Of a stretch of DNA of 64,000 bases, positions 1 through 64,000 are shown in pieces (within the stretch, counting starts at the first letter, position 1; each line of letters starts with the position of its first letter). The stretch lies in contig NZ_JABVED010000011.1 of the NCBI RefSeq assembly GCF_014323725.1, positions 124,001 through 188,000 of the forward strand, given 5' to 3'. This stretch comes from Actinokineospora xionganensis. Lineage in GTDB: Bacteria; Actinomycetota; Actinomycetes; Mycobacteriales; Pseudonocardiaceae. The translations under genes and the position numbers were made by a program. A model generated the notes under the pieces. It was not told the origin of the DNA. It searched no databases and saw only the letters and a program-made list of their open reading frames with translations.

Positions 1-120
1 AGGCTGGTCCCCGCGATCGTCGGGGAGAACCTGGCCGATCTGCGCATTCAGCCCGCGCTGTCGCACCGGATCGAGACCTCCCTGGGCGGCACCAGGGCGG
101 GCGCGGTGTTCGCGGCCTGA
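1..120 (+). CDS. C-terminal end of an unidentified protein (5' end outside window)
   Basis: The first 39 codons are open from the window edge and end in TGA at 118-120. The visible tail reads LVPAIVGENL... and ends GTRAGAVFAA. Codons end mostly in G or C, as in the neighbouring genes, so I take it as the end of a real gene. The fragment is too short to assign to a family. The next gene starts three bases after its stop, so the two are probably co-transcribed. Confidence 0.6.
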   Translation, partial: RLVPAIVGENLADLRIQPALSHRIETSLGGTRAGAVFAA

Positions 121-123
121 CCT

Positions 124-537
124 GTGTGGGTCATGGTCGCGATCGCGGCCGCCGTCGTCGTGGCAGCGGCCGTTCCCGTGCTGACCGGCGCGCACCGGCG
201 TCCCATGGGCGCCCCCGTCCGGGTACGGGCTGATTCCGCGATCGCGCGGTCCCGACGGCTGCTCGCCGACATCGACGCCGTCGCCCTGAGATCCACAACA
301 CTGGGCCCGGTCCGTCGTGCGGCGGCGGCACTCGTCTCCGCGATCGAGCGCGCCACCGACGAATCCGCGCAGGCCACAGCCGTGGACGGGCTGCGCGAGG
401 TGCGCGACGACGTCCGCGCGCCACACCCCGACCCCGTGGCTTTGGTCGCCCGTTCGGCCGCGCTGACCGCCGCCCTGGTCGGGGATCACCCGCAGACCGG
501 GTCCGGACATCAGGGTCGATCTCCGAGGGAACCCTGA
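124..537 (+). CDS. small membrane-anchored protein of unknown function (137 aa)
   Basis: The GTG start lies three bases after the preceding stop, suggesting an operon. Residues 3-21 form one hydrophobic segment (VMVAIAAAVVVAAAVPVL), followed by a basic stretch. The rest is an Ala/Arg/Asp-rich, probably helical region that would lie in the cytoplasm. Third codon positions are almost all G or C in this frame, which favours it over overlapping frames on the other strand. I do not recognise a family. In M. tuberculosis the regulator gene clgR precedes pspA, but this protein has no helix-turn-helix and is not ClgR. Confidence 0.6.
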   Translation: MWVMVAIAAAVVVAAAVPVLTGAHRRPMGAPVRVRADSAIARSRRLLADIDAVALRSTTLGPVRRAAAALVSAIERATDESAQATAVDGLREVRDDVRAPHPDPVALVARSAALTAALVGDHPQTGSGHQGRSPREP

Positions 538-582
538 AATCTGCTGGGTCTGGTGGTACGGCTTCCACGCACCTGACACGAT

Positions 583-608
583 GGAACCCACAACGGTGCC
601 GGAGCGTT
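583..608 (+). promoter_or_regulatory. ECF sigma (SigE-like) promoter of the psp operon
   Basis: GGAACC at 583-588 and CGTT at 605-608 are separated by 16 nt. This matches the GGAAC-N16/17-CGTT pattern of actinobacterial SigE-type extracytoplasmic sigma factors. It lies about 100 nt before the pspA ATG at 712. The known mycobacterial clgR-pspA operon is controlled by SigE. The promoter would sit on top of a possible upstream start at 607, which supports the later ATG as the real start of PspA. Confidence 0.55.
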
Positions 609-711
609 GCCTCTTCGTTGGCGGCGCGGACCCCAGCGGGGCCCGCGAGGGGTCGCGACGCGGCAGCGGGGTCCAGTGATCCGGCAGGTACGAAGAAGGC
701 AGGCGGAGGAG

Positions 712-1554
712 ATGGCCAACCCGTTCGTGAAGTTCTGGAAGTACCTCATGGCGTCGTTCTCGTCGAAGATCGACGAGCACGCCGACCCGAAGGTGCAGAT
801 CCAGCAGGCCATCGAGGAGGCGCAGCGCGCGCACCAGGCCCTCTCACAGCAGGCCGCGGCGGTGATCGGCAACCAGCGCCAGTTGGAGATGAAGCTCAAC
901 CGCCAGCTCGGTGAGGTCGAGAAGCTGCAGTCCTCGGCTCGCCAGGCCCTCGTGCTGGCCGACGAGGCCCGGTCCAAGGGCGACGAGCAGAAGGCGACGC
1001 AGTTCGAGAACGCCGCGCAGTCCTTCGCCACCCAGCTCGTCACCGCCGAGCAGGGCATCGAAGACCTCAAGACGCTGCACGACCAGGCCCTGCAGGCCGC
1101 GGGCGCGGCCAAGACCGCGGTCGAGCGCAACGCGATGGTCCTGCAGAACAAGCTCGCCGAGCGCACGAAGCTGCTCAGCCAGCTCGAGCAGGCCAAGATG
1201 CAGGAGCAGGTCTCCAAGTCGCTCAACCAGATGAGCGAACTCGCCGCGCCGGGCAACACCCCGTCGCTCGAGGAGGTCCGCGACAAGATCGAGAAGCGGT
1301 ACACCACCGCCCTCGGGTCCGCCGAGCTCGCCCAGAACTCGGTGCAGGGCCGGATGATGGAGGTCCAGGCCTCCACCACGGAGATGGCGGGCCACTCGCG
1401 GCTCGAGCAGATCCGCGCGTCCATGGCGGGCGGCAAGGTCGCGGGCGAGGTCACCAGCGGACCGGCGGCGGCCGCGCCGACGGCCAACATCCAGGCGGAG
1501 ATCCAGCAGCGGGTGGCCCAGGAGCAGAAGGCCAACCCGCAGGCCGGTTCCTGA
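712..1554 (+). CDS. pspA: PspA/IM30 family membrane-stress protein
   Basis: 280 aa, close to the usual size of actinobacterial PspA. The protein is almost wholly charged alpha-helix: an amphipathic N-terminus ([20 protein letters not shown]), long coiled coils (about residues 20-185), and a flexible Ala/Pro/Gln-rich end. PspA proteins coat and repair damaged cytoplasmic membrane and signal envelope stress. The ATG at 712 is chosen because it follows a good ribosome site (GGCGGAGGAG) and begins the conserved N-terminal helix. pspM follows 7 nt after the stop, and an ECF-type promoter lies upstream. Confidence 0.93.
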
Positions 1555-1561
1555 CCGAGCG

Positions 1562-2335
1562 ATGACGGGGTCGCGCAGGCGTGAGCTGATCAAGCTCGGA
1601 GAGTTCGTAGGCCAACACGTGCGCGGCCCCTACGCGGACCAGATCCGCGGCACGATCGCCAGATGGCGTGATCCGCGGGCCAAGGCCCTGCGGCTGCGCC
1701 GCCAGGCGCAGAGACGGACCAGGCTGTGGGCCGCCACCGGTGTCACCACCGGTGGCGGCGCCGCCGTCCTGCAGACCGCCGTCGAGTCCCCTGGCGCGGC
1801 CCCTGGGGTCCTCATCGGCGCCACCGCCATCGCGGGCTTCATGGCGGTCACCGCGGGCCTCAAGTCGCGACGGCTGCACAAGGAGCCGCTGCCGGAGCCG
1901 ATCCGCGTCCCCGCGCCGCTGCCCGCCCGCGGCTCCCAGGCCCGCGAACCGATGCGCCGCCTCGAGGAAGCCGAGGACACCCTCCACGAACTGCTGTCGC
2001 AGCTTGCGCGCGGAGCCTTGGTCCCGGCCGACTCGGTCGAGCAGGCCCGGCGCACCGGAGCTGAGGCGGCAGCCGCACTGCGCGCCACCGCCGCCCAACT
2101 CCACGCCGTGGAACGCGCCCGCGACCACGCCCCGCCGTCCGACCGCGCGGCCCTGTCCAACGGCGTCCGGCGATTACGGACCCACCTCGACGAAGGCATC
2201 GACGGCTACTGCCGCCTGGTCGCCGCCGCGGGCCACGCCCTGGCCGCCAGCACCCAGACCGGTGGCCGCGCCGAACTCGTCGACGCCACCGACCACCTCG
2301 CGGGCCTCGCCCACGCCCTGCGCGACCTTTCATGA
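1562..2335 (+). CDS. pspM: PspM-like phage-shock envelope stress membrane protein
   Basis: 257 aa, immediately after pspA in the position of mycobacterial pspM (Rv2743c), the membrane partner in that Psp system. Residues about 55-75 and 80-100 form two hydrophobic segments with a short turn (GAAPGVLIGATAIAGF). The rest is a long helical cytoplasmic domain ending in ELVDATDHLAGLAHALRDL. The N-terminus is strongly basic. The stop codon overlaps the start of the next gene by 4 nt (ATGA). The assignment rests on position, topology and the C-terminal signature, not on a search. Confidence 0.75.
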   Translation: MTGSRRRELIKLGEFVGQHVRGPYADQIRGTIARWRDPRAKALRLRRQAQRRTRLWAATGVTTGGGAAVLQTAVESPGAAPGVLIGATAIAGFMAVTAGLKSRRLHKEPLPEPIRVPAPLPARGSQAREPMRRLEEAEDTLHELLSQLARGALVPADSVEQARRTGAEAAAALRATAAQLHAVERARDHAPPSDRAALSNGVRRLRTHLDEGIDGYCRLVAAAGHALAASTQTGGRAELVDATDHLAGLAHALRDLS

Positions 2336-3006
2336 AATATCGAAGACAGCTGCGGCGTCGACGGGCCCTCTTTCAGTTCGCTCTGGCGTTGTTCCTCATC
2401 CCGACTTTGGCCTTCCTGTTCATGGCGATGGCACAGTGGACCGGCCTTGATCCGAATCCGGACACGGAAGCCGCCCTGGGCGGGGTCTTCCTCGCGCTCA
2501 TGACCGGCCCGGTGGCGGTCTTCTGCGGCGTCCAACTCCGCCATGTCAACGCTGACCTGCGCGCTCTGCGGCACCCACCCGCCGCCCCCGGCCAGGTGAC
2601 GCCCGCCCAGTGGTCCCACACGCAGGAGTCGCTTCGCCGCCTGGCCGACGCCGAGACGGCGCTGGACGACCTGCTCAATCTCTTGGCCGCCAGAGATCTG
2701 CCGTCGGGAACTGTGCCGACCGCCAGGGCCGCGGCAACCGATGCCGCGACGACCATCCGTTTGGTCATCGACGAACTCGCTCTCGTTGAACGGGCGCTGC
2801 CCTACGCGATGGACGACCCGCGGATGGCGTCCGCCCTTGAACGGCTGACCGAACGGATCGAGAAAGGGCTCGCCGGGTACGGCGCCCTGATCGCCGCCGC
2901 GGGTCAACTGCTCGCCGAGACGTCGACGCCGACCGGCCCCGACCAGCTCATCGAGGCGACCGACCACCTCAAGGCCCTTGCCTACGCCCTGCGTGAGCTG
3001 GCATAA
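2332..3006 (+). CDS. second PspM-like membrane protein (paralogue)
   Basis: 224 aa, translationally coupled to pspM by an ATGA overlap. It has the same architecture: basic N-terminus, two membrane segments (about residues 13-36 and 49-68), then a helical cytoplasmic domain. Its end (QLIEATDHLKALAYALREL) closely matches the end of PspM (ELVDATDHLAGLAHALRDL), so it looks like a diverged tandem duplicate. It occupies the position of mycobacterial pspN but does not obviously resemble that protein. A role with PspA at the membrane is inferred from the operon. Confidence 0.65.
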   Translation: MKYRRQLRRRRALFQFALALFLIPTLAFLFMAMAQWTGLDPNPDTEAALGGVFLALMTGPVAVFCGVQLRHVNADLRALRHPPAAPGQVTPAQWSHTQESLRRLADAETALDDLLNLLAARDLPSGTVPTARAAATDAATTIRLVIDELALVERALPYAMDDPRMASALERLTERIEKGLAGYGALIAAAGQLLAETSTPTGPDQLIEATDHLKALAYALRELA

Positions 3007-3074
3007 ACCAGGTTCGCAATCGAGGGAGCGAACCGGACCCGCCGCGCGTCCCACTGTCGACACGAGGGGGCGAG

Positions 3075-3338
3075 ATGACCGATCGAAGCCAACTGCTGCG
3101 CCGACAGCTGCGCACGCGGATCTTGTCGGCCCTGCTGCTCATTTCGGCGGGTTACTTCTTGCTGCCCGTGGTGTCCGTGTGGCTTGGTTTCCTCCCGCAC
3201 CCGGGCACCGCGGTCCTCGATCGGTCCCTCTCGGCCGCTTTCGTCCTGGGACTGCCCGTGGTGGCCTGCTGGGCCCACCTCAAAACCCTGGGCGATGCCC
3301 TGTCGGCCGAGCGCGAGCATGGCGCAGATGGTGCGTAA
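3075..3338 (+). CDS. small two-TM protein resembling only the membrane domain of the preceding gene
   Basis: 87 aa, with a good ribosome site (GAGGGGGCGAG) before ATG 3075. The whole protein lines up with residues 1-80 of the preceding PspM-like protein: RRQLR, a membrane segment, a W-x-G/GF-x-P-x-P loop, a second membrane segment, and a similar end (LRHVNADLRAL versus LKTLGDALSAE). It has no cytoplasmic coiled domain. It could be a truncated third paralogue or an independent small partner. Function is unknown beyond a likely place in the psp operon. Confidence 0.55.
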   Translation: MTDRSQLLRRQLRTRILSALLLISAGYFLLPVVSVWLGFLPHPGTAVLDRSLSAAFVLGLPVVACWAHLKTLGDALSAEREHGADGA

Positions 3339-3428
3339 CCGGCCGTGTGCCCATGATCACTTCCAGGCCACGTCATAGCCTCCGGAAACCACCGTCTCCG
3401 CCTCGAACCGACCCGAGGGGAGCCCGAC

Positions 3429-3671
3429 GTGGACACGATCGACCTGGCAGCACTGCGTGAGACCGTGGCCGAGCGCGTGGCCGAGGCGGCGGCCTATGAG
3501 GACCGCTTTTGGGACATCGTCGACAACAGCGGTGTGGACCGCACCCGCGCCTCCCGCATGCTCGACGTCGCCGTCGAGTGGATCGGCACCGGTCGCGGCA
3601 CGATCGTGGACCCGTACGCCCTCGCCCTGTCCTGGATGCCTGAGCGCGACGATCTCACTACCTGCCACTAG
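3429..3671 (+). CDS. hypothetical small soluble protein (80 aa)
   Basis: GTG start after a purine-rich ribosome site (GAGGGGAGC). The protein is acidic and mostly helical (residues 5-55), with a central DRTRASRMLDVAVEWIGTG segment and no signal or membrane region. The third-position G/C bias is typical of the window. I do not recognise a family. It stands alone between the psp group and the uracil permease. Confidence 0.5.
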   Translation: MDTIDLAALRETVAERVAEAAAYEDRFWDIVDNSGVDRTRASRMLDVAVEWIGTGRGTIVDPYALALSWMPERDDLTTCH

Positions 3672-3772
3672 GGCATCTGTGTGAACATCACGGTGTCGTA
3701 TCGACTTCGCGACTACTTGCTGTGGCACCATGCACCGACAAATCCCGGGCGTGGGTGGAGGCGGCGTTGACG

Positions 3773-5044
3773 GTGTGGTCCGTGCACGGTGACGGCCGCC
3801 GCGTCCGTGATGGTGATCAAGTCGCGCCGAACGAGCGGCTCAGCTGGCCGCTGACCATCGGGCTCGGCCTGCAGCACGTGGCCGCGATGTTCGGCGCCAC
3901 CGTGCTCGTGCCCGCCCTCACCGGTTTCCCGGTGACGACCACGCTCCTGTTCTCCGGCATCGGCACCCTGCTGTTCCTCATCATCACCCGCAACCGCGTC
4001 CCCAGCTACCTGGGCTCGTCGTTCGCGTTCATCGCGCCGCTGATGGCCACCCGCGACGAGGGGATGGCCGCGCAGCTCGGAGGAGTGCTCACAGCCGGTC
4101 TGCTGCTCATGGGCGTCGGCGTCGCGGTCAAGGCCCTCGGGGTGCGGCTGCTGGACTCGGTCATGCCGCCCGTCGTCACCGGCGCCGTCGTCGTCCTGGT
4201 CGGCCTCAACCTCGCGCCGACCGCCACCCAGTCATTCGCCAAGCAGCCCGTGGTCGCGGTGGTCACCCTCGCCACGATCCTGATCTGCGGGGTCGCGCGC
4301 GGCCTGCTCTCCCGGGTGTCGATCCTGGTCGGCATGCTGGTCGGCTGGGCGTTCGCCGCCTTCACCGGCGCGTTGAGCGACGAGCGGCTTGCCGCGATCG
4401 CCACCGCGCCCTGGTTCGGGCTGCCCGAGCTGAGCGGCCCACAGCTGCGACCGTCCGTGGTCTTACTCGTCATCCCCGTGGTGATCGTCCTCGTCGCGGA
4501 GAACGCGGGCCACGTCAAAGCCGTCGGCACGGTCACCGGCCGCAACCTCGACGGCAGCGTCGGCGACGCGCTCATCGCCGACGGCCTCGCCACCACGCTC
4601 GCGGGCGCGGGCGGCGGCTCCGGCACGACGACCTACGCCGAGAACATCGGTGTCATGGCGCTGACCAAGGTGTACTCGACCGCCACCTACGCGGTCGCCG
4701 CGCTGACCGCCATCCTGCTGTCCCTCGTCCCGAAGTTCGGCGCGGTGGTCAACACCATGCCCGATGGTGTCCTCGGCGGCGCCACGCTGTTGCTCTACGG
4801 GATGATCGGCCTGGTCGGCGTCCGCATCTGGATGGCCAACAAGGTCGACTTCACCGACCCGGTCAACCAACTCGTCGCCGCCGCGGCCGTGGTCGCGGGG
4901 GTCGGCAACCTGACCATCACCATCGGCGAGCTCACGATCGAGGGCATCGCCTGGGGCTCGATGTTCATCGTGCTGGCCTACCCGCTGCTGCGCTGGTGGC
5001 GCGGCCGCGGCGACGAGGTCACCGTGCGGCGACCGCGCGGTTGA
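3773..5044 (+). CDS. NCS2-family uracil/xanthine permease
   Basis: 423 aa from the GTG at 3773. This start gives the usual family N-terminus (WSVHGDGRR... [16 protein letters not shown]) and follows GGAGG by 11 nt; the frame stays open upstream to 3722. NCS2 proteins are 14-helix proton symporters for uracil or purines. Visible family marks are the QH pair of helix 1 ([13 protein letters not shown]), the conserved Glu regions [13 protein letters not shown] and [13 protein letters not shown], and the small-residue helix 3/10 segments. UraA-type uracil uptake is the likeliest role because pyrD lies next to it. The last 26 bp overlap the 3' end of pyrD on the other strand. Confidence 0.88.
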
Positions 5045-6038
5045 TCCGGCGCACCAGTGGCGGTCCCTCGTAGATGAACCCGGTGTAGAGCTGCACCAGG
5101 GTGGCGCCCGCGTCGAGCATCCGCAGCGCGCCGTCGGCGTCGAAGATCCCGCCCACGCCGATCACCGGCAGCCCGCTCTCCTTGTGGACGAAAGCCACGA
5201 CTTCACGCGCCCGCTCCGCCAGCGGCCGCCCGCTCAGGCCGCCCGCCTCCGCGCCCGTCGCCACATCGGACGGCGCGAGGCCATCCCGGCTGAGCGTGGT
5301 GTTGGTGGCGATGATCCCGTCGACCCGGTGGTCGGCGCAGACCTGGAGCACCTCGGCGATGGCGTCGTCGGTGAGGTCGGGGGCGATCTTGACCAGCAGC
5401 GGCTTCGTCGACTCTCGGCGCAGCTCGCTGACCAGCACGTCCAGCGCTTCCCGGTCCTGCAGCCCGCGCAGGCCGGGGGTGTTGGGGGAGCTGACGTTGA
5501 TCGCGAAGTAGTCGCCGAACTCGTGCAGCGCGCGCAGTGAGTGGCGGTAGTCCTCGACGGCCTCGTCGACCGGCGTCACCTTGGACTTGCCGATGCTGAT
5601 GCCCAGCGGCACCCCGACCGGTCCGGTCGCGCGCAGGCGTGAGGCCAGCGCGTCGGCGCCCGCGTTGTTGAAGCCCATCCGGTTGATCACGGCGTCGCTG
5701 TCGGTGAGCCGGAACAGTCGCGGCTTCGGGTTGCCCGGCTGCGGGTGCTGGGTGACCGTCCCGACCTCGACGAACCCGAACCCGAGCGCGGGCCACGCCC
5801 GCAGCGCGTGTCCGTCCTTGTCCATTCCCGCCGCGAGCCCCACGACGCCCGGGAAGTCCACGCCGAACGCCCGCACCGTCTTCGACGTGCCGAAATAGTG
5901 GCGAAGGGCGGACACGGCCGGGCGGACTTTCGCCAGGCGCGCCAGGCCCGCCATCGTGCGGGTGTGGGCGATCTCGGGATCGCCGCCGCCGAGTTTGAAC
6001 AGGGTGCTTCGAATCAGCTGCTGGTAGACCACGTCCAC
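5019..6038 (-). CDS. pyrD: class 2 dihydroorotate dehydrogenase (quinone)
   Basis: 339 aa, GTG start, typical length for the membrane-associated class 2 enzyme that oxidises dihydroorotate to orotate in pyrimidine synthesis, passing electrons to quinone. The N-terminal helical extension (about 1-40) for membrane contact is present. Seen motifs: [19 protein letters not shown] (FMN/substrate site), [26 protein letters not shown] with the catalytic serine of class 2, [23 protein letters not shown], and the FMN phosphate loop [17 protein letters not shown]. It is convergent with the uracil permease, and their 3' ends overlap. Confidence 0.95.
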
Positions 6039-6063
6039 ATCGTGTCACCCGCCCCGTTCGGAC

Positions 6064-6900
6064 ATGATGGTCGGTGTGAGCGTCGACGACTTGTACGGGC
6101 TGCCGCGGGAGGAGTTCATCCCCGCCCGCCGCGAACTCGCCCGCCAGGCCCGGGAGGCGGGTGACAAAGAGGGCGCCGCGGCCATCGAGAAGCTGGCGAA
6201 GCCCACCACGGCCGCCTGGCTGGTCAACCGGCTGGCCCGCGAACACCCGGACGAGATCGAGTCCCTGGTCTCCCTCGGCGACGAACTGCGCGAAGCCACG
6301 GGCAACGCGTCGGGTTCGGAACTGCGGGCCCTGACCCGGCAGCGCACGGAGTTGATCGGCAAACTCGTCGGCCTGGCGGGTGGAGCCAAGCTGACCGACG
6401 CGATCACCCGCGAACTCGAGGACATGTTCACCGCCGCCGTGGCCACCCCCGAAGCCGCCGAGGTCCTGCGCGCGGGCCGGATCACCACCGCCCGCGACCT
6501 GGCCATCGCCCCCACCTGGCCGGGCCTGACCTTGTCGCCGCCGTCGAAGCCTGCTGCCAAGAAGCCCGCGGAGAAACCCAAACCTCGCGCCAAAGCCGAC
6601 GACGAACGCGCCCGCAAGGCCGCCGCCCGCCAAGCGCTGGCCGACGCCAAAGCCCAGGTGAAAGCCGCCGAAGCCGAACGCGCCGCGGCGGACAAGGCCA
6701 TCCGCAAGGCCGAGGACGCGGTCACCGCCGCCGAAAAACGCGTCCGCGACCTCAACGCCGAACTCGACGCCGCGGAACTGGCCGAACTGGAGGCCCGCCG
6801 TGCCCTCCAGCTGGCCCGCCGGGAGGCGAAAGAGGCGGAGCGGGCCGCGGGACTCGCCTGGCGCAAGATGCAGCAGGTAGAGGAGAGTTCAGGGGGTTAG
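6064..6900 (+). CDS. actinobacterial conserved hypothetical protein with C-terminal coiled coil
   Basis: 278 aa. Residues 1-155 form a helical domain (VDDLYGLPREEFIPARRELAR, TTAAWLVNRLAREHPDEI). A Lys/Pro-rich linker (about 158-180) follows, then a long Ala/Glu/Arg/Lys coiled coil to the end. The N-terminal pattern recurs in many actinobacterial hypothetical proteins, but I know of no established function. The start is uncertain by a few codons (ATG 6064, ATG 6067 or a nearby GTG). Divergent from pyrD with a 25-bp gap; the kinase-like gene follows 7 nt after the stop. Confidence 0.7.
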   Translation: MMVGVSVDDLYGLPREEFIPARRELARQAREAGDKEGAAAIEKLAKPTTAAWLVNRLAREHPDEIESLVSLGDELREATGNASGSELRALTRQRTELIGKLVGLAGGAKLTDAITRELEDMFTAAVATPEAAEVLRAGRITTARDLAIAPTWPGLTLSPPSKPAAKKPAEKPKPRAKADDERARKAAARQALADAKAQVKAAEAERAAADKAIRKAEDAVTAAEKRVRDLNAELDAAELAELEARRALQLARREAKEAERAAGLAWRKMQQVEESSGG

Positions 6901-6907
6901 GCCCGTC

Positions 6908-7669
6908 GTGGAGGAGGTCCCGCTCACCGGGGGTAACGCGAGCACCGGCGTCGTCCGAGTCGGAGACACCGTGCGCCGCCCGGCAGGCCCATGGACGCCT
7001 TCGGTGCACGCGCTGTTGACGCACCTGCGCTCGGTCGGCTTCCCCGGCGCGCCCCGACCGCTGGGCATTGACGAGCGGGGCCGGGAGGTCCTGGAATTCG
7101 TGCCCGGCGAGGTGCCCTGGCCGGTCGCGGGCACCCAGTTGGAGCCCGACCGGGCCCTGGTGGTCGTCGGCAGGCTGATCCGAGACTTCCACGACGCGGT
7201 CGCGGACTTCGTTCCACCCGCGGGCGCGACGTGGCAGGTGCTCATCCCGGCTGACGGGGCCGAGACGATCGCCCACCACGACCTCGCACCGTGGAACCTC
7301 GTGGTGAGCGAGGCGCGCTGGGCATTCATCGACTGGGACACCGCCGCACCCGGAACCCGGCTGTGGGACCTCGCCTACGCCGCGCAGAGCTTCGCCGCTC
7401 TCACCGCGGGCGTGCCCACAGACGTGGCTGCTCGCAGACTGCGGCTGCTGGTCGACGCCTACGTCCTGGACGAACCGCAACGGCACGCACTGCTGCGCCT
7501 GCTCGGCCCGCGCGCGTGGTCGATGCGCGACTTCCTGGCCGCCCAGGCCGCCGCCGGGACCCAGCCCTGGGCTCGCCTGTGGCTGGAGGGCCACGGCACG
7601 GCGTGGCGGTTGACCGCCGAGCACATCGATCGGCACGCCGAGAGCTGGGCGAAGGCCCTGCTCGACTAA
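6908..7669 (+). CDS. aminoglycoside phosphotransferase-like small-molecule kinase
   Basis: 253 aa, GTG start. It shows the core of the APH/choline-kinase fold: a catalytic loop HHDLAPWNLVV (HxDxxxxN) and the metal-binding IDWDTAAPG motif. The N-terminal nucleotide lobe is short. Such proteins transfer phosphate from ATP to a small hydroxylated substrate, and in chromosomal housekeeping contexts they are rarely true resistance genes. Substrate is unknown. It follows the coiled-coil gene by 7 nt, so the pair is probably one transcript. Confidence 0.8.
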   Translation: MEEVPLTGGNASTGVVRVGDTVRRPAGPWTPSVHALLTHLRSVGFPGAPRPLGIDERGREVLEFVPGEVPWPVAGTQLEPDRALVVVGRLIRDFHDAVADFVPPAGATWQVLIPADGAETIAHHDLAPWNLVVSEARWAFIDWDTAAPGTRLWDLAYAAQSFAALTAGVPTDVAARRLRLLVDAYVLDEPQRHALLRLLGPRAWSMRDFLAAQAAAGTQPWARLWLEGHGTAWRLTAEHIDRHAESWAKALLD

Positions 7670-7686
7670 TCCCGCGCGAATACAAA

Positions 7687-7719
7687 ACGCCGCCCGCTCC
7701 GAAGGGGAGCGGACGGCGT
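7687..7719 (-). terminator. intrinsic terminator of sigA (possibly bidirectional)
   Basis: Inverted repeat with arms 7687-7700 and 7706-7719: 13 of 14 pairs formed, 5-nt loop. Read on the minus strand the stem is followed by TTTTGTATT. It lies 18 bp beyond the sigA stop and also just after the converging kinase gene, so it could serve both strands. Confidence 0.8.
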
Positions 7720-7737
7720 CCGTAAGCGGTCCTCGGC

Positions 7738-9048
7738 TTATTCGAGGTAGTCGCGCAGCACCTGCGAGCGCGACGGGTGGCGCAGCTTCGACATCGTCTT
7801 CGACTCGATCTGGCGGATGCGCTCACGGGTCACGCCGTAGACCTGCCCGATCTCGTCCAGCGTGCGTGGCTGGCCGTCGGTGAGGCCGAAGCGCAGCCGG
7901 ACGACGCCCGCCTCGCGCTCCGACAGGGTGGCGAGGACCGACTGGAGCTGGTCCTGCAGCAGGGTGAACGACACCGCGTCCACGGCCACGACGGCCTCGG
8001 AGTCCTCGATGAAGTCGCCGAGCTGGCTGTCGCCCTCGTCGCCGATCGTCTGGTCGAGCGAAATGGGCTCCCGGGCGTACTGCTGGATCTCCAGCACCTT
8101 CTCCGGGGTGATGTCCATTTCCTTGGCGAGCTCTTCTGGCGTGGGCTCGCGGCCCAGGTCCTGGAGCAGCTCACGCTGTATGCGGCCGAGCTTGTTGATG
8201 ACCTCGACCATGTGCACCGGGATACGGATGGTGCGCGCCTGGTCGGCCATCGCGCGGGTGATGGCCTGGCGGATCCACCACGTCGCGTAGGTCGAGAACT
8301 TGTAGCCCTTGGTGTAGTCGAACTTCTCGACCGCGCGGATCAGGCCCAGGTTGCCTTCCTGGATCAGGTCCAGGAAGGCCATGCCGCGGCCGGTGTAGCG
8401 CTTGGCCAGTGACACCACGAGCCGCAGGTTCGCCTCGAGCAGGTGGTTCTTGGCCCGCTCACCGTCACGCACGATCCAGCGCAGGTCGCGCCGCATCTGC
8501 GGCTGGAGCTTCTCGCTCTCGTCCTCGGACTTGCGCACGCGCTCCGCCGCGTAGAGGCCCGCCTCGATCCGCTTGGCGAGTTCGACCTCCTCCTCGGCGT
8601 TGAGCAGCGCGACCTTGCCGATCTGCTTGAGGTAGGCGCGCACCGAGTCGGCCGAAGCCGTCAGCTCGGCGTCCTTGCGGGCCTGGCGGAGCGCCTCGGA
8701 CTCTTCTTCGTCCCAGACGAAGTCGCCGTCCTTGCCGGGCTCCTTGGGGTCCTTCTCCTCGGGCTCCTCGGCGACCTCTTCCACCGGCTCGACCTCGACC
8801 TCTTCCAGGTCGGCCAAGTCGGGGTTGTCGGCGTCGTCGGGCTCTTCGCCCTCGGGACCGTCGCCCTTCTTCGGCGCGGCCTTGCCCGCGGCGGCCTTCT
8901 TCGGCGCGCGGGGCGTCTTGGCGCCCGCGGCCTTCTTGGCCGGCGTCTTGGCGGCGGTCAGGTCTTCTTCCGACGGCTCGCTCTTGGTCGTCTTGGCGGC
9001 GCTTGCCGACGCGGTGGAGCGTCGGGTTGCGGTTCGTGCGGCTGCCAC
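7738..9048 (-). CDS. sigA: principal RNA polymerase sigma factor (SigA/HrdB)
   Basis: 436 aa from GTG 9048, which follows GAAAGGG. An upstream in-frame ATG at 9072 has no comparable ribosome site. Layout: Lys/Ala-rich then acidic N-terminal extension (about 1-135), region 1.2 ([16 protein letters not shown]), region 2 ([39 protein letters not shown]), region 3, and region 4.2 helix-turn-helix ([20 protein letters not shown]). It directs core RNA polymerase to housekeeping promoters. The neighbours ppgK and suhB match the M. tuberculosis sigA locus. Confidence 0.97.
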
Positions 9049-9223
9049 GTACGCCCTTTCACAACTGTCCATCACAGCGGCGCCAAACTGGAAAAACACC
9101 TGGTCGCTGCCGGAGTTCGGGGGAGTGCCCTGCGGCTGCCTGAGCCATGGGCGTGTTCCATTGTAGCGACGCGCGGCGTGTCGCCGGGACACGCCAAGAC
9201 CGAAAGTCGCCCGAGTCGTGCTT

Positions 9224-9973
9224 TCAGGCCCCGGCAGCGGCCACCGCCGCGCCGACAATGCCCGCGTCATTGCGCAATTCCGCGGCGACGATCTTGGTCC
9301 GCACATCGAGCAGCGGAAGCCACTTATCGGCCTTTTTGCTGACTCCGCCGCCCACGATGATCAGGTCCGGCCAGATCAGGTTCTCCAGGGACGAGATGTA
9401 GCGGGTGACCCGCTGCGCCCACTCCGTCCATGACAGGTCTTCCTCGTCCTTGACCGACGCCGCCGCGCGCGTCTCCGCGTCGTGGCCGTCGATCTCGAGG
9501 TGGCCGAACTCGGTGTTCGGGACGAGTTTGCCGTCGAGGAACAGCGCGCTCCCGATGCCGGTGCCGAAGGTGAGCAGGACGACGACGCCCTCCTGGTCGC
9601 CCGGCCAGCCGTAGCGGATCTCGGCCATCCCGGCGGCGTCGGCGTCGTTGAGCACGACGACATCACGTTCCAGCCGCTTTCCGAACACGGCCGCGGCGTC
9701 GGCGTCGAGCCACGACTTGTCGATGTTGGCCGCCGTGTGCGCGACGCCCTTCTTGATCACCGCGGGGAGGGTCACGCCCACCGGGCCGTCCCAGTCGAAC
9801 CTGGTCACGATCTCTGCGACCACGTCGGCGACCGCGTCCGGCGTGGACGGGTTCGGCGTCGGGATGCGCACGCGCTCGCCGATCAGCCTGCCGGTAGCGA
9901 GGTCCACGACGCCGCCCTTGATGCCGGATCCGCCGATGTCGACGCCGAAGCCCTGGCCTGCTGCCGCACCCAT
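9224..9973 (-). CDS. ppgK: polyphosphate glucokinase
   Basis: 249 aa, a ROK-fold kinase that phosphorylates glucose using polyphosphate (or ATP). Seen: the phosphate loop [18 protein letters not shown], the catalytic region [32 protein letters not shown] and [17 protein letters not shown]. The last lacks the zinc-binding cysteines of ordinary ROK proteins, as expected for PpgK. Located upstream of sigA on the same strand and divergent from suhB, the same order as in mycobacteria. Confidence 0.93.
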
Positions 9974-10053
9974 CGCTCGACCTTCCTGCTCGATTCAGAA
10001 CCAATGTCCGCAGACATTAGCCGCCGTCGGGAGCGTGTGGTCGGATAGGCCAC

Positions 10054-10854
10054 GTGACTCTCACCCCAAACGACTTGCTCAAGATCGCGGTCGATGTCGC
10101 CACCGAGGCGGCCGACCTCGCCCGGACCGCCCGCGAGAGCGCCATCCAGGACGTCGACACCAAGTCCACCGCGACCGATGTGGTCACCGCCGCGGACCGT
10201 GCGGCCGAACGCCTGATCCGTGAGCGCATCGCCGAACTGCGCCCGGAGGACGCCGTGCTGGGCGAGGAGGACGGCGGCGCCGTCGGCGAGGGCGTCACCT
10301 GGGTCGTCGACCCGATCGACGGCACGGTCAACTACCTCTACGGCTACCCCTGGTACTGCGTGTCGGTCGCCGCGCGGGTCGACGGGCACTCCGTCGCGGG
10401 TGCCATCGTCGAGCCGGTCAGCGGCCGGGTGTGGACGGCGGCGAAGGGTGCGGGCGCCTGGCTCGACGGCAGGCCGCTGCGGGTGTCCACGCCGGAGTCG
10501 GTCGAGTTGTCGCTGGTCTCCACCGGCTTCGCGTACTCGCGGCAGCGGCGCACGGACCAAGCAGCCGTCGCGGCCCGATTACTGGCGCGTGTCCGCGACA
10601 TCCGCCGTGGCGGGTCGTCCGCGATGGACCTGTGCGCCGTCGCCGCGGGCTGGGTGGACGCCTACTACGAGCGTGGACTCTCACCGTGGGACTGGGCCGC
10701 GGGCGCCCTCATCGCCGCTGAGGCGGGCGCGATGGTGTCCCTGCCCGGAGACGACCCGGAACTAGGCCACGACGCCGTCTACGCCGCCGCGCCAACCATC
10801 GCCAACCCGCTCCGCGCCACCCTCATCGACATCGGCGCAGGCGGCGATTACTAG
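10054..10854 (+). CDS. suhB: inositol-1-monophosphatase family protein
   Basis: 266 aa, GTG start. Metal-binding motifs of the IMPase family are present: LGEEDGG, WVVDPIDGTVNYLYGYP and SPWDWAAGALIAAEAGA. The usual GS-x-A-x-D motif is seen as GGSSAMDLCAVAAGWVDAYYE. It hydrolyses inositol monophosphate (or related sugar phosphates), feeding phosphatidylinositol and mycothiol synthesis in actinobacteria. Divergent from ppgK with an 80-bp gap. Confidence 0.92.
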   Translation: MTLTPNDLLKIAVDVATEAADLARTARESAIQDVDTKSTATDVVTAADRAAERLIRERIAELRPEDAVLGEEDGGAVGEGVTWVVDPIDGTVNYLYGYPWYCVSVAARVDGHSVAGAIVEPVSGRVWTAAKGAGAWLDGRPLRVSTPESVELSLVSTGFAYSRQRRTDQAAVAARLLARVRDIRRGGSSAMDLCAVAAGWVDAYYERGLSPWDWAAGALIAAEAGAMVSLPGDDPELGHDAVYAAAPTIANPLRATLIDIGAGGDY

Positions 10855-10915
10855 CAGGAACTGCCTGCCCCGCCCAACCGCGGCCCCTTGGGCTGCGGTC
10901 GGTCGAGTCCCTTGT

Positions 10916-11611
10916 CTAACAGCGTTGGTCTAGGGCGCCGTCGATGAGGTCTTGGGGGATGGGGGCGGCGGCCGTGCCGTCGGAGAGCAGTCCACCCTGG
11001 GCGTCCGGGTGGGACGCGGCCCACTCGGCGAGCGTCTCGACGACCTTGCGGGCCTCCGGGCTCGGCTTGAGGTGGTCGAACCTCTGGCCGATGGCGAAGT
11101 CGACGGTGGCGTCCTGGCGTTCGTCGCGGACCAGTTCCGCGCACGGCTCCAGGATGTTCAGCGTCCGCGCGACCGACGCGCCCTGCGGCCCGAACCGGAT
11201 CTGTGAGCGGCAGTCAAGCGAGCCCCGCGGGTAGATCAGGTCGTTCGCCGGGTCGGCGATCTGCGTGAAGCCGAGTTCGCGCAGGGTCTCGGTGACGGCA
11301 CCCGCCTGGCGATTCTGTCCGCTGGCGTTGACCACGCGCACGAGCGCGGTGCCTGCGGGAGCGGGGTTGGTCCGGTCGAGGCCTGCGCGGTCGAGGGTCT
11401 CGCCCAGCGGTGGGGGTGCGGTGCCCTCGGCGGGGACCGCGGGCGGCGAACAGGTCATCTGGCGCGCGCTCGACCGGTCGGCCTTGATCACCTGGAGCCA
11501 GACGATGCCCGCGGCGACGCCGAGGACCACGATGAGGATCAGCGCCGGGAGCGGACGACGCTTGCGGTAACGGCCTCCAGGCGCGTTCCGCATCACGTTG
11601 CCGGCCGCCAC
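10916..11611 (-). CDS. cei: envelope integrity protein Cei (LytR_C domain)
   Basis: 231 aa from GTG 11611, which follows AGGAAGGG by 7 nt; an in-frame ATG at 11656 lacks a ribosome site. A basic cytoplasmic N-terminus precedes one membrane helix (about residues 21-42, LPALILIVVLGVAAGIVWL). An extracytoplasmic LytR C-terminal-type domain follows, with VRVVNASGQNRQAGAVTETL and several cysteines. The position between suhB and the DUF4193 gene equals that of Rv2700, which is needed for cell-envelope integrity in M. tuberculosis. Confidence 0.85.
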   Translation of the reverse strand: MAAGNVMRNAPGGRYRKRRPLPALILIVVLGVAAGIVWLQVIKADRSSARQMTCSPPAVPAEGTAPPPLGETLDRAGLDRTNPAPAGTALVRVVNASGQNRQAGAVTETLRELGFTQIADPANDLIYPRGSLDCRSQIRFGPQGASVARTLNILEPCAELVRDERQDATVDFAIGQRFDHLKPSPEARKVVETLAEWAASHPDAQGGLLSDGTAAAPIPQDLIDGALDQRC

Positions 11612-12109
11612 GGTCGCGCCCTTCCTACGAACACCATGCCCTACCCCCGTAGGCATTGGGAGCCGGTTGTTCCGACTCGACTCTCGCTGCTGATCAGCCT
11701 ATTTGATTCCGCGGATTTCGCAGCCCGGGCTGTGTCGCGACCCGTGGTTCCAGGATTGTCCACCGGGAGCCGCCGCAAACGTGATCCATTTTGGGGGATC
11801 GCACCACGCTACTCGCTGGTGGGCAAGGAACGTGTCCGGACCGCAACACGCTGTAGATGATCTCATCCGGGCCGCCGACGCGCCCGAAACACCCCCACTC
11901 GGGTGATGCTGTGCATGAGCGGCCGCTTATGAGCTACCCTCTGCCCGCTCCGGTCGCCGAAGAAGCCTGCCGAATCGATTCGGACGGCTGTGCCAAGCCG
12001 ACGCGACCGGCGAGACCACCGTCACTCTAGTGGCGGGCACAAACCGGGGTGCTGGAACGTTGACCAGCGGCACGACCCACATCCTGATGGACCGCAGGGG
12101 TGAAAGAAG
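11612..12109. other. 498-bp intergenic region between cei and the DUF4193 gene
   Basis: Divergent promoter region with lower G+C than its surroundings (for example around 11690-11720). I see no convincing gene: open frames here lack a ribosome site and the codon bias of real genes. The only clear structure is an imperfect hairpin at 11636-11656 (ATGC-C-CTAC/GTAGGCAT arms, CCCC loop) about 25 bp before the cei start. It could be an operator or a leader structure for cei. No sigma-70-like promoter could be placed with confidence. Confidence 0.5.
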
Positions 12110-12418
12110 ATGGCTACCGACTACGACGCACCGCGCCGCAGCGAGGCGGACGATCTCGCTGAGGACTCTCTTGAAGAGCTCAAGGCGCGGCGGAACGAGA
12201 ACCAATCCGGTGTCGTCGATGTGGACGAGACGGACACGGCGGAGAGCTTCGAGCTGCCTGGTGCTGATCTGTCCGCGCTCTCGGGTGAAGACCTCACCGT
12301 TCGCGTGGTGCCCAAGCAAGCCGACGAGTTCACCTGCTCGAAGTGCTTCCTCGTGCACCACCGCAGCCGATTGGCCGAGGACAACGGCGGCACGTACGTC
12401 TGCCGCGACTGCGCGTAA
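12110..12418 (+). CDS. DUF4193 family zinc-ribbon protein
   Basis: 102 aa with an acidic N-terminal half and a C-terminal pair of knuckles, FTCSKCFLVHHRSR and YVCRDCA, forming a four-cysteine zinc ribbon. It matches the actinobacteria-wide DUF4193 family (Rv2699c in the same genomic position). The start ATG is preceded by GAAAGAAG. Function is unknown; the family is small, cytoplasmic and found next to dut/sigA in many actinobacteria. A strong terminator follows 40 bp downstream. Confidence 0.9.
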   Translation: MATDYDAPRRSEADDLAEDSLEELKARRNENQSGVVDVDETDTAESFELPGADLSALSGEDLTVRVVPKQADEFTCSKCFLVHHRSRLAEDNGGTYVCRDCA

Positions 12419-12457
12419 AGCCCACCACGCAGCGCGTCGGACGAGCACGACCTGGAA

Positions 12458-12488
12458 CAGCCGGGTCTCCCTTCGGGGAGCCCGGCTG
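12458..12488 (+). terminator. terminator after the DUF4193 gene (UUCG tetraloop)
   Basis: Arms 12458-12471 and 12476-12488 pair in 13 positions with one bulged T at 12466, closed by a TTCG tetraloop. It lies between the 3' ends of two converging genes and may act on both strands, although no T-run is clear. Confidence 0.75.
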
Positions 12489-12491
12489 TCC

Positions 12492-12977
12492 TCATGCCGC
12501 GCGAAGGATCGCCGCCAGCTCCGCGGGCTTTCGCGTGCTGAACACCCAGTACGGCGTGGGGTCGGCGGGATCGGTCACCTGAACCCGCAGCAACGGCCCT
12601 ACCCAACCCCGGTGGAGCATGAACGCGGCCGGGTCCAAGTGCGGACCCAGGACCCGTCGTTTGTCCTTCGCCTCGAAGACCTCGACCTCGCCGACGAACT
12701 CCAGGGGCAGGTGCGCGTCGCCGACGAGCAACTCGCCGTCCTCGACGGCCACCTTCGTGCGGCCCGAGCGCACGATGAGCAACAGCGCCAGCGGCACGAT
12801 CACCACGTAGGGCAGCCACGCCCGGACACCCGGGTAGCCCATGTGAATCTCGGCGGACAGCAGGACCGCGGCGATGAGCGGCAGCGGCCACCAGTACCAG
12901 GTCACATACATCCGTTCGCGGTAGCGCGCGTCGGTGGTTTCGGGTGCGTGCGCACCCGTGCCTGAGGTATCTGTCAC
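12492..12977 (-). CDS. DUF3093 family membrane protein
   Basis: 161 aa from GTG 12977 (an alternative ATG at 12911 would drop 22 residues). Two hydrophobic helices, [20 protein letters not shown] and [16 protein letters not shown], are followed by a compact beta-rich domain with a [21 protein letters not shown] segment, typical of DUF3093 (Rv2698, same neighbours). Function is unknown. The start lies only 24 bp from the divergent dut start and has no clear ribosome site, so a leaderless transcript is likely. Confidence 0.85.
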
Positions 12978-13001
12978 GAAGCCAGGGTAGTCTCGCCGCT
13001 C

Positions 13002-13478
13002 GTGCCCAGCGTGGAGGTCCTGCTCACCCGGATCGATCCGGACGTCCCCCTGCCGTCGTATGCCCGTCCGGGCGACGCGGGGGCCGACCTGGTGACGACC
13101 GTGGATGTCATCATCGCCCCGGGACAGCGGGTGACTGTCGGAACGGGCATCGCCATCGCCCTGCCCGAGGGGTTCGCCGGCTTCGTCCATCCGCGATCCG
13201 GGTTGGCCGCCAAGGCGGGGCTGAGCGTGGTGAACACGCCTGGCACGATCGACTCGGGATACCGCGGGGAGATCAAAGTCTGTTTGATCAACCACGACCT
13301 GACCACACCGATCAGCCTGCGACGCGGAGACCGGGTCGCGCAGCTGGTGGTGCAGCGGGTGGAGCACGCGGTGTTCCGCGAGGTGGACGAGCTGGGGGAG
13401 TCCCGGCGCGGCACCGCGGGATACGGGTCGACCGGGGGGCACCAGGTGCTCAGCGGCTCGGCGGGGACGGAGGACTAG
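13002..13478 (+). CDS. dut: deoxyuridine 5'-triphosphate nucleotidohydrolase (dUTPase)
   Basis: 158 aa trimeric dUTPase that converts dUTP to dUMP, keeping uracil out of DNA and supplying dTMP synthesis. The five family motifs are present: [44 protein letters not shown] and the C-terminal glycine-rich arm [16 protein letters not shown] start. The DUF3710 gene begins on the base after the stop codon. Confidence 0.97.
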
Positions 13479-14123
13479 GTGGGACTGTTCGGGCGCCGCA
13501 AGCGCACTGCCGAGGAACCGGCCGTTGTCGAAGAGGACTTCGACGACTATTCAGATGACTCTGATGCCTCTGACGACGAGCTCGTCGCCCGCGACGACGG
13601 GCCGTTCGACGAGTCCGAAGCCCCCGAGGACGACTTCCCCAGGCTCGACCTGGGATCGGTCCGCATCCCGGTGCCCGACGGCGCCCAGCTGCAGGTCGAG
13701 ATGGACCCGAGCGGCCCCGTCCGGGCGGTGCACGTGCTCACCCCGGTCGGGCAGCTCACGCTGAACGCCTACGCTGCGCCCAAGTCCGGCGGCCTCTGGC
13801 GTGAGGTCTGCGGCGAACTGGCCGAACAGCTGCGCTCCGACGGCGCCACCGTCCGCAGCCAGGTTGGCGACTGGGGCCAGGAGCTGAGCGCGTCCCTCGG
13901 CGAGGTCGCCCTGCGCTTCGTCGGCGTCGACGGCCCCCGCTGGATGCTCCGCGGAGTCGTCGCGGGTCCCCCGGAACTGGCCGACACCAGCGCCGAAGCC
14001 CTGCGGGCCATGGTCCGCAGCACGGTCGTCGTGCGCGGCACCCAGCCGATGCCGGTCCGCACGCCGCTGCAGATCGACCTGCCGCAGGCCATCGCCGAGC
14101 ACATCGCCCAAGCCGGCCAGTAG
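13479..14123 (+). CDS. DUF3710 family protein
   Basis: 214 aa, GTG start directly abutting the dut stop. The N-terminus is basic (MGLFGRRKR), then strongly acidic (residues 15-50, Asp/Glu/Ser). A globular domain follows with RIPVPDGAQLQVEM, LTLNAYAAPKSGGLWREV and WMLRGVVAGPPEL, as in actinobacterial DUF3710 proteins (Rv2696c next to dut). Function is unknown. The tight coupling to dut is conserved across actinobacteria. Confidence 0.9.
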   Translation: MGLFGRRKRTAEEPAVVEEDFDDYSDDSDASDDELVARDDGPFDESEAPEDDFPRLDLGSVRIPVPDGAQLQVEMDPSGPVRAVHVLTPVGQLTLNAYAAPKSGGLWREVCGELAEQLRSDGATVRSQVGDWGQELSASLGEVALRFVGVDGPRWMLRGVVAGPPELADTSAEALRAMVRSTVVVRGTQPMPVRTPLQIDLPQAIAEHIAQAGQ

Positions 14124-14268
14124 CACACCGGTCTGACACTTTCGCCCGCCCGGGCCTCGGCGGTCCACAGCTGCCGAGGCCGGGTCCACAGCTCCCGCAC
14201 GCACTCTGCCGCCCCGCCCGCTTCCACGGGAATGTGGTCGGGACAGCAGCTGCGGAAGGAGCGGGAAC

Positions 14269-14640
14269 GTGTACGAGACGGTTGTGACGATCGTGGGCTG
14301 GATCTGCGGCGAACTCATGCGCAGGCGCACTGGGGACGATGTCCAGGTGGTCAGCTTCCGAATGAGAGCCCAGGAGCGGCGCTACGACGCCGACACCGGC
14401 GAGTGGTCCGACGGTGAGCGGATGTTCCTGTCCGTCCACTGCTGGCGCACGCTGGGCCAGAACGTGGCGGCGTCACTGAAGCGTGGTGATCCGGTGGTCG
14501 TCACGGGCAGGCTGTACCACCGCGAACACCTGGCTGAGGGCAAGCAGCGCCTCAGCGTCGAACTGGACGCCAGATCGGTGGGACCGGACCTGTCCCGGTG
14601 CGCTGTGACGGTGAGCCGGGAGGAGACGGCGGCGGCATGA
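14269..14640 (+). CDS. single-stranded DNA-binding protein-like OB-fold protein
   Basis: 123 aa, GTG start after AAGGAGCGGG. The sequence follows the SSB OB-fold: TIVGWICGELMRR, VVSFRMRAQERRYDADTGEW, MFLSVHCWRTLGQNVAASL and GDPVVVTGRLYHRE. It lacks the long Gly/Pro tail and acidic tip of the main replication SSB, so it is probably an accessory SSB of the kind used in transformation, recombination or stress. It stands alone, about 145 bp after the DUF3710 gene. Confidence 0.82.
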   Translation: MYETVVTIVGWICGELMRRRTGDDVQVVSFRMRAQERRYDADTGEWSDGERMFLSVHCWRTLGQNVAASLKRGDPVVVTGRLYHREHLAEGKQRLSVELDARSVGPDLSRCAVTVSREETAAA

Positions 14641-14713
14641 GGACGACACAGAACGTCGGCCTGGTATCGACCGAGTGCCTATGGAGACTTGGTCGACGTT
14701 CGGTGTCGTGCCG

Positions 14714-14998
14714 TTAGTCGGGCGGGATGTCGGTGACTGGCAACAGTTCCACCGTGGCGCCCGAGGCGGCCAGCAGGTGTGCCGCCGCGGCGCGGCGGGG
14801 GTCGGCGCGGTAGGTGGTCAAGCCGGACTCGTCGGTGAAGGACAGCAGGTGCACCTCGGTGCGCCCATCGAATGAGCGGAGTCTGCGGTCGATCCGGCCG
14901 CCGTGGTCGGAGAGGAGGGGAAGCACGGTCGACTCATAGGCGAGGAACGCTTCGAGGCCGCCCTCGGGGATGCGGGCCACGGCCACGTACTCGGTCAT
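14714..14998 (-). CDS. small ferredoxin-like-fold (DUF1330/ABM-type) protein
   Basis: 94 aa from ATG 14998, overlapping the hydrolase stop by 4 nt (ATGA). The pattern of one alpha/beta unit beginning TEYVAVARIPEGGLEAFLAYE and ending with a strand (ATVELLPVTDIPPD) resembles small dimeric alpha+beta barrel proteins such as DUF1330 or antibiotic-biosynthesis monooxygenases. No catalytic residues can be assigned. Translational coupling to the upstream hydrolase suggests a shared role. Confidence 0.55.
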   Translation of the reverse strand: MTEYVAVARIPEGGLEAFLAYESTVLPLLSDHGGRIDRRLRSFDGRTEVHLLSFTDESGLTTYRADPRRAAAAHLLAASGATVELLPVTDIPPD

Positions 14999-15708
14999 CC
15001 CTGGCTCGCCTTCAGCCATGCCAGCACGGTTGCCCGCCCCAGGGCTTCCGGGTCGACTCCGATGATCTCCAGGCGGGTCGTGCACAGGACGGCTTGAGGG
15101 AGGACGCGGGTCCAGGCGGTCGCGACCTCGATCGGGTGAATGGCGTCGTCCGTGCAGCCCGCCACGCCGCACGGGACGCTCAGCCCGGCCAGTTCGTCGA
15201 GGGTCGGGGCGAGGCGGTCGGCGGCGGTGTCCAGAGAGTCGGCCAGGGCGTCGCCGTAGCCGGTCCAGGCTCTAGTGAGTTCGGTGGCCAGCCAGGCGGG
15301 CACGTCGGCGACCGCGGCGGCGATGGCCGCCGTTGGGCCAAGTGACCGAACGGAGGCGGCGCTGTAGCGGGCGGCGACGGCCGCGGGCGCCGCTTCGGGC
15401 TTGCCGTGCCAGCCGGGCAGGGCCAGCAGCAGGCCCGCGCAGCGGTCGGGGTTGCGCAGGGCCCATTCGGCTGCCAGGTGGGCGCCCAGGGAGATGCCTC
15501 CGGCGATGATCGGCTCGTCCCGAGCGGCCTCGTCCAAGGCGGCCAGATGGGCGCTGACCAGGTCCGCTCCGGGAATCGGCGCGGGCAGGACCGCCTTGAG
15601 GCCGACCGCCGCCAGCGGCACGTCGAACACCGACCGCACGAACACGTCGTCCGAGCCGGTTCCGGGCAGCAGTACGGCGGTGCGGGCGCCAGTCGGCGGC
15701 TGGGTCAC
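14995..15708 (-). CDS. alpha/beta hydrolase
   Basis: 237 aa from GTG 15708 (upstream ribosome site GAACGAGG). Seen: an oxyanion-type loop AVLLPGTGSDD near the N-terminus, the nucleophile elbow GGISLGAHLAAEW (GxSxG), a late Asp region (GCTDDAIHPIEVA), and a probable catalytic His in DAIHP. It is a short cytoplasmic hydrolase of unknown substrate, with no signal peptide. Downstream it is coupled to the 94-aa gene; the OB-fold gene is divergent, with a 100-bp gap. Confidence 0.78.
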   Translation of the reverse strand: MTQPPTGARTAVLLPGTGSDDVFVRSVFDVPLAAVGLKAVLPAPIPGADLVSAHLAALDEAARDEPIIAGGISLGAHLAAEWALRNPDRCAGLLLALPGWHGKPEAAPAAVAARYSAASVRSLGPTAAIAAAVADVPAWLATELTRAWTGYGDALADSLDTAADRLAPTLDELAGLSVPCGVAGCTDDAIHPIEVATAWTRVLPQAVLCTTRLEIIGVDPEALGRATVLAWLKASQG

Positions 15709-15808
15709 ACTGACGCCTCGTTCCTTGTCCTGTCGGTACCCCACGCGGTTAACCTGATTGTGCATGGGTCGTTCGTCGGGGCCGACCCCACCACGGAAGC
15801 GGATTCAC

Positions 15809-16186
15809 ATGGGTACCAAGGGGGACGGTTATTGGCACCGTCTGGTCAAACGACTGACCACCGACGTGGACGTGCTCGACGCTGACGACCTGTCCGAGCA
15901 GGCTCAGGCGCATGGCGCGCGACGGGCGAGCGAGTGTTGCTCCGGCGACGAGGTCACCGTCCTGGGCAGGCTGCGCAGCGTCGAGCTGTGTCCGCGGGAC
16001 GCGGTGGCCACGTTGGAGGCCGAACTGTTCGACGGGACCGAGGGCGTGACACTAGTCTGGCTCGGTCGTCGCCGGATCCCGGGGATCGAGCCGGGCCGCA
16101 CGGTCAAGGCGAAGGGCCGGATCGCGGTCCGCGACGGCCGCAAGGTCCTGTACAACCCCTACTACGAGCTGCAGACCACCACATGA
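15809..16186 (+). CDS. OB-fold nucleic acid-binding protein (Rv2694c-like)
   Basis: 125 aa from ATG 15809, preceded by GGAAGCGG. A short N-terminal helix (GYWHRLVKRLTTDVDVLDADDL) is followed by an OB-fold: DEVTVLGRLRSVEL, ATLEAELFDGTEGVTLVWLG, RTVKAKGRIAVRDGRKVLYNP. This matches the actinobacterial protein that precedes DUF3159 and the ceoC/ceoB genes. It probably binds nucleic acid, but no enzyme activity is evident. Its stop overlaps the next start (ATGA). Confidence 0.85.
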   Translation: MGTKGDGYWHRLVKRLTTDVDVLDADDLSEQAQAHGARRASECCSGDEVTVLGRLRSVELCPRDAVATLEAELFDGTEGVTLVWLGRRRIPGIEPGRTVKAKGRIAVRDGRKVLYNPYYELQTTT

Positions 16187-16893
16187 CGCAACCGGCCCCT
16201 GAGGTCAACAAGCCCGCCGACGACGACCAGCCGATGCCCACCCTGCTGGAGCAGATGGGTGGAGTCAGCGGGCTGATCTATTCGTCCGTGCCGGTGCTGG
16301 TGTTCGTACTGGCGAACGCCCTGTTCGGCCTCACGGTCGGCATCTGGAGCGCCATCGGCGTGGCCGTGCTGATCACCGTCCTGCGCGTCGTGCGCAAGGA
16401 GGCGCTGCAGCCCGCCATCTCCGGCTTCTTCGGGGTCGCGATCGCCGCGTTCATCGCCAACCAGACCGGTTCCGCCAAGGGCTTCTTCCTCCTCGGCATC
16501 TGGACCAGCCTGGTCTACGGCGGGATCTTCCTACTGTCCGTGCTGGTCCGCAGGCCGCTTGTCGGCGTGATCTGGTCCCTGCTCAACGGGCTGGGCCAGT
16601 CCTGGCGCCAGGACAAGCCGTCCCGGCAGGCCTACGACATCGCGACACTCACTTTCGTCGCCGTGTTCGCCGCCCGCTACGTGGTGCAGAAGTGGCTCTA
16701 CGACGAGGACCTCACCGGCTGGCTCGCCGTCGCCCGCCTCGCGATGGGCTACCCGCTCTTCGCCGTCGCGCTGGCCGTGACGGTGTGGGCCGTGCGCCGC
16801 GCCAAGCACCGCCAGGAACTGCGCGAGGCGACCGAGGAATCCGACGAGCAGGTCGAGGCCCGGTTGCGCGCCAAATACGGCGAGACCTCCTGA
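16183..16893 (+). CDS. DUF3159 family integral membrane protein
   Basis: 236 aa, translationally coupled to the OB-fold gene by an ATGA overlap, as in mycobacteria (Rv2693c/Rv2694c). About five to six hydrophobic segments lie between residues 30 and 205 (for example SSVPVLVFVLANALFGL and GFFLLGIWTSLVYGGIFLL). A conserved WRQDKPSRQAYDIATLTFVAVFAARYVVQ stretch is present, followed by a charged C-terminal tail. Function is unknown. A perfect 16-bp terminator follows. Confidence 0.88.
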   Translation: MTQPAPEVNKPADDDQPMPTLLEQMGGVSGLIYSSVPVLVFVLANALFGLTVGIWSAIGVAVLITVLRVVRKEALQPAISGFFGVAIAAFIANQTGSAKGFFLLGIWTSLVYGGIFLLSVLVRRPLVGVIWSLLNGLGQSWRQDKPSRQAYDIATLTFVAVFAARYVVQKWLYDEDLTGWLAVARLAMGYPLFAVALAVTVWAVRRAKHRQELREATEESDEQVEARLRAKYGETS

Positions 16894-16903
16894 CACCGAC
16901 GCT

Positions 16904-16938
16904 GAACAGGCCACCACCCGCGGGGTGGTGGCCTGTTC
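16904..16938 (+). terminator. strong terminator after the DUF3159 gene
   Basis: Perfect 16-bp inverted repeat (16904-16919 with 16923-16938) and a 3-nt GCG loop, 10 bp after the stop codon. No T-run follows, as is common in actinobacteria. Confidence 0.85.
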
Positions 16939-16991
16939 CCGTATCCGGAGAAGTTTCTCTTCCGGCCATTCTGCGGAAGGCCGCCGTCGCG

Positions 16992-17015
16992 TAGACTTAC
17001 GGTTACGTAACCGTA
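16992..17015 (+). promoter_or_regulatory. -10 element with overlapping 18-bp palindromic operator of the desaturase gene
   Basis: TAGACT at 16992-16997 resembles an actinobacterial -10 box. It is followed at once by the perfect palindrome TACGGTTACGTAACCGTA (16998-17015), which would cover the transcription start. The desaturase GTG is 46 bp further on. Size and perfect symmetry fit a TetR-type repressor site, probably a fatty-acid-responsive one; no candidate repressor gene adjoins it. Confidence 0.7.
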
Positions 17016-17060
17016 GGGACGTCTTGGGGGAGACGCCGGGAAATCCGAGGTAGCCAGCCA

Positions 17061-18011
17061 GTGACGACCACTCTCGAAGCCACACCGCCACCCGCCGCCC
17101 CCGGATCGAAACCCCTCACCGACCGCCGCAGAGGCTTCGCCGAGCAGGCCGCCGTCTACGCGTTCGTCGTGATCCCCTTCCTCGCCCTCGCCGCCGCGGT
17201 GCCGTTCGCCTGGGGCTGGGGTCTTGGCTGGGTCGACATCGCCCTCGCGGCCGCGTTCTACGTGATCAGCGGCCTCGGCGTGACCATCGGCTACCACCGC
17301 CTGTTCACCCACGGCTCGTTCCGGGCCAACCGGGGCCTCAAGATCGCGCTCGCCGTCGCCGGTCAGCTCTCGGCGCAGGGCTCGGTCATCGAGTGGGTCG
17401 CCGACCACCGCCGCCACCACGCGTTCTCCGACAAGGAGGGCGACCCGCACTCCCCGTGGCTCTTCGGCACCGGGCCGGTCGCCATCGCCCGCGGCTTCTG
17501 GCACTCGCACATCGGCTGGCTCTTCGACCGTGACTGCACGACCGTCGACCGCTTCGCCCCCGACCTGGTCGCCGACGCCGACCTCAAGGCCGTCGACCGG
17601 CTGTTCATCCTGCTCACGACCCTGTCGCTGGTCCTCCCGGCGGTGCTCGGCGGCCTGATCACCTGGTCCTGGTGGGGAGCGCTGACCGCGTTCTTCTGGG
17701 CGGGCCTGGTCCGCATCTCGCTGCTGCACCACGTGACTTGGTCGGTGAACTCGATCTGCCACATGATCGGCGAGCGCCCGTTCAAGTCCCGCGACAAGGC
17801 GTCCAACTTCTGGCCGCTGGCGATCCTGAGCTTCGGCGAGTCCTGGCACAACCTGCACCACGCCGACCCGACAAGCGCCCGCCATGGCGTGCTGCGCGGC
17901 CAGCTCGACATCTCGGCCCGCACGATCTGGATCTTCGAGAAGCTGGGCTGGGCCTCCAACGTCCGCTGGCCCACCCCCCAGCGCATCGAAAAGCTCCGAG
18001 TAGCCAAGTAA
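17061..18011 (+). CDS. membrane acyl-CoA (delta-9 type) fatty-acid desaturase
   Basis: 316 aa, GTG start. The three histidine boxes of the di-iron desaturases are present: GYHRLFTHGSF (HxxxxH), DHRRHHAFSD (HxxHH) and ESWHNLHHADP (HxxHH). Two pairs of membrane segments flank them (residues about 30-75 and 180-215). It introduces a double bond into acyl chains, tuning membrane fluidity, and resembles DesA3-type enzymes. A -10 box with an 18-bp palindrome lies upstream and a perfect terminator downstream, so it is a single-gene unit inserted into otherwise conserved order. Confidence 0.92.
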   Translation: MTTTLEATPPPAAPGSKPLTDRRRGFAEQAAVYAFVVIPFLALAAAVPFAWGWGLGWVDIALAAAFYVISGLGVTIGYHRLFTHGSFRANRGLKIALAVAGQLSAQGSVIEWVADHRRHHAFSDKEGDPHSPWLFGTGPVAIARGFWHSHIGWLFDRDCTTVDRFAPDLVADADLKAVDRLFILLTTLSLVLPAVLGGLITWSWWGALTAFFWAGLVRISLLHHVTWSVNSICHMIGERPFKSRDKASNFWPLAILSFGESWHNLHHADPTSARHGVLRGQLDISARTIWIFEKLGWASNVRWPTPQRIEKLRVAK

Positions 18012-18023
18012 AGCCAGGACAAG

Positions 18024-18054
18024 CGAAAGGCCCGCACCGAGTGCGGGCCTTTCG
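18024..18054. terminator. bidirectional terminator between desaturase and trkA
   Basis: Perfect 14-bp stem (18024-18037 with 18041-18054), loop CGA, flanked by AAA/TTT inside the stem. It lies between two converging genes, 12 bp after the desaturase stop and 7 bp from the trkA stop. Confidence 0.85.
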
Positions 18055-18061
18055 TTGCGCG

Positions 18062-18718
18062 CTAGTGCCCCAGGGCTTTGCGGATCTCGTTCTCCACGTC
18101 CGCGGACGCCACGAACAGCAGTTCGTCGCCGCCTTCGAGGGAGTCGTCCGGCTGCGGCACGATGACCCGTCCGCCGCGCAGGATCGTGACCAGGGCGGCG
18201 TCGCGCGGCAGCTTGATCTCTCGCACCGCCCGCCCGGCCCACGGCGTGTCGTGCGGCAGGGTCATCTCGACCAGATTGGCCTGGCCCTGGCGCAGGGTCA
18301 GCAACTGCACCAGCCCGCCGACGCTCACCGCCTCCTCGACCATGGCCGCGAGCACCCGCGGGGTCGACACGGCGACGTCGACACCCCAGGCGGAGGTGAA
18401 CAGCCACTCGTTGGACGGGTCGTTCACCCGAGCGACCACCCGCTTGACCGCGAAGACCGTCTTGGCCAGCAGCGAGACGACCAGGTTGACCTTGTCGTCG
18501 CCGGTGGCGGCGATGACGCAGTCGCACAGCTGGATGCCCGCGTCCTCCAGCGAGGCCAGCTCGCAGGCGTCGGCGAGGACCCACTCGGCCTGCTCGACCG
18601 TGTGCGGCTCGAACTGCTTGGCCTCCCGCTCGATGAGCATCACCTGGTGGTCGCCGCCGACCAGTTCGGCGGCGATGGAGCGGCCGACAGCGCCTGCTCC
18701 GGCGATCGCGACACGCAT
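18062..18718 (-). CDS. trkA: TrkA-type potassium transport regulatory protein (second of pair)
   Basis: 218 aa. It has an RCK/TrkA-N Rossmann domain (MRVAIAGAGAVGRSIAAEL, LIEREAKQFE, CDCVIAATGDDKVNLVVSLLA) and a C-terminal TrkA-C domain (about 135-215, ending DELLFVASADVENEIRKAL). Such proteins bind NAD(H) or nucleotides and gate potassium transporters from the cytoplasmic side. Its ATG shares one base with the TGA of the upstream trkA paralogue (TGATG). It corresponds in position to mycobacterial ceoC. Confidence 0.9.
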   Translation of the reverse strand: MRVAIAGAGAVGRSIAAELVGGDHQVMLIEREAKQFEPHTVEQAEWVLADACELASLEDAGIQLCDCVIAATGDDKVNLVVSLLAKTVFAVKRVVARVNDPSNEWLFTSAWGVDVAVSTPRVLAAMVEEAVSVGGLVQLLTLRQGQANLVEMTLPHDTPWAGRAVREIKLPRDAALVTILRGGRVIVPQPDDSLEGGDELLFVASADVENEIRKALGH

Positions 18719-19383
18719 CAGTGACCCTCCTCCGGCGCCTGGGCGGCGGCCGTCGTGACGTCGGTGACCGTGCCGGAGAGCGCGGCGACATAGACCTGGT
18801 CGTCGGCCTGGATGACCGTCTTCGACTCGGCCAGCACACCGGTCCCGAACCGCATGATGAACGCGACCCGGCAGCCCGTGGCGCTCTGGAAGTCGCGCAC
18901 CGTGCGGCCGACCCAGTCCTCGTGTACCGGCACCTGCAGCAGCGCGACCTTGCCCGACGGGTCCCGCCAGGCCGAGGCGACGCCGTCGGGCAGCAGCGTG
19001 CGCAGCAGCCGGTCGGTCGTCCACGGCACGGTGGCCACGGTCGGGATGCCGAGGCGCTCGTAGACCTCGGCGCGCTTGGGGTCGTAGATCCGGGCGACCA
19101 CGTGGTCGACGCCGAAGGTCTCCCGGGCCACCCGGGCGGAGATGATGTTGGAGTTGTCGCCGCTGGACACCGCCGCGAAGGCGCCCGCGCGCTCGATGCC
19201 CGCCTCGATCATCACCTGGCGGTCGAAGCCGGGGCCCACCACCTGCTGGCCGTGGAAGTCGGCGCCGAGCCTGCGGAAGGCCTGCGCGTCCTTGTCGATC
19301 ACGGCGACGGTGTGGTCCAGGCGCTCCAGCGCGTGGGCCATCGAGGCCCCCACACGGCCGCAGCCCATGATCACCACGTGCAC
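18718..19383 (-). CDS. trkA: TrkA-type potassium transport regulatory protein (first of pair)
   Basis: 221 aa paralogue of the downstream gene, corresponding to mycobacterial ceoB. Rossmann motif MHVVIMGCGRVGASMAHAL, conserved acidic strand end VAVIDKDAQAFRRL, and GAFAAVSSGDNSNIISARVA; then a TrkA-C domain with VGRTVRDFQSATGCRVAFI. It is divergent from the KimA-like transporter gene (about 120 bp between starts), which is the most likely partner because no TrkH-type channel subunit is nearby. Confidence 0.9.
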   Translation of the reverse strand: MHVVIMGCGRVGASMAHALERLDHTVAVIDKDAQAFRRLGADFHGQQVVGPGFDRQVMIEAGIERAGAFAAVSSGDNSNIISARVARETFGVDHVVARIYDPKRAEVYERLGIPTVATVPWTTDRLLRTLLPDGVASAWRDPSGKVALLQVPVHEDWVGRTVRDFQSATGCRVAFIMRFGTGVLAESKTVIQADDQVYVAALSGTVTDVTTAAAQAPEEGH

Positions 19384-19506
19384 GACCAGCCTCCTCGCGG
19401 ATAAAACGCCCGAAACGGACGTCCGTCGAGCAGTCGGCGGACGCCACGGTTGAACCTACCGGTGCCTGGTCCGAATGTGTGATGGGACCGCCTACGCTGT
19501 GCACCC

Positions 19507-21516
19507 GTGTCCAAGTTCTCAACGGCGGTCAAGCGACTGCTCGTCGGACGGCCGTTCCGTAGTGACCGCCTGGCGCACACCCTGCTTCCGAAGCGCATCG
19601 CGCTGCCGGTGTTCGCCTCCGACCCCATGTCCAGCGTGGCGTACGCGCCCGAAGAGATCCTGCTGATGCTCTCGGTCGCGGGCGTCTCGGCGTACATGTT
19701 CACGCCGTGGATCGCGGTGATGGTCGCCCTCGTCATGATCGCCGTGGTCGCGTCCTACCGGCAGAACGTGCATGCCTACCCCTCCGGCGGCGGCGACTAC
19801 GAGGTGGCCACCGTCAACCACGGCGACCGCTGGGGCCTGGTCGTGGCGAGTGCCCTGCTGGTCGACTACATCCTCACGGTCGCGGTCTCGATCGCCTCGG
19901 CAGCGGCGAACATCGGTTCCGTCGTGCCGTTCGTCGCCACCCACAAGGTCGAGTTCGCCGTCGGCGCCATCATCGTGCTCACCGCCATGAACCTGCGCGG
20001 CGTGCGCGAGTCCGGCGCGCTGTTCGCCATCCCGACCTACGCCTTCGTCGCGGGCATCCTCGCGATGGTCGTCTGGGGCGCGGTCCGCGTCTTCCTCATG
20101 GGCGACGACGTGCGGGCCGAGAGCGCGGACCTCCAACTCCTGGAGGAGGGCGACCACCTGACCGGCTTCGCCCTGGTGTTCCTCATCCTGCGCGCGTTCT
20201 CCTCCGGCAGCGCCGCGCTGACCGGCGTCGAGGCGATCAGCAACGGCGTCCCCGCCTTCCGCAAGCCGAAATCGCGCAATGCCGCCACGACCCTGCTGCT
20301 CATGGGTGTCCTCGCGATCACCATGTTCCTCGGGCTGATCATGCTCGCCATCGTCACCCGCGCGAAGCTCGCCGAGAACCCGGCGCACCAACTGGTCAAC
20401 GCCCCCGCGGGCTACGAGCAGAAGACGCTCGTCGCGCAGCTGGCGAACGCGGTCTTCGGCGATTTCACCCCGGCGATCATCTACGTCATCTTCTTCACCG
20501 GCCTGATCCTGGTGCTCGCCGCGAACACCGCGTTCAACGGCTTCCCGGTGCTGGGTTCGATCCTCGCGCAGGACCGCTACCTGCCCCGGCAACTGCACAC
20601 CCGCGGCGACCGGCTGGCCTTCTCCAACGGGATCATCTTCCTGTCGGCCTTCGCGGTGGTCCTCGTGATCGCCTTCGACGCCGAGGTCACCCGGCTCATC
20701 CAGCTCTACATCGTGGGTGTGTTCGTCTCGTTCGTGCTCAGCCAGAGCGGCATGGTGCGACACTGGAACCGCAAGCTCGCCACCGAGAAGGACCCGGCCG
20801 CGCGCAGGCGGATGCGGCGCTCCCAGATGATCAACGGGTTCGGCTTCGTGATGACCAGCGTGGTGCTGGTCATCGTGCTGATCACCAAGTTCCTCGCGGG
20901 CGCCTGGATCGCGATCGCGGCGATGGCCGCGTTCTACGCCCTGATGACCGGCATCCGCAAGCACTACGACCGGGTCAACCAGGAGCTCGCCAAGGCCGAG
21001 GGCGGCGCGCCGATCCTGCTTCCGTCGCGCATCCACTCGATCGTGCTGGTCTCGAAGCTGCACCTGCCGACGAAGCGCGCGCTCGCCTACGCCAGGGCGA
21101 CCCGGCCGGACGTGCTCGAGGCGATCACCGTCAACGTCGACGACCTCGACACCAAACGGCTGGTCGTAGAGTGGGACAAGCAGAACTTCACGGTCCCGCT
21201 CAAGGTGATCGAGTCGCCCTACCGTGAAATCACCAAACCGGTGCTGGACTACGTCAAGCGGGTCCGAACCGACAACCCACGCGATGTGGTCACCGTGTTC
21301 ATCCCCGAGTACGTGGTCGGGCACTGGTGGGAACAGTTCTTGCACAACCAGAGCGCCCTGCGGCTCAAGGGCAGGCTGTTGTTCCAGCCTGGCGTGATGG
21401 TGACCAGTGTGCCGTGGCAGTTGGCGTCCTCGGCGGGTGTGCACGTCGACGACGTGGTCGCGCCCGGCCTGGTGCGCCGCGGCCTGGCCGTCGACGAGGA
21501 GGAAGAACGCCGGTGA
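19507..21516 (+). CDS. KimA-like APC-family potassium transporter (Rv2690c type)
   Basis: 669 aa, GTG start. A short amphipathic N-terminus (FSTAVKRLLVGRPFRSDRL) leads to PKRIALPVFASDPMSSVAYAPEEI, a pattern shared with KimA, the proton-coupled potassium importer of the APC superfamily. About 12 membrane segments follow (to about residue 480), then a 190-residue cytoplasmic domain with a UspA-like start (RIHSIVLVSKLHLPTKRALAYARATR). In the usual annotation it is simply an APC permease. Potassium as substrate is inferred from KimA resemblance and the divergent TrkA pair. Its stop overlaps the next start by 4 nt. Confidence 0.8.
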   Translation: MSKFSTAVKRLLVGRPFRSDRLAHTLLPKRIALPVFASDPMSSVAYAPEEILLMLSVAGVSAYMFTPWIAVMVALVMIAVVASYRQNVHAYPSGGGDYEVATVNHGDRWGLVVASALLVDYILTVAVSIASAAANIGSVVPFVATHKVEFAVGAIIVLTAMNLRGVRESGALFAIPTYAFVAGILAMVVWGAVRVFLMGDDVRAESADLQLLEEGDHLTGFALVFLILRAFSSGSAALTGVEAISNGVPAFRKPKSRNAATTLLLMGVLAITMFLGLIMLAIVTRAKLAENPAHQLVNAPAGYEQKTLVAQLANAVFGDFTPAIIYVIFFTGLILVLAANTAFNGFPVLGSILAQDRYLPRQLHTRGDRLAFSNGIIFLSAFAVVLVIAFDAEVTRLIQLYIVGVFVSFVLSQSGMVRHWNRKLATEKDPAARRRMRRSQMINGFGFVMTSVVLVIVLITKFLAGAWIAIAAMAAFYALMTGIRKHYDRVNQELAKAEGGAPILLPSRIHSIVLVSKLHLPTKRALAYARATRPDVLEAITVNVDDLDTKRLVVEWDKQNFTVPLKVIESPYREITKPVLDYVKRVRTDNPRDVVTVFIPEYVVGHWWEQFLHNQSALRLKGRLLFQPGVMVTSVPWQLASSAGVHVDDVVAPGLVRRGLAVDEEEERR

Positions 21517-22709
21517 CCGACTGGACGGGACGACGGGTCGAAGTGGAGGTCGGCGCGGTCGCGCACGGCGGCCACTGCGTCGCGCGGGCCGAGGGACGGG
21601 TCGTGTTCGTCCGGCACGCGCTGCCGGGGGAGCGCGTCATCGTCGCGATCACCGACGACAAGGGTGGCTCGTTCTGCCGCGGCGACGCGGTGGAGATCCT
21701 GACCGCGTCCCCCGCACGCGTCGAGCCGCCGTGTCCGCTGGCCCGGCCCGCGGGCTGCGGCGGCTGCGACTGGCAGCACGCCACGGGTGAGGAGCAGCGC
21801 AAGCTGAAGGCGGCTGTCGTCATGGAACAGCTGAAGCGGCTCGCCGGCCTCGACTGGGACGTCGAAGTCGAGGAACTGGCGGGCGGGCTGCTGCACTGGC
21901 GCACCCGCACCAGGCTCGCCGTCGACCGCCAGGGCCGCCCGGGCTTCCGCGCGCACCGCAGCCACAAGATCATCCCGGTCGAGCACTGCTACATCGCCGC
22001 GCCGGGCACCGTCGACCAGATCGTCGGCAAGAAGTGGAAGCCGCGCGCCGAGGTCGACGTCTCGGTCGACGCGAACGGCCGCACCCACATCAGCGAGATC
22101 TCCGAGGTGCGCCGGGAAACGGTGACCCGCCGGGTCTCCGGCTCCAAGGTCGCCGTCGAACGCGCCGCCCGCCGCGACTGGCGGCTCGACGCCCACGGCT
22201 TCTGGCAGGTCCACCCAGACGCGGCCGACATGCTGGCCGAGGTCGTGGCCCAGTGGTCGGGCGCCAAGCCCTCAGCGTGCGCGTGGGACCTGTACGCGGG
22301 CGTGGGGCTGTTCGCGGCCGTGCTGGCCGAGCAGGTCGGTTCGGAGGGGTCGGTCATCGCGGTCGAGTCCTCGCGCCGCGCGGCCGAGGACGGCGCCGAC
22401 AACCTCAGCGACCTGCCCCAGGTCCGGGTGTTCGCGGGCATGGTCGAGCAGGTCCTGGTCGACGGCGACCTGCCCACCCCGGACGTGGTCGTGCTCGACC
22501 CGCCCCGCAAGGGCGCGGGCCGGGAGGTTGTGGACGCCATCGCGGCGCGGTCTCCCGAGCGCGTGATCTATGTGGCGTGCGACCCGGCCTCACTGGCTCG
22601 GGACGTGGCGTCCTTCGCTGGACACGGGTACCGGATGACCCGACTCCGCGCGTTCGACACGTTCCCGATGACACAGCACGTGGAGTGCGTGGCCCTCTTG
22701 GAGCGCTGA
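21513..22709 (+). CDS. TrmA/RumA-like 5-methyluridine RNA methyltransferase
   Basis: 398 aa, GTG start overlapping the transporter stop (GTGA) with GAGGAGGA upstream. Domains in order: TRAM RNA-binding domain (1-60), iron-sulfur cluster motif CPLARPAGCGGCDWQH (about 70-90), and a SAM-dependent methyltransferase domain with WDLYAGVGLFAAVLAEQVG, VVVLDPPRKGAGREVV and the catalytic-cysteine motif VIYVACDPASLARDV. It methylates C5 of uridine in tRNA or rRNA. Equivalent to Rv2689c, also next to the APC transporter. Confidence 0.9.
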   Translation: MTDWTGRRVEVEVGAVAHGGHCVARAEGRVVFVRHALPGERVIVAITDDKGGSFCRGDAVEILTASPARVEPPCPLARPAGCGGCDWQHATGEEQRKLKAAVVMEQLKRLAGLDWDVEVEELAGGLLHWRTRTRLAVDRQGRPGFRAHRSHKIIPVEHCYIAAPGTVDQIVGKKWKPRAEVDVSVDANGRTHISEISEVRRETVTRRVSGSKVAVERAARRDWRLDAHGFWQVHPDAADMLAEVVAQWSGAKPSACAWDLYAGVGLFAAVLAEQVGSEGSVIAVESSRRAAEDGADNLSDLPQVRVFAGMVEQVLVDGDLPTPDVVVLDPPRKGAGREVVDAIAARSPERVIYVACDPASLARDVASFAGHGYRMTRLRAFDTFPMTQHVECVALLER

Positions 22710-22747
22710 CGTGTTGGCCCGCCCTGGATCAGGGCGGGCCAACACGT
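22709..22747. terminator. bidirectional terminator after the RNA methyltransferase gene
   Basis: Perfect 17-bp inverted repeat (22709-22725 with 22731-22747), 5-nt loop GGATC. It starts at the last base of the methyltransferase stop codon and ends 1 bp before the stop of the converging EspG gene. Confidence 0.85.
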
Positions 22748-22748
22748 G

Positions 22749-23522
22749 TCACAGGGCGGTCAGCTCGCCCATGGTCTCGGTGATCCGGCTCCGCATGGCG
22801 GCCCGGTCCGCGGGCGCCACGGTGATCCATGGTCGCCCGTCGGCCCCGGCGGTGTTGATCGCCAGATAGCGCCCGTCGTCTGCGCGGTCGAACCACCGGG
22901 CCGCGAGCGCGCGCCGTCGCCTGCCGGACTCCCGCAGGTTGATTCCGATCTGGCCGCCCGCCGGGTGTGTTCCGCTCATCAGCTCCCGCAGCAGCGGAGC
23001 CCGGTCCTTGGGCTCCCATGGGCTCGTCTCCTCGGGAACCGCGCCCAGGGCGTCCGCCGCCATCGGCTCCGGTCGCCACGCGCCGGGTTTGCCTTCGGGC
23101 AGCTCATCGAGGGCGGCGTCGACGAGCCGCTGCGGCGGAATCACCTTCAGCGTCAACGTGCCGCCCGCGTGCGGGTCCGGGCCGGGTTCCTGTCGCAACA
23201 GGACCGTGAGCCCCTCGGTGCGGGCGGTGATCACCCGCACCGGGGACGCCAGGTTCTCGCCCGACAGCCACACTGAGTCGAGCCACTGCTCGGCCGCGGC
23301 CACCACGCGAAGTGCCCGTTCCAGCTCCGGATCGGGGGCGCTGACGTGGAACAGCCCACGGTCCCGCAGGCTGTCGCGCACCCGCAGCGCGATGGACACG
23401 CGGTCGCGGTCGGTCCGGCCGAAGCTGGGGACCTGCAGCGGGAACGGATAGTCGCCCAGGTTGAGCGTCTGCCAAACGTAGTCGAACTCGGTGGTGGTCA
23501 ACGACCACGGCTGCTCAGACAC
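22749..23522 (-). CDS. EspG family ESX secretion-associated chaperone
   Basis: 257 aa from GTG 23522, overlapping the upstream gene by 8 nt. The N-terminus has the EspG signature: WSLTTTEFDYVWQTLNLGDY, PFPLQVPSFGRTDRDR, LRDRGLF. EspG proteins are cytoplasmic chaperones that bind the helical tip of PE-PPE substrates of type VII secretion and present them to the ESX machine. The gene upstream encodes a PPE/WXG-like protein, the expected client. No EccC ATPase or other ESX core gene is in the window. Confidence 0.87.
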   Translation of the reverse strand: MSEQPWSLTTTEFDYVWQTLNLGDYPFPLQVPSFGRTDRDRVSIALRVRDSLRDRGLFHVSAPDPELERALRVVAAAEQWLDSVWLSGENLASPVRVITARTEGLTVLLRQEPGPDPHAGGTLTLKVIPPQRLVDAALDELPEGKPGAWRPEPMAADALGAVPEETSPWEPKDRAPLLRELMSGTHPAGGQIGINLRESGRRRRALAARWFDRADDGRYLAINTAGADGRPWITVAPADRAAMRSRITETMGELTAL

Positions 23523-24693
23523 CGATGATCGGCCTTGCGCACGGCTCATCGGAGGCGAACAGCCCGTCGTCCTTCTGCACGAACTTGCTCAAGCGCTCCT
23601 CGTCCTCGTCGCCTTGCCCCCGCGCGCCGCCGCCGCCGAACGGGCCGCCGAGCCCGCCCGCGCGCCCCGCCGCCCCACGGCCCGCGCCGATGCCACCTCG
23701 ACCGGCGGGCCGCATGCCCGCCCCCGCGCCGAAACCGCCACCCAGCCTGCTGTCCACGCCGCTGCCGGACCCGCCTCCGGAGAGCCCGGAGGCGATCCCC
23801 GCCGCCGACCCGCCGCCGCCAGGGACTTGCCCGAACGAACTGGCCGACGTGCCTGCGGTGCCCGGACTCGTCGACGACACCGCCGTCGCGAACGCCGGTG
23901 TGGTCGCATCCACGTCGACGTAACCCTTGGAGTAGAAGCGTTCCATCACCTCGGCGCCGCGCTGCTGGGCCTGCTGCTGCTCGACGAACTGCTTGAAGAC
24001 GTCGCCACCGCCGCCGACCGTCGCGCCCGCCGCGGCGCCCAGAGCCGCGCCCGCGGCGATTCCGGCCGGTCCCGCGGCGGCGCCCGCGATCGCACCGACC
24101 ACGCCGCCGATGATGGCCCCCTCGGCCGCCACGACGAGCAGTCGCTGCCAGTTGAAGTCCTGCGGCTCCGGCAGGTTGATCTTCGCCAGATCCACCGCGG
24201 CCGCCGCCTGGTGGATCCGGATCCCCGTGCCGTCAACCGCCGCGCCGAACGCCGAACCCCACTGGGCGAAGGCGCTGCAGTACCCGTCGGCGGCCGCGGC
24301 GGCCGGACCGGTCCAGGTCTCGGCGACGGCCTCGGTCACCTCGCGGCGGAACGTCTCGAAGCTGTCGGCGATCTGACTGCCGAGCGCCTGCCAGGTCGCC
24401 CCGGTCTCGGCCATGGCGTCCGGGCTGATGGCGTCGAGCAGCGCGCGCATCTCCTCGAGCTGCCACGCCTGCCAGTTGTCGAGTTCGGCGATCGTCGGGG
24501 AGTCGTAGCCCGCGCCCGCCACGTCGGCCTGCTTGTCGCCTTGGGCCGCGAGCGCGTCGTGCCGGGCGCCGCTGTCCGCGGTGGCCGCGGCCTGCCCCTG
24601 CGCCTTCGCGTCACGTGCGCTCGGGCCGTCTGTGCCGACCAACGCGGACTGCACTTCCAGGACGGGGGCCAGCAGCTGTTCGACGGGGTTCAC
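23515..24693 (-). CDS. PPE/WXG100-like type VII secretion substrate with Gly-rich C-terminus
   Basis: 392 aa. The N-terminal 160 residues are helical, with paired helices around TWTGPAAAAADGYCSAFAQW (a WxG-type turn) as in PPE/WXG100 substrates. A hydrophobic Gly/Ala segment follows (about 171-210, GAIIGGVVGAIAGAAAGPA), which could insert in or cross a membrane. The last 130 residues are Gly/Ser-rich, ending in an acidic, conserved-looking tip (DEDEERLSKFVQKDDGLFASDE). Flanked by genes for EspG and a helical partner with 4-8 nt overlaps, so it is probably secreted or surface-exposed through ESX. Confidence 0.7.
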   Translation of the reverse strand: MNPVEQLLAPVLEVQSALVGTDGPSARDAKAQGQAAATADSGARHDALAAQGDKQADVAGAGYDSPTIAELDNWQAWQLEEMRALLDAISPDAMAETGATWQALGSQIADSFETFRREVTEAVAETWTGPAAAAADGYCSAFAQWGSAFGAAVDGTGIRIHQAAAAVDLAKINLPEPQDFNWQRLLVVAAEGAIIGGVVGAIAGAAAGPAGIAAGAALGAAAGATVGGGGDVFKQFVEQQQAQQRGAEVMERFYSKGYVDVDATTPAFATAVSSTSPGTAGTSASSFGQVPGGGGSAAGIASGLSGGGSGSGVDSRLGGGFGAGAGMRPAGRGGIGAGRGAAGRAGGLGGPFGGGGARGQGDEDEERLSKFVQKDDGLFASDEPCARPIIGV

Positions 24694-25118
24694 GCGCCAG
24701 TCCTCTCCGCCAGGGTCCGGAACTCGGTCGCGGCCGAGGAGTCGGTGTGGTCGTAGCCCGCGGCCGCGTTGTCGTAGCTCGCGCCGAGTCGGGTGAGCAG
24801 GTCGCGGGCCTGGGTGAGCAGGCTGATCAGCGAGTCGGGGCCGTCACCTGCCTTCGCCGTGAACTTGTGCGACAGCGACTCGCCGACCGCGCACTGGCCG
24901 AAGTTGTCCGTGCGCACCAGCGCCCGGGCCGTCTCCAAGGCACCGTCGATGCGGTGCACCTGGTCCCGGCAGGCCTTGGCGGCGCGCCGGGCGCCGTCGG
25001 GATCGACGCTGAACCGGTCCTTGTCCAGCAGCGTCTCGATCTGACTCTGTCGCCCGATCAGCTCGGCCAACGCGCCTGCCGAATCGGCGAAGGCCGGGTC
25101 GTTCGGTCCCCGCACCAC
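24690..25118 (-). CDS. helical partner protein of the ESX-type cluster (142 aa)
   Basis: First gene of the three-gene minus-strand operon; its stop overlaps the next start (ATGA). The protein is nearly all helix with a turn after ATAR-like segments, no signal peptide and no membrane region. The C-terminal half (SLISLLTQARDLLTRLGASYDNAAAGYDHTD) has the periodicity and the late aromatic/acid residues (YDNAAAGYDHTD) of WXG100-like ESX proteins, where a YxxxD/E-type signal lies after the second helix. It probably pairs with the PPE/WXG-like protein. No named family was recognised. Confidence 0.6.
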   Translation of the reverse strand: MVRGPNDPAFADSAGALAELIGRQSQIETLLDKDRFSVDPDGARRAAKACRDQVHRIDGALETARALVRTDNFGQCAVGESLSHKFTAKAGDGPDSLISLLTQARDLLTRLGASYDNAAAGYDHTDSSAATEFRTLAERTGA

Positions 25119-25252
25119 TACCCCCAGATTATGCTCATCATCCGGATTACAGTCGCAACGTTACCGCTCGTGGTCGTCCCTTGGCGCGAAATGTCTCGAA
25201 TGCGCCGGGTAGCCTCTCGACACTCGTAGATCGACCCAGTAGGGACACAGCA

Positions 25253-25864
25253 GTGACATCACGCCGACTGCCACGGGCCGAGCGGGCCGCGCAGACCCGT
25301 GAGGAACTGCTGGCCGCCGCCAAGCGGGTCTTCGCCCGGCGCGGGTACGCGGGCGCCTCGATCGCCGACATCGCGGAGGAAGCCGGCTACAGCCACGGCG
25401 CGGTGTACTCGAACTTCGAGAGCAAGCAGGACCTGTTCTTCGCCCTCTTCGCGGAGAGCACCGAAGACCGGGTCGCGGTGATCAAGGCCTTCTTCGCCGC
25501 CGCGGGCGGCACGTTCGCCGAGCGGGTCAAGATGCTCGCCGACGAGAGCACCCGCCAAGTCCACCTGGACCCAGACCGGTTCCTGCTGAACCTGGAGTTC
25601 TCGATCGTGGCCGCCCGCGACCCCGCGCTGCGCGCCAAATTCGCCGACCGGATCGAGTCGATCCCCCGGGCCGTCGCCGAGATCATCGCGGCCGAGCAGC
25701 GGGCGGGCCACATCCGGCCCGACGTCGACCCGATGGAACTGGCGATCGGCTTGCACGCGCTGAGCATCGGCCTGGGAATAGACCACTGGATCGTGCCCGG
25801 CGCCGTCCGCCCCGAGTTCTACGGCGAACTCGTCGGCTACATCATGTCGTCCATTACGACCTAG
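25253..25864 (+). CDS. TetR/AcrR family transcriptional regulator
   Basis: 203 aa from GTG 25253. N-terminal helix-turn-helix domain: TREELLAAAKRVFARRGYAG, SIADIAEEAGYSHGAVYSNF, ESKQDLFFALF. The C-terminal ligand domain is helical. It is divergent from the ESX-type operon with a 134-bp gap and may control it, although I see no clean palindrome in the gap. The next gene converges on it, 34 bp away. Confidence 0.87.
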   Translation: MTSRRLPRAERAAQTREELLAAAKRVFARRGYAGASIADIAEEAGYSHGAVYSNFESKQDLFFALFAESTEDRVAVIKAFFAAAGGTFAERVKMLADESTRQVHLDPDRFLLNLEFSIVAARDPALRAKFADRIESIPRAVAEIIAAEQRAGHIRPDVDPMELAIGLHALSIGLGIDHWIVPGAVRPEFYGELVGYIMSSITT

Positions 25865-25898
25865 CGGGCTCGGATAGGCGTCGCTGTGAGCGGGCTGA

Positions 25899-26810
25899 TC
25901 AGGGGCGGGGCGGTCCTGGGGGGCGTCCGGGGAAGCCGGGGCCGTTGGGCGGCGGGAAGCCTGGCTGGGGTGGGCGGTTGCCCATGGGCGGGTGGCCAGG
26001 TCCGGGCATGCCGCCGCCGGGGAACGGGCCGCCGGGACCGGCAGGGGGTGGTCCGGGCGGGACGGGGCCGGGCCCGCTGGGGCCGCCGGGTCCGGGAGGC
26101 ATCGGCGGTCGGCCCGGCGCGGGCGGAACCGGTCCGGGACGCGCGGGACCACCGGGCGCAGGGCCGCCAGGGCCGGGGCCTGCCGGGCCGCCAGGGCCAC
26201 CAGGTGCGGGGGTCGCAGGGCCGCCGGGGACTGCGGGCCCGGGAATCGCGGGACGGCTGGGTCCGGCAGGCGTGCCCGCGCCAGGTGTCTGACCAGCGGG
26301 AACAGGCGCACCCGGGACCGGGATCCCGCCCGCGGGCGTGTGCGCGGCCTGGGTCTCCGCCGACACGGCGGGCGGCATGCCCGCCCGTGTCCGCAGCCAG
26401 TCCGGAATGTGTTCGTCCGATCGGGGGAAGAATCGCAGCTCGTCCATGAACCCGATCGGCGGCGGCACGCGGCGCCACGTGGGTTCGATGTCCGGCTCGA
26501 ATTCGACCGCGAAACCGCCCGGCGGCTCGATCTCGTAGACCGCGACCAACCAGGTCCCCCGACCCGGCCGGTACATCCCGCCGCGCAGCCGGGCGAAGCC
26601 GGAGACCACCTCGGTCGGCGGGCGGATCGCGTGTTCCTGCCCGTCATGGGCGGTGATCGTCAGGTCGACCTCGACGTGGCGGCCCGCCGAGCGGTACTCG
26701 GCGCGGATTTTCTGCCAGTGCTGGCCCGCGACGCGCACCATCGCCCGGCCGACGTCCTTCGTCAGCCGATTCTGTTCGGCCGGATCCATCACCGGCTGCG
26801 GTTCCGTCAT
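25899..26810 (-). CDS. YezG/DUF600-like domain protein with long Pro/Gly-rich tail
   Basis: 303 aa from ATG 26810 (ribosome site GGGGAACG). Residues 1-142 form a mixed alpha/beta domain (HWQKIRAEYRSAGRHVEVDL, ARLRGGMYRPGRGTWLVAVY, FEPDIEPTWRR, DELRFFPRSDEHIPDWL). The last motif recalls the end of YezG/DUF600 immunity-type domains, and similar domains occur in actinobacterial proteins linked to TNT toxins. Residues 143-303 are almost only Pro, Gly and Ala. No signal peptide is seen. The family call is tentative. Its position beside an ESX-type cluster suggests a link with secreted toxins or their immunity. Confidence 0.5.
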   Translation of the reverse strand: MTEPQPVMDPAEQNRLTKDVGRAMVRVAGQHWQKIRAEYRSAGRHVEVDLTITAHDGQEHAIRPPTEVVSGFARLRGGMYRPGRGTWLVAVYEIEPPGGFAVEFEPDIEPTWRRVPPPIGFMDELRFFPRSDEHIPDWLRTRAGMPPAVSAETQAAHTPAGGIPVPGAPVPAGQTPGAGTPAGPSRPAIPGPAVPGGPATPAPGGPGGPAGPGPGGPAPGGPARPGPVPPAPGRPPMPPGPGGPSGPGPVPPGPPPAGPGGPFPGGGMPGPGHPPMGNRPPQPGFPPPNGPGFPGRPPGPPRP

Positions 26811-26990
26811 CGTTCCCCCACCACAGATCCCCCATACGTGCGTGCGGAACCATACCGGGCGTGTGGGGTCGGTGTGCACGTTCGGTGATGATCGCGTGGA
26901 TGTGTGCGACGCCTCCGGCGAGCACACGGACGCCCCTCGTAGACTGGATGCCGCAGGAACAGCCGACTAGGACGACGAGGTGACCACGCG

Positions 26991-28910
26991 GTGACGCTGC
27001 TGGAGTCCGTGCACGAACCGGCTGATCTGACCGGATTGACGCCGGAGGAGCTCGATCGCCTCTCCATCGAGATCCGCGCCTTCCTCGTCGACAAGGTCAC
27101 CAAGACCGGCGGCCACCTGGGCCCCAACCTGGGCGTTGTCGAGCTGACGATCGCGTTGCACCGGGTGTTCGACTCCCCGCGGGACACGCTGATCTTCGAC
27201 GTCGGCCACCAGGCGTACGTCCACAAGATCCTCACCGGCCGCCGCGACGGCTTCGACGACCTGCGCCAGCAGGGCGGCATCTCCGGCTACCCGTGCCGCG
27301 GCGAGAGCGAGCACGACCACGTCGAGAACAGCCACGCCTCGGCGGCGCTGTCCTATGCCGACGGTCTAGCGAAGGCCTACGAGCTGCGCGGCGAGCGCCG
27401 CAGCGCCGTGGTCGTCGTCGGCGACGGCGCGCTGACCGGCGGTATGTGCTGGGAGGCGCTCAACAACATCGCCGCCGGCACCGACCGCTCGGTCGTCATC
27501 GTGGTCAACGACAACGGCCGCTCCTACTCGCCCACCATCGGCGGTGTCGCCGACCACCTCGCCGCGCTGCGGCTGCGCCCCGGCTACGAGCGGGCGCTGG
27601 AGGAGGGCAAGCGGGTCCTGCAGGGCACGCCGGTCGTCGGAAAGCCGCTCTACGCGGCGCTGCACGCGGCCAAGCGCGGCATCAAGGACGCGCTGAGCCC
27701 GCAGGCCATGTTCGAAGACCTCGGCATGAAGTACATCGGCCCGGTCGACGGCCACGACTTCGAGTCGCTGGAGTCGTCCCTGCGCCGCGCGAAGGACTTC
27801 GGCGGGCCGGTCATCGTGCACGCCGTGACCCGCAAGGGCAACGGCTACCCGCTGGCCGAGAACGACGAACTCGACCAGATGCACCAGACCGACCCGATCG
27901 ACCCGGTCACCGGCAAGCCCCGAAAGTCCAAGGGCACCGTGTGGACGTCGGTGTTCGCCGACGAACTGGCCAAAATCGGCGCCGAGCGCGAGGACGTCGT
28001 CGCCATCACCGCGGCCATGCTGCGGTCCACCGGCCTGGCGCCGTTCGCCGAGCGGTTCCCGGAGCGCTGCTTCGACGTGGGCATCGCCGAGCAGCACGCG
28101 ATCACCTCGGCGGCAGGGATGGCCATGGCTGGCCTGCACCCGGTCGTCGCCATCTACTCGACGTTCCTCAACCGCGCGTTCGACCAGCTCCTGATGGACG
28201 TCGCGCTGCACAAGCAGCCGGTCACCGTGGTCCTGGACCGCGCGGGCATCACCGGCCCGGACGGCGCGAGCCACCACGGCATGTGGGACCTGTCGATCCT
28301 CGGGGTGATCCCCGGCATCCACATCGCCGCCCCCCGCGACGCCCTCACCTTGCGCGAGGAACTGCGCGAGGCCGTGGCGATCGACGACGGCCCGTCGGTC
28401 CTGCGTTTCCCGAAGGCCACCGTCGGCGAAGACATCCTGGCCGTCGAACGCGTCGGCCCGGTCGACATCCTCCGCCGAGGCGAGACGTCGGACGTGCTGC
28501 TGGTGACGGTCGGTTCGTTCGCGGAACTGGGCTTGGCCGCCGCCGACCGCTTGGCCGACCAGGGCATCGGCGTGACGGTGGTCGACCCGCGCTGGGTCGC
28601 CCCCGTCCCCCGCGAACTGGTCGACCTGGCCGCCAAGCACCGCCTGGTGGTGACGGTCGAGGACAGCGGCAGGCACGGCGGCTTCGGCTGGTCCCTCGCG
28701 GCCCTGCTGCGCGACAGCGACGTGGACGTTCCCCTGCGCGACCTGGGCATCCCGAACGAATTCCACGCCCACGGCTCCCGCGACGAGGTCCTGGTCAGGC
28801 TGGGTCTGACCGCCCAGGACGTGGCCCGACGGGTCACGGGTTGGGCCTCGGACCTGATCGGCGGCAATGACCAGGAGAGCGCCGAACAGGTCGACAGGGC
28901 ATTGCCCTAA
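26991..28910 (+). CDS. dxs: 1-deoxy-D-xylulose-5-phosphate synthase
   Basis: 639 aa, GTG start. A ThDP-dependent transketolase-type enzyme that condenses pyruvate with glyceraldehyde 3-phosphate, the first step of the MEP isoprenoid pathway. Seen: [35 protein letters not shown], the ThDP/Mg motif [19 protein letters not shown]...VNDNGRS, the pyrimidine-domain [17 protein letters not shown], and [12 protein letters not shown] in the C-terminal domain. Full length. In M. tuberculosis it adjoins the RNase D-like gene; here 10 kb of accessory genes separates them. Confidence 0.97.
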
Positions 28911-29002
28911 CCCGCCAGACCACAGAGAAGCACCCCCACAAAACGAGAAGCCACGAAGCACCCACAGCACCGGGTCCACAGTGGTGTGGCACCGTTGTAC
29001 CC

Positions 29003-29677
29003 GTGCGGATCCTGATCGTTGAAGATGAACCAGCGCTGGCCGAGGCGATCGCCCGTGGCCTGCGACGTGAAGGCATGGCGGTCGATGTCGCCCTGAACGG
29101 GGACGACGGCCACGAGAAATCCAGCTTCACCCGCTACGACGTGGTGGTGCTCGACCGTGACCTCCCCGGCATGCACGGCGACGAGCTGTGCCGGGAGATC
29201 GTGGCGTCCGGCGCACTCACGCGGGTGCTCATGCTGACCGCCAGCGACGCCGTGGAAGACCGGGTCGAGGGCCTTTCCCTGGGCGCCGACGACTACCTCG
29301 CCAAGCCCTTCGCCTTCCCTGAGCTCGTGGCCCGCGTGCGCGCCCTGGCCCGGCGGGCGACCCCGGTGACGCCGCCGGTGCTCGTCGCCGGTGACGTCGA
29401 ACTGGACCCGGCGCGGCGGACCGTGTCGCGAGCCGGGCAGCCGATCGAGCTGACCCGCAAGGAGTTCGGCGTCCTGGAGGTCCTGCTCGCCGCCCGTGGG
29501 TCCGTGGTCAGCAGCGAGGAACTCCTGGAGCGGGTCTGGGACGAGAACGCCGACCCGTTCACCACGACCGTCCGCGTCACCGTCATGACGCTGCGGAAGA
29601 AGCTCGGTGAGCCCGGTGTGATCGACACCGTCGTCGGGTCGGGCTACCGCGTGCCCTCCTCCGCGGGCAATCAATGA
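29003..29677 (+). CDS. OmpR/PhoB-family response regulator
   Basis: 224 aa, GTG start. The receiver domain has the acidic pair (VEDEPALAE), phosphorylation site D51 in VVVLDRDLPGMHG, T in MLTASDA, and the conserved Lys in DDYLAKPF. The C-terminal winged helix has RAGQPIELTRKEFGVLEVLL and TTTVRVTVMTLRKKLG. It overlaps the histidine kinase gene by 4 nt (ATGA), so the pair forms a two-component system. Signal and target genes are unknown; the next gene encodes a membrane protein that may belong with it. Confidence 0.94.
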   Translation: MRILIVEDEPALAEAIARGLRREGMAVDVALNGDDGHEKSSFTRYDVVVLDRDLPGMHGDELCREIVASGALTRVLMLTASDAVEDRVEGLSLGADDYLAKPFAFPELVARVRALARRATPVTPPVLVAGDVELDPARRTVSRAGQPIELTRKEFGVLEVLLAARGSVVSSEELLERVWDENADPFTTTVRVTVMTLRKKLGEPGVIDTVVGSGYRVPSSAGNQ

Positions 29678-30804
29678 CCGGACGCCGCCGCGGCCTGGGG
29701 CTGCGCGCGAGGATCACGCTGCTCACCACCGGGCTCGTGGCGGCGGTCAGCGGGTTGCTCCTGTGGCTGGGTTGGCTGCTCGCCGGCGGTGTGGTGGCCT
29801 CGGTGCCGTCGCTGCCTGAGGGTTCGACGGTTGTCGTCGGCGGTGTCCGGGTCCGCGCCGACCAGCTCGCGGAGGCCCTCGCTGAGAACGCCCGCGAGCG
29901 GGTGCTGCTCGCGGGCTCCGTCGCTTTCGTCTGTGTGGTCGTCGCGACCGCCCTGCTCGCCTGGGTGATCACCGGGCGCGTCCTGCGGCCCCTGCGGGAG
30001 GTCACCGCGACCGCGCAGCGCCTTTCGGTGGAGTCCCTCGGCGCGCGCATCGGTCACCGCGGCGCCCGCGACGAGGTCGCCGAGCTCGCCGACACCTTCG
30101 ACGCGATGCTCGACCGGCTGCAGGCCGCGTTCTCGTCGCAGCGCCAGTTCGTCGCCAACGCCAGCCACGAGCTGCGGACCCCGCTCGCGGTGATCCGCAC
30201 CGAACTCGACGTCACCCTGGCCGACCCCGACGCCGACGAGGCCGAACTGCGCCGCATGGCCGAGGTGGTCCGCTCCGCGACCCTGCGCGCGGGCGAGTTG
30301 GTCGAGGCCCTGCTCGTCCTGGCCCGCACCGACGGTCTCGGCGTCAACGTGACCGGCCCTGTCGACCTCTCGACGGTCATCGCGGCCGCGTGGCGGTCCG
30401 CCCGCGTGGAGGCGGAAAGCCGTGGGGTGCGGGCCACTTTCCACGAGTCCGGCGCCCGGGTCGCGGGCGACGCCGCCCTGCTCGAACGGGTCGCGGGGAA
30501 CCTGCTGGAGAACGCCGTACGGCACAACGTCGACGGCGGCTGGATCGACGTCCGCACCGCCTGCGGTCCACAGTGGACAATGCTGACCGTGTCGTCCTCC
30601 GGTCAGGTCGTGGAATCGGAGCGGGTGGCCGAACTGTTCGAACCGTTCCGCCGCGGCGGGGTCGACCGGACAGCGCACACGGGCACGGGTCTGGGGCTGT
30701 CGATCGTGCGTGCCGTCGCCCGCGCCCACGGCGGCCATGTCACCGCGGAACCCGTGCCGGGCGGCGGTTTGAGCGTCACCGTGCACCTGCCGTCCCCGCC
30801 CTGA
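29674..30804 (+). CDS. sensor histidine kinase (HAMP, HisKA, HATPase)
   Basis: 376 aa. Two membrane helices (about 10-35 and 75-98) enclose a short extracytoplasmic loop. Then come a HAMP linker (RVLRPLREVTATAQRLS), the phospho-acceptor H165 in FVANASHELRTPLAVIR, N-box NLLENAVRHNVDG, and G-box HTGTGLGLSIVRAVA. The G1 box is weak (WTMLTVSSSGQVVESERV, lacking the usual DxGxG), which is noteworthy in an otherwise complete kinase. Partner of the overlapping response regulator. Confidence 0.92.
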   Translation: MTGRRRGLGLRARITLLTTGLVAAVSGLLLWLGWLLAGGVVASVPSLPEGSTVVVGGVRVRADQLAEALAENARERVLLAGSVAFVCVVVATALLAWVITGRVLRPLREVTATAQRLSVESLGARIGHRGARDEVAELADTFDAMLDRLQAAFSSQRQFVANASHELRTPLAVIRTELDVTLADPDADEAELRRMAEVVRSATLRAGELVEALLVLARTDGLGVNVTGPVDLSTVIAAAWRSARVEAESRGVRATFHESGARVAGDAALLERVAGNLLENAVRHNVDGGWIDVRTACGPQWTMLTVSSSGQVVESERVAELFEPFRRGGVDRTAHTGTGLGLSIVRAVARAHGGHVTAEPVPGGGLSVTVHLPSPP

Positions 30805-30868
30805 ATCAGGGACGAACCCCGGGACATCCTGGATGTGCCCCGGTCGGTGTCCGGCCACGCTTGGGGCC

Positions 30869-31528
30869 ATGGGGAATCCGAAACGATGGCGCCAGGGCGC
30901 CTTGTGGCTGCACGTGATCACGTCCGTCGGCTGGATGAGCCAGGCGTTGACCCTGTTCACCCTGCTGACCGTGAGTCTCACGACCAGTGACGCGGCCATC
31001 CGGCTCAGCGCCACGACCATGGCCCACACACTCGACAACGCCCTGCTCGCGCCCATGGCCAACGCCTCGGCATTCACCGGGCTCATGCTCTCGGCCTCGA
31101 CCGCTTGGGGCTTCTACCGGCACTGGTGGGTGCTGGGCAAACTGGTGATCACGTTGGCGCAGCTCTATTTGGGAATCTTCATCTTGTCCGGCGCCTTGGG
31201 CGACGCGGCGACCGCGGCCAAGGCGGGCGACCCCACCCCGACCCCGGTGGCCCTGGCGGCGGGAACGGCCCTGATGGCGGGCGCGATCGCCTTCCAGGCC
31301 TGGCTTTCGGTGGCCAAGCCGTGGAACCGCACACCGTGGACCCCGGAACGCCCGCCGAAACTCCCCACCGCGCCGACATGGGTCTTCGCGGCGATCGTGA
31401 TCGTCCCGTTGTTCGACATCGCCCTGAGCGTCTGGACGGGTCGGCCGCTGCCCGCGTTGTCGCTCGTGGTGCTCACGGCGTGGCTGATCACCCGCCAGGT
31501 CCGCCGACCCGTCAGTGCCGCCCGATGA
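30869..31528 (+). CDS. integral membrane protein (DUF2269-like)
   Basis: 219 aa from ATG 30869. About five hydrophobic segments, beginning with WRQGALWLHVITSVGWMSQAL and including LVITLAQLYLGIFILSGALG and TWVFAAIVIVPLFDIALSVW. The early His/Trp pattern recalls DUF2269-type predicted membrane proteins; no catalytic motif is seen. It follows the two-component genes by 64 bp on the same strand and could be their target or part of the sensing unit. Confidence 0.65.
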   Translation: MGNPKRWRQGALWLHVITSVGWMSQALTLFTLLTVSLTTSDAAIRLSATTMAHTLDNALLAPMANASAFTGLMLSASTAWGFYRHWWVLGKLVITLAQLYLGIFILSGALGDAATAAKAGDPTPTPVALAAGTALMAGAIAFQAWLSVAKPWNRTPWTPERPPKLPTAPTWVFAAIVIVPLFDIALSVWTGRPLPALSLVVLTAWLITRQVRRPVSAAR

Positions 31529-31565
31529 AGTCGAGCACGCGCCGCTTCAGCGGAGTAGCACACCT

Positions 31566-31595
31566 GTAGCGCATTGCGCAGATAGTTGCTACGGT
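31566..31595 (+). promoter_or_regulatory. promoter and inverted repeat of the toxin-antitoxin operon
   Basis: GTAGC (31566-31570) and GCTAC (31588-31592) form an inverted repeat overlapping a -10-like TACGGT (31590-31595). The antitoxin ATG is 7 bp beyond the -10, so transcription would start at or next to the start codon (leaderless mRNA). Such a repeat is where the antitoxin is expected to autoregulate. Confidence 0.5.
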
Positions 31596-31601
31596 AGTGG
31601 T

Positions 31602-31886
31602 ATGAGTCAGGTCATCGGCCAGCGCGAACTCCGCAACGACAACGCGGAGATCATGCGGCGGGTCGAGTCCGGCGAGCGTTTCACCGTCACCCGCAACGGC
31701 AAGCCGGTGGCCGACCTCGTCCCGCACCAATCTGAGCGAGCGGCGAAGCGGCGCACCTTGGGTGAGGCGCAGGCGGCGTTCCGTGGGCTCCCTCCGATGG
31801 ACGCGCAGCGCTGGCGTCGTGAACGCGAAGCCGATGACCAAGTCTTCGGTTCCGATGATCCCGCCGACGACGCGTGGTCTCGATGA
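31602..31886 (+). CDS. type II antitoxin, Phd/YefM family
   Basis: 94 aa from ATG 31602. The N-terminal Phd/YefM DNA-binding fold is clear: MSQVIGQRELRNDNAEIMRRV, SGERFTVTRNGKPVADLVPH. The C-terminal 45 residues are charged and probably disordered, binding and neutralising the toxin. It overlaps the toxin gene by 4 nt (ATGA). There is no ribosome site, and a -10 box sits 7 bp upstream, so the message is probably leaderless. Confidence 0.9.
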   Translation: MSQVIGQRELRNDNAEIMRRVESGERFTVTRNGKPVADLVPHQSERAAKRRTLGEAQAAFRGLPPMDAQRWRREREADDQVFGSDDPADDAWSR

Positions 31887-32275
31887 TCAGTGTCCTGCTG
31901 GACACCTGCGTGATCATCGACCTCGACCGAGTGGACTTGGGCGACAACGCCTCGGCCACCGCGTTCGTCAGCGCTGTCACGATCGCCGAACTGGCCTATG
32001 GCCTCGATGTCGATGACCCGGTCGAACGCAACGCCCGAACGGAGCGCTACTACGCCACCCTCGAGCAATTCGACGTGCTGCCGTTCGACATCCCGGCGGC
32101 GAAGCTTTATGGAACGATGGCGGCCCTGGTCAAACGCTCCGGGCGGAACCTACGACTGCGACGGATGGACCTTCGGATCGCCGCGACCGCGGCGGCGAAC
32201 GGGTTGCCGCTGCTCACCAGGAATGCGACCGACTCCCATGGCCTGGAGCGGGTTCTCGACGTGATCTCGATCTGA
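31883..32275 (+). CDS. vapC: type II toxin, VapC-like PIN-domain ribonuclease
   Basis: 130 aa from ATG 31883. PIN-domain acidic residues are seen in order: D in VLLDTCVIIDLD, E in TIAELAYG, D in RRMDLRIAATA, and D in TRNATDSHGLE. VapC toxins cut specific tRNA or rRNA sites in a Mg-dependent way. The ATGA overlap with the Phd-type antitoxin is the usual arrangement. Complete length and an intact active site suggest it is functional. Confidence 0.92.
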   Translation: MISVLLDTCVIIDLDRVDLGDNASATAFVSAVTIAELAYGLDVDDPVERNARTERYYATLEQFDVLPFDIPAAKLYGTMAALVKRSGRNLRLRRMDLRIAATAAANGLPLLTRNATDSHGLERVLDVISI

Positions 32276-32290
32276 GCGGGGGGCTGCGCC

Positions 32291-32656
32291 GTGGGTGTCT
32301 ACGTCTCGGTCAGAGGGTGGCTGGAGTGCGACGACAAGCAGTTCGAGGCGATCCGGGCGATCATCGCCGCTCATGAGGACGGCCACTATTCCGGAGGTTG
32401 GGGCAGGCCGGGCAGGCCGGTGGGCTGGGCGAAGTATGTCTTCTACTGCGCCGACATTCGCTGGCAAGCGGTTGGCTGGTTTCTCGGCCAGGTCCGCGAG
32501 ATCGCACGGATCCCGCCTTCCAACGACGACAACGATCTGGTGCGTGGCCTGTTCTTCCTCTCCCATGAAATCGAGGGGATGAGCGAGTGGCAGGTCCGCG
32601 GAGGCGAAGTCCACATCACGGCGGGCGACGAGCGGCATCGCTACCTGGACGAATAG
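32291..32656 (+). CDS. conserved hypothetical protein downstream of the toxin-antitoxin pair
   Basis: 121 aa, GTG start 15 bp after the vapC stop. Distinctive features are a Trp/Tyr/Cys-rich core (VRGWLECDDKQFEAI, YSGGWGRPGRPVGWAKYVFY, CADIRWQAVGWFLGQV) and an acidic SEWQVRGGEVHITAGDER end. It is soluble and compact, probably alpha/beta. The sequence looks like a conserved actinobacterial family, but I cannot name it or assign a function. It may be transcribed with vapC. Confidence 0.65.
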   Translation: MGVYVSVRGWLECDDKQFEAIRAIIAAHEDGHYSGGWGRPGRPVGWAKYVFYCADIRWQAVGWFLGQVREIARIPPSNDDNDLVRGLFFLSHEIEGMSEWQVRGGEVHITAGDERHRYLDE

Positions 32657-32683
32657 CCGCTTGGCTCAACGGATCAGGGCTGG

Positions 32684-33490
32684 TCACAGCCGTTCGATGA
32701 GTCCCTTCGCGTCGTAGGGGGCACGGACTTTCACGTCGTTGTCGAAATACACGAACACGTCCCCCTTCTTCCGCCACCGCTTGACCTTCTTCGCCCACTC
32801 GTCCAGCGCCCTGTCCGTGTAGCCACTGGTGTACAGCTCCTCATCCCCGTGCAGCCGCACGTACATGAACTCCGTCGTCACCTCGTCGAACAGTGGCCAG
32901 CGTCCCGCCGTGTCCGCGACCACGAGGGCGATCTGCTTGTCCCGCAACAACTCCACGAACTCCGACCGCGGGTAGTCCGGGTTGCGGACCTCCAGCGCGT
33001 ACCGCAGCGGGCGGTCCGTGTCGGTCTCCGTCCACGCGCGACCGTCCAAACGGGAGTCATGGGACTTGGCGAGCTTCGCGGCAGCCTTGGTTGTCCTTGG
33101 CAGCTCATCGAAGAAGCCCGCGAACAGGTCGCGGTCCCAGCGGAAGTTCTCCGGCAGCTGCCACAGGATCGGGCCTAGTTTCTCCTCCAGCGCCAACACC
33201 CCGGAGGCGAAGAAGTTCGCCAGCGTCGTGTCCGAGTCCTTGAGGCGCTTCATGTGGGTGATGAACCGGGGGCCCTTGACCGAGAACACGAAGCCCGACG
33301 GTGTCTCGTCCCGCCACCGCTGGTAGCTCTCGGGACGCTGCAACGAGTAGAACGACCCGTTGATCTCGATCGACGATACCTGCCGCGACAGGTATTCCAA
33401 CTCGCGCTTCTGGGTGAGGCCCTTGGGGTAGAACGTCCCCCGCCAGGGCGGGTAAAGCCACCCGGACGTTCCGATTCGCACCTCGCTCAT
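32684..33490 (-). CDS. DUF72 (YecE-like) family protein
   Basis: 268 aa, a TIM-barrel family of unknown function. It has the usual opening IGTSGWLYPPWRGTFYP, then ELEYLSRQVSSIEINGSFY, TPSGFVFSVKGPRFITHMKR, LGPILWQLPENFRWD and YVRLHGDEELYTSGYTD. It ends with the conserved VFVYFDNDVKVRAPYDAKGL. Length is typical. Its 3' end lies 27 bp from that of the upstream plus-strand gene, and its start is close to that of the M15-like gene on the other strand. Confidence 0.92.
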   Translation of the reverse strand: MSEVRIGTSGWLYPPWRGTFYPKGLTQKRELEYLSRQVSSIEINGSFYSLQRPESYQRWRDETPSGFVFSVKGPRFITHMKRLKDSDTTLANFFASGVLALEEKLGPILWQLPENFRWDRDLFAGFFDELPRTTKAAAKLAKSHDSRLDGRAWTETDTDRPLRYALEVRNPDYPRSEFVELLRDKQIALVVADTAGRWPLFDEVTTEFMYVRLHGDEELYTSGYTDRALDEWAKKVKRWRKKGDVFVYFDNDVKVRAPYDAKGLIERL

Positions 33491-33660
33491 GGGTGATCAG
33501 CCAACCACGAACCGCGATACCTGCTGGCCACAGCGTCAAGCCTACCTGCGGAAATGTGGCAGCCGACACCCTGGCGAGACATTTCCGTGGCCGTTTCGTT
33601 ACGTTGCCTCGGGCTCGAAAGAGCCTGCCCCGTCCCCGACGCATTGCGGTGATCCACGAT

Positions 33661-34320
33661 ATGGCAGGTCGACATAGCAACAAGGCCGCGAACTGGCACC
33701 TGCCGGTCGCGCTCGCCGTCACCACCGGCGCGGTGCTCGCGGCCACAGCCTGGGTCGCGGGCAGCGACCCGGATGTGCAGAACGCCAGCGCCGCCATGGT
33801 CATGGCCGCGCCGGTGACGACCACGTCGACCACCACGACCACGACCACCGTCGCCCCCACGACGACGACCACCACCCCTCCACCGGCCCCGGTCACGACT
33901 ACTCCGCCCCCGGTCGCCACCACCACGGTGAAGACGACCACCCCGCCGCCACCCCCGGCCACGTCATGCTCGACGAAGCTGGACGGCGCGCAGCCGCACG
34001 TGGCGCAGGTCGGCAACCACGTCGCCGCCAAGTTCGGCGTCGACGACATCGGCGGCGCGGCGGGCCGCAGCGGCACCAGCGACCACCCCGAGGGCCTCGC
34101 CCTGGACTTCATGGTCGACACGGCGAAAGGCAATGCCATCGCCGACTACATCCTGGCCAACCGCCGGGCCTTCGCCGTCACCTACGTGATCTGGCGCCAG
34201 CGCTACAACGACGGCAGCGGCTGGACGACGATGGAGGACCGCGGCGGCGCCACGGCCAACCACTACGACCACGTCCACGTGTCCTTCAGGGCCGGCGCGA
34301 AGGTCTCTGTTACTTGCTAG
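33661..34320 (+). CDS. secreted or membrane-anchored M15-like peptidoglycan-active protein
   Basis: 219 aa from ATG 33661. It has an N-terminal membrane/signal segment (LPVALAVTTGAVLAATAWVA), then a Thr/Pro-rich linker of about 60 residues (wall-spanning), then a C-terminal domain. That domain has S-x-H-x-x-G-x-A-x-D (SDHPEGLALD) and HYDHVHVSF, the metal-ligand pattern of M15/VanY-like D-Ala-D-Ala peptidases and of the related ARB_07466-type domain. Likely located at the cell wall. The usual catalytic ExxW motif is not evident, so activity is uncertain. Confidence 0.72.
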   Translation: MAGRHSNKAANWHLPVALAVTTGAVLAATAWVAGSDPDVQNASAAMVMAAPVTTTSTTTTTTTVAPTTTTTTPPPAPVTTTPPPVATTTVKTTTPPPPPATSCSTKLDGAQPHVAQVGNHVAAKFGVDDIGGAAGRSGTSDHPEGLALDFMVDTAKGNAIADYILANRRAFAVTYVIWRQRYNDGSGWTTMEDRGGATANHYDHVHVSFRAGAKVSVTC

Positions 34321-34335
34321 CGCGCTTGAGATAAC

Positions 34336-34379
34336 CAAAGCGCCCCTGGTGTCTAGTAGGAGACACCAGGGGCGCTTTG
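34336..34379. terminator. bidirectional terminator between the M15-like gene and fadB
   Basis: Perfect 19-bp inverted repeat (34336-34354 with 34361-34379), 6-nt loop, AAA/TTT near the stem base. It sits between converging genes. Confidence 0.88.
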
Positions 34380-34392
34380 TGGACTATCTGCG

Positions 34393-36501
34393 TCAGGCAG
34401 TCGGGACCGATGCGACGCCGGGGGCGAGGAACGGCTTGCCGTTGACCTTCTCCGAGATGCCCTCACGGTCCAGGAACGGCGTGATGCCGCCCAGCCAGAA
34501 CGGCCAGCCGCCGCCGAGGATCATGCACAGGTCGATGTCCTGCGCCTCCGCGACCACACCCTCGTCGAGCATGATGCGGATCTCCTCGGCCAGACCCTCC
34601 AGGGCCCGCGCGCGGACCTGGTCGGTGGTGAGCGGCGCGTCGCCGAACTCCCACAGGGCCTGGACCTCGGGGTCGACACTGGGCTTGCCGGAGGCGTCCC
34701 AGGTCCACACCGCGTTCTTGCCCGCCGCGACGAACTTCTTCATGTTGTCCGAGACGCCGAAGCGGTCCGGGAACGCGCGGTTCATCGTCTCGGCCACGTG
34801 CAGCGCCACCGGGGCGCCGACGAGTTGCAGCAGCACCAGCGGGCTCATCGGCAGGCCCAGCGGCTCCAGCGCGTTGTCCGCCACCTCGAACGGGGTGCCC
34901 TCGTCGATCGACTGGACGACCTCGCCCATGAAGCGGGTCAGCAGCCGGTTGACCACGAACGCCGGGGCGTCCTTGACCAGCACCGAGGACTTCCGCAGCG
35001 CCTTGCCCACCGCGAACGCCGTCGCCAGCGTGGCGTCGTCGGTGCGGTCGGCGCGGACGATCTCCAGCAGCGGCATGACCGCGACCGGGTTGAAGAAGTG
35101 GAAGCCGACGACCCGCTCCGGGTGCTTCAGCTTCGAGGCCATGTCGGTGATCGACAGCGACGAGGTGTTGGTCGCCAGCACGCACTCCGCGCTGACGTGC
35201 TCCTCGACCTCGGCGAACACCGTCTGCTTGACGCCCAGTTCCTCGAACACGGCCTCGATGACGAAGTCGGCGTCGGAGAACGCGGCCTTGTCCAGCGAGC
35301 CGGACACGAGTGCCTTGAGCCGGTTCGCGCCGTCCGGGGAGACCCGGCCCTTGGCGGCCAGCTTGTCGATCTCGGTGTGGACGTAGCCCACGCCCTTGTC
35401 GACCCGCGCCTGGTCGATGTCGGTCAGCACGACCGGCACCTTGAGCTGGCGGGCGAACAGCAGCGCCATCTGGCTGGCCATCAGGCCCGCACCGACGATG
35501 CCGACCTTGGTGACCGGCCGCGCCAGCGACTTGTCCGGGGCGCCCGCGGGCTTCTTCGCGCGCTTCTGGACGAGGTTGAACGAGTACAGACCCGCGCGCA
35601 GCGTGTCCGTCATGAGCACGTCGGCCAGCGCCTCGGTCTCGGCCGCGTAACCGCGGTCGAGGTCGTTCTCACGAGCCAGCTCCAGCAGCTCGATCGCCTT
35701 GTTCGCGCCCGGGGACGCGCCCTTGGTCTTGCCGTGGACGATCGCCTTCGCGCGCTCCACGGCCGCGTCCCACTCGGCGCCGCGGTCGATCTCGCGGCGG
35801 CTCGGGGTGATCTCGCCGTTGACGACCTTCGACAGCCACAGCAGCGACTGCTCGAGGAAGTCGGCCGAGTCGAGCAGGGCGTCGGTGATACCCAGTTCGA
35901 GCGCCTGCTTCGGCTTGAGCATGCGGTTCTGCGACAGCGCGTTCTCAAAGATCACCGTCACGGCCGCGTCCGGGCCGATCAGGTTCGGCAGCAGCTGCGT
36001 GCCGCCCCAGCCCGGGAACAGCCCGAGGAAGACCTCGGGCAGCGCGATGGCCGCCGCGCCCGAGGACAGCGTGCGGTAGTGGCACGACAGGCCGAGTTCG
36101 AGGCCGCCACCCATGACCGCGCCGTTGATGAACGCGAAGGTGGGGATCTCCGACTCGGTGAAGCGCCGGAACACGTCGTGGCCCGCCTGGGCGATCTCCA
36201 GCGCGCGCTCGCGCTCGGCGACCTGCTCGACGCCGGAGAGGTCCGCGCCGACGGCGAAGATGAACGGCTTGCCGGTGACGGCGATCGCGGCGGGCTCAGC
36301 GGCCACCGCGACGTCGAACGCGGCGTTGAGCGACACCAGGCTCTGCGGCCCGAAGGTCGAGGGCCGGGTGTGGTCGTGGCCGTTGTCGATGGTGATGAAG
36401 GCGACCGGCTTGTCGAGACCGGGGACCTTGATCAGGCGGGTCACCGCGTGGGTGACGACCTCGTCGGGGAAGGCCGCGAGGGCCTGTTCCTGGGTCAGCA
36501 T
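34393..36501 (-). CDS. fadB: fatty-acid oxidation multifunctional protein (enoyl-CoA hydratase / 3-hydroxyacyl-CoA dehydrogenase)
   Basis: 702 aa, the trifunctional alpha-subunit type. The N-terminal crotonase domain (about 1-290) has oxyanion-hole segments FIFAVGADLSGVEQ and AFINGAVMGGGLELGLSCHYR and catalytic Glu in ALPEVFLGLFPGWGG. The NAD-binding domain is at about 320-500 (VGIVGAGLMASQMALLFARQ, ATNTSSLSITDMA, RVVGFHFFNPVAVMPLLEIV); the C-terminal domains begin after FVVNRLLTRFMGEV. GxGxxA replaces GxGxxG at the NAD loop, which is common in FadB. Its ATG shares a base with the fadA stop (TGATG). Confidence 0.95.
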   Translation of the reverse strand: MLTQEQALAAFPDEVVTHAVTRLIKVPGLDKPVAFITIDNGHDHTRPSTFGPQSLVSLNAAFDVAVAAEPAAIAVTGKPFIFAVGADLSGVEQVAERERALEIAQAGHDVFRRFTESEIPTFAFINGAVMGGGLELGLSCHYRTLSSGAAAIALPEVFLGLFPGWGGTQLLPNLIGPDAAVTVIFENALSQNRMLKPKQALELGITDALLDSADFLEQSLLWLSKVVNGEITPSRREIDRGAEWDAAVERAKAIVHGKTKGASPGANKAIELLELARENDLDRGYAAETEALADVLMTDTLRAGLYSFNLVQKRAKKPAGAPDKSLARPVTKVGIVGAGLMASQMALLFARQLKVPVVLTDIDQARVDKGVGYVHTEIDKLAAKGRVSPDGANRLKALVSGSLDKAAFSDADFVIEAVFEELGVKQTVFAEVEEHVSAECVLATNTSSLSITDMASKLKHPERVVGFHFFNPVAVMPLLEIVRADRTDDATLATAFAVGKALRKSSVLVKDAPAFVVNRLLTRFMGEVVQSIDEGTPFEVADNALEPLGLPMSPLVLLQLVGAPVALHVAETMNRAFPDRFGVSDNMKKFVAAGKNAVWTWDASGKPSVDPEVQALWEFGDAPLTTDQVRARALEGLAEEIRIMLDEGVVAEAQDIDLCMILGGGWPFWLGGITPFLDREGISEKVNGKPFLAPGVASVPTA

Positions 36502-37730
36502 CAGTTGCCACCACCGTTCCAGTGCGGGTTCTCCCAGATCACGGTGCCGCCCATGCCGATACCGATGCACATCGAGTTGATGCCGTAGCGGACCTCGGGG
36601 TGCTCGGCGAACTGGCGCGAGAGCTGGGTCATCAGCCGGACGCCGGAGGACGCGAGTGGGTGGCCGCACGCGATGGCGCCGCCCCACTTGTTGACCCGCG
36701 GGTCGTCCTGGTCGATGCCGAAGTGGTCGAGGAACGCGAGCACCTGCACCGCGAACGCCTCGTTCAGCTCGAACAGACCGATGTCCTCAATGGACAGACC
36801 GGCGCGCTGCAGAGCCTTCTCCGTGGCCGGAACCGGCCCGACGCCCATGACCTCGGGCTCGACGCCGACGAAGGAGTAGCCCACCAGACGCATGCCGACG
36901 GGAAGACCCAGTTCCTTGGCGGTCTCCTCCTCGGCCAGGATGCAGCCGGTGGCGCCGTCGTTGAGGCCCGCCGCGTTGCCCGCGGTGACGCGGCCGTGCG
37001 GCCGGAACGGCGTCTTGAGGGCGGCGAGCTGCTCGAGCGTGGTGCCCGGGCGCGGCGGCTCGTCCTCGGTGGCCAGACCCCAGCCCAGGGTGGCGCTCTT
37101 GGTGGCCACCGGCACGAGCTCGGGGCCGATCTTGCCCGCCTTCACCGCGTCGGCGTACTTCTCCTGGCTGCGCGCGGCGAACTCGTCGCAGCGCTGTTTG
37201 GTGATCGCCGGGTAGCGGTCGTGCACGTTCTCCGCGGTCTGACCCATGACCAGCGCGGTCGGGTCGACGATCTTGTCGGCGACGATGCGCGGGTTCGGGT
37301 CGACGCCCTCGCCCATCGGGTGGCGGCCCATGTGCTCGACACCGCCCGCGATCACCACGTCGTAGGCGCCGAAGGCGATGCCGCTGGCGCTGGTGGTCAC
37401 GGCCGTCATCGCACCGGCGCACATGCGGTCGATGGCGTAGCCCGGAACCGACTTGGGCAGGCCCGCGAGCAGCGCGGCGGTGCGGCCGATGGTCAGGCCC
37501 TGGTCGCCGATCTGCGTGGTCGCCGCGATCGCGACCTCGTCCACCCGCTCCGGGGGCAGTTCTGGGTGCCTGCGCAGCAGTTCACGGATGACCTTCACGA
37601 CGAGATCGTCGGCGCGGGTCTCCGCGTAGATGCCCTTCGGGCCGGCCTTGCCGAACGGCGTGCGTACACCGTCGACGAAGACCACGTTCCGAACGGCGCG
37701 CGCGGCTGCGGATGCAGCGGGTGCGGCCAC
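36501..37730 (-). CDS. fadA: acetyl-CoA acyltransferase (thiolase)
   Basis: 409 aa, GTG start after AAGGAG. Thiolase active sites: acyl-accepting Cys in YAIDRMCAGAMTAV, His in GGAIACGHPLASSGVRL, and the second Cys in NSMCIGIGMGGTVIWE. It cleaves 3-ketoacyl-CoA to acetyl-CoA in beta-oxidation together with FadB. The three-gene order tetR-fadA-fadB on one strand, with two matching operators just before fadA, points to fatty-acid-responsive control. Confidence 0.95.
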   Translation of the reverse strand: MAAPAASAAARAVRNVVFVDGVRTPFGKAGPKGIYAETRADDLVVKVIRELLRRHPELPPERVDEVAIAATTQIGDQGLTIGRTAALLAGLPKSVPGYAIDRMCAGAMTAVTTSASGIAFGAYDVVIAGGVEHMGRHPMGEGVDPNPRIVADKIVDPTALVMGQTAENVHDRYPAITKQRCDEFAARSQEKYADAVKAGKIGPELVPVATKSATLGWGLATEDEPPRPGTTLEQLAALKTPFRPHGRVTAGNAAGLNDGATGCILAEEETAKELGLPVGMRLVGYSFVGVEPEVMGVGPVPATEKALQRAGLSIEDIGLFELNEAFAVQVLAFLDHFGIDQDDPRVNKWGGAIACGHPLASSGVRLMTQLSRQFAEHPEVRYGINSMCIGIGMGGTVIWENPHWNGGGN

Positions 37731-37755
37731 GGGGGTGCTCCTTAGTCGAATATGG

Positions 37756-37773
37756 GCTACCGACTGGTAACAA
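37756..37773. promoter_or_regulatory. operator copy 1 upstream of fadA
   Basis: Site GGCTACCGACTGGTAACA (37756-37773) contains the inverted repeat TACC-GACT-GGTA. It lies 26 bp before the fadA GTG, near the probable core promoter. It aligns with a second copy 33 bp away (consensus GGYTACC-N4-GGTAACA). Confidence 0.65.
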
Positions 37774-37788
37774 GGGCTACTCTAGCGC

Positions 37789-37808
37789 TGGTTACCAGTG
37801 GGTAACAT
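37789..37808. promoter_or_regulatory. operator copy 2 upstream of fadA
   Basis: GTTACC-AGTG-GGTAAC (37791-37806) is a perfect 6+6 inverted repeat inside the same 18-bp consensus as copy 1. The centre-to-centre spacing is about 34-35 bp, so two regulator dimers could bind nearly on the same face of the helix. The TetR protein encoded immediately upstream is the obvious candidate. Confidence 0.7.
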
Positions 37809-37830
37809 GTTGACACGGCTATGGAGTGGG

Positions 37831-38535
37831 TCACAGGCCGACGAAGTCCGCCATCGCCGCCGCGGAGAAGTCGAAGAAGTCGTCCGCCGGGTCCGCCGAG
37901 CCGACGAGTTGGCCGAACAACTCGAAGCTGATCACGCCGAACAGCTGTGTCCACGCCACCATTACCCGTGCCAGCGCGCCGGGCGGCAAGTCGATCGAGT
38001 TCATGCCGATGACGGAACTCAGCTGGCTGCGCAGGCCGTGGCCGATGCTGCTGTCTTCGACCTTCCCGGCTGTCGCGATGGCGGTGAGCAGGAGCGGGAC
38101 TCGGGTGGCTGGGGCGACGGTGTCCTTGGGCGCCTCGTAACCGGGCACGGGGGAGCCGTAGATCAGCTCGTACTCGTGCCGGTGGTTCACGGCCCAGGTT
38201 CGGACGGCGCGGCAGACGGCGAGCCAGCGGTCGCGGGGCTCGGCCTCGCCGGTGCTGTCCGCGCTCTTGCCCCGACCCTTCCGGATTTCGCTGTCAGCGT
38301 GTTCCGCCGCCGCGCCCATCGCGTCGTAGGCGTCGATGATCAGGGCGGTGAGCAGGTCGTCGCGGCTGGGGAAGTAGCGGTAGAGCGCTGAGGAGGCCAC
38401 TCCCAGGCTGCGTGAGACCGCGCGCAGGGACAGGCCGTGGGCGCCTTCGGTGACGAGGTGCCTGCGCGCCTCGTCCTTGATCTCCTGTGCGACCTCGGCC
38501 CGGGCGCGGTCACGTGCGGTTCTGCCTGCGTTCAT
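37831..38535 (-). CDS. TetR-family regulator with WHG-type C-terminal domain
   Basis: 234 aa, ATG start. HTH domain at about 15-65: IKDEARRHLVTEGAHGLSLR, AVSRSLGVASSALYRYFPSR. The C-terminal domain has the family pattern WLAVCRAVRTWAVNHRHEYELIYGSPVPGYEAP, followed by a long helix with VMVAWTQLFGVISFELFGQL (WHG type). It precedes fadA by 100 bp on the same strand and is divergent from the F420-type oxidoreductase. An array of palindromes fills its own promoter region. Confidence 0.9.
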   Translation of the reverse strand: MNAGRTARDRARAEVAQEIKDEARRHLVTEGAHGLSLRAVSRSLGVASSALYRYFPSRDDLLTALIIDAYDAMGAAAEHADSEIRKGRGKSADSTGEAEPRDRWLAVCRAVRTWAVNHRHEYELIYGSPVPGYEAPKDTVAPATRVPLLLTAIATAGKVEDSSIGHGLRSQLSSVIGMNSIDLPPGALARVMVAWTQLFGVISFELFGQLVGSADPADDFFDFSAAAMADFVGL

Positions 38536-38545
38536 CGCCAGAATG

Positions 38546-38670
38546 TATCACTGCTCTCGTTTGTGAGCAGTGCTCTCTGATGTGAGCGGTGCTCTTGACT
38601 TGGAGCAGTGCTCTCGGATTTACTGTGCGCGCAACAGAGAGCACTGCTCACAAACGAGAGCACTGCTCTC
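38546..38670. repeat. 19-bp-periodic palindrome array with a perfect 28-bp inverted repeat
   Basis: Palindromes of the form GAGCA-S-TGCTC recur with centres at about 38551 (half site), 38570, 38589, 38608, 38644 and 38663, spaced 19 bp (one degenerate unit near 38627). Positions 38552-38579 are perfectly inverted at 38635-38662 (28 of 28 bases). The array fills the gap between the divergent tetR and F420-oxidoreductase genes. The same unit recurs inside hemY. It may be an operator array, a mobile palindromic repeat, or both. Confidence 0.85.
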
Positions 38671-38690
38671 GCGGATAGGGGAGGAAGATC

Positions 38691-39137
38691 ATGTCGGCTC
38701 GCTACCAGCGTCCGGGCGTGTTCACCAAGAGCGTCTTCAACCGCGTCGTCGCGTTCCTCGTGCGGCGTGGCGTCAATGTCTGGGGGTCGCGGGTGCTGTC
38801 GGTGCGCGGCCGAAAGTCGGGGGAGATGCGCTCGACCCCGGTCAACCTGCTCGTCGTCGACGGAACGCACTACCTGGTGGCGCCCCGGGGCCACACCCAG
38901 TGGGTCCGCAACCTGCGGGCCGCGGGCGAGGGCGAACTACGCCTCGGCCGCCGCGTCCAGCCGTTCACCGCCACCGAGGTCCCCGACGACGCCAAACCCG
39001 ACCTCCTGCGCGCCTACCTCAAGCGCTGGAAGTTCGAGGTCGGCACGTTCTTCGACGGCGTCGACGACAAGTCCCCGGAAGCCGACCTCCGCCGCATCGC
39101 CCCGGACCACCCGGCCTTCAAGGTCGTCCTGAGCTGA
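38691..39137 (+). CDS. F420-dependent (deazaflavin) nitroreductase family protein
   Basis: 148 aa, ATG after GGGGAGGAAG. The split-barrel Ddn-like fold is recognised from VLSVRGRKSGEMRSTPVNLL, the VDGTHYLVAPRGHTQWVRNL motif and the YLKRWKFEVGTFF region with late DHPAFKV end. Such proteins use reduced coenzyme F420 to reduce quinones or nitro compounds, and some are membrane-associated. It is divergent from the tetR gene across the palindromic array, so the TetR may control it. Confidence 0.9.
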   Translation: MSARYQRPGVFTKSVFNRVVAFLVRRGVNVWGSRVLSVRGRKSGEMRSTPVNLLVVDGTHYLVAPRGHTQWVRNLRAAGEGELRLGRRVQPFTATEVPDDAKPDLLRAYLKRWKFEVGTFFDGVDDKSPEADLRRIAPDHPAFKVVLS

Positions 39138-39159
39138 CAGCACAGCGTTCACCGACCGG

Positions 39160-39470
39160 GTCCCGCGGCTTCGCCACCAGCCGACGCGGGCGCACCATCA
39201 CACCGGCTCCGCCGCCAAGGGCGCGCAGCTTCGCCGCAAGCTGACGCGTGCACCCTCACTGACCGGGGCGCGCAGCTTCGCCGCAGGCTGCCGCGTGCAC
39301 CATCACTGACCGGGGCGCGCAGCTTCGCCGCAGGCTGACGCGTGCACCATCACTGACCGGGGCGCGCAGCTTCGCCGCAGGCTGACGCGTGCACCATCAC
39401 TGACTCTGGCGCCAAAGGCCGCACAGCTTCGCCACTAGCTGACCGCGCACCATCACCGAGTCCGTCGCCA
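39160..39470. repeat. 47-bp tandem repeat (VNTR-like) array, non-coding
   Basis: Four near-identical 47-bp units start at 39221, 39268, 39315 and 39362; each begins GCGCGCAGCTTCGCCGCA. Unit 1 differs at two bases and unit 2 at one; unit 4 loses its last bases. Degenerate copies flank them near 39163 and 39419. 47 is not a multiple of 3, and no frame stays open in a credible way, so it is not coding. Each unit can fold, since GCGCGCAGC can pair with GCTGACGCGTGC. This explains the 365-bp gap between the two genes. Confidence 0.85.
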
Positions 39471-39502
39471 CGGGTGCACAGCTCAACCGGCCGCAATCGA
39501 CC

Positions 39503-40780
39503 TCAGTCGGTGCTCGGCGTGGCGGGCTTGGCCCGCAGGGCGGTGGCGAGCGCGTCGGCGGTCAGGCCGATCTGCCACTCGCGGGCGCCGCCCGCGCGCA
39601 GCGTCTCCGAGACCGTGTCCAGGTCCGTCTCCGCAGGCGGCTGCCAGCACGTGCGCCGCACCAGGTCCGGTTGCAGCAGGTTCTCCACCGGCAGTCGGTT
39701 GGCCTCGGCGATGGCCGTCAACGCCGTCCGCGCGGCCGACAGCCGGGCCGCGGCCTCCGGGAACTTGTCCGCCCACCGGTTCGCCGGCGGCGGTCCGTCG
39801 TTGGGCGGTGACGGGTCCGGCAGTTCGGACTTGGGCAGCTCGGCCGCCGCCCGCAGCGCCCGCATCCAGACGCCCGCCAGACGCCGCTGGGCGCGGCCCT
39901 TGAACACGGGCAGCTGCAGCAGCGCCTGCTCGTCGGCCGGGTTGACCGACGCCGCCTGGATGATGGCGCTGTCGGGGAGGACCCGGCCCGGCGCGATGTC
40001 GCGGTCGCGGGCCATCGTGTCCCGCGCCTCCCACAGCGCGCGGATGCCCGCGAGCCCGCGGGCCGTCCGGACGCTGTGGATACCCGACGTGCGCCGCCAG
40101 GGCTCCTTACGGGGCGCCGGTGGCCCTGCGGTGCGCAGCGCCTCGAACTCCTCCAGGGCCCACTCCAGCTTGCCCTGGTTGCGCAGCTCCTCCTCGAGCG
40201 CGTCGCGCAGCGGCACGAGGAGCTCGACGTCGAGGGCGGCGTAGTTCAGCCAGTCCAGCGGCAGCGGCCTGCGCGACCAGTCGGCGGCGCCGTGGCCCTT
40301 CTCCAGGTGGTAGCCCAGCAGCAGCTCGACCAGGGTGCCCAGGGCGACCCGGTCGAACCCGGCGAGCCTGCCCGCCAGCTCGGTGTCGAACAGCTTGCGT
40401 GGCCGCAGTCCCAGCTCAGCCAGGCACGGCAGGTCCTGGGAGGCGGCGTGCAGCACCCACTCGTCCGCGTCGAGCGCGTCGATCAGGGGATCGATCTCGT
40501 CGTTGATCGCGACCGGGTCGACCAGGCACGTGCCGGAGCCCTCACGACGGATCTGCACGAGATAGGCGCGCTGGGAGTAGCGGTAGCCCGACGCTCGCTC
40601 GGTGTCGACGGCGATGGGGCCGGATCCGGCGGCTATGCGCTCAGCCGCGCGACGCAGGGCGTCGGCGTCGGCCACGACGTCGGGGGTGCCTTCTCGGGGT
40701 TCGGTGAGCAGCACCGGAGCCGGAGCAGCGGGGTCGATGGCTGCCGAGCCTGAGCTGGGTCCTGGTCCGGGGGTAGTCAC
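39503..40780 (-). CDS. RNase D-like 3'-5' exonuclease with HRDC domain (Rv2681 type)
   Basis: 425 aa from GTG 40780. The DEDDy exonuclease domain has D and E in IAVDTERASGYRY, D in VLHAASQDLPCLAEL, and the final motif LNYAALDVELLVPL. An HRDC domain follows (about 235-320, WRRTSGIHSV... LWEARDTMARDRDIAPGRVL), and then a C-terminal extension with a second helical domain. The family trims structured RNAs such as tRNA precursors. In mycobacteria it adjoins dxs and DUF3000; here accessory genes lie on both sides. Confidence 0.9.
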   Translation of the reverse strand: MTTPGPGPSSGSAAIDPAAPAPVLLTEPREGTPDVVADADALRRAAERIAAGSGPIAVDTERASGYRYSQRAYLVQIRREGSGTCLVDPVAINDEIDPLIDALDADEWVLHAASQDLPCLAELGLRPRKLFDTELAGRLAGFDRVALGTLVELLLGYHLEKGHGAADWSRRPLPLDWLNYAALDVELLVPLRDALEEELRNQGKLEWALEEFEALRTAGPPAPRKEPWRRTSGIHSVRTARGLAGIRALWEARDTMARDRDIAPGRVLPDSAIIQAASVNPADEQALLQLPVFKGRAQRRLAGVWMRALRAAAELPKSELPDPSPPNDGPPPANRWADKFPEAAARLSAARTALTAIAEANRLPVENLLQPDLVRRTCWQPPAETDLDTVSETLRAGGAREWQIGLTADALATALRAKPATPSTD

Positions 40781-40831
40781 GGCGAATGACCCTACGGCAC
40801 GACGGAGCAAGATCGCGCTAGATCAGCAGCA

Positions 40832-40869
40832 GTCGTGTGGCTGGGCCATGCCCAGCCCAGCCACACGAC
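40832..40869 (-). terminator. terminator after the NarL-type regulator gene
   Basis: Inverted repeat 40832-40845 with 40856-40869, 14 perfect pairs, extendable inward by one C-G pair. It is located just past the regulator stop (40879) and before the RNase D start, on the minus strand. Confidence 0.8.
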
Positions 40870-40878
40870 CGCTGTTGT

Positions 40879-41595
40879 CTAGCGGATGACGCCCGCCCGC
40901 ATGGCGAGAGCCACCATCTGGGCGCGGTCGCCCGTGCCCAACTTCCGGCCGATCCGCGAGAGGTGAGACTTCACCGTGAGCGCCGAAAGGTTCAGCGCCT
41001 CGCCGATCTCCTTGTTGGACTGCCCGTCAGCGACGAGCTGGAGCACCTCCACCTCGCGAGCCGACAGCTCACGCGGGGTGTTGTCGGTGCCCGGGACCCT
41101 GGTTCCCGTGGCGAGGACCGGCGCGACACTCGGGTCGGCGTAGACGCCGCCTTCGAGCACCCGTCGAACCCCGTCGGTCACCACGACCGGCGATGCGGAC
41201 TTCAGCAGGTACGCCTGAGCGCCTGCTTGGAAGGCCGACCGCACTGCGTACGGGTCGTCGGAAGAAGCCAGCACGACGATCCGCGGCCAACCGTGGCTGC
41301 GGAGCTCCGTGACGAGCTCGATCCCGCTACCGTCAGGCAACCCGAGGTCCAGAATCGCGAGATCGCACGGACCAGTGGCCTGTGCTCGCGCTCTTGCCTC
41401 GGCCACCGTGGCGGCCTCGTGCACTGTGCCCGCGCCCATCTGCGTGAGCCGGGCGGCTATCGCCTCCCTCAACAGTGGGTGGTCGTCAACCACCAGCACT
41501 GAGAACAACTCTTCCCGCGGGTGCGGGACCATGTTCGCCGGCAATGAGCCGGCTGGCGTGGTTCGAACGGCCTGACCTAAGCCGACGGCAGCCAC
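40879..41595 (-). CDS. NarL/FixJ-family (LuxR-type) response regulator
   Basis: 238 aa, GTG 41595 after GGAGG. After about 30 extra N-terminal residues comes a receiver domain: VLVVDDHPLLREAI, phosphorylation site in LAILDLGLPDGSG, VLASSDD, YLLKSASP. The C-terminal LuxR helix-turn-helix is REVEVLQLVADGQSNKEIGEALNLSALTVKSHLSRIGRKLG (split here for clarity into its ELSARE start and VKSHL recognition helix). No sensor kinase is adjacent, so it is an orphan regulator. Its own terminator isolates it from the RNase D gene. Confidence 0.92.
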   Translation of the reverse strand: MAAVGLGQAVRTTPAGSLPANMVPHPREELFSVLVVDDHPLLREAIAARLTQMGAGTVHEAATVAEARARAQATGPCDLAILDLGLPDGSGIELVTELRSHGWPRIVVLASSDDPYAVRSAFQAGAQAYLLKSASPVVVTDGVRRVLEGGVYADPSVAPVLATGTRVPGTDNTPRELSAREVEVLQLVADGQSNKEIGEALNLSALTVKSHLSRIGRKLGTGDRAQMVALAMRAGVIR

Positions 41596-41764
41596 GTCAC
41601 TACCTCCCTGGAGTCGGTCGTTGCCCCCCGACCGGCACTGGGACTTTCGACCAAACAGCCGCGCCGCCGTTGGACCGAAAGTGGTGTCGACGAAGGCAGC
41701 CTAGCCGCCCAAGCGGGTTAGCGGGACGATCAATCGGGTAAGTATCCGATCGGGTTGTGACTGA

Positions 41765-41780
41765 GGGACGTGAATGTCCC
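41765..41780. repeat. short inverted repeat in the regulator/dipeptidase intergenic region
   Basis: GGGAC-GTGAAT-GTCCC (41765-41780) is a 5+5 inverted repeat in the 257-bp divergent gap. It could be an operator or part of a dispersed repeat; nothing else in the gap is clear. Confidence 0.35.
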
Positions 41781-41852
41781 ACGATTGGGTGACTCACTGA
41801 ATGGTGACGTAACGGATGTACACGGTCACACGATGGAATGAGGTCAGGGGTA

Positions 41853-43004
41853 GTGAACAACCCTGGATTTGACCGCGCTCGACGGCTTCTCGCCTGCACG
41901 CCGTTGGTCGATGGACACAATGATCTCCCGTGGGCGCTCCGGGAGAAATGGGGGCCCGACCCCCGGGCCGCGGTAGCGGGCACCGACCTCTCCGTCGAGC
42001 AGCCTGACCTGCACACCGACCTGGTCAAACTCCGTCGCGGCGGCGTCGGCGCGCAGTTCTGGTCGGTCTACGTCCCCTGTCAGCTGACCGGCCACTCCGC
42101 TGTCACGGCCGTCCTCGAACAGATCGAGATCGTGCACGGCCTGGCCGCGCGCTACCCCGACGACTTGCGCCTTGCCTACACCGCTGACCAGGCGGAATCC
42201 GCCTTCGCGGACGGCCGCGTCGCCTCGCTGCTGGGTGCTGAGGGCGGTCACTGCATCGCGGAATCCCTCGGCGTCCTGCGCGCGCTGCACCGTCTAGGGG
42301 TTCGCTATATGACCCTTACCCACAACGACAACACCCCGTGGGCTGACTCCGCCACCGACGAACCGCAGGTCGGAGGCCTTTCCGACTTCGGTCGCGAGGT
42401 CGTCGCCGAGATGAACCGGCTCGGGATGCTCGTCGACCTCTCCCACGTCGCCGCGACGACGATGCGCGACGCCCTGGACGTGAGCACGGCGCCGGTCATC
42501 TTCAGTCACTCCTCCTGCCGCACGATCACCGACCATCCCCGCAATGTGCCGGATGACGTGCTGAAACGGCTCCCCGACAACGGGGGCGTGCTGATGGTGA
42601 CGTTCGTTCCGCGGTTCATCTCGCCCGCCATCGCCGAGTGGGACGACCGGCTCGCCGCGGCCATGGAGCAGGCCGGGGAGAAGCACGCCGACCTGGCCGC
42701 CCGGGAGCGGTTCTGTGAGACCTGGGAAGGCCGCCACGATCAGCCTCAAGCCACGTTGGCCGAGGTCGTGGCCCATTTCGAGCACGCCAGGGACGTCGTC
42801 GGCGTCGATCACATCGGGGTCGGCGGCGACTACGACGGCTGCCCGGAGTTCCCGGCGGACCTGGAGAACGTCGGCACGTATCCGGCGCTGTTCGCCGCTT
42901 TGCTGGACGCCGGGTGGAGTGAGGACGACTGCGCGAAGGTTGCTGGGCGTAACGTCCTGCGCGCCTTGCGTTGGGCCGAACGGGTGGCGGCCGGACGCGA
43001 ATAA
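41853..43004 (+). CDS. membrane dipeptidase-like amidohydrolase (peptidase M19)
   Basis: 383 aa from GTG 41853, which has GAGG at a good distance; ATG 41838 is the alternative. Binuclear zinc residues of renal-dipeptidase-type enzymes are seen: VDGHNDLPWAL (HxD), LLGAEGGHCI (bridging Glu), VDLSHVAATTM, VIFSHSSCR, and Asp in IGVGGDYDGCPEF. Members cleave dipeptides, often with D-residues. No signal peptide, so it is probably cytoplasmic despite the family name. Confidence 0.92.
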   Translation: MNNPGFDRARRLLACTPLVDGHNDLPWALREKWGPDPRAAVAGTDLSVEQPDLHTDLVKLRRGGVGAQFWSVYVPCQLTGHSAVTAVLEQIEIVHGLAARYPDDLRLAYTADQAESAFADGRVASLLGAEGGHCIAESLGVLRALHRLGVRYMTLTHNDNTPWADSATDEPQVGGLSDFGREVVAEMNRLGMLVDLSHVAATTMRDALDVSTAPVIFSHSSCRTITDHPRNVPDDVLKRLPDNGGVLMVTFVPRFISPAIAEWDDRLAAAMEQAGEKHADLAARERFCETWEGRHDQPQATLAEVVAHFEHARDVVGVDHIGVGGDYDGCPEFPADLENVGTYPALFAALLDAGWSEDDCAKVAGRNVLRALRWAERVAAGRE

Positions 43005-43200
43005 CTGGCAAAAGGTAAAAACTTCTTCGTCTTCGTGGCGGTATGGGCCCCGTCGTGGACCCACTGGACGCACCGACTCCACCAGACGTCCGCTCCACAT
43101 GATCTGGCAACTGGTAAACCGTCAATTCTGTTGATGACGTGGTTAGCGTCACGCTGCCGCCACGTTTGCGGGTGGCGGCGGATCTTGGGAGGAAACGGGC

Positions 43201-45687
43201 GTGAACTCTTCAGTCAGATGTGTACCGGCGTGGCGGGTGGCAGCCGCGGTAGGACTCAGCGGGGCGGTGGTCATCGGCCTGACGTCGTCGACCGCCAGCG
43301 CGGAGGACAACGTCCTGCGCAGCGACCACGCGGTCGCGCGGTCCTGCTTCGAGAAGCCCCTGCCCGCGGGGACCCGGGGCGCCGACCGCCGCGAGGTCAC
43401 CTCGACGGTCGACGGCCTCGTCCAGGCGCGGCTCAAGCCGCACGGCCTGGGCTCCGGCGACTGGGACGTCGCCGTGTTCGACAAGGCCACCGGAGCGGTC
43501 GTGTCCGCGTCGGCGGCCCTGCGCAGCAACGAGCTCGCCGAGAGCTTCGTGGCCAAGGGCCAGGAGCTGATCGTGCAGGCCTGCCGCTACGCGGGCACCT
43601 CGCGCAACGTCGCCCTCGGTGTCGACTTCCTCGCGCTCAACGCGCAGGGCGGGGCCACCCAGGCCGCGCAGCGCGCCGAGATCGTGCGGGTCGAGACCCC
43701 GAACAAGCAGCAGAAGGACCGGCTCTTCGCTCTCGGCCTCGACGTCACCGAGAAGGCCGACGCCACCGGCGTCGAGGTCGTCCTCGCCAGCGACGCCGAC
43801 CGCGAGACCCTGCGCTCCAGCGGCATGAAGTCGACCGTCGTGCAGGCCGACCTGACCGCGCGCTCGATCGCCAACACCAAGGCCGACAAGGAGTACGCGG
43901 CCAAGTCCGCGGGCTCGGTGCTGCCCTCGGGGCGGACGTCCTACCGGCGCCACTACGAGTACGACTTCGACATGAAGGAGCTGGCCCGCAACAACCCGGG
44001 GCTGGTCAAGGCCTTCACGCTGCCCGAGCCCACCTGGGAGGGCCGCGACGTCGTCGGCGTCGAGATCGCCACCAACGTGGAGAACATCCGCGACGGCAAG
44101 GCCGTCAACTTCACGATGGGCATCCACCACGCGCGTGAGTGGCCCGCGGGCGAGCACGCCATGGAGTGGGCGATCGAGCTGGCGAAGGGCTACAAGGCGG
44201 GCGGTGAGCTGCGCACGCTGGTCGGCAAGACCCGCAACATCGTGGTGCCGATCGTCAACCCGGACGGCTTCAACATCTCCCGCGAGGCCGAGCCCAAGGG
44301 CGACTTCACCCGCTTCGACTACGAGATGAAGCGCAAGAACTGCAACGTCAGCGACTCCCCGGAGGCATTCCGCACGGGTGTCTGCAAGGCCAACCCGGCG
44401 GGCCGCCTGCGTGGCACCGACCCCAACCGCAACTACGCGGGCTTCTGGGGCGGCGCGGGCGCGTCGACGGCGTGGAGCAGCGACACCTTCCGCGGCTCGG
44501 GCCCGTTCTCGGAGCCGGAGACCCGCAACGTCCGCTCGATCGTCTCCAACCGCCAGGTGACCAACCTGATCACCCTGCACACCTATTCCAACCTGGTGCT
44601 GCGCGTGCCCGGCGTGGCCGACGTCCGGCCGCCGCTCGACGAGCCCGCCTACAAGGCGCTCGGCGACAAGATGGCCTCACGCAACGGCTACACCAGCCAG
44701 CCCTCGTGGGCGCTGTACGACACCACCGGTTCCACCGAGGACTGGTCGTACTTCGCCACCGGTGGTTGGGGCTTCACCTTCGAGGTCGGCCCGAACGAGT
44801 TCCACGGGCCGTTCGCCGACGGCGTCGTCGCCGAGTACGCGGGCCTGGCACCGGCCGCGGGCGCGGGCAAGGGCGGCAACCGCCAGGCGTTCATCGACAT
44901 GCTGGCCAACGCCGCGGACTCCACCACCCACGCGACGCTGACCGGCTCGGCGCCGAAGGGCTACCAGCTGCAGGTGCGCAAGGCGTTCCAGACGCCGACC
45001 TCGCCGGTCGTGCAGCCGGACGGTTCGACCAAGGAGCCCATCCAGGTCGCCGACGTGATCAAGTCCGACCTGCTCAGCACGGGCGGGCGGTTCACCTGGG
45101 CGGTCAACCCGTCGACCCGGCCGTACGTCGCGGGCCGCTACGGCCGTGACCCCCAGGGGCCTGCCCAGGCTCCGATCGCGCTGGCGAACCCGGCGGGCAT
45201 CCCGGCGGAGAACACCAACTTCCCGTCCGACATGACCGCCGAGAGCATCCCGTTCCACATCGACGGCATGCCGGCGGTGGACAACGGGAAGATGGAGGTC
45301 ACCGTCGAGTGGGGCAGCGCCGCCACCGACTGGGACCTCTACATCTTCGACTCGGCGGGCAACATCGTCAGCTCGTCGGCCAGTGGTGGCACCCGCAGTG
45401 AGAAGGCGGTGCTCTTCGACCCGCCCGCGGGCGACTACACCGCGGTGATGGTCAACTACGAGCAGGGCGACCCGGGAACGCCGGACGACTGGTCGAACCT
45501 GAACGTCAACTTCTTCTCGCCGCTGCCCACCACCTACGGCCCGAAGGAGCCCTACACCCTGACGTGCAGCGACCAGCGCGGCAGGCTCGTGGGCCTGGCG
45601 GAGGTCTACGCCGACCGCGGCCAGACCGTGGATGTCGGCGACGTCTGCACCCGCTCGGCACTGGAGACCAAGGCACGCAAGAAGTAG
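43201..45687 (+). CDS. secreted zinc carboxypeptidase (peptidase M14)
   Basis: 828 aa, GTG start. Signal peptide about 1-36 (VAAAVGLSGAVVIGLTSSTASA). Then a pro-region of about 200 residues and the M14 catalytic domain: zinc ligands H310 and E313 in GIHHAREWPAGEHAMEW, RNYAGFWGG substrate Arg/Asn, third zinc ligand in LHTYSNLVLRVPG, and catalytic Glu about E528 in FTFEVGPNEFHGP. A C-terminal beta-sandwich (about 700-790, MEVTVEWGSAATDWDLYIFD) resembles bacterial pre-peptidase domains. It removes C-terminal residues from extracellular peptides. A perfect 16-bp terminator follows. Confidence 0.93.
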   Translation: MNSSVRCVPAWRVAAAVGLSGAVVIGLTSSTASAEDNVLRSDHAVARSCFEKPLPAGTRGADRREVTSTVDGLVQARLKPHGLGSGDWDVAVFDKATGAVVSASAALRSNELAESFVAKGQELIVQACRYAGTSRNVALGVDFLALNAQGGATQAAQRAEIVRVETPNKQQKDRLFALGLDVTEKADATGVEVVLASDADRETLRSSGMKSTVVQADLTARSIANTKADKEYAAKSAGSVLPSGRTSYRRHYEYDFDMKELARNNPGLVKAFTLPEPTWEGRDVVGVEIATNVENIRDGKAVNFTMGIHHAREWPAGEHAMEWAIELAKGYKAGGELRTLVGKTRNIVVPIVNPDGFNISREAEPKGDFTRFDYEMKRKNCNVSDSPEAFRTGVCKANPAGRLRGTDPNRNYAGFWGGAGASTAWSSDTFRGSGPFSEPETRNVRSIVSNRQVTNLITLHTYSNLVLRVPGVADVRPPLDEPAYKALGDKMASRNGYTSQPSWALYDTTGSTEDWSYFATGGWGFTFEVGPNEFHGPFADGVVAEYAGLAPAAGAGKGGNRQAFIDMLANAADSTTHATLTGSAPKGYQLQVRKAFQTPTSPVVQPDGSTKEPIQVADVIKSDLLSTGGRFTWAVNPSTRPYVAGRYGRDPQGPAQAPIALANPAGIPAENTNFPSDMTAESIPFHIDGMPAVDNGKMEVTVEWGSAATDWDLYIFDSAGNIVSSSASGGTRSEKAVLFDPPAGDYTAVMVNYEQGDPGTPDDWSNLNVNFFSPLPTTYGPKEPYTLTCSDQRGRLVGLAEVYADRGQTVDVGDVCTRSALETKARKK

Positions 45688-45699
45688 TAGCGCTTCAAC

Positions 45700-45735
45700 G
45701 ACAGCGGGCCGGTGCTGGTGCACCGGCCCGCTGTC
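45700..45735. terminator. terminator after the M14 carboxypeptidase gene
   Basis: Perfect 16-bp stem (45700-45715 with 45720-45735), TGGT loop. It lies between converging genes, 13 bp from the carboxypeptidase stop. Confidence 0.88.
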
Positions 45736-45748
45736 ATGTTCGGCAAAG

Positions 45749-46057
45749 TCAGGATTGGCCGGGCCACTGCTGACCGTGCTGCTGGACGGCGGGCTGCTGG
45801 CCGGTGTGCGGGCCCGCCTGGGGTGCGCCGAACGGCGGGTACTGGGGCGCGGGCTTGGGCTGGGCAGGGCCGCTGGTGCGGAACGCGGTGGCGCAGATCC
45901 CTGAGCCGATGCTCAGCACGCCGAAGGTGAAGGCGCTGATCATCGCCACCCACACTTCGTTCTGGTTGCTCGCGGTGAGCGATTCCATGGCGAGCAGCAT
46001 GCAGATGACGGCACCGATGAAGGACAAGGCCATGACAGCCGAGCAGGCGATTCGCAT
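45749..46057 (-). CDS. small two-TM protein with Pro/Gln-rich tail
   Basis: 102 aa, ATG start. Two membrane segments (about 5-27 MRIACSAVMALSFIGAVICML and 38-60 VWVAMISAFTFGVLSIGSG) are followed by a 40-residue Pro/Gln/Gly tail (PAPQYPPFGAPQAGPHTGQQ). It sits 30 bp after the DUF3000 gene on the same strand and may be co-transcribed. No family recognised; a small membrane scaffold or stress protein is possible. Confidence 0.7.
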   Translation of the reverse strand: MRIACSAVMALSFIGAVICMLLAMESLTASNQNEVWVAMISAFTFGVLSIGSGICATAFRTSGPAQPKPAPQYPPFGAPQAGPHTGQQPAVQQHGQQWPGQS

Positions 46058-46087
46058 GTTCGGTGACCCTATTAGGCCATCGAAAGG

Positions 46088-46651
46088 TCACTCGCCGCGG
46101 CGTTGCCCGAACAGCGCGATCCCGACCGGCGGCAGACCGACCACACTGGCCATCAGGTCGCAGAACGCCTCGCCGTGCGCGCGCAACGCGCCTGTTCGTG
46201 GGGTCCAGGAAGCGCGAAGTTCGAGGTCGTCGACCCGGGCCGGGCCCGCGATGTCGCCGAAGCGGGCGGAGGAAGTGTCGGTGACCGTGCCGCCCAGCGC
46301 GGTGAACTCCGCGCCCGAGGCGGCCAGCGCGTCGGTCAGCCAGGACCAGCCGACACTCGGCAGCAGCGGGTCGTCAGCCAGTTCGGCGTCGAGTTCGGCA
46401 CGGACGTAGGCGACCACGCGCAGCACGCCCTCCCACGCCTCCTGGCCCTCCGGGTCGTGCAGGAGGATCAGTCGGCCGGTCGCCTGCACTTCCGCGGGCC
46501 CCACCGCCTCGGCGCTGATCGCGAACGCCCAGGGCGCCAGCCGTTGCGGCGGGCGGACCTCGGCGAGCTGCAGCTCCGGTCGAGGTCGCAGCGACTTCAG
46601 CGCCTCGACGGCCTGCCTGAAGAGTTCAGGCGCTGTCGACGTTCCGGTCAC
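46088..46651 (-). CDS. DUF3000 family protein
   Basis: 187 aa from GTG 46651. Actinobacterial DUF3000 pattern: ELFRQAVEALKSLRPRPELQLAEVRPPQRLAPWAFAISAE, RLILLHDPEGQEAWEGVLRVVAYVRAELD, VGWSWLTDAL, and ASWTPRTGALRAHGEAFCDLMASV (quoted in pieces). It equals Rv2680 in position between the RNase D-like gene and hemE. Function is unknown. Divergent from hemE with a 149-bp gap. Confidence 0.88.
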   Translation of the reverse strand: MTGTSTAPELFRQAVEALKSLRPRPELQLAEVRPPQRLAPWAFAISAEAVGPAEVQATGRLILLHDPEGQEAWEGVLRVVAYVRAELDAELADDPLLPSVGWSWLTDALAASGAEFTALGGTVTDTSSARFGDIAGPARVDDLELRASWTPRTGALRAHGEAFCDLMASVVGLPPVGIALFGQRRGE

Positions 46652-46800
46652 GACTGGTAACTGTAAGACCACCCGAGTCAGTGAGTTGGAACGGCGCGCC
46701 GAGTATTTGACGCCTGATTGCGCCACCGTGAGTGTGACATTGGCCGATTCGACTCCCGCTCGACCGCCGCGAGTCCGCGTCGTGGGACCATGGCGGGGCG

Positions 46801-47895
46801 ATGACTGACATCAACACCGCCGTGAAGTCCCCGGCGAAGTCCGCCCGTCGAAGCTTGCCCGGGTCGCCGTTCCTGGTGGCCGCCCGAGGTGGGAGGCCCG
46901 CACGGGTCCCGGTCTGGTTCATGCGCCAGGCGGGCCGCTCGCTGCCCGAGTACCGCGCGCTGCGGGCGGGCACCAAGATGCTGGCCGCCTGCTTCGACCC
47001 GGACCTGGTCTGCGAGATCACCATGCAGCCCGTGCGCAGGCACGGCGTCGACGCGGCGATCCTGTTCAGCGACATTGTGGTGCCCCTGGTCGCCGCCGGG
47101 GTCGACCTGGACATCGTCGCGGGCACCGGCCCGGTCGTGGCCTCGCCCATCCGCTCCGCCGAGGATGTCGCCGCGCTGCCGACGCTCGACGCGTCGCAGG
47201 TGGAGCCGGTCGCCGAGGCCGTGCGGCTGCTGACGTCCGCGCTGGGCGACACCGCGCTGATCGGGTTCGCCGGGGCGCCGTTCACCCTGGCGTCCTACCT
47301 GGTGGAGGGTGGCCCAAGCCGCAACCACGAGCGCACCAAAGCGCTGATGTACGCCGACCCGACGACCTGGCACGCCCTGCTCGACAAGCTCGCCGACATC
47401 GCCCTGACGTTCCTGCGCGCGCAACTCGCCGCAGGCGTCGACGCGGTCCAGCTGTTCGACTCGTGGGCGGGCGCGCTGTCGCTCAAGGACTACCGCGAGT
47501 TCGTCCTGCCGCACTCGTCGAAGGTGCTGGCGGGCCTCGCCGACGCGGGCGTGCCCCGCATCCATTTCGGGGTCGGGACCGGCCACCTCCTGGGAGCCAT
47601 GCGCGAGGCGGGCGCCGACGTGGTCGGCGTCGACTGGCGCACGCCACTGGACACCGCGGTCACGCGGCTCGCGGCCGTGCCGGGCTTCGAGTCCGGCCCG
47701 GTCGTGCAGGGCAACCTCGACCCGGCCGCTCTGTTCGCGGGCGACGAGGTCGTCCGGCGCGAGGTCGCCCGGATCATCTCCGAAGGCCGGGCGGCGCAGG
47801 GGCATGTGTTCAACCTGGGCCACGGGGTGCTGCCGGAGACAGACCCGGATGTGCTGACCAAGGTTGTCGACCTGGTGCACGGCTCCACCCGGTGA
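46801..47895 (+). CDS. hemE: uroporphyrinogen decarboxylase
   Basis: 364 aa. Converts uroporphyrinogen III to coproporphyrinogen III in haem synthesis. Seen: [19 protein letters not shown] (substrate-binding Arg residues), [11 protein letters not shown] with the catalytic Asp, [36 protein letters not shown] and [14 protein letters not shown] near the end. The first 20 residues are a variable basic extension. Its stop overlaps the hemY start by 4 nt (GTGA), and hemQ follows, forming the haem operon. Confidence 0.97.
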
Positions 47896-49490
47896 GTGCC
47901 GTGCGGGTGGCGGTGATCGGCGGCGGCATCGCCGGACTGACCGCCGCGCACCGGCTGCGGGCCCTGCTGGGACCGGACGCGGTGATCACGGTCATCGAGC
48001 AGTCCGACCGCCTCGGCGGCAAGCTGCGCACCGTCGACTTCGCGGGCATCCGCTACGACGTGGGCGCCGAGGCCTACCTGGCCCGCCGCCCCGAGGCGAC
48101 CGCGCTGATCCGTGAGCTTGGGCTGGAGGTAACCCACCCCAGTGGAGCACGCTCGACGGTGCGGGCGGGTGGGGTGACCCGGATGATCCCGAGCGGGACC
48201 ATGCTGGGCATTCCGGCCGACCCCGCCGCGGTCACGGAACTGCTCTCGGACGAGGGCCGCGACCGGGTGGCCGCGGAGCGGACACTCGCCCCGATCCGGC
48301 TGGAGGGCTCGGACGTCGGCCTGGGCGCCCTACTGCGCTCCCGGTATGGCGACGAACTGCCCGACCGGCTGATCGACCCTCTACTCGGCGGGGTGTACGC
48401 GGGAAGCATCGACAACCTCGGCCTGCGGGCGACGATGCCGCAGATCGCCGCGGCCCTGGACGCGGGCGCGACCTCACTGACGGCCGCCGCCAGGACAGTG
48501 CTCACCCCGGCGAGCAGTGCTCCGAGTTCGGGTGCGGCGCTCTCGTCAGAGAGCAGTGCTCTCGGTTCGGAGCACCGCTCCGGTTCGGTGAGCGGTGCCC
48601 TCGGTGAGGAGCGGGCGCCTCGCTCGGAGAGCAGTGCTCTCGATTCGGAGCGGCGCTCTGTTTCGGTGAGCACTTCGGACGGTTCCGGAGCGGTGTCCAC
48701 ATCGGGTCGCGGCGCTGCGGTCTTCGGCACCTTGACCACCGGCCTCGGCACCTTGGTCGACCGGCTCACGCGCGATGTCGAAGTTCGGCTTGGGGTGCCG
48801 GTCCGTGAACTGACGAAGCGGCCGCACGGGTGGCGGCTGGTCCTCGGCGCCGCCGCTCCCGGGCATGAGCCGCGGGAGTCGGTGATCGAGGTGGACGCGG
48901 TCGTGGTCGCCGTGCCCCCGCCCGCCGCGCGCAAGTTGTTCGAGCGGGTGGTGCCGGTGGCGTCGGTGGCGTACTCCCGCATCGAGGTGGCCTCGGTCGG
49001 CGTGGTCGCGTTGGCTCTTCCCACCGGCACCGAGTTGCCCGGCACGTCCGGCATCCTCGTCGGCGCGGGGGAGCGGCGGTCCGATGGGGCTCCGTTCGCC
49101 GTCAAGGCCTTCACCTACTCCGCCACCAAGTGGTCCCACCTCGACGCCGTCGTCGTCCGCGGCTCCGTGGGCCGCTTCGGCGACCCGGGTGCGCTGCGCG
49201 CCGATGACGAGGAGTTGGTGCGGCTGGTGCGCGCCGACCTGTTCGACCTCACCGGCGTCACCGCCCCGCCCCTCGACGCCTTGGTCACCCGCTGGGGTGG
49301 TGGCCTTCCGCAGTACGGGGTCGGCCACACCGCTCTGGTCGCCCGCCTCGAAGAGGCGGTGGCCGCCCACCCCGGCCTGGCCGTGGCAGGCGCCGCGCTG
49401 CATGGTGTCGGGATCCCCGCGTGCATCGGGACCGGGGAGGCCGCGGCCCGACGTGTCGCTGCCCACCTGCGCACGCTCACCCGCGAATGA
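47892..49490 (+). CDS. hemY: protoporphyrinogen/coproporphyrinogen oxidase with repeat-encoded insertion
   Basis: 532 aa, GTG start coupled to hemE. FAD-binding N-terminus [17 protein letters not shown] and [15 protein letters not shown]; substrate-domain motifs [15 protein letters not shown] and [21 protein letters not shown]-terminal FAD-binding [25 protein letters not shown]. It oxidises (copro)porphyrinogen using oxygen. Residues about 207-277 form a Ser/Glu/Arg-rich insertion ([16 protein letters not shown] repeated as [15 protein letters not shown]) encoded by 19-bp palindromic repeats. The usual protein goes more directly from SLTAAART to [14 protein letters not shown]. At about 532 aa it is longer than normal HemY (about 450-490). 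Confidence 0.93.
48512..48680 (+). repeat. in-frame palindromic repeat array inside hemY
   Basis: Units of GAGCA-S-TGCTC or close variants begin near 48512, 48532, 48551, 48570, 48590, 48609, 48629 and 48648, a 19-20 bp period. Two are the full GAGAGCAGTGCTCTC (48549-48563 and 48627-48641, exactly 78 bp or 26 codons apart). The unit and period match the array at 38546-38670. The reading frame stays open through all units. Confidence 0.85.
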
Positions 49491-49502
49491 GACGATGAAC
49501 GT

Positions 49503-50195
49503 ATGGCCCGCCTGAACTACGCCGAGCTCAACGACACCATCCGCTACACCATGTGGTCGGTGTTCCGCATCGAACCCGGTCGCCTGCCCGACGACCGCGG
49601 ACTCGCAGGCTCGGAGGTGACCGACTACCTCGACGGCCTGGAAAGCAAGGGCGTCGTCGTGCGCGGCGTCTACGACGTCGCCGGGTTGCGGGCCGACGCC
49701 GACTACATGATCTGGTGGCACGCCGAAGAGGTCGAGCAGGTGCAGGCCGCCTACACCGGTTTCCGCCGCACCGCCCTCGGCAAGGCCTCCACCCCGGTGT
49801 GGAGCCAGGTCGCCCTGCACCGCCCCGCGGAGTTCAACCGCAGCCACATCCCCGCGTTCCTGGCCGGTGAGGAAGCACGCAAGTACATCTGCGTGTACCC
49901 GTTCGTCCGCTCCTACGAGTGGTACCTGCTGCCCGAGGAAGACCGCCGCAAGATGCTTGCCGACCACGGCAAGGAAGCCCGCGACTACCCGGACGTGCGC
50001 GCCAACACCGTCTCTTCGTTCGCCCTCGGCGACTACGAGTGGATGCTCGCGTTCGAGGCCGACGAACTGCACCGCATCGTCGACCTCATGCGCCACCTGC
50101 GCGGCACCGAGGCCCGCCTGCACGTGCGTGAGGAAATCCCGTTCTACACCGGCACCCGCGTGCCCCCGGCCGAACTCGTCGCGAACGTGCCCTGA
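49503..50195 (+). CDS. hemQ: coproheme decarboxylase (chlorite dismutase-like HemQ)
   Basis: 230 aa, ATG 12 bp after the hemY stop. Actinobacterial Hem[34 protein letters not shown], catalytic Tyr in [17 protein letters not shown], and proximal His in [18 protein letters not shown]. It decarboxylates iron-coproporphyrin III to haem b with peroxide. Its presence with hemE and hemY implies the coproporphyrin-dependent route, where ferrochelatase acts before HemQ; hemH is not in the window. Confidence 0.96.
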
Positions 50196-50219
50196 CCGTC
50201 GGGACTTGACCGGTCGCGT

Positions 50220-50462
50220 CGTGCCCGGCCCATTCCGAGTCGCTCACGCGACCGATGCATGAGCGCGTGGCGGAATCTGTGGCAGACGGCTCGCCAAGCC
50301 CTGCTTGACCGGGCGTCCTGCGTGGCCGTGCTGATCCGGGCGCGCTTGAGCCCGGCCGGTTCGGCTCGTCACGCCGGCGCTCGGCGTGAGCGGTTTGAGC
50401 GTGTTCTGTCTGGGCCGGGTTTGGTCGCTTGCTGAGCGGGTGGAAGTGTTGCGGGAGCGAGG
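50220..50462 (+). other. degenerate partial copy of the 5' end of the CoA-transferase gene
   Basis: In the 273-bp gap after hemQ, 50220-50252 encodes PGPFRVAHAT before a stop. It aligns with the PGPFRVAHAA start of the next gene (about 26 of 33 bases from 50481). Further on, 50449-50460 (GTTGCGGGAGCG) and the GAGCGGGTG before it match the next part of that gene (from about 50529). The blocks are 170-200 bp apart in the gap but adjacent in the gene, so it looks like an old duplication broken by other sequence. No gene product expected. Confidence 0.4.
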
Positions 50463-50468
50463 TAAGTC

Positions 50469-51716
50469 ATGACCGAGTGCCTGTTGCCTGGTCCGTTCCG
50501 GGTCGCGCACGCCGCCGCCCGCTGTGTGGAGCGGGTGACGGAAGCCGCAGCCGAACTGTTGCGGGAGCGCGGAACCGACCCCGGCCCCGTCTCGGTCGAC
50601 GTCAGACATGCCGCGGCCGCGTTTGGAAGCGAACGGCATGTCCTCGTCGACGGTCGGTCGCCCGGTGACACCTGGGCCCCGCTGTCCGGTGACTACCGGG
50701 CCGCCGACGGCTGGGTGAAGTTGCACTGCAACTACCCCCACCACGAAGCCGCCGTCCGCTCGGTCCTCGGTGACGACATCGCGGCCGAGGTGGCGCGCGG
50801 GCGGGCCCACGACGTCGCGGAGGCGGTGCTCGCCGCGGGTGGGGCGGCCGCGATGCTGCGCGGGCGCGACGAGTGGCGGGAACACCCGCAAGGCAAGGCC
50901 GTCGCGGCTGAGCCGCTGGTCTCCGTCGAGCGGATCGCCGACGCGCCCGCCCGGCCGCTGCCACCCGCCGACCGGCCCCTCGCAGGCATCCGGGTCTTGG
51001 ACCTGACCCACGTCATCGCCGGCCCCGTCTGCGGCCGCGTCCTCGCCGCCCACGGCGCCGACGTCCTGCATGTCGGCGCCGCGCATCTGCCGACCGTGCT
51101 TCCGCTGGTGATCGACACCGGCTTCGGCAAACGCACGTGCCACCTCGACCTTCGCGCCGACGAGAACCGCGCGACCCTGCGTGGACTCCTCGCTGACGCC
51201 GACGTGATGGTGCAGTCGTTCCGCCCGGACACCTTCGCCGCCAAGGGGTTCGGCGCGAATGACCTGCCGCCGGGCGTGGTCATGGTCAGTCTGTCCGCGT
51301 ATGGCCACAGTGGACCATGGCGAAAGCGCCGCGGCTTCGACAGCCTCGTCCAGCTCGCCACGGGCATCGCGACCGAATCCGACGGCAAGCTGGTCTCCCT
51401 GCCCGCGCAAGCGCTTGACCATGGCACGGGCTGGTTCGCGGCCTACGGCGTCCTCGACGCCCTCCGCAGGAGGTCGGTCGAAGGCGGCACTTGGCACGTC
51501 CGGGTTTCCCTGGCCCGCACGGCGTTGTGGCTCGACGAGCTCGGCCGAGTGGACTCCGCCGAAGAACCCGGCTTCGCCGACCCGTATCTGTCTGAAATAG
51601 ACAGTGACTTCGGGATCGTCCGGCACGTCTGCTTTCCCGGCACGATGCCGGGGTCGCCCCCGGCGTACGGTCACGGACCCCATACACCCGGCGGCGACCC
51701 CGCATCCTGGTGGTAG
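50469..51716 (+). CDS. CoA-transferase family III (CaiB/BaiF) protein
   Basis: 415 aa, ATG start. Family III core from about residue 170: LAGIRVLDLTHVIAGPVCGRVLAAHGADVLHV, RTCHLDLRADENRATLRGLL, VQSFRPDTFAAKGFG, VVMVSLSAYGHSGPWRKRRGFDSLVQLATGIA. The N-terminal 160 residues form a second, diverged half. The usual catalytic Asp is not obvious: the DLTHVIAGPVCGR segment keeps the fold motif. Substrate is unknown. Its 3' end is 2 bp from that of the subtilase gene with no terminator between. Confidence 0.85.
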   Translation: MTECLLPGPFRVAHAAARCVERVTEAAAELLRERGTDPGPVSVDVRHAAAAFGSERHVLVDGRSPGDTWAPLSGDYRAADGWVKLHCNYPHHEAAVRSVLGDDIAAEVARGRAHDVAEAVLAAGGAAAMLRGRDEWREHPQGKAVAAEPLVSVERIADAPARPLPPADRPLAGIRVLDLTHVIAGPVCGRVLAAHGADVLHVGAAHLPTVLPLVIDTGFGKRTCHLDLRADENRATLRGLLADADVMVQSFRPDTFAAKGFGANDLPPGVVMVSLSAYGHSGPWRKRRGFDSLVQLATGIATESDGKLVSLPAQALDHGTGWFAAYGVLDALRRRSVEGGTWHVRVSLARTALWLDELGRVDSAEEPGFADPYLSEIDSDFGIVRHVCFPGTMPGSPPAYGHGPHTPGGDPASWW

Positions 51717-51718
51717 AC

Positions 51719-54700
51719 CTACTTCAACTTGTACGCCCGGATGATCGTCTGCTCGACCGTCGCACCTCGACCGTCCTCCGCCTTGGCGCGCAGTGACACG
51801 GACTTCGCGTCAGCGGGGTGCAGGAGCAGCGCGGTGTTGTTGGCGACAGTCGCCCGTCGCCATGTCTTCCCCTCGTCGTAGGACACCTCGACGCCGAGTT
51901 TGCGTGGCGTGACAGTCGATCCGTCTTCGAGCCGCATGCCCACCGGCAGCAGGAAAGGCCTGCCCGCGCGGGCGCTGTTGCTCTCGTCCAACACGCCGTG
52001 GAACCGCAGCACCGACAGCGGGATGATCTTGTCCCCGGCCGCGGAGGTGAACGTCCACGCCGCGGACACCTTGGTGCTCACGTCGAACAGCTCGCCCCGC
52101 ACGCCTTCCGTGGCAAGCCGATACGCACCTTGCTCGGCCGGTACCGGGAACATTCCATAGCCCGCCCCCGGGCCCTCGCCGATCTGGACACCGTCGCGGT
52201 GGAGGGTCGTCTTGCCGGAGGTGACCACGGTGGATCCGGCGTTGCCCGCGCCGTCGCCGAACAGGCCGATGCCGAACGTGATGTCGTCGCCGACCCGCTC
52301 CGCCCAGGGGTACGGCGATCGTGGCAGCGCCGGGCTGAAGATCGCCCCAGCCATCCGCTCCTGGTACGTCCGGCCTGCGCGCAACGACTTCGGCACCGAA
52401 CGGAACGAGCCTTGGATCGCGGGCGGCTCGCCGAGCATCACCTCCGATTCCCACTCTGTGTTCTCGGTGGAGAAGTGCTCGGTGAGGCCACCCGGCAGCG
52501 AGACCTCGCGCCCGATCGCCCAACTGCTTCCCCGCCCGTCCGGATGGCGGGGGAACGTCAGCCGAATGCCGTTGGTCGCCTTGGCGGTCGGCTGTCCGAG
52601 CGCGGTGCGCACGGTCGCCACGTCGGCTGGCCGGTAGGTCTTCTCCAACCCGGTCGGGACGGACTTCGGCTGGAAATGGACCAAGCCGTAGAAGTCCTTG
52701 CCCGCCATCCACGACGTGCTCAGCGTCCAGAGGAACTTGTCCGCGGGCAGTTCCGGCCCCACGTGCGCGGTGTGGATCTGCTCGGCCGAGTCCCCGAGCG
52801 CCGACACACTGATCCACCCCGTCTCCGTGGCGAACTCATAACCCGCGGAGGCCAGGACCGACACCGCCGCCGGATCCGGCGCGACGACCTTGAGCTGCTT
52901 GGTGACCCGGGCGTCGACCACGGTTTCCGTGTCCTTGGTGAGCGTGAACGCCGGCTCGGTGACCACGTGCGAACCCGTCTCCATGGCGAAGAACGTGTCG
53001 ACCAGGTATCGGCCCTTCGGCATCCGCCGCGTGACCACCCCGCCCGGACTGTGGATAAAGGACAGCTGACCCGTGTCGAGCGCGAAGACCAGCGTGTACG
53101 CGTTCGGCGACGGTTTACCGTCCAGACCGAGGAAGGTCGTCTTGACGTCGTAGCTCTCGACCTCGCGGTCAACCCCGACCGGGGTGCGCGTCGCCGACTC
53201 GCCGGACGTCGCCACGACCGTGCCGGAGTAGGTGCCGTCGACCGAGCCCAGGCGCGTGTCCGAGGTGACGCCGACCGTCGCGGTGCCGCCCGCGGGAACC
53301 TCGACCCGGTCACGCGACAAGGCGATCATCCCGGCCGGTGCGGGCTTTCCGTCGGGACCGACGAAGTCCACCTTCAGGTCCAGGGTCACCGGTGCGGTGC
53401 CGCCGTTGCGGTAGGTGATCTCCTTCGTCACCGGCTCGTCGTCGCCATGCGGCCACCTCGGCACCCCGAAGCCGACCGACGTCGGTTCACTGGTCACGTT
53501 CTGCGCCAACGCCCTCGGCACGTCGATCCGGCCGGAGCCCTGCGCGTACGCGGGCTCCTGGGGCGTCGGCCTGGCCGACGCGGTCAGCGCCGCCTTGAGC
53601 TGCGCGGCCGTCCACTGTGGATTCTTCTGGGCCAGCAGCGCGGCCGCGCCCGCGACGTGCGGGGTGGCCATCGAGGTACCCGACATCGACACGTAGCCGG
53701 GCTCCACGGGACTGCCGATGACGCCCTCCTTCGCCTGCGCGGCAACGATGTCCGAGCCCGGGGCGGTGACGTCGGGCTTGATGGCCCCATCGCCCACGCG
53801 CGGACCGCGGCTGGAGAAGAACGAGAGTGCGTCGTCGCGCTCGACCGAGCCGACCGTCAGCGCCGCGTCCGCGCTGCCTGGCGAGCCCACCGTGCCCGCC
53901 GACGGACCGGAGTTGCCCGCGGCGATGACGAACAGGGTGCCGTGGTCGGCCGTGAGCCGGTTGACCGCCGCTTCCAGCGGGTCGACCTCGGCTGTGTCCT
54001 CCCCGCCGAGGCTCAGGTTCACGATGTCGGCACCCTGCTCGGCGGCCCACTCCATGCCCGCGATGATCCACGACTCCTGGCCCCAGCCCTGGTCGGAGAG
54101 CACCTTCCCATCGAGCAGCTTGGCGCCGTGCGCCACACCTTGGTACTTCGCTCCGCCGCCCGCGATGGTCGATCCGACATGCGTGCCGTGCCCCATGCGG
54201 TCCACCGCGTCGGCGGAGTCGGTGAAGTTGCGTTCCCCGATCTCACGGCCCGCGAGGTCGGGGTGGGTCTGGTCGACCCCGGTGTCCAGGACCGCCACGG
54301 TGACACCGTCGCCGGTCAGCCCCGCCTGCCAGGCCGCGGGCGCGCCGATCTGCGCTGTGCTGCGGTCGAGGTTGGCCTTGTGCCGGGCGTCGAGCCACAC
54401 CTTGCCCGGCCCCGCCGCCAGCGCCCGCCAGGACTCGCCCAGCGACGACTTCTCGGCGGCGACCGCGCGGGCCCCCGCCGAAGGCAGTTCACGCACGGTC
54501 CGCACTCCCGCCGAGCGCGGTGTCGGGCCGGTGAGGATCAGCGGCAGGTCGCCGCGGCCGTCGCCGTAGCCCGCGTCGAGCAGGCCGGTCACGTCGAACA
54601 GTCGCGGGTCGAGCTTGCCCGAGGAGATCAGGGGCAGCGCGTCGGCCGGGATGACATTGAGCCGCCCGCCCGCGGTGTACGTGCGGAACGTAATTCGTTC

Positions 54701-54877
54701 GCGGCCTTTTCCGGGCAGCACAGCGGGTCTGCCCGCTGAGAGCAGCACCCGGTCGCCGGTGATCAGGGTGACCGCCCTGGCGTCGTTCGTCGGCGGCTTC
54801 GGTGGCTCCGCCGTGGCCGCGGTCGAGCCCGCGGCCACCAATCCGATCGCGATAGCGAGAGAAATTGTCCGTTTCAT
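51719..54877 (-). CDS. secreted subtilisin-like serine protease (S8 family)
   Basis: 1052 aa. Signal peptide about 1-25 (ISLAIAIGLVAAGSTAATAE). An inhibitor-like pro-region (about 30-170) precedes the catalytic domain (about 185-460). The triad is intact: D198 in VAVLDTGVDQTHPDL, H230 in GHGTHVGSTIAG, S402 in SGTSMATPHVAGAAALL; the oxyanion Asn is in IAAGNSGPSAG. A large C-terminal region (about 480-1052) is beta-rich, probably several Ig/Fn3-like domains. Extracellular degradative protease of the type common in Streptomyces and Pseudonocardiaceae. Confidence 0.95.
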   Translation of the reverse strand: MKRTISLAIAIGLVAAGSTAATAEPPKPPTNDARAVTLITGDRVLLSAGRPAVLPGKGRERITFRTYTAGGRLNVIPADALPLISSGKLDPRLFDVTGLLDAGYGDGRGDLPLILTGPTPRSAGVRTVRELPSAGARAVAAEKSSLGESWRALAAGPGKVWLDARHKANLDRSTAQIGAPAAWQAGLTGDGVTVAVLDTGVDQTHPDLAGREIGERNFTDSADAVDRMGHGTHVGSTIAGGGAKYQGVAHGAKLLDGKVLSDQGWGQESWIIAGMEWAAEQGADIVNLSLGGEDTAEVDPLEAAVNRLTADHGTLFVIAAGNSGPSAGTVGSPGSADAALTVGSVERDDALSFFSSRGPRVGDGAIKPDVTAPGSDIVAAQAKEGVIGSPVEPGYVSMSGTSMATPHVAGAAALLAQKNPQWTAAQLKAALTASARPTPQEPAYAQGSGRIDVPRALAQNVTSEPTSVGFGVPRWPHGDDEPVTKEITYRNGGTAPVTLDLKVDFVGPDGKPAPAGMIALSRDRVEVPAGGTATVGVTSDTRLGSVDGTYSGTVVATSGESATRTPVGVDREVESYDVKTTFLGLDGKPSPNAYTLVFALDTGQLSFIHSPGGVVTRRMPKGRYLVDTFFAMETGSHVVTEPAFTLTKDTETVVDARVTKQLKVVAPDPAAVSVLASAGYEFATETGWISVSALGDSAEQIHTAHVGPELPADKFLWTLSTSWMAGKDFYGLVHFQPKSVPTGLEKTYRPADVATVRTALGQPTAKATNGIRLTFPRHPDGRGSSWAIGREVSLPGGLTEHFSTENTEWESEVMLGEPPAIQGSFRSVPKSLRAGRTYQERMAGAIFSPALPRSPYPWAERVGDDITFGIGLFGDGAGNAGSTVVTSGKTTLHRDGVQIGEGPGAGYGMFPVPAEQGAYRLATEGVRGELFDVSTKVSAAWTFTSAAGDKIIPLSVLRFHGVLDESNSARAGRPFLLPVGMRLEDGSTVTPRKLGVEVSYDEGKTWRRATVANNTALLLHPADAKSVSLRAKAEDGRGATVEQTIIRAYKLK

Positions 54878-55019
54878 CTGTTACCAGCCCCCACCGGTCA
54901 GGAAAATGACAACGCACAAGGGGCCGACGACAGGTGACGTGCAATTCCCCCAGAAATCAAGCCCCAGTAATTTCAAGTTAATGAGTTTCGGTGGCTCGCG
55001 CATCGCCCGATTGGGTGGG

Positions 55020-55052
55020 CCGGGTGGTGTCGACAGGGTCGACACCACCCGG
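55020..55052 (-). terminator. terminator of the TIGR04222-DUF692 operon
   Basis: Perfect 15-bp inverted repeat (55020-55034 with 55038-55052), AGG loop. It lies 46 bp past the stop of the last operon gene and upstream of the subtilase gene, both on the minus strand. Confidence 0.8.
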
Positions 55053-55098
55053 TGAACCCGGCCACCGGCTCGCGAGAGCCGTTGCCCCGGCCGGGAAC

Positions 55099-55434
55099 TC
55101 AGGTACGACGCCACCAGCGGCGTTGGGGTTCCGCCACATGACCACCGGCGATGAGCCACTCGCGGAACGCCGCCGCGTCCTCCCGGGCACGCGAGCCCAC
55201 CGTGCGCGGATGGGCGCGCGCGTACTCGTCGAAGAGGGGACGGTAGCGCTCCTCCAACTTGTCCGCGACCTCGGGCGCTAGTTGCGCGACAACCCGCCTG
55301 CGTTTGGCGAGCAAGGCATCGGCCTCCACCTGGAGGGCGATCTCGTCGAACCCCGCGGGGGGCTGGCCGCCTGCCAGCAGGGCCCGCAGCAACGCGGCCT
55401 GCTCCGCGGCCAGTCGTTCCCGCGCGCCGCTCAC
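55099..55434 (-). CDS. small helical partner protein of the DUF692 enzyme (111 aa)
   Basis: GTG start at 55434 overlaps the DUF692 stop by 4 nt (GTGA). The protein is almost entirely helical: [75 protein letters not shown], then a basic Trp-rich end (RRWWRRT). In known MNIO systems (MbnB/MbnC, TglH/TglI) the DUF692 enzyme works with a separate partner that recruits the substrate. This position and coupling fit such a role, but the sequence is not a recognised MbnC homologue. Confidence 0.65.
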
Positions 55435-56258
55435 GCCGTCGCCGCGAGAACGCCGCGGATGGCGTCGAGTTCGGCCAGCAGCGCGGCATCCGTCGGGTAC
55501 AGGTCGTCGCGTTCCAACAGGACACCAGGCGGGCGGACCCGGGAACACAGCTCCCGCAACACATCCAGCACACCGGGCGGCACCGGGTGGGCGTGCGTGT
55601 CGTGGTAGACGCCGTCGCGCTCGACCCCGCCCGCCACGTGCACGTAGGCGATCCGGTCGAGTGGCAGCCCGTCGAGGAGGTCGGCCGGGTCCTGTCCCAG
55701 ATTCCGGCCGTTGGCCCACATGTTGGCCACGTCGACCAGCAGCATGCACCCGGTCCGCTCGACCAGCTCGCTGAGGAACTGCGCCTCGGTCAGCTCCTCG
55801 TCGGGCCACCGCAGCAGGGCCGCGATGTTCTCCAGCGCGAGCGGCACCCCCAGCGCCGCTTGTGCGGTCTTCACGTTCGCGGTCAACACATCGAGGGCGT
55901 CGCGGGTGCGCGGCACCGGCATCAGGTGCCCCGAGTCGAGCCCGCCCGCCCGGACGAAACAGACATGGTCGCTGGCCATCGGCGCGCCGAGCGCGTCGGT
56001 CACCGCGGCGAGGTGGTCGAGCCGGGCTCCGTCGACCGGATCGGCCCCGCCGAGCGAGAGGGAAACGGCGTGGGGGAGCACGGGGACGCCCCGGTCCAAC
56101 AGGACCCGCAGTGACTCCGGGAGGCTGTCGTGGTGGATGTTCTCCGCCACGACCTCCACGAAGTCGATTCCCGGCATCCGCTCCACGGTCAGGTCGATCT
56201 CCGACCGCCAGCCGATGCCCACCCCGAGCTCACCCACGCCAGTCACCCTCGATCTCAT
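55431..56258 (-). CDS. DUF692 family multinuclear non-haem iron oxidase (MNIO)-like enzyme
   Basis: 275 aa from ATG 56258, which overlaps the upstream stop (ATGA). TIM-barrel family including MbnB and TglH, iron enzymes that oxidise cysteines or other residues in peptides. Candidate metal ligands are all present: E39-N40 (VVAENIHHD), H63 ([11 protein letters not shown]), D97-H98 (ASDHVCF), E143-N144 (ALENIAAL), D176/N179 ([10 protein letters not shown]), H207 (YVHVAGG), H219-D220-H222 ([10 protein letters not shown]), E249 (LLERDD). It is the central gene of a three-gene operon with a Cys-tailed membrane protein. Confidence 0.92.
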
Positions 56259-57169
56259 CCGCCACAGCCACCGCCGCCGCCGCAGCCACCCCCGCCGCTG
56301 CTGCCGCACGACGATCCTCCCCCGGATGAGGACCCGGAACCACACCCCGACGAACCGGAGTTGTTCGCGGCGATCGCCTGCTTCTGTGATTCCAGAGCCG
56401 AGGCGAGTTCGGTGTCGGGGTGGGCGGCGAGGCCGCTGAGCGCGACCACGCCGACCACCCCCGCCGCACCCCCGTACAGCACCGCCGCGTCGTTCACCTG
56501 CCTCGCCGACCGGGTTCCCCGGGCCTCGGTGAGCAGCCGTTCCGCCGCGTACGTCCGGTCTGGCACCGACTTGCGGTACAGCAGGACCGTCACCACCGCG
56601 GTGACGACCAGGGCGAGCGTGAGCCAGCCGATCGGCCGCCCCTCCGCCAGCCCGTTCGTCCACCGCGCGCCGCCCACCACGAACAGCACGGTCAGCGGCA
56701 GGACCCCCCAACGTGCCCGAGCCGCGTCCTCGCCGACGAGCAACCCCTTGCGGGCCAGGGATTCGCCGAGCTTGCGCACGACGTCACCCCGACCGACCTT
56801 GTCGACGAGCAGACCGATACTGCGTTCCCGGTTCCGCTGGATGTCCGCCAGCACCGCCTGGTCGATCGGGTCCGTCGCGGTGGACCCCTCGACCACCCGC
56901 ACGGTTCCCTTACGGCTCGGCCGCACCTTCTCGCGGTCGATCAACCTGGCGACAGCGGTCTCGACGACACGCCGGGGCCCGCCTGCCAGGTACGCCAGCT
57001 CGTCGAGCGAGAGCTGACCCGGCCCGATCGCCCCGCTCGCCGCCCGCGAATCGGCGGACCCCGCGCGGACCATGATCCGCACCGCCAAAGCGAACAGCAG
57101 AGCGAAAGCGAAAGCGACCACGTAGATTCTCAGAAAATCCGGTCCCGCGATTCCCCACGGTTCATTCAT
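56255..57169 (-). CDS. TIGR04222-like membrane protein with Cys/Gly-rich C-terminal tail
   Basis: 304 aa from ATG 57169. A membrane helix near the N-terminus (about 12-34, [21 protein letters not shown]) precedes a soluble domain with [21 protein letters not shown] and [17 protein letters not shown], as in TIGR04222 proteins. Further hydrophobic segments lie at about 155-172, 180-202 and 236-252. The last 36 residues are almost only Gly, Ser and Cys, with cysteines at 276, 288, 296 and 302, ending CGGGGGCGG. It is coupled to the DUF692 gene by an ATGA overlap. The tail is the likely substrate of that enzyme. Confidence 0.8.
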
Positions 57170-57278
57170 CTCGGTCCCCCCCTCACGCCAAGTTGCCCTG
57201 ACGTGACCCATGCTGTTCGCGGTGTGACCGCGAGCACAAGGGACCTTGATTTAGATTTAGGGAACCCGTGGGCCAGAT

Positions 57279-57722
57279 TTAGGCTTCTTGAGCCGGATTT
57301 GAGGTATCGGGCACCAGGCGCAGGGAAATCGAATTGATGCAGTACCGCTGGTCGGTCGGCGTCGGGTATCCCTCGCCCTCGAAGACGTGCCCAAGGTGGC
57401 TGTGGCAGGTCGCGCACAGGACCTCGGTGCGCACGGTGCCGAACTGGCGGTCCTCCCGCAGCATGATGGTGTCGCCCGCGAGCGGGGAGAAGAACGACGG
57501 CCAGCCGCAGTGCGACTCGAACTTGGTGTCGCTGCGGAACAGCTCCGCCCCGCACGCGCGGCACTGGTAGACCCCGACGGTCTTGGTGTCGGTGTACTCA
57601 CCGGTGAACGGGCGCTCGGTCCCGGCCTGGCGCAGCACCGCGAACTCCTCCGGGTTGAGCTGCGCCCGCCATTCCTGCTCGGACTTCACGACCTTGGGGG
57701 TGGCGCCGACAACGGGTTTCAC
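57279..57722 (-). CDS. msrB: peptide-methionine (R)-S-oxide reductase
   Basis: 147 aa from GTG 57722, preceded by GGAGGAG. MsrB fold: PFTGEYTDTKTVGVYQCRACG, ELFRSDTKFESHCGWPSFF, ATCHSHLGHVF and the catalytic DQRYCINSISL. Two CxxC pairs (CRAC and CATC) bind structural zinc. It reduces methionine-R-sulfoxide in proteins, repairing oxidative damage. It corresponds to Rv2674, which lies in the same haem-gene neighbourhood in M. tuberculosis. Confidence 0.96.
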   Translation of the reverse strand: MKPVVGATPKVVKSEQEWRAQLNPEEFAVLRQAGTERPFTGEYTDTKTVGVYQCRACGAELFRSDTKFESHCGWPSFFSPLAGDTIMLREDRQFGTVRTEVLCATCHSHLGHVFEGEGYPTPTDQRYCINSISLRLVPDTSNPAQEA

Positions 57723-57750
57723 GAGATCTCTCCTCCAAGCGCGCACGGGT

Positions 57751-58077
57751 TCAGCCCAGCAGCATGCTGAAGACGAACGCCAGTGTGTCCCACGCGGCGA
57801 CGATGACGCCGAGCAGGATCAATGTCACCACGATGCCCGCGGTGACCCGGTAGTGGCCACCCAGGCGGTTGGCCGCGTCGGCGAAGTCGCCGACGCCGCC
57901 GAGGTAGCCCTCGACGGTGTAGCCGGGCCGGACCCGCTCGACCCGGTCGAGGTGCTCGGCGAACGCCTTGGCCTCGGGGTCGTCAGGGTCCAGACCGATC
58001 AGGTCGTCGGCGAACCGGCCCGGTGGGCCCGGGCGCGGCTCATCGTCGGCTGTCCCCGAGGAACCTGTCGCGACCAT
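57751..58077 (-). CDS. small protein with C-terminal membrane anchor (108 aa)
   Basis: ATG start at 58077. Residues 1-75 are acidic and soluble (DDEPRPGPPGRFADDLIGLD, DPDDPEAKAFAEHLDRVERV, RPGYTVEGYLGGVGDFADAA). Residues 80-106 form one hydrophobic helix (VTAGIVVTLILLGVIVAAWD). It is a tail-anchored topology, lying between hisS and msrB on the same strand with short gaps (24 and 28 bp), so probably one operon. No family recognised. Confidence 0.7.
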   Translation of the reverse strand: MVATGSSGTADDEPRPGPPGRFADDLIGLDPDDPEAKAFAEHLDRVERVRPGYTVEGYLGGVGDFADAANRLGGHYRVTAGIVVTLILLGVIVAAWDTLAFVFSMLLG

Positions 58078-58101
58078 GCTTCAACGGTAACCCGAACGTG
58101 G

Positions 58102-59373
58102 TTACCTGTCGCCCAGCTTGCGTTCCTCGATTTCACCCGCGGTGTCGCTCTTGAGGTGGACGAACGAGGTGAAACCCCACTCCTCCAGCCTGCCCAGCTG
58201 CGCGCCGAACTTCCCGCGCCTGCGGATCGGGGAGACCGACCGGCCGTCCGCGCGCAGCTCGCGTGCGGCGCCGGTGACCCGCGCGAGCGGGACGTCGGCC
58301 TCGTAGAGCACCGCGACGGACTCGCCGCGCGCCTGGCCTTCGAGCAGGTCGACGATGCGCTCGAAGCCGATGGAGAACCCGCAGGCGGGGACGTCGCGGC
58401 CCAGGGAGCGGCCGATCAGCCGGTCGTATCGCCCGCCGCCCGCGACCGAGCCGGACGAGCCGGGGTGCACGATCTCGAAGATCTGACCGGTGTAGTAGCC
58501 CATGCCGCGGACCAGCGTCGGGTCGAATTCCCAGGTCAGCGGCCTGGTCTCGGCCAGCGAGCGCAGCGCGTCGGCGGTGGCGGACAGGTCGGCGACAACC
58601 TCGTCGGACAGGCCGGGGACCGACGCGGTGAGCTGGTCGGCGAGTTTGGCCGGGTCGATGCCCTGCAGGCCGGTGATGCTCGCCTGTAGTTGGTCGATCC
58701 GCTCGGCTTCGAGGCCGCGGCCCGCCAGTTCGGCGCGCACACCGTCCCAGCCGACCTTGTCGAGTTTGTCGAGGGTGATGAACAGGCCGGTCCACTCCGC
58801 CTCCGGCAGCCCGATGCCCTCGGCCAGCGCGGACAAGAACCGACGGTCCGATACGCGGACCGTGGTCCCGTCGAGGCCGACCGCGGCCAGCGCCTCGGTG
58901 GTCGCCTCGATCAGTTCGACCTCGGCGAGCACGGACTCCTCGCCCAGCATGTCGATGTCGCACTGGTAGAACTGCCGGTAGCGGCCCTTCTGCGGGCGCT
59001 CGGCGCGCCACACGGGCCCGACCTGGAACGAGCGGAACGGCTGCGGCAGGCTCGCCTGGTTGTTGCCGTAGAAGCGGGTCAGCGGGACCGTCAGGTCGTA
59101 GCGCAGGCCGAGGTCCACAAGCTCGTTGAGGGTGGTGTCGGCGGCGACCGTCTCATCGAGGCCCCGGCGCAGGACCCGGTAGATCAGCTTCTCGTTCTCG
59201 CCGCCCTGGCCGCCGGTGAGGCGCTCGATGTTCTCCAGGGCGGGCGTCTCGATGCGCTGGTAGCCGAAGCGGTGGTAGACCTCGGTGATCTGGGCCAGGA
59301 CATGGTCGCGCACGGCGACGGTCGCGGGCAGCAGGTCACGGGTGCCCCTGGCGGGGCTGTTGTCCATCTTCAC
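58102..59373 (-). CDS. hisS: histidyl-tRNA synthetase
   Basis: 423 aa from GTG 59373 (GAGGAA 9 nt before; ATG 59367 is two codons later). Class II aaRS: opening ARGTRDLLPATVAVRDHVL, motif 2 PVWRAERPQKGRYRQFYQCD, HisRS signature 1 LVRGMGYYTGQIFEIV, AGGGRYDRLIG, motif 3 ACGFSIGFERI, and a C-terminal anticodon-binding domain (about 325-423). It charges tRNA-His. In M. tuberculosis hisS is elsewhere, so this genome may carry a second copy or may have moved the gene. Confidence 0.93.
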   Translation of the reverse strand: MKMDNSPARGTRDLLPATVAVRDHVLAQITEVYHRFGYQRIETPALENIERLTGGQGGENEKLIYRVLRRGLDETVAADTTLNELVDLGLRYDLTVPLTRFYGNNQASLPQPFRSFQVGPVWRAERPQKGRYRQFYQCDIDMLGEESVLAEVELIEATTEALAAVGLDGTTVRVSDRRFLSALAEGIGLPEAEWTGLFITLDKLDKVGWDGVRAELAGRGLEAERIDQLQASITGLQGIDPAKLADQLTASVPGLSDEVVADLSATADALRSLAETRPLTWEFDPTLVRGMGYYTGQIFEIVHPGSSGSVAGGGRYDRLIGRSLGRDVPACGFSIGFERIVDLLEGQARGESVAVLYEADVPLARVTGAARELRADGRSVSPIRRRGKFGAQLGRLEEWGFTSFVHLKSDTAGEIEERKLGDR

Positions 59374-59477
59374 CGGTACGGGTTCCTCGCAGATCGCGGT
59401 AGCTATGACGAGCAGTACGGTACCGGGGGTGTGGATACTTCCGCGCATGCATTGCCTCGTCGCCGTAGTCTGGGGCG

Positions 59478-60527
59478 GTGGCAACAGAGGCTGTGGAGAT
59501 CACCGTCGGCGACCGCGCCGTGCGAGTGTCCAATCCGGACAAGCCGTACTTTCCCGAACTGGGGCTGACCAAGCGCCAGATCGTCGAGTACTTCCTGTCC
59601 GTGGGCGACGGCATCCTCGGCGCTCTGCGTGAGCGGCCGACGACGCTGGAACGCTGGCCTGGCGGCGTCTTCGAGGGCGCGAAGCTGTCCACCAGGGCGG
59701 ACAACCGGGGTGACGCGTTCTATCAGAAGCGCATCCCGAAGGGCGCGCCCGATTACGTCGAGACCGCGCGCATCGCCTTCCCCAGCGGCCGTTCCGCCGA
59801 CGAGGTCTGCCCGACGGAGCTGGCGGTGGTGGCGTGGGCGGTGAACCTGGGCACGCTGACGTTCCACCCGTGGCCGGTCAGCCGGACCGACGTCGACCAC
59901 CCCGACCAGCTGCGGATCGACCTCGACCCGCAGCCGGGCACCGACTTCACCGACGCGGTCAAGGTCGCGTTCACCGTGCGTGAGCTGCTCGCCGAGCACG
60001 GCATCGAGGCGTTCCCCAAGACTTCGGGCGGTCGGGGCGTGCACCTTTACGTGCCCATCGAGCCGCGCTGGACCTTCGTGGAGGTCCGCCGCGCGCTGAT
60101 CGCCTTCGGGCGCTCGGTGGAGCGGCGGATGCCCGACGAGGTGACGATCAACTGGTGGAAGGAGGAGCGCGGCTCGCGCATCTTCATCGACTACAACCAG
60201 ATGGCGCGTGACCGCACCATCGCCTCCGCGTACTCGATCCGCCCGACCCAGCGCGCGCTGGTGTCCGCACCGGTCACCTGGGACGAACTGGGCGACGTGC
60301 ACCCGGAGGACTTCTCGGTGCTCACGATGCCCGCCCGGTTCGCACAGGTGGGCGACCTGCACGCGCCGGTGGCCGAGAAGGCGTTCTCGCTGGAGCCGCT
60401 GATCGAGCTGGCCGACCGTGACGAGCGCGACCACGGGCTGGGTGACCTGCCCTATCCGCCCGACTATCCCAAGATGCCGGGGGAGCCCAAACGGGTCCAA
60501 CCCTCGAAAGCCCGTGACGACACCTGA
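59478..60527 (+). CDS. stand-alone LigD-type polymerase/primase domain protein
   Basis: 349 aa, GTG start. It has the AEP primase-polymerase domain of NHEJ ligase D: VRVSNPDKPYFPELGLTK, AFYQKRIPKGAPDYV, the catalytic acidic pair RIDLDPQPGTDF, phosphate-binding TSGGRGVHLYVPI, and IFIDYNQMARDRTIASAYSI. No ligase or nuclease domain is attached, as with mycobacterial PolD1/PolD2. It probably fills gaps with ribonucleotides in end joining or repair. It overlaps the following HEAT-repeat gene by 14 nt. Confidence 0.93.
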   Translation: MATEAVEITVGDRAVRVSNPDKPYFPELGLTKRQIVEYFLSVGDGILGALRERPTTLERWPGGVFEGAKLSTRADNRGDAFYQKRIPKGAPDYVETARIAFPSGRSADEVCPTELAVVAWAVNLGTLTFHPWPVSRTDVDHPDQLRIDLDPQPGTDFTDAVKVAFTVRELLAEHGIEAFPKTSGGRGVHLYVPIEPRWTFVEVRRALIAFGRSVERRMPDEVTINWWKEERGSRIFIDYNQMARDRTIASAYSIRPTQRALVSAPVTWDELGDVHPEDFSVLTMPARFAQVGDLHAPVAEKAFSLEPLIELADRDERDHGLGDLPYPPDYPKMPGEPKRVQPSKARDDT

Positions 60528-61857
60528 CCCCACGGAGAGCTGGGCGACCGCCGCCGCCCGCCGCACGCTGGCCGGTGACGACCCCTGGCTGTGGATCGCC
60601 TTCGACACCGACACCCGGCGTTACTGGCAGCGCCCCCGTGATCGCTCGGCCACCCGCGCGCTCGCCGTCGCCATCGCGGCCTGTGACCGGTCCGGGTGGG
60701 TGCGTGAGACCGCCTTGACCGAGATCGCCGAACTCGGCGACCCCGCCGTGTGGCCCGCGCTCGCCCTGCGCTGCGCCGATTGGGTGCCGCAGGTCCGTTC
60801 CCGCGCCCGGGAGGTGGTTCTGCGGTGCCTGGCCGAGTCGCCGAGGGCCGCGTTCGAGGCGTTCGCACCGCTCGCGTTCGTCCTGTCCAGGAAGGTCGAA
60901 GGGGGTTGGCTGGCCGGTGTGCTCGACGAGCACCTGCGGGATGGGCCCGCCGAGGTCCTGGAGTCGGCACTCGACTCGCGGCATCGGGTGGTCCGCCGTG
61001 CCGCGTTGCGGATCGCCTTGGCGCGGCTGCCTCTCGATCGACTCCTGCACGCGGTGCGCTTCGACGATGACATCGCCATCAGGGTGCGCTGTGCGGAGGC
61101 GGTGATCCGCATGCGCGATCCGGACGTCACGCGCCTGCTGTTATCGAACAGAACGGCTGGGGTTCGCGCGGAGGCCGTGCACGCGTTGGGGCTGGCCGGT
61201 GAGGTCGACCCGGCCGAAGCCGCGCTGACCGACCGCAGCGGCCTGGTCCGCGCTACGGCCCAGGCTGTGCTGCGGCGCGCGGGACGCGACCCCGCGGCGG
61301 CTTATCGGGCGCTGCTCGCTGTTCCGCCGACGGCCGAGGGCATCGCGGGCCTGGGTGAGACCGGTGCTGATGCCAAGTCGTTGTATCCCTACCTCAGCCA
61401 TCCCACCGCCCGGGTCCGTGTCGAGACCGTCCGCGCGTTGCGGCGATTGGGTGACACACCGGTCGACCGGCTCGCACCCATGCTCGCCGACCCGTCGCCC
61501 CCGGTGACGCGACAGGTGGTGCTGTCCCTGCGCGGGCGTGAACTCGACATGTCGTTCCTGTTGCGCCACTTGGGTGTCGACCATCCGCGTCACATCCGCT
61601 TCGCCGCATACCTGCTGCTCGTGGCGCGCGACACGTGGACCCGGATCGAGACGGATCTCGCGCTCCTCGAGGATGCTTTCCTGGGCGGCCAGGCACGGTC
61701 GGATGTCCTCTCCTGGCTCAGGAACAGCTCCGCGACTTCCTACCTGACGCCCACCGTCGAGCGCATCACCCGGGTGGACGCACTGCTCCGCGTGTCGACG
61801 ACACTCGGCGAACACCACGTCTCACTTCTGCGGTTCCACATGGGTCTGCACCGGTAG
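60514..61857 (+). CDS. HEAT-repeat-like helical protein coupled to the LigD-type polymerase
   Basis: 447 aa from GTG 60514, which lies inside the end of the polymerase gene (14-nt overlap). The protein is a solenoid of paired helices with the spacing of HEAT repeats (SGWVRETALTEIAELGDPAVW, SRHRVVRRAALRIALARLPL, TAGVRAEAVHALGLAGEVDP, SGLVRATAQAVLRRAGRD, TARVRVETVRALRRLGDT). Such folds bind proteins or DNA. No enzyme motif is seen. Coupling suggests it acts with the polymerase, but this is an inference. Confidence 0.75.
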   Translation: MTTPDPTESWATAAARRTLAGDDPWLWIAFDTDTRRYWQRPRDRSATRALAVAIAACDRSGWVRETALTEIAELGDPAVWPALALRCADWVPQVRSRAREVVLRCLAESPRAAFEAFAPLAFVLSRKVEGGWLAGVLDEHLRDGPAEVLESALDSRHRVVRRAALRIALARLPLDRLLHAVRFDDDIAIRVRCAEAVIRMRDPDVTRLLLSNRTAGVRAEAVHALGLAGEVDPAEAALTDRSGLVRATAQAVLRRAGRDPAAAYRALLAVPPTAEGIAGLGETGADAKSLYPYLSHPTARVRVETVRALRRLGDTPVDRLAPMLADPSPPVTRQVVLSLRGRELDMSFLLRHLGVDHPRHIRFAAYLLLVARDTWTRIETDLALLEDAFLGGQARSDVLSWLRNSSATSYLTPTVERITRVDALLRVSTTLGEHHVSLLRFHMGLHR

Positions 61858-61873
61858 AGACGCGAATTTGTCG

Positions 61874-61903
61874 TTCCCTTCCTTTACACTGCAAGGAAGG
61901 GAA
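61874..61903 (+). promoter_or_regulatory. 11-bp inverted repeat overlapping the leader of a 64-aa gene
   Basis: TTCCCTTCCTT (61874-61884) and AAGGAAGGGAA (61893-61903) pair perfectly across an 8-nt loop. The ribosome site GGAAGGAG follows immediately, 10-20 nt before ATG 61914. As DNA it could be an operator; as RNA the hairpin could limit access to the ribosome site or act as an attenuator. Confidence 0.55.
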
Positions 61904-61913
61904 GGAGACCGCC

Positions 61914-62108
61914 ATGACGGATTCGTACCTTGTGCGTTACGTCGGCGGTCCATTGGACGGCCGGGTCGACACGCTGGCGGCGTCGCCGGAGAGTCCGCGG
62001 TCGACGGTGACCCATGTCCATCTGCACGGCGGGCCCAAGATCGTGCATCATTACGACCTGCATTACGCGGTCGAATACGGTTGCGAATACCGGCTTCGCG
62101 AACACTGA
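61914..62108 (+). CDS. small conserved-looking protein (64 aa)
   Basis: ATG preceded by AAGGAG. The product MTDSYLVRYVGGPLDGRVDT... continues to a His-rich core (VTHVHLHGGPKIVHHYDLHY) and ends YGCEYRLREH. It is soluble and compact. The YVGGPLDG opening occurs in several actinobacterial small proteins, but no function is known to me. The His cluster could bind a metal. The 3' end lies 3 bp from the end of the opposite gene. Confidence 0.65.
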   Translation: MTDSYLVRYVGGPLDGRVDTLAASPESPRSTVTHVHLHGGPKIVHHYDLHYAVEYGCEYRLREH

Positions 62109-62111
62109 GTC

Positions 62112-62351
62112 CTAAGTGGACTGCCGGGTTTCCAGGATCATCACGCAGAGCTCGCACCGCGGCCCGTCACTGCCTTCAGGCTGCAGGTCGGGCGGCGCGG
62201 CGTGCGTGCATGACGCCCGGTAGTGCTGGTGGCCCAACGGGGTGCCGGGCGCCATCGGGAACGCGTGCAGTTCGCCGTCGTAGCAGCTGCGCCACCAGAG
62301 ATACCGCGCCGTCATCTTCGGCAATGTAAGCCTGCCGTCCGTCCACGGCAT
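62112..62351 (-). CDS. small Cys-containing protein (about 79 aa), unknown function
   Basis: The likely ATG start is at 62351 (MPWTDGRLTLP); the frame is open for 20 more codons upstream. A Trp/Tyr-rich stretch (MTARYLWWRSCYDGELHAFP) is followed by SCTHAAPPDLQPEGSDGPRCELCV, in which three or four cysteines plus His could form a zinc site. Codon bias is good. No family recognised. Confidence 0.55.
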   Translation of the reverse strand: MPWTDGRLTLPKMTARYLWWRSCYDGELHAFPMAPGTPLGHQHYRASCTHAAPPDLQPEGSDGPRCELCVMILETRQST

Positions 62352-62443
62352 CCGGTGCCGTCCGAACGGGTGGCCGCGGGCCTGCCGAACTGTCGGACCC
62401 ACCGGGCACACTACGCGCGGACCAGTGCACCGGGAGGAAATGA

Positions 62444-63064
62444 ATGGCGAGGGTGGCGTCGCTGTCGACCGAAGAGGTCGAGCGACTCAGGAATGACGTG
62501 GCGGCGGGCAAACCCGCGGGCGTGTGGTTCACGGCGGCGGCCGTGGGAGTGACGGCTGGCCAGTCGGGCAAGGTCATCGGTTTCACCGAGCCCGCGGAAG
62601 GCGATTTCATCCAGGTCCGCCCCACCGGCTCACGCGACGAACTCACCTTCTCGCCGGCGGAGTTGACCCTGGTCAAGCCCCCACCGAAGCCGAAGCAGGC
62701 CCCGCCCCCACCGGTCGCGGCCAAACCGGTCGCCGCTGCTATGCCGGAGGTGGTGGTCGGCATCGAGCCCGCCCCCGTGGTCCGCAAGCCGCCGCCGCAC
62801 AAGCCCGCGGAGGTGACTGTCACCCTGCACTCGACCCTCGAGGGCGAGTGGACCGTGGACGTGGTGGTGGGAAAGAAGCGGGTGGTCCGCTGGGAACCGG
62901 TACCCGCAGGCGACGTCGCGCGGGCAGCCAAGTCACTGCCCTCGGGAGTGGGCGAGGCGATCGGGACGGCCTTGGAGTCGGCGAAGCGCAGGCAGTTGGC
63001 CCGGGTGGAGCAATTGAAGGCAGAGCTGGACGCGGCGCAACGGGCCTTGCGGGACTTGGGCTAG
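62444..63064 (+). CDS. hypothetical protein, possibly DUF6319 (206 aa)
   Basis: ATG start with GGGAGGAAATGA just before it. Residues 1-80 are a compact domain (SLSTEEVERLRNDVAAGKPAG, VWFTAAAVGVTAGQSGKVIGF, FTEPAEGDFIQVRPTGSRDEL). A Pro/Lys/Ala linker (about 80-125) and a C-terminal part (VTLHSTLEGEWTVDVVVGKK, then a charged helix to the end) follow. This pattern is seen in Pseudonocardiaceae proteins I recall as DUF6319, but I am not certain. Function is unknown. Confidence 0.6.
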   Translation: MARVASLSTEEVERLRNDVAAGKPAGVWFTAAAVGVTAGQSGKVIGFTEPAEGDFIQVRPTGSRDELTFSPAELTLVKPPPKPKQAPPPPVAAKPVAAAMPEVVVGIEPAPVVRKPPPHKPAEVTVTLHSTLEGEWTVDVVVGKKRVVRWEPVPAGDVARAAKSLPSGVGEAIGTALESAKRRQLARVEQLKAELDAAQRALRDLG

Positions 63065-63183
63065 AAGGAAGCTTCAAGCGGATCGCAATCGCCCACTGGC
63101 AACAAGCAGGCCAATCAGCGGCAACCCGACGGGCAGCTTCCGGATGGCCCGTCAGAGAGGAACCCACACGCGGCTGATGGCGA

Positions 63184-64000
63184 TCAGGGCGGGCAGACAG
63201 TCCCATCACGAGGAATCTTGCCGTCGCTGAAGAACGTGTAAACCGTGTCGGTCGCGCACGGTGAGACACCCAGCGCGCCATGACCAGTTCCCTGCCAGGA
63301 CACCAGCACCGCCGACGCCAGCTGTTGGGCCGCGTGTTGGGTGCCCGCGTGCGGGGTGACCGCGTCCGTGGCCGTCGACAGGACGACGATCGGGGGTGCG
63401 GACATCGCGTGCGGCTGGGTGACCGGGTGGCTCGCCACCGGCCACGGGCTGCACAGCGCCAGCCACTGCGCGGTCAGGCCGCCGAAGACCGGGTATCGGG
63501 TGTTCCAGTCCTTCGCCGTCGCCTCCAACTGCGCTGTCGAGAGGCGGCCTCGGGTGTCGTTGCACCTGGTCACGAGGGTTCCGTCGAACATCGCGGGAAG
63601 TTCGTCGGTTTCCTGGACCACGGGGGCGGCGAAGGCGGCCAGAGCGTCCGGGACGCCGCTTCGGGCGTCGGCGATGGCTTTCGACAGGGCGGGCCACGCC
63701 TGCCGGTCGGGGAGTGCGGCGAGGACTCCGCGCAGGACGATCCCGGGGGTGAGGTCGAAGTCGTCGGTGGCCAGTGGCTCCGCGGCGAGCACCTCGCTCA
63801 GCGCTTGGCGGGCGTCCGCGCCGAGTTCGCAGCCGCGGCGGGCGCAGTCCTCGGCGAACGCGCTGAACAGGGCGTCGGCGCCTTCGGCGACGCCCGCGAG
63901 GGTGACCGCGGCATCCTCGTTGGGGTCGGGGACGCCGTCGAGGACCATCCGGCCGACCCGGTTGGGGTATCGCTCAGCGAACACGGACAGCACCCGGGAA
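63184..64000 (-). CDS. secreted TAP-like alpha/beta-hydrolase peptidase (N-terminus outside window)
   Basis: The frame runs off the right edge; the visible 272 residues begin within SRVLSVFAERYPNRVGRMVLDGVPDP, just after the nucleophile elbow of the tripeptidyl-aminopeptidase family. The C-terminal TAP domain is visible: a region with paired cysteines, the Asp loop VVLSTATDAVTPHAGTQHAA, and the catalytic His in GTGHGALGVSPCATD. These enzymes are usually secreted and remove tri- or dipeptides from N-termini. The signal sequence and catalytic Ser lie beyond the window. Confidence 0.85.
   Translation of the reverse strand, partial: SRVLSVFAERYPNRVGRMVLDGVPDPNEDAAVTLAGVAEGADALFSAFAEDCARRGCELGADARQALSEVLAAEPLATDDFDLTPGIVLRGVLAALPDRQAWPALSKAIADARSGVPDALAAFAAPVVQETDELPAMFDGTLVTRCNDTRGRLSTAQLEATAKDWNTRYPVFGGLTAQWLALCSPWPVASHPVTQPHAMSAPPIVVLSTATDAVTPHAGTQHAAQQLASAVLVSWQGTGHGALGVSPCATDTVYTFFSDGKIPRDGTVCPP

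Follow-up and report, generated by a model that had tools for sequence, protein, structure and literature searches.

Several described systems pair an MNIO enzyme (formerly DUF692) with a partner protein. TglH-TglI and MbnB-MbnC are such enzyme-partner pairs, belonging to the same superfamily as the enzyme studied here, and TglI is described as having an RRE fold (PMC10214503). The ChrH cluster also contains an integral membrane protein, ChrI, which ChrH is reported to need (PMC10214503), though a later review found it dispensable according to PMC12452194. Bufferins and captophorins (BufB, FonB, HvfB) likewise rest on an MNIO and a partner, involve several Cys of the precursor and have a role connected with copper. 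Bufferin-type precursors are described as carrying Sec signals, with a DUF2063-RRE protein (PME-type 1) as partner (PMC12452194, PMC13097082). Some characterized MNIOs convert Cys to 5-thiooxazoles in copper-associated peptides, and in the EGKCG repeats of captophorins each Lys-Cys loses four hydrogens to yield a 5-thiooxazole (PMC13097082). In the passages of this literature that we draw on, the characterized MNIO products are peptides.

A membrane protein has also been put forward as a candidate MNIO substrate. Antoine et al. 2025 (PMC12452194) report that genes for TIGR04222 proteins ending in Ser/Gly/Cys tails neighbor MNIO genes, chiefly in Actinomycetota; they also name PME-type 2 partners and propose modification for a subset of these tails. 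For at least 10% of TIGR04222 clusters, a set not restricted to the taxonomic family of our genome, they predict a PME-type 2 protein, and they describe many TIGR04222 clusters with an MNIO as seemingly partnerless. The tails are predicted there to be periplasmic and the large domains extracytoplasmic. A putative Pseudonocardia RiPP cluster is said to contain one TIGR04222 peptide (PMC5183585). A full-text search limited to open-licence papers found no further paper on TIGR04222 proteins, nor any report of a modified one. The proposal that these tails are modified is not new, being in print in PMC12452194; what our analysis adds is that all family clusters examined have a partner, that the genome holds a second candidate substrate in trans, and that the predicted sidedness of the tails is mixed.

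The locus considered here lies in a 64,000-nucleotide stretch of the genome of Actinokineospora xionganensis, which we call the window. The locus shares with the clusters of Antoine et al. (PMC12452194) the same three protein families and the Ser/Gly/Cys tail, and it leads to the same proposal. Our preferred reading, to which we assign a rough probability of 0.55, is a membrane-anchored, metal-binding tail that is modified by the MNIO.

The operon and its enzyme-partner pair

Three minus-strand genes make up the operon. The first encodes a TIGR04222 membrane protein of 304 aa (57169-56255; NCBIfam TIGR04222, 136 bits against a cut-off of 43), the second an MNIO of 275 aa (56258-55431; PF05114, 272 bits against a cut-off of 25), and the third, from a GTG start, a protein of 111 aa (55434-55099). 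Adjacent genes overlap by 4 nt, ATGA between the TIGR04222 and MNIO genes and GTGA between the MNIO and third genes, an arrangement that the earlier note on this DNA had read from the letters and that the coordinates confirm. The same note had the operon closed by a perfect terminator. The hairpin 3' of the operon (55013-55059, minus strand) does have a perfect 15-bp stem, together with 4 further pairs and a 3-nt loop (-36.5 kcal/mol), but a T-run is absent 3' of it and a terminator scan over 54000-58500 returned 0 sites. The hairpin is strong, but it does not qualify as a canonical intrinsic terminator.

In the window, an MsrB gene (57279-57746, minus strand) precedes the operon and an S8 peptidase gene (51719-54877, minus strand) comes after it. 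These neighbors recur among 80 named loci of the window's taxonomic family (MsrB in 71/80, S8 peptidase in 50/80), where HisS also neighbors the operon, whereas MsrB, S8 peptidase and HisS were each found in 0/22 of the stretches fetched around TIGR04222-MNIO loci outside the family. Given these counts, we regard MsrB and the S8 peptidase as local gene order and rejected them as components of the system. A plus-strand ORF at 59478-60527 of the window is one that we take to resemble a LigD-type polymerase domain.

The second gene (55431..56258) encodes a putative iron-dependent oxidative enzyme of the MbnB/TglH/ChrH family, as judged from its match to the PF05114 (MbnB_TglH_ChrH) profile and from its conserved ligand positions. 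Nine candidate metal ligands (H53, H88, E133, D166, N169, H197, D210, H212 and E239, numbered as in alignment A2; full-protein numbers are higher by 10) are invariant across 25 alignment rows, and the solved relatives 8HCI and 3BWW carry identical residues at these positions, which bears out the earlier description of a DUF692 enzyme with its candidate iron ligands in place. Some of the nine presumably bind iron. Solved members of the superfamily of TglH and MbnB match the window MNIO in sequence. The best NCBIfam model for the enzyme is BufB, at 194 bits below the 310-bit cut-off, and Pfam and NCBIfam detect neither a DUF2282 or Buf_6/12_Cys precursor nor a DUF2063-RRE partner in the operon. 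The operon falls outside the bufferin definition in this way, and we do not place it among the bufferins; its candidate substrate is a membrane protein, and it pairs the MNIO with a short PME-type 2 protein.

The product of the third gene has no Pfam or NCBIfam match over cut-off. Proteins related to it group into one family (alignments A1 and A6). In Saccharothrix sp. NRRL B-16314, a 115-aa ORF directly 3' of an MNIO gene shares 56% identity with it over 108 aa. PME-type 2 model A of PMC12452194 comes from the same strain and has the same length, and it is on strain and length, not on accession, that we equate this ORF with WP_033442786. Judged from its homology to a described member and from the position of its gene directly after the MNIO gene with a 4-nt overlap, the 111-aa protein is a PME-type 2 MNIO partner, and the enzyme partner that had been suspected in the third gene now has a known family. 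At 111 aa it appears too short to combine a DUF2063 domain with an RRE, an argument from length that PMC12452194 likewise makes for short PME-type 2 proteins. DUF2063 (PF09836) matched 7/38 third-gene relatives weakly (best E 5e-4) and did not match the window protein itself, hhalign of the third-gene family against DUF2063 gave 3.2% (P 0.014) with a collinear alignment, and a PDB profile search with the partner returned no DUF2063 structure and no relevant match.

A partner profile built from A1 matches 61/61 TIGR04222-MNIO clusters of the family among the matches listed, in every case on the MNIO strand and just after the MNIO gene, as well as 80/80 named loci and 20/22 loci outside the family (absent at L288 and L290); the source sequences of the profile overlap the family clusters and the named loci, and the 22 outside loci are independent of it. 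By comparison, the partner was found at 1/9 family MNIO loci without a listed TIGR04222 protein, and downstream proteins scanned at four of these nine comprised two DUF2063 proteins and two without a Pfam match. The figure of 61/61, set against the at least 10% predicted in PMC12452194, revises the impression given there of many partnerless TIGR04222-MNIO clusters, though the denominators differ. Since a partner accompanies the enzyme in every family cluster examined, the system can be tested by co-expression of the three genes.

Tail cysteines and their link to the MNIO

The window TIGR04222 protein passes its profile cut-off, has several hydrophobic segments and ends in a Ser/Gly/Cys region; it begins MNEPWG, and its relatives start with MNEPWG or MDEPWG. 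The Gly/Ser tail that is the proposed target of modification (residues 269-304, 56258..56365, minus strand) consists of 19 Gly, 11 Ser, 4 Cys and 2 Asn, with the Cys at 276, 288, 296 and 302, positions for which the earlier note proved exact on a recheck of the sequence. At an assumed background of 0.8%, at least four Cys in 36 residues would have a probability of about 2e-4, and Cys tails reappear in relatives of this protein. Gly comes directly after the tail Cys in 388/536 cases, and the residue in front of the Cys is usually Ser or Gly rather than Lys. The Cys-Gly pair resembles captophorin EGKCG, whereas the residue before it is Lys there and Ser or Gly here, and the likeness to captophorins would be one of chemistry, not of membership. 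In Saccharothrix (L172, L174, L175, L180 and L203), a TIGR04222 copy without tail Cys stands between Cys-tailed copies, and these Cys-less copies end ...AGGWFAGGWLAA(Q/E)WLEGDDGG....

Two checks had been suggested for this locus: co-occurrence of TIGR04222 with DUF692 genes, and conservation of the tail cysteines beside them. Of 120 genomes from the window's family, 69 have TIGR04222 and 61 an MNIO, and 61/70 MNIO loci lie within 4 kb of a TIGR04222 match among those listed; the pairing recurs outside the family, and the expected co-occurrence is borne out. Across the phylum, TIGR04222 exceeds its cut-off in 8/197 genomes, 7 of them with an MNIO. Of the nearest MNIO loci that were named, 78/80 have the TIGR04222 gene upstream of the MNIO; at the remaining two a contig ends roughly 350 and 560 bases from the MNIO. 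An apparent TIGR04222-MNIO fusion at L231 (an 815-aa frame) was rejected, because the two genes do not share a frame and the long frame is mechanical.

A tail was scored as Cys-bearing when its final 60 residues held at least two Cys, and the scoring covered the 150 family TIGR04222 matches listed and 54 chosen copies of other families; a further 30 loci (L221-L250) were inspected and left out of these counts. Among the family matches listed, tails of this kind occur in 57/61 copies nearest to an MNIO, in 45/60 other copies inside the clusters (the remainder being 11 with no tail Cys and 4 with one), in 17/24 unlinked copies of MNIO-bearing genomes and in 3/5 copies of genomes without an MNIO. 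At least one such copy is present in 60/61 clusters, and with 57/61 of the nearest copies this answers the second check in favor of conservation. The sole exception, in genome G048 (L058, G048:C1:396224-396998), has an MNIO gene broken into three pieces that fall in different frames, and the TIGR04222 protein next to it has one tail Cys; this one case may reflect decay or a sequencing error or artifact. For the 54 chosen copies of other families, at least two tail Cys were found in 21/22 linked copies with the MNIO downstream, 1/4 with the MNIO upstream, 0/13 unlinked copies and 2/15 copies from genomes without an MNIO, 13 of these 15 being partial domains. When pooled, the proportions are 124/147 for linked copies versus 17/37 for unlinked copies in MNIO-bearing genomes (Fisher p 4e-6), and 141/184 for MNIO-bearing genomes versus 5/20 for genomes without an MNIO (p 7e-6), statistics that ignore the kinship of the copies. 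With full-length domains only, genomes without an MNIO give 3/7, too few copies to test.

These distributions bear on whether the tail is modified at all. It might be a low-complexity stretch that binds metal or forms disulfides unmodified, the MNIO link being inherited gene order, and the Cys tails of the 17/37 unlinked copies, like those of four genomes in which no MNIO was detected (G094, G101, G439 and G475), would fit such an account. We consider it distinctly improbable, as the TIGR04222-MNIO pairing is also seen in other families (22 loci, retrieved for that link), where MsrB, S8 peptidase and HisS were not found in the stretches fetched.

The window genome itself departs from a simple pairing of enzyme and tail. 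It has one MNIO and one further TIGR04222 copy (G000:C4), which is unlinked, carries 6 tail Cys and has no MNIO beside it. Family clusters hold from 1 to 4 TIGR04222 copies, and 34/61 hold 2 to 4 beside one MNIO, among the matches listed. One MNIO may in such genomes modify several TIGR04222 tails in trans, unlinked ones included, an idea compatible with our preferred reading that we hold tentatively, at somewhat short of even odds; the unlinked paralogues fetched from another family of the order (L251-L260) tell against it, as 10/10 have a short K/R/P-rich tail with 0 tail Cys.

Five loci of family f5, in the same class (L212, L214, L216, L217 and L218), present a different exception, in that MNIO and partner are present and no recognizable Cys-tailed protein was found near the MNIO. 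A scan listed one Cys- and Gly/Ser-biased frame at each of the five, which we regard as chance frames because their GC content by codon position does not follow the pattern seen in control genes. Upstream of the MNIO at L217 is an ORF that we presume to be peptidyl-tRNA hydrolase-like. The layout of this locus resembles 'adjamnio-II' as described in PMC12452194. At L212, L214 and L216 a linked TIGR04222 protein is present without tail Cys, from which it follows that TIGR04222 could be a platform, besides or instead of being a substrate.

Taken in its stronger form, this alternative makes the TIGR04222 protein a membrane partner or platform of the MNIO, like ChrI for ChrH, with the substrate elsewhere and the Cys tail binding metal unmodified. 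The linkage of MNIO, partner and TIGR04222 is kept at those three loci where the tail is without Cys, copies with no or one tail Cys stand beside Cys-tailed ones in the family arrays (11 and 4 of 60), and the requirement of ChrH for ChrI (PMC10214503) provides a precedent, albeit one qualified by the later report in PMC12452194. All 60 family clusters with a one-piece MNIO match nevertheless hold a copy with at least two tail Cys among the matches listed, and the MNIO is already paired with a PME-type 2 partner; we judge the platform alternative unlikely. The earlier claim that the tail is the target of the MNIO is strengthened by the retention of tail Cys and by the partner family, but its status as substrate is less secure given the unlinked Cys tail and the f5 loci.

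Tail sidedness and the proposed modification

The hydrophobic segments of the window protein span residues 12-30, 156-174 (weak, KD 1.24), 180-198 and 229-247. In this four-segment reading, with 22 K/R in residues 33-155, the positive-inside rule predicts the N terminus outside, the large domain inside and the tail outside. The tail is called outside at a hydropathy threshold of 1.2, and there is no call at 1.4 and 1.6 because the second segment drops out. The four-segment reading would make the large domain cytoplasmic, and the tails of some relatives would likewise lie inside, in contrast to the extracytoplasmic domains and periplasmic tails predicted in PMC12452194.

Across the family, the 120 Cys-tailed copies give a mixed picture. 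Crude topology places the tail inside in 47/112 confidently scored copies at threshold 1.2, in 54/112 at 1.4 and in 63/104 at 1.6, and a noisier sort by segments finds both classes within one cluster in 18/60 clusters. In 26/120 copies no window between the third segment and the tail reaches a mean hydropathy of 1.0; most of these have several K/R there, and two have none following the best window. The number of K/R following the segment was not significantly different between the two sorted classes (p 0.39). A sort by distance to an xP[DN] motif was dropped because it misplaced segments, and a second sort still included the third segment; for sidedness we rely on the crude topology and on the conservative figure of 26/120. 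The surface display that had been expected of the tail is predicted for the window protein at threshold 1.2 but does not extend to the family; as a general rule for Cys tails it is unlikely, because crude topology puts many of them inside.

According to our preferred reading of a modified, membrane-anchored tail, the MNIO and the PME-type 2 protein would oxidize the Gly/Ser/Cys tail in the cytoplasm, around the time of membrane insertion. Oxidation would occur before the tail crosses the membrane in the window protein, or while the tail remains inside in some relatives, and the product would be a modified tail that binds metal, probably copper, and stays attached to the membrane. We infer that the tail is the substrate and that it binds metal, and likewise the side on which it lies and the chemistry (formation of 5-thiooxazole or some other oxidation of Cys). 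A tail lying outside would need to be modified before it crosses the membrane, which weighs against this reading. In contrast to the small peptides modified by TglH-TglI and MbnB-MbnC, the candidate substrate here is a membrane protein. The ChrH-ChrI cluster is similar in having an integral membrane protein, yet ChrI is described as a DUF1772 partner (PMC10214503) and not as a Cys-tailed substrate candidate. If the tail is modified, the operon would provide an MNIO-modified integral membrane protein, with modification timed with membrane insertion.

The large soluble domain of the TIGR04222 protein (residues 33-158; 56696..57073, minus strand) is best termed GPP34-like, and we claim no more than this. 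GPP34 matches were obtained for 8/52 soluble-domain members (best E 4.4e-5), and hhalign of the domain against ten GPP34 proteins, taken from three other genomes, gave a probability of 86.7% (P 4.3e-6), compared to 0.1% for a control with five DUF2063 proteins. The GPP34 score of the TIGR04222 domain is 21.7 bits, below the curated cut-off of 29.1. A search for GPP34 in the window's own genome gave no match, and the positive control of the same search was equally without a match.

One may speculate that this domain recognizes the substrate. In the most far-reaching arrangement that we have considered, one MNIO-partner pair would modify linked and unlinked membrane proteins, with tails on opposite faces of the membrane and Cys-less siblings among them, to form a heteromeric, anchored copper-handling complex in which the GPP34-like domain of each substrate would be a built-in recognition domain, substituting for leader peptide and RRE. 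Such a complex, which we think quite improbable, would be a protein-scale counterpart of the bufferins with no released peptide. A PDB search with the soluble domain returned two weak matches, the best to a MarR-type regulator (E 0.035), and residues 33-155 hold 22 K/R and 16 D/E.
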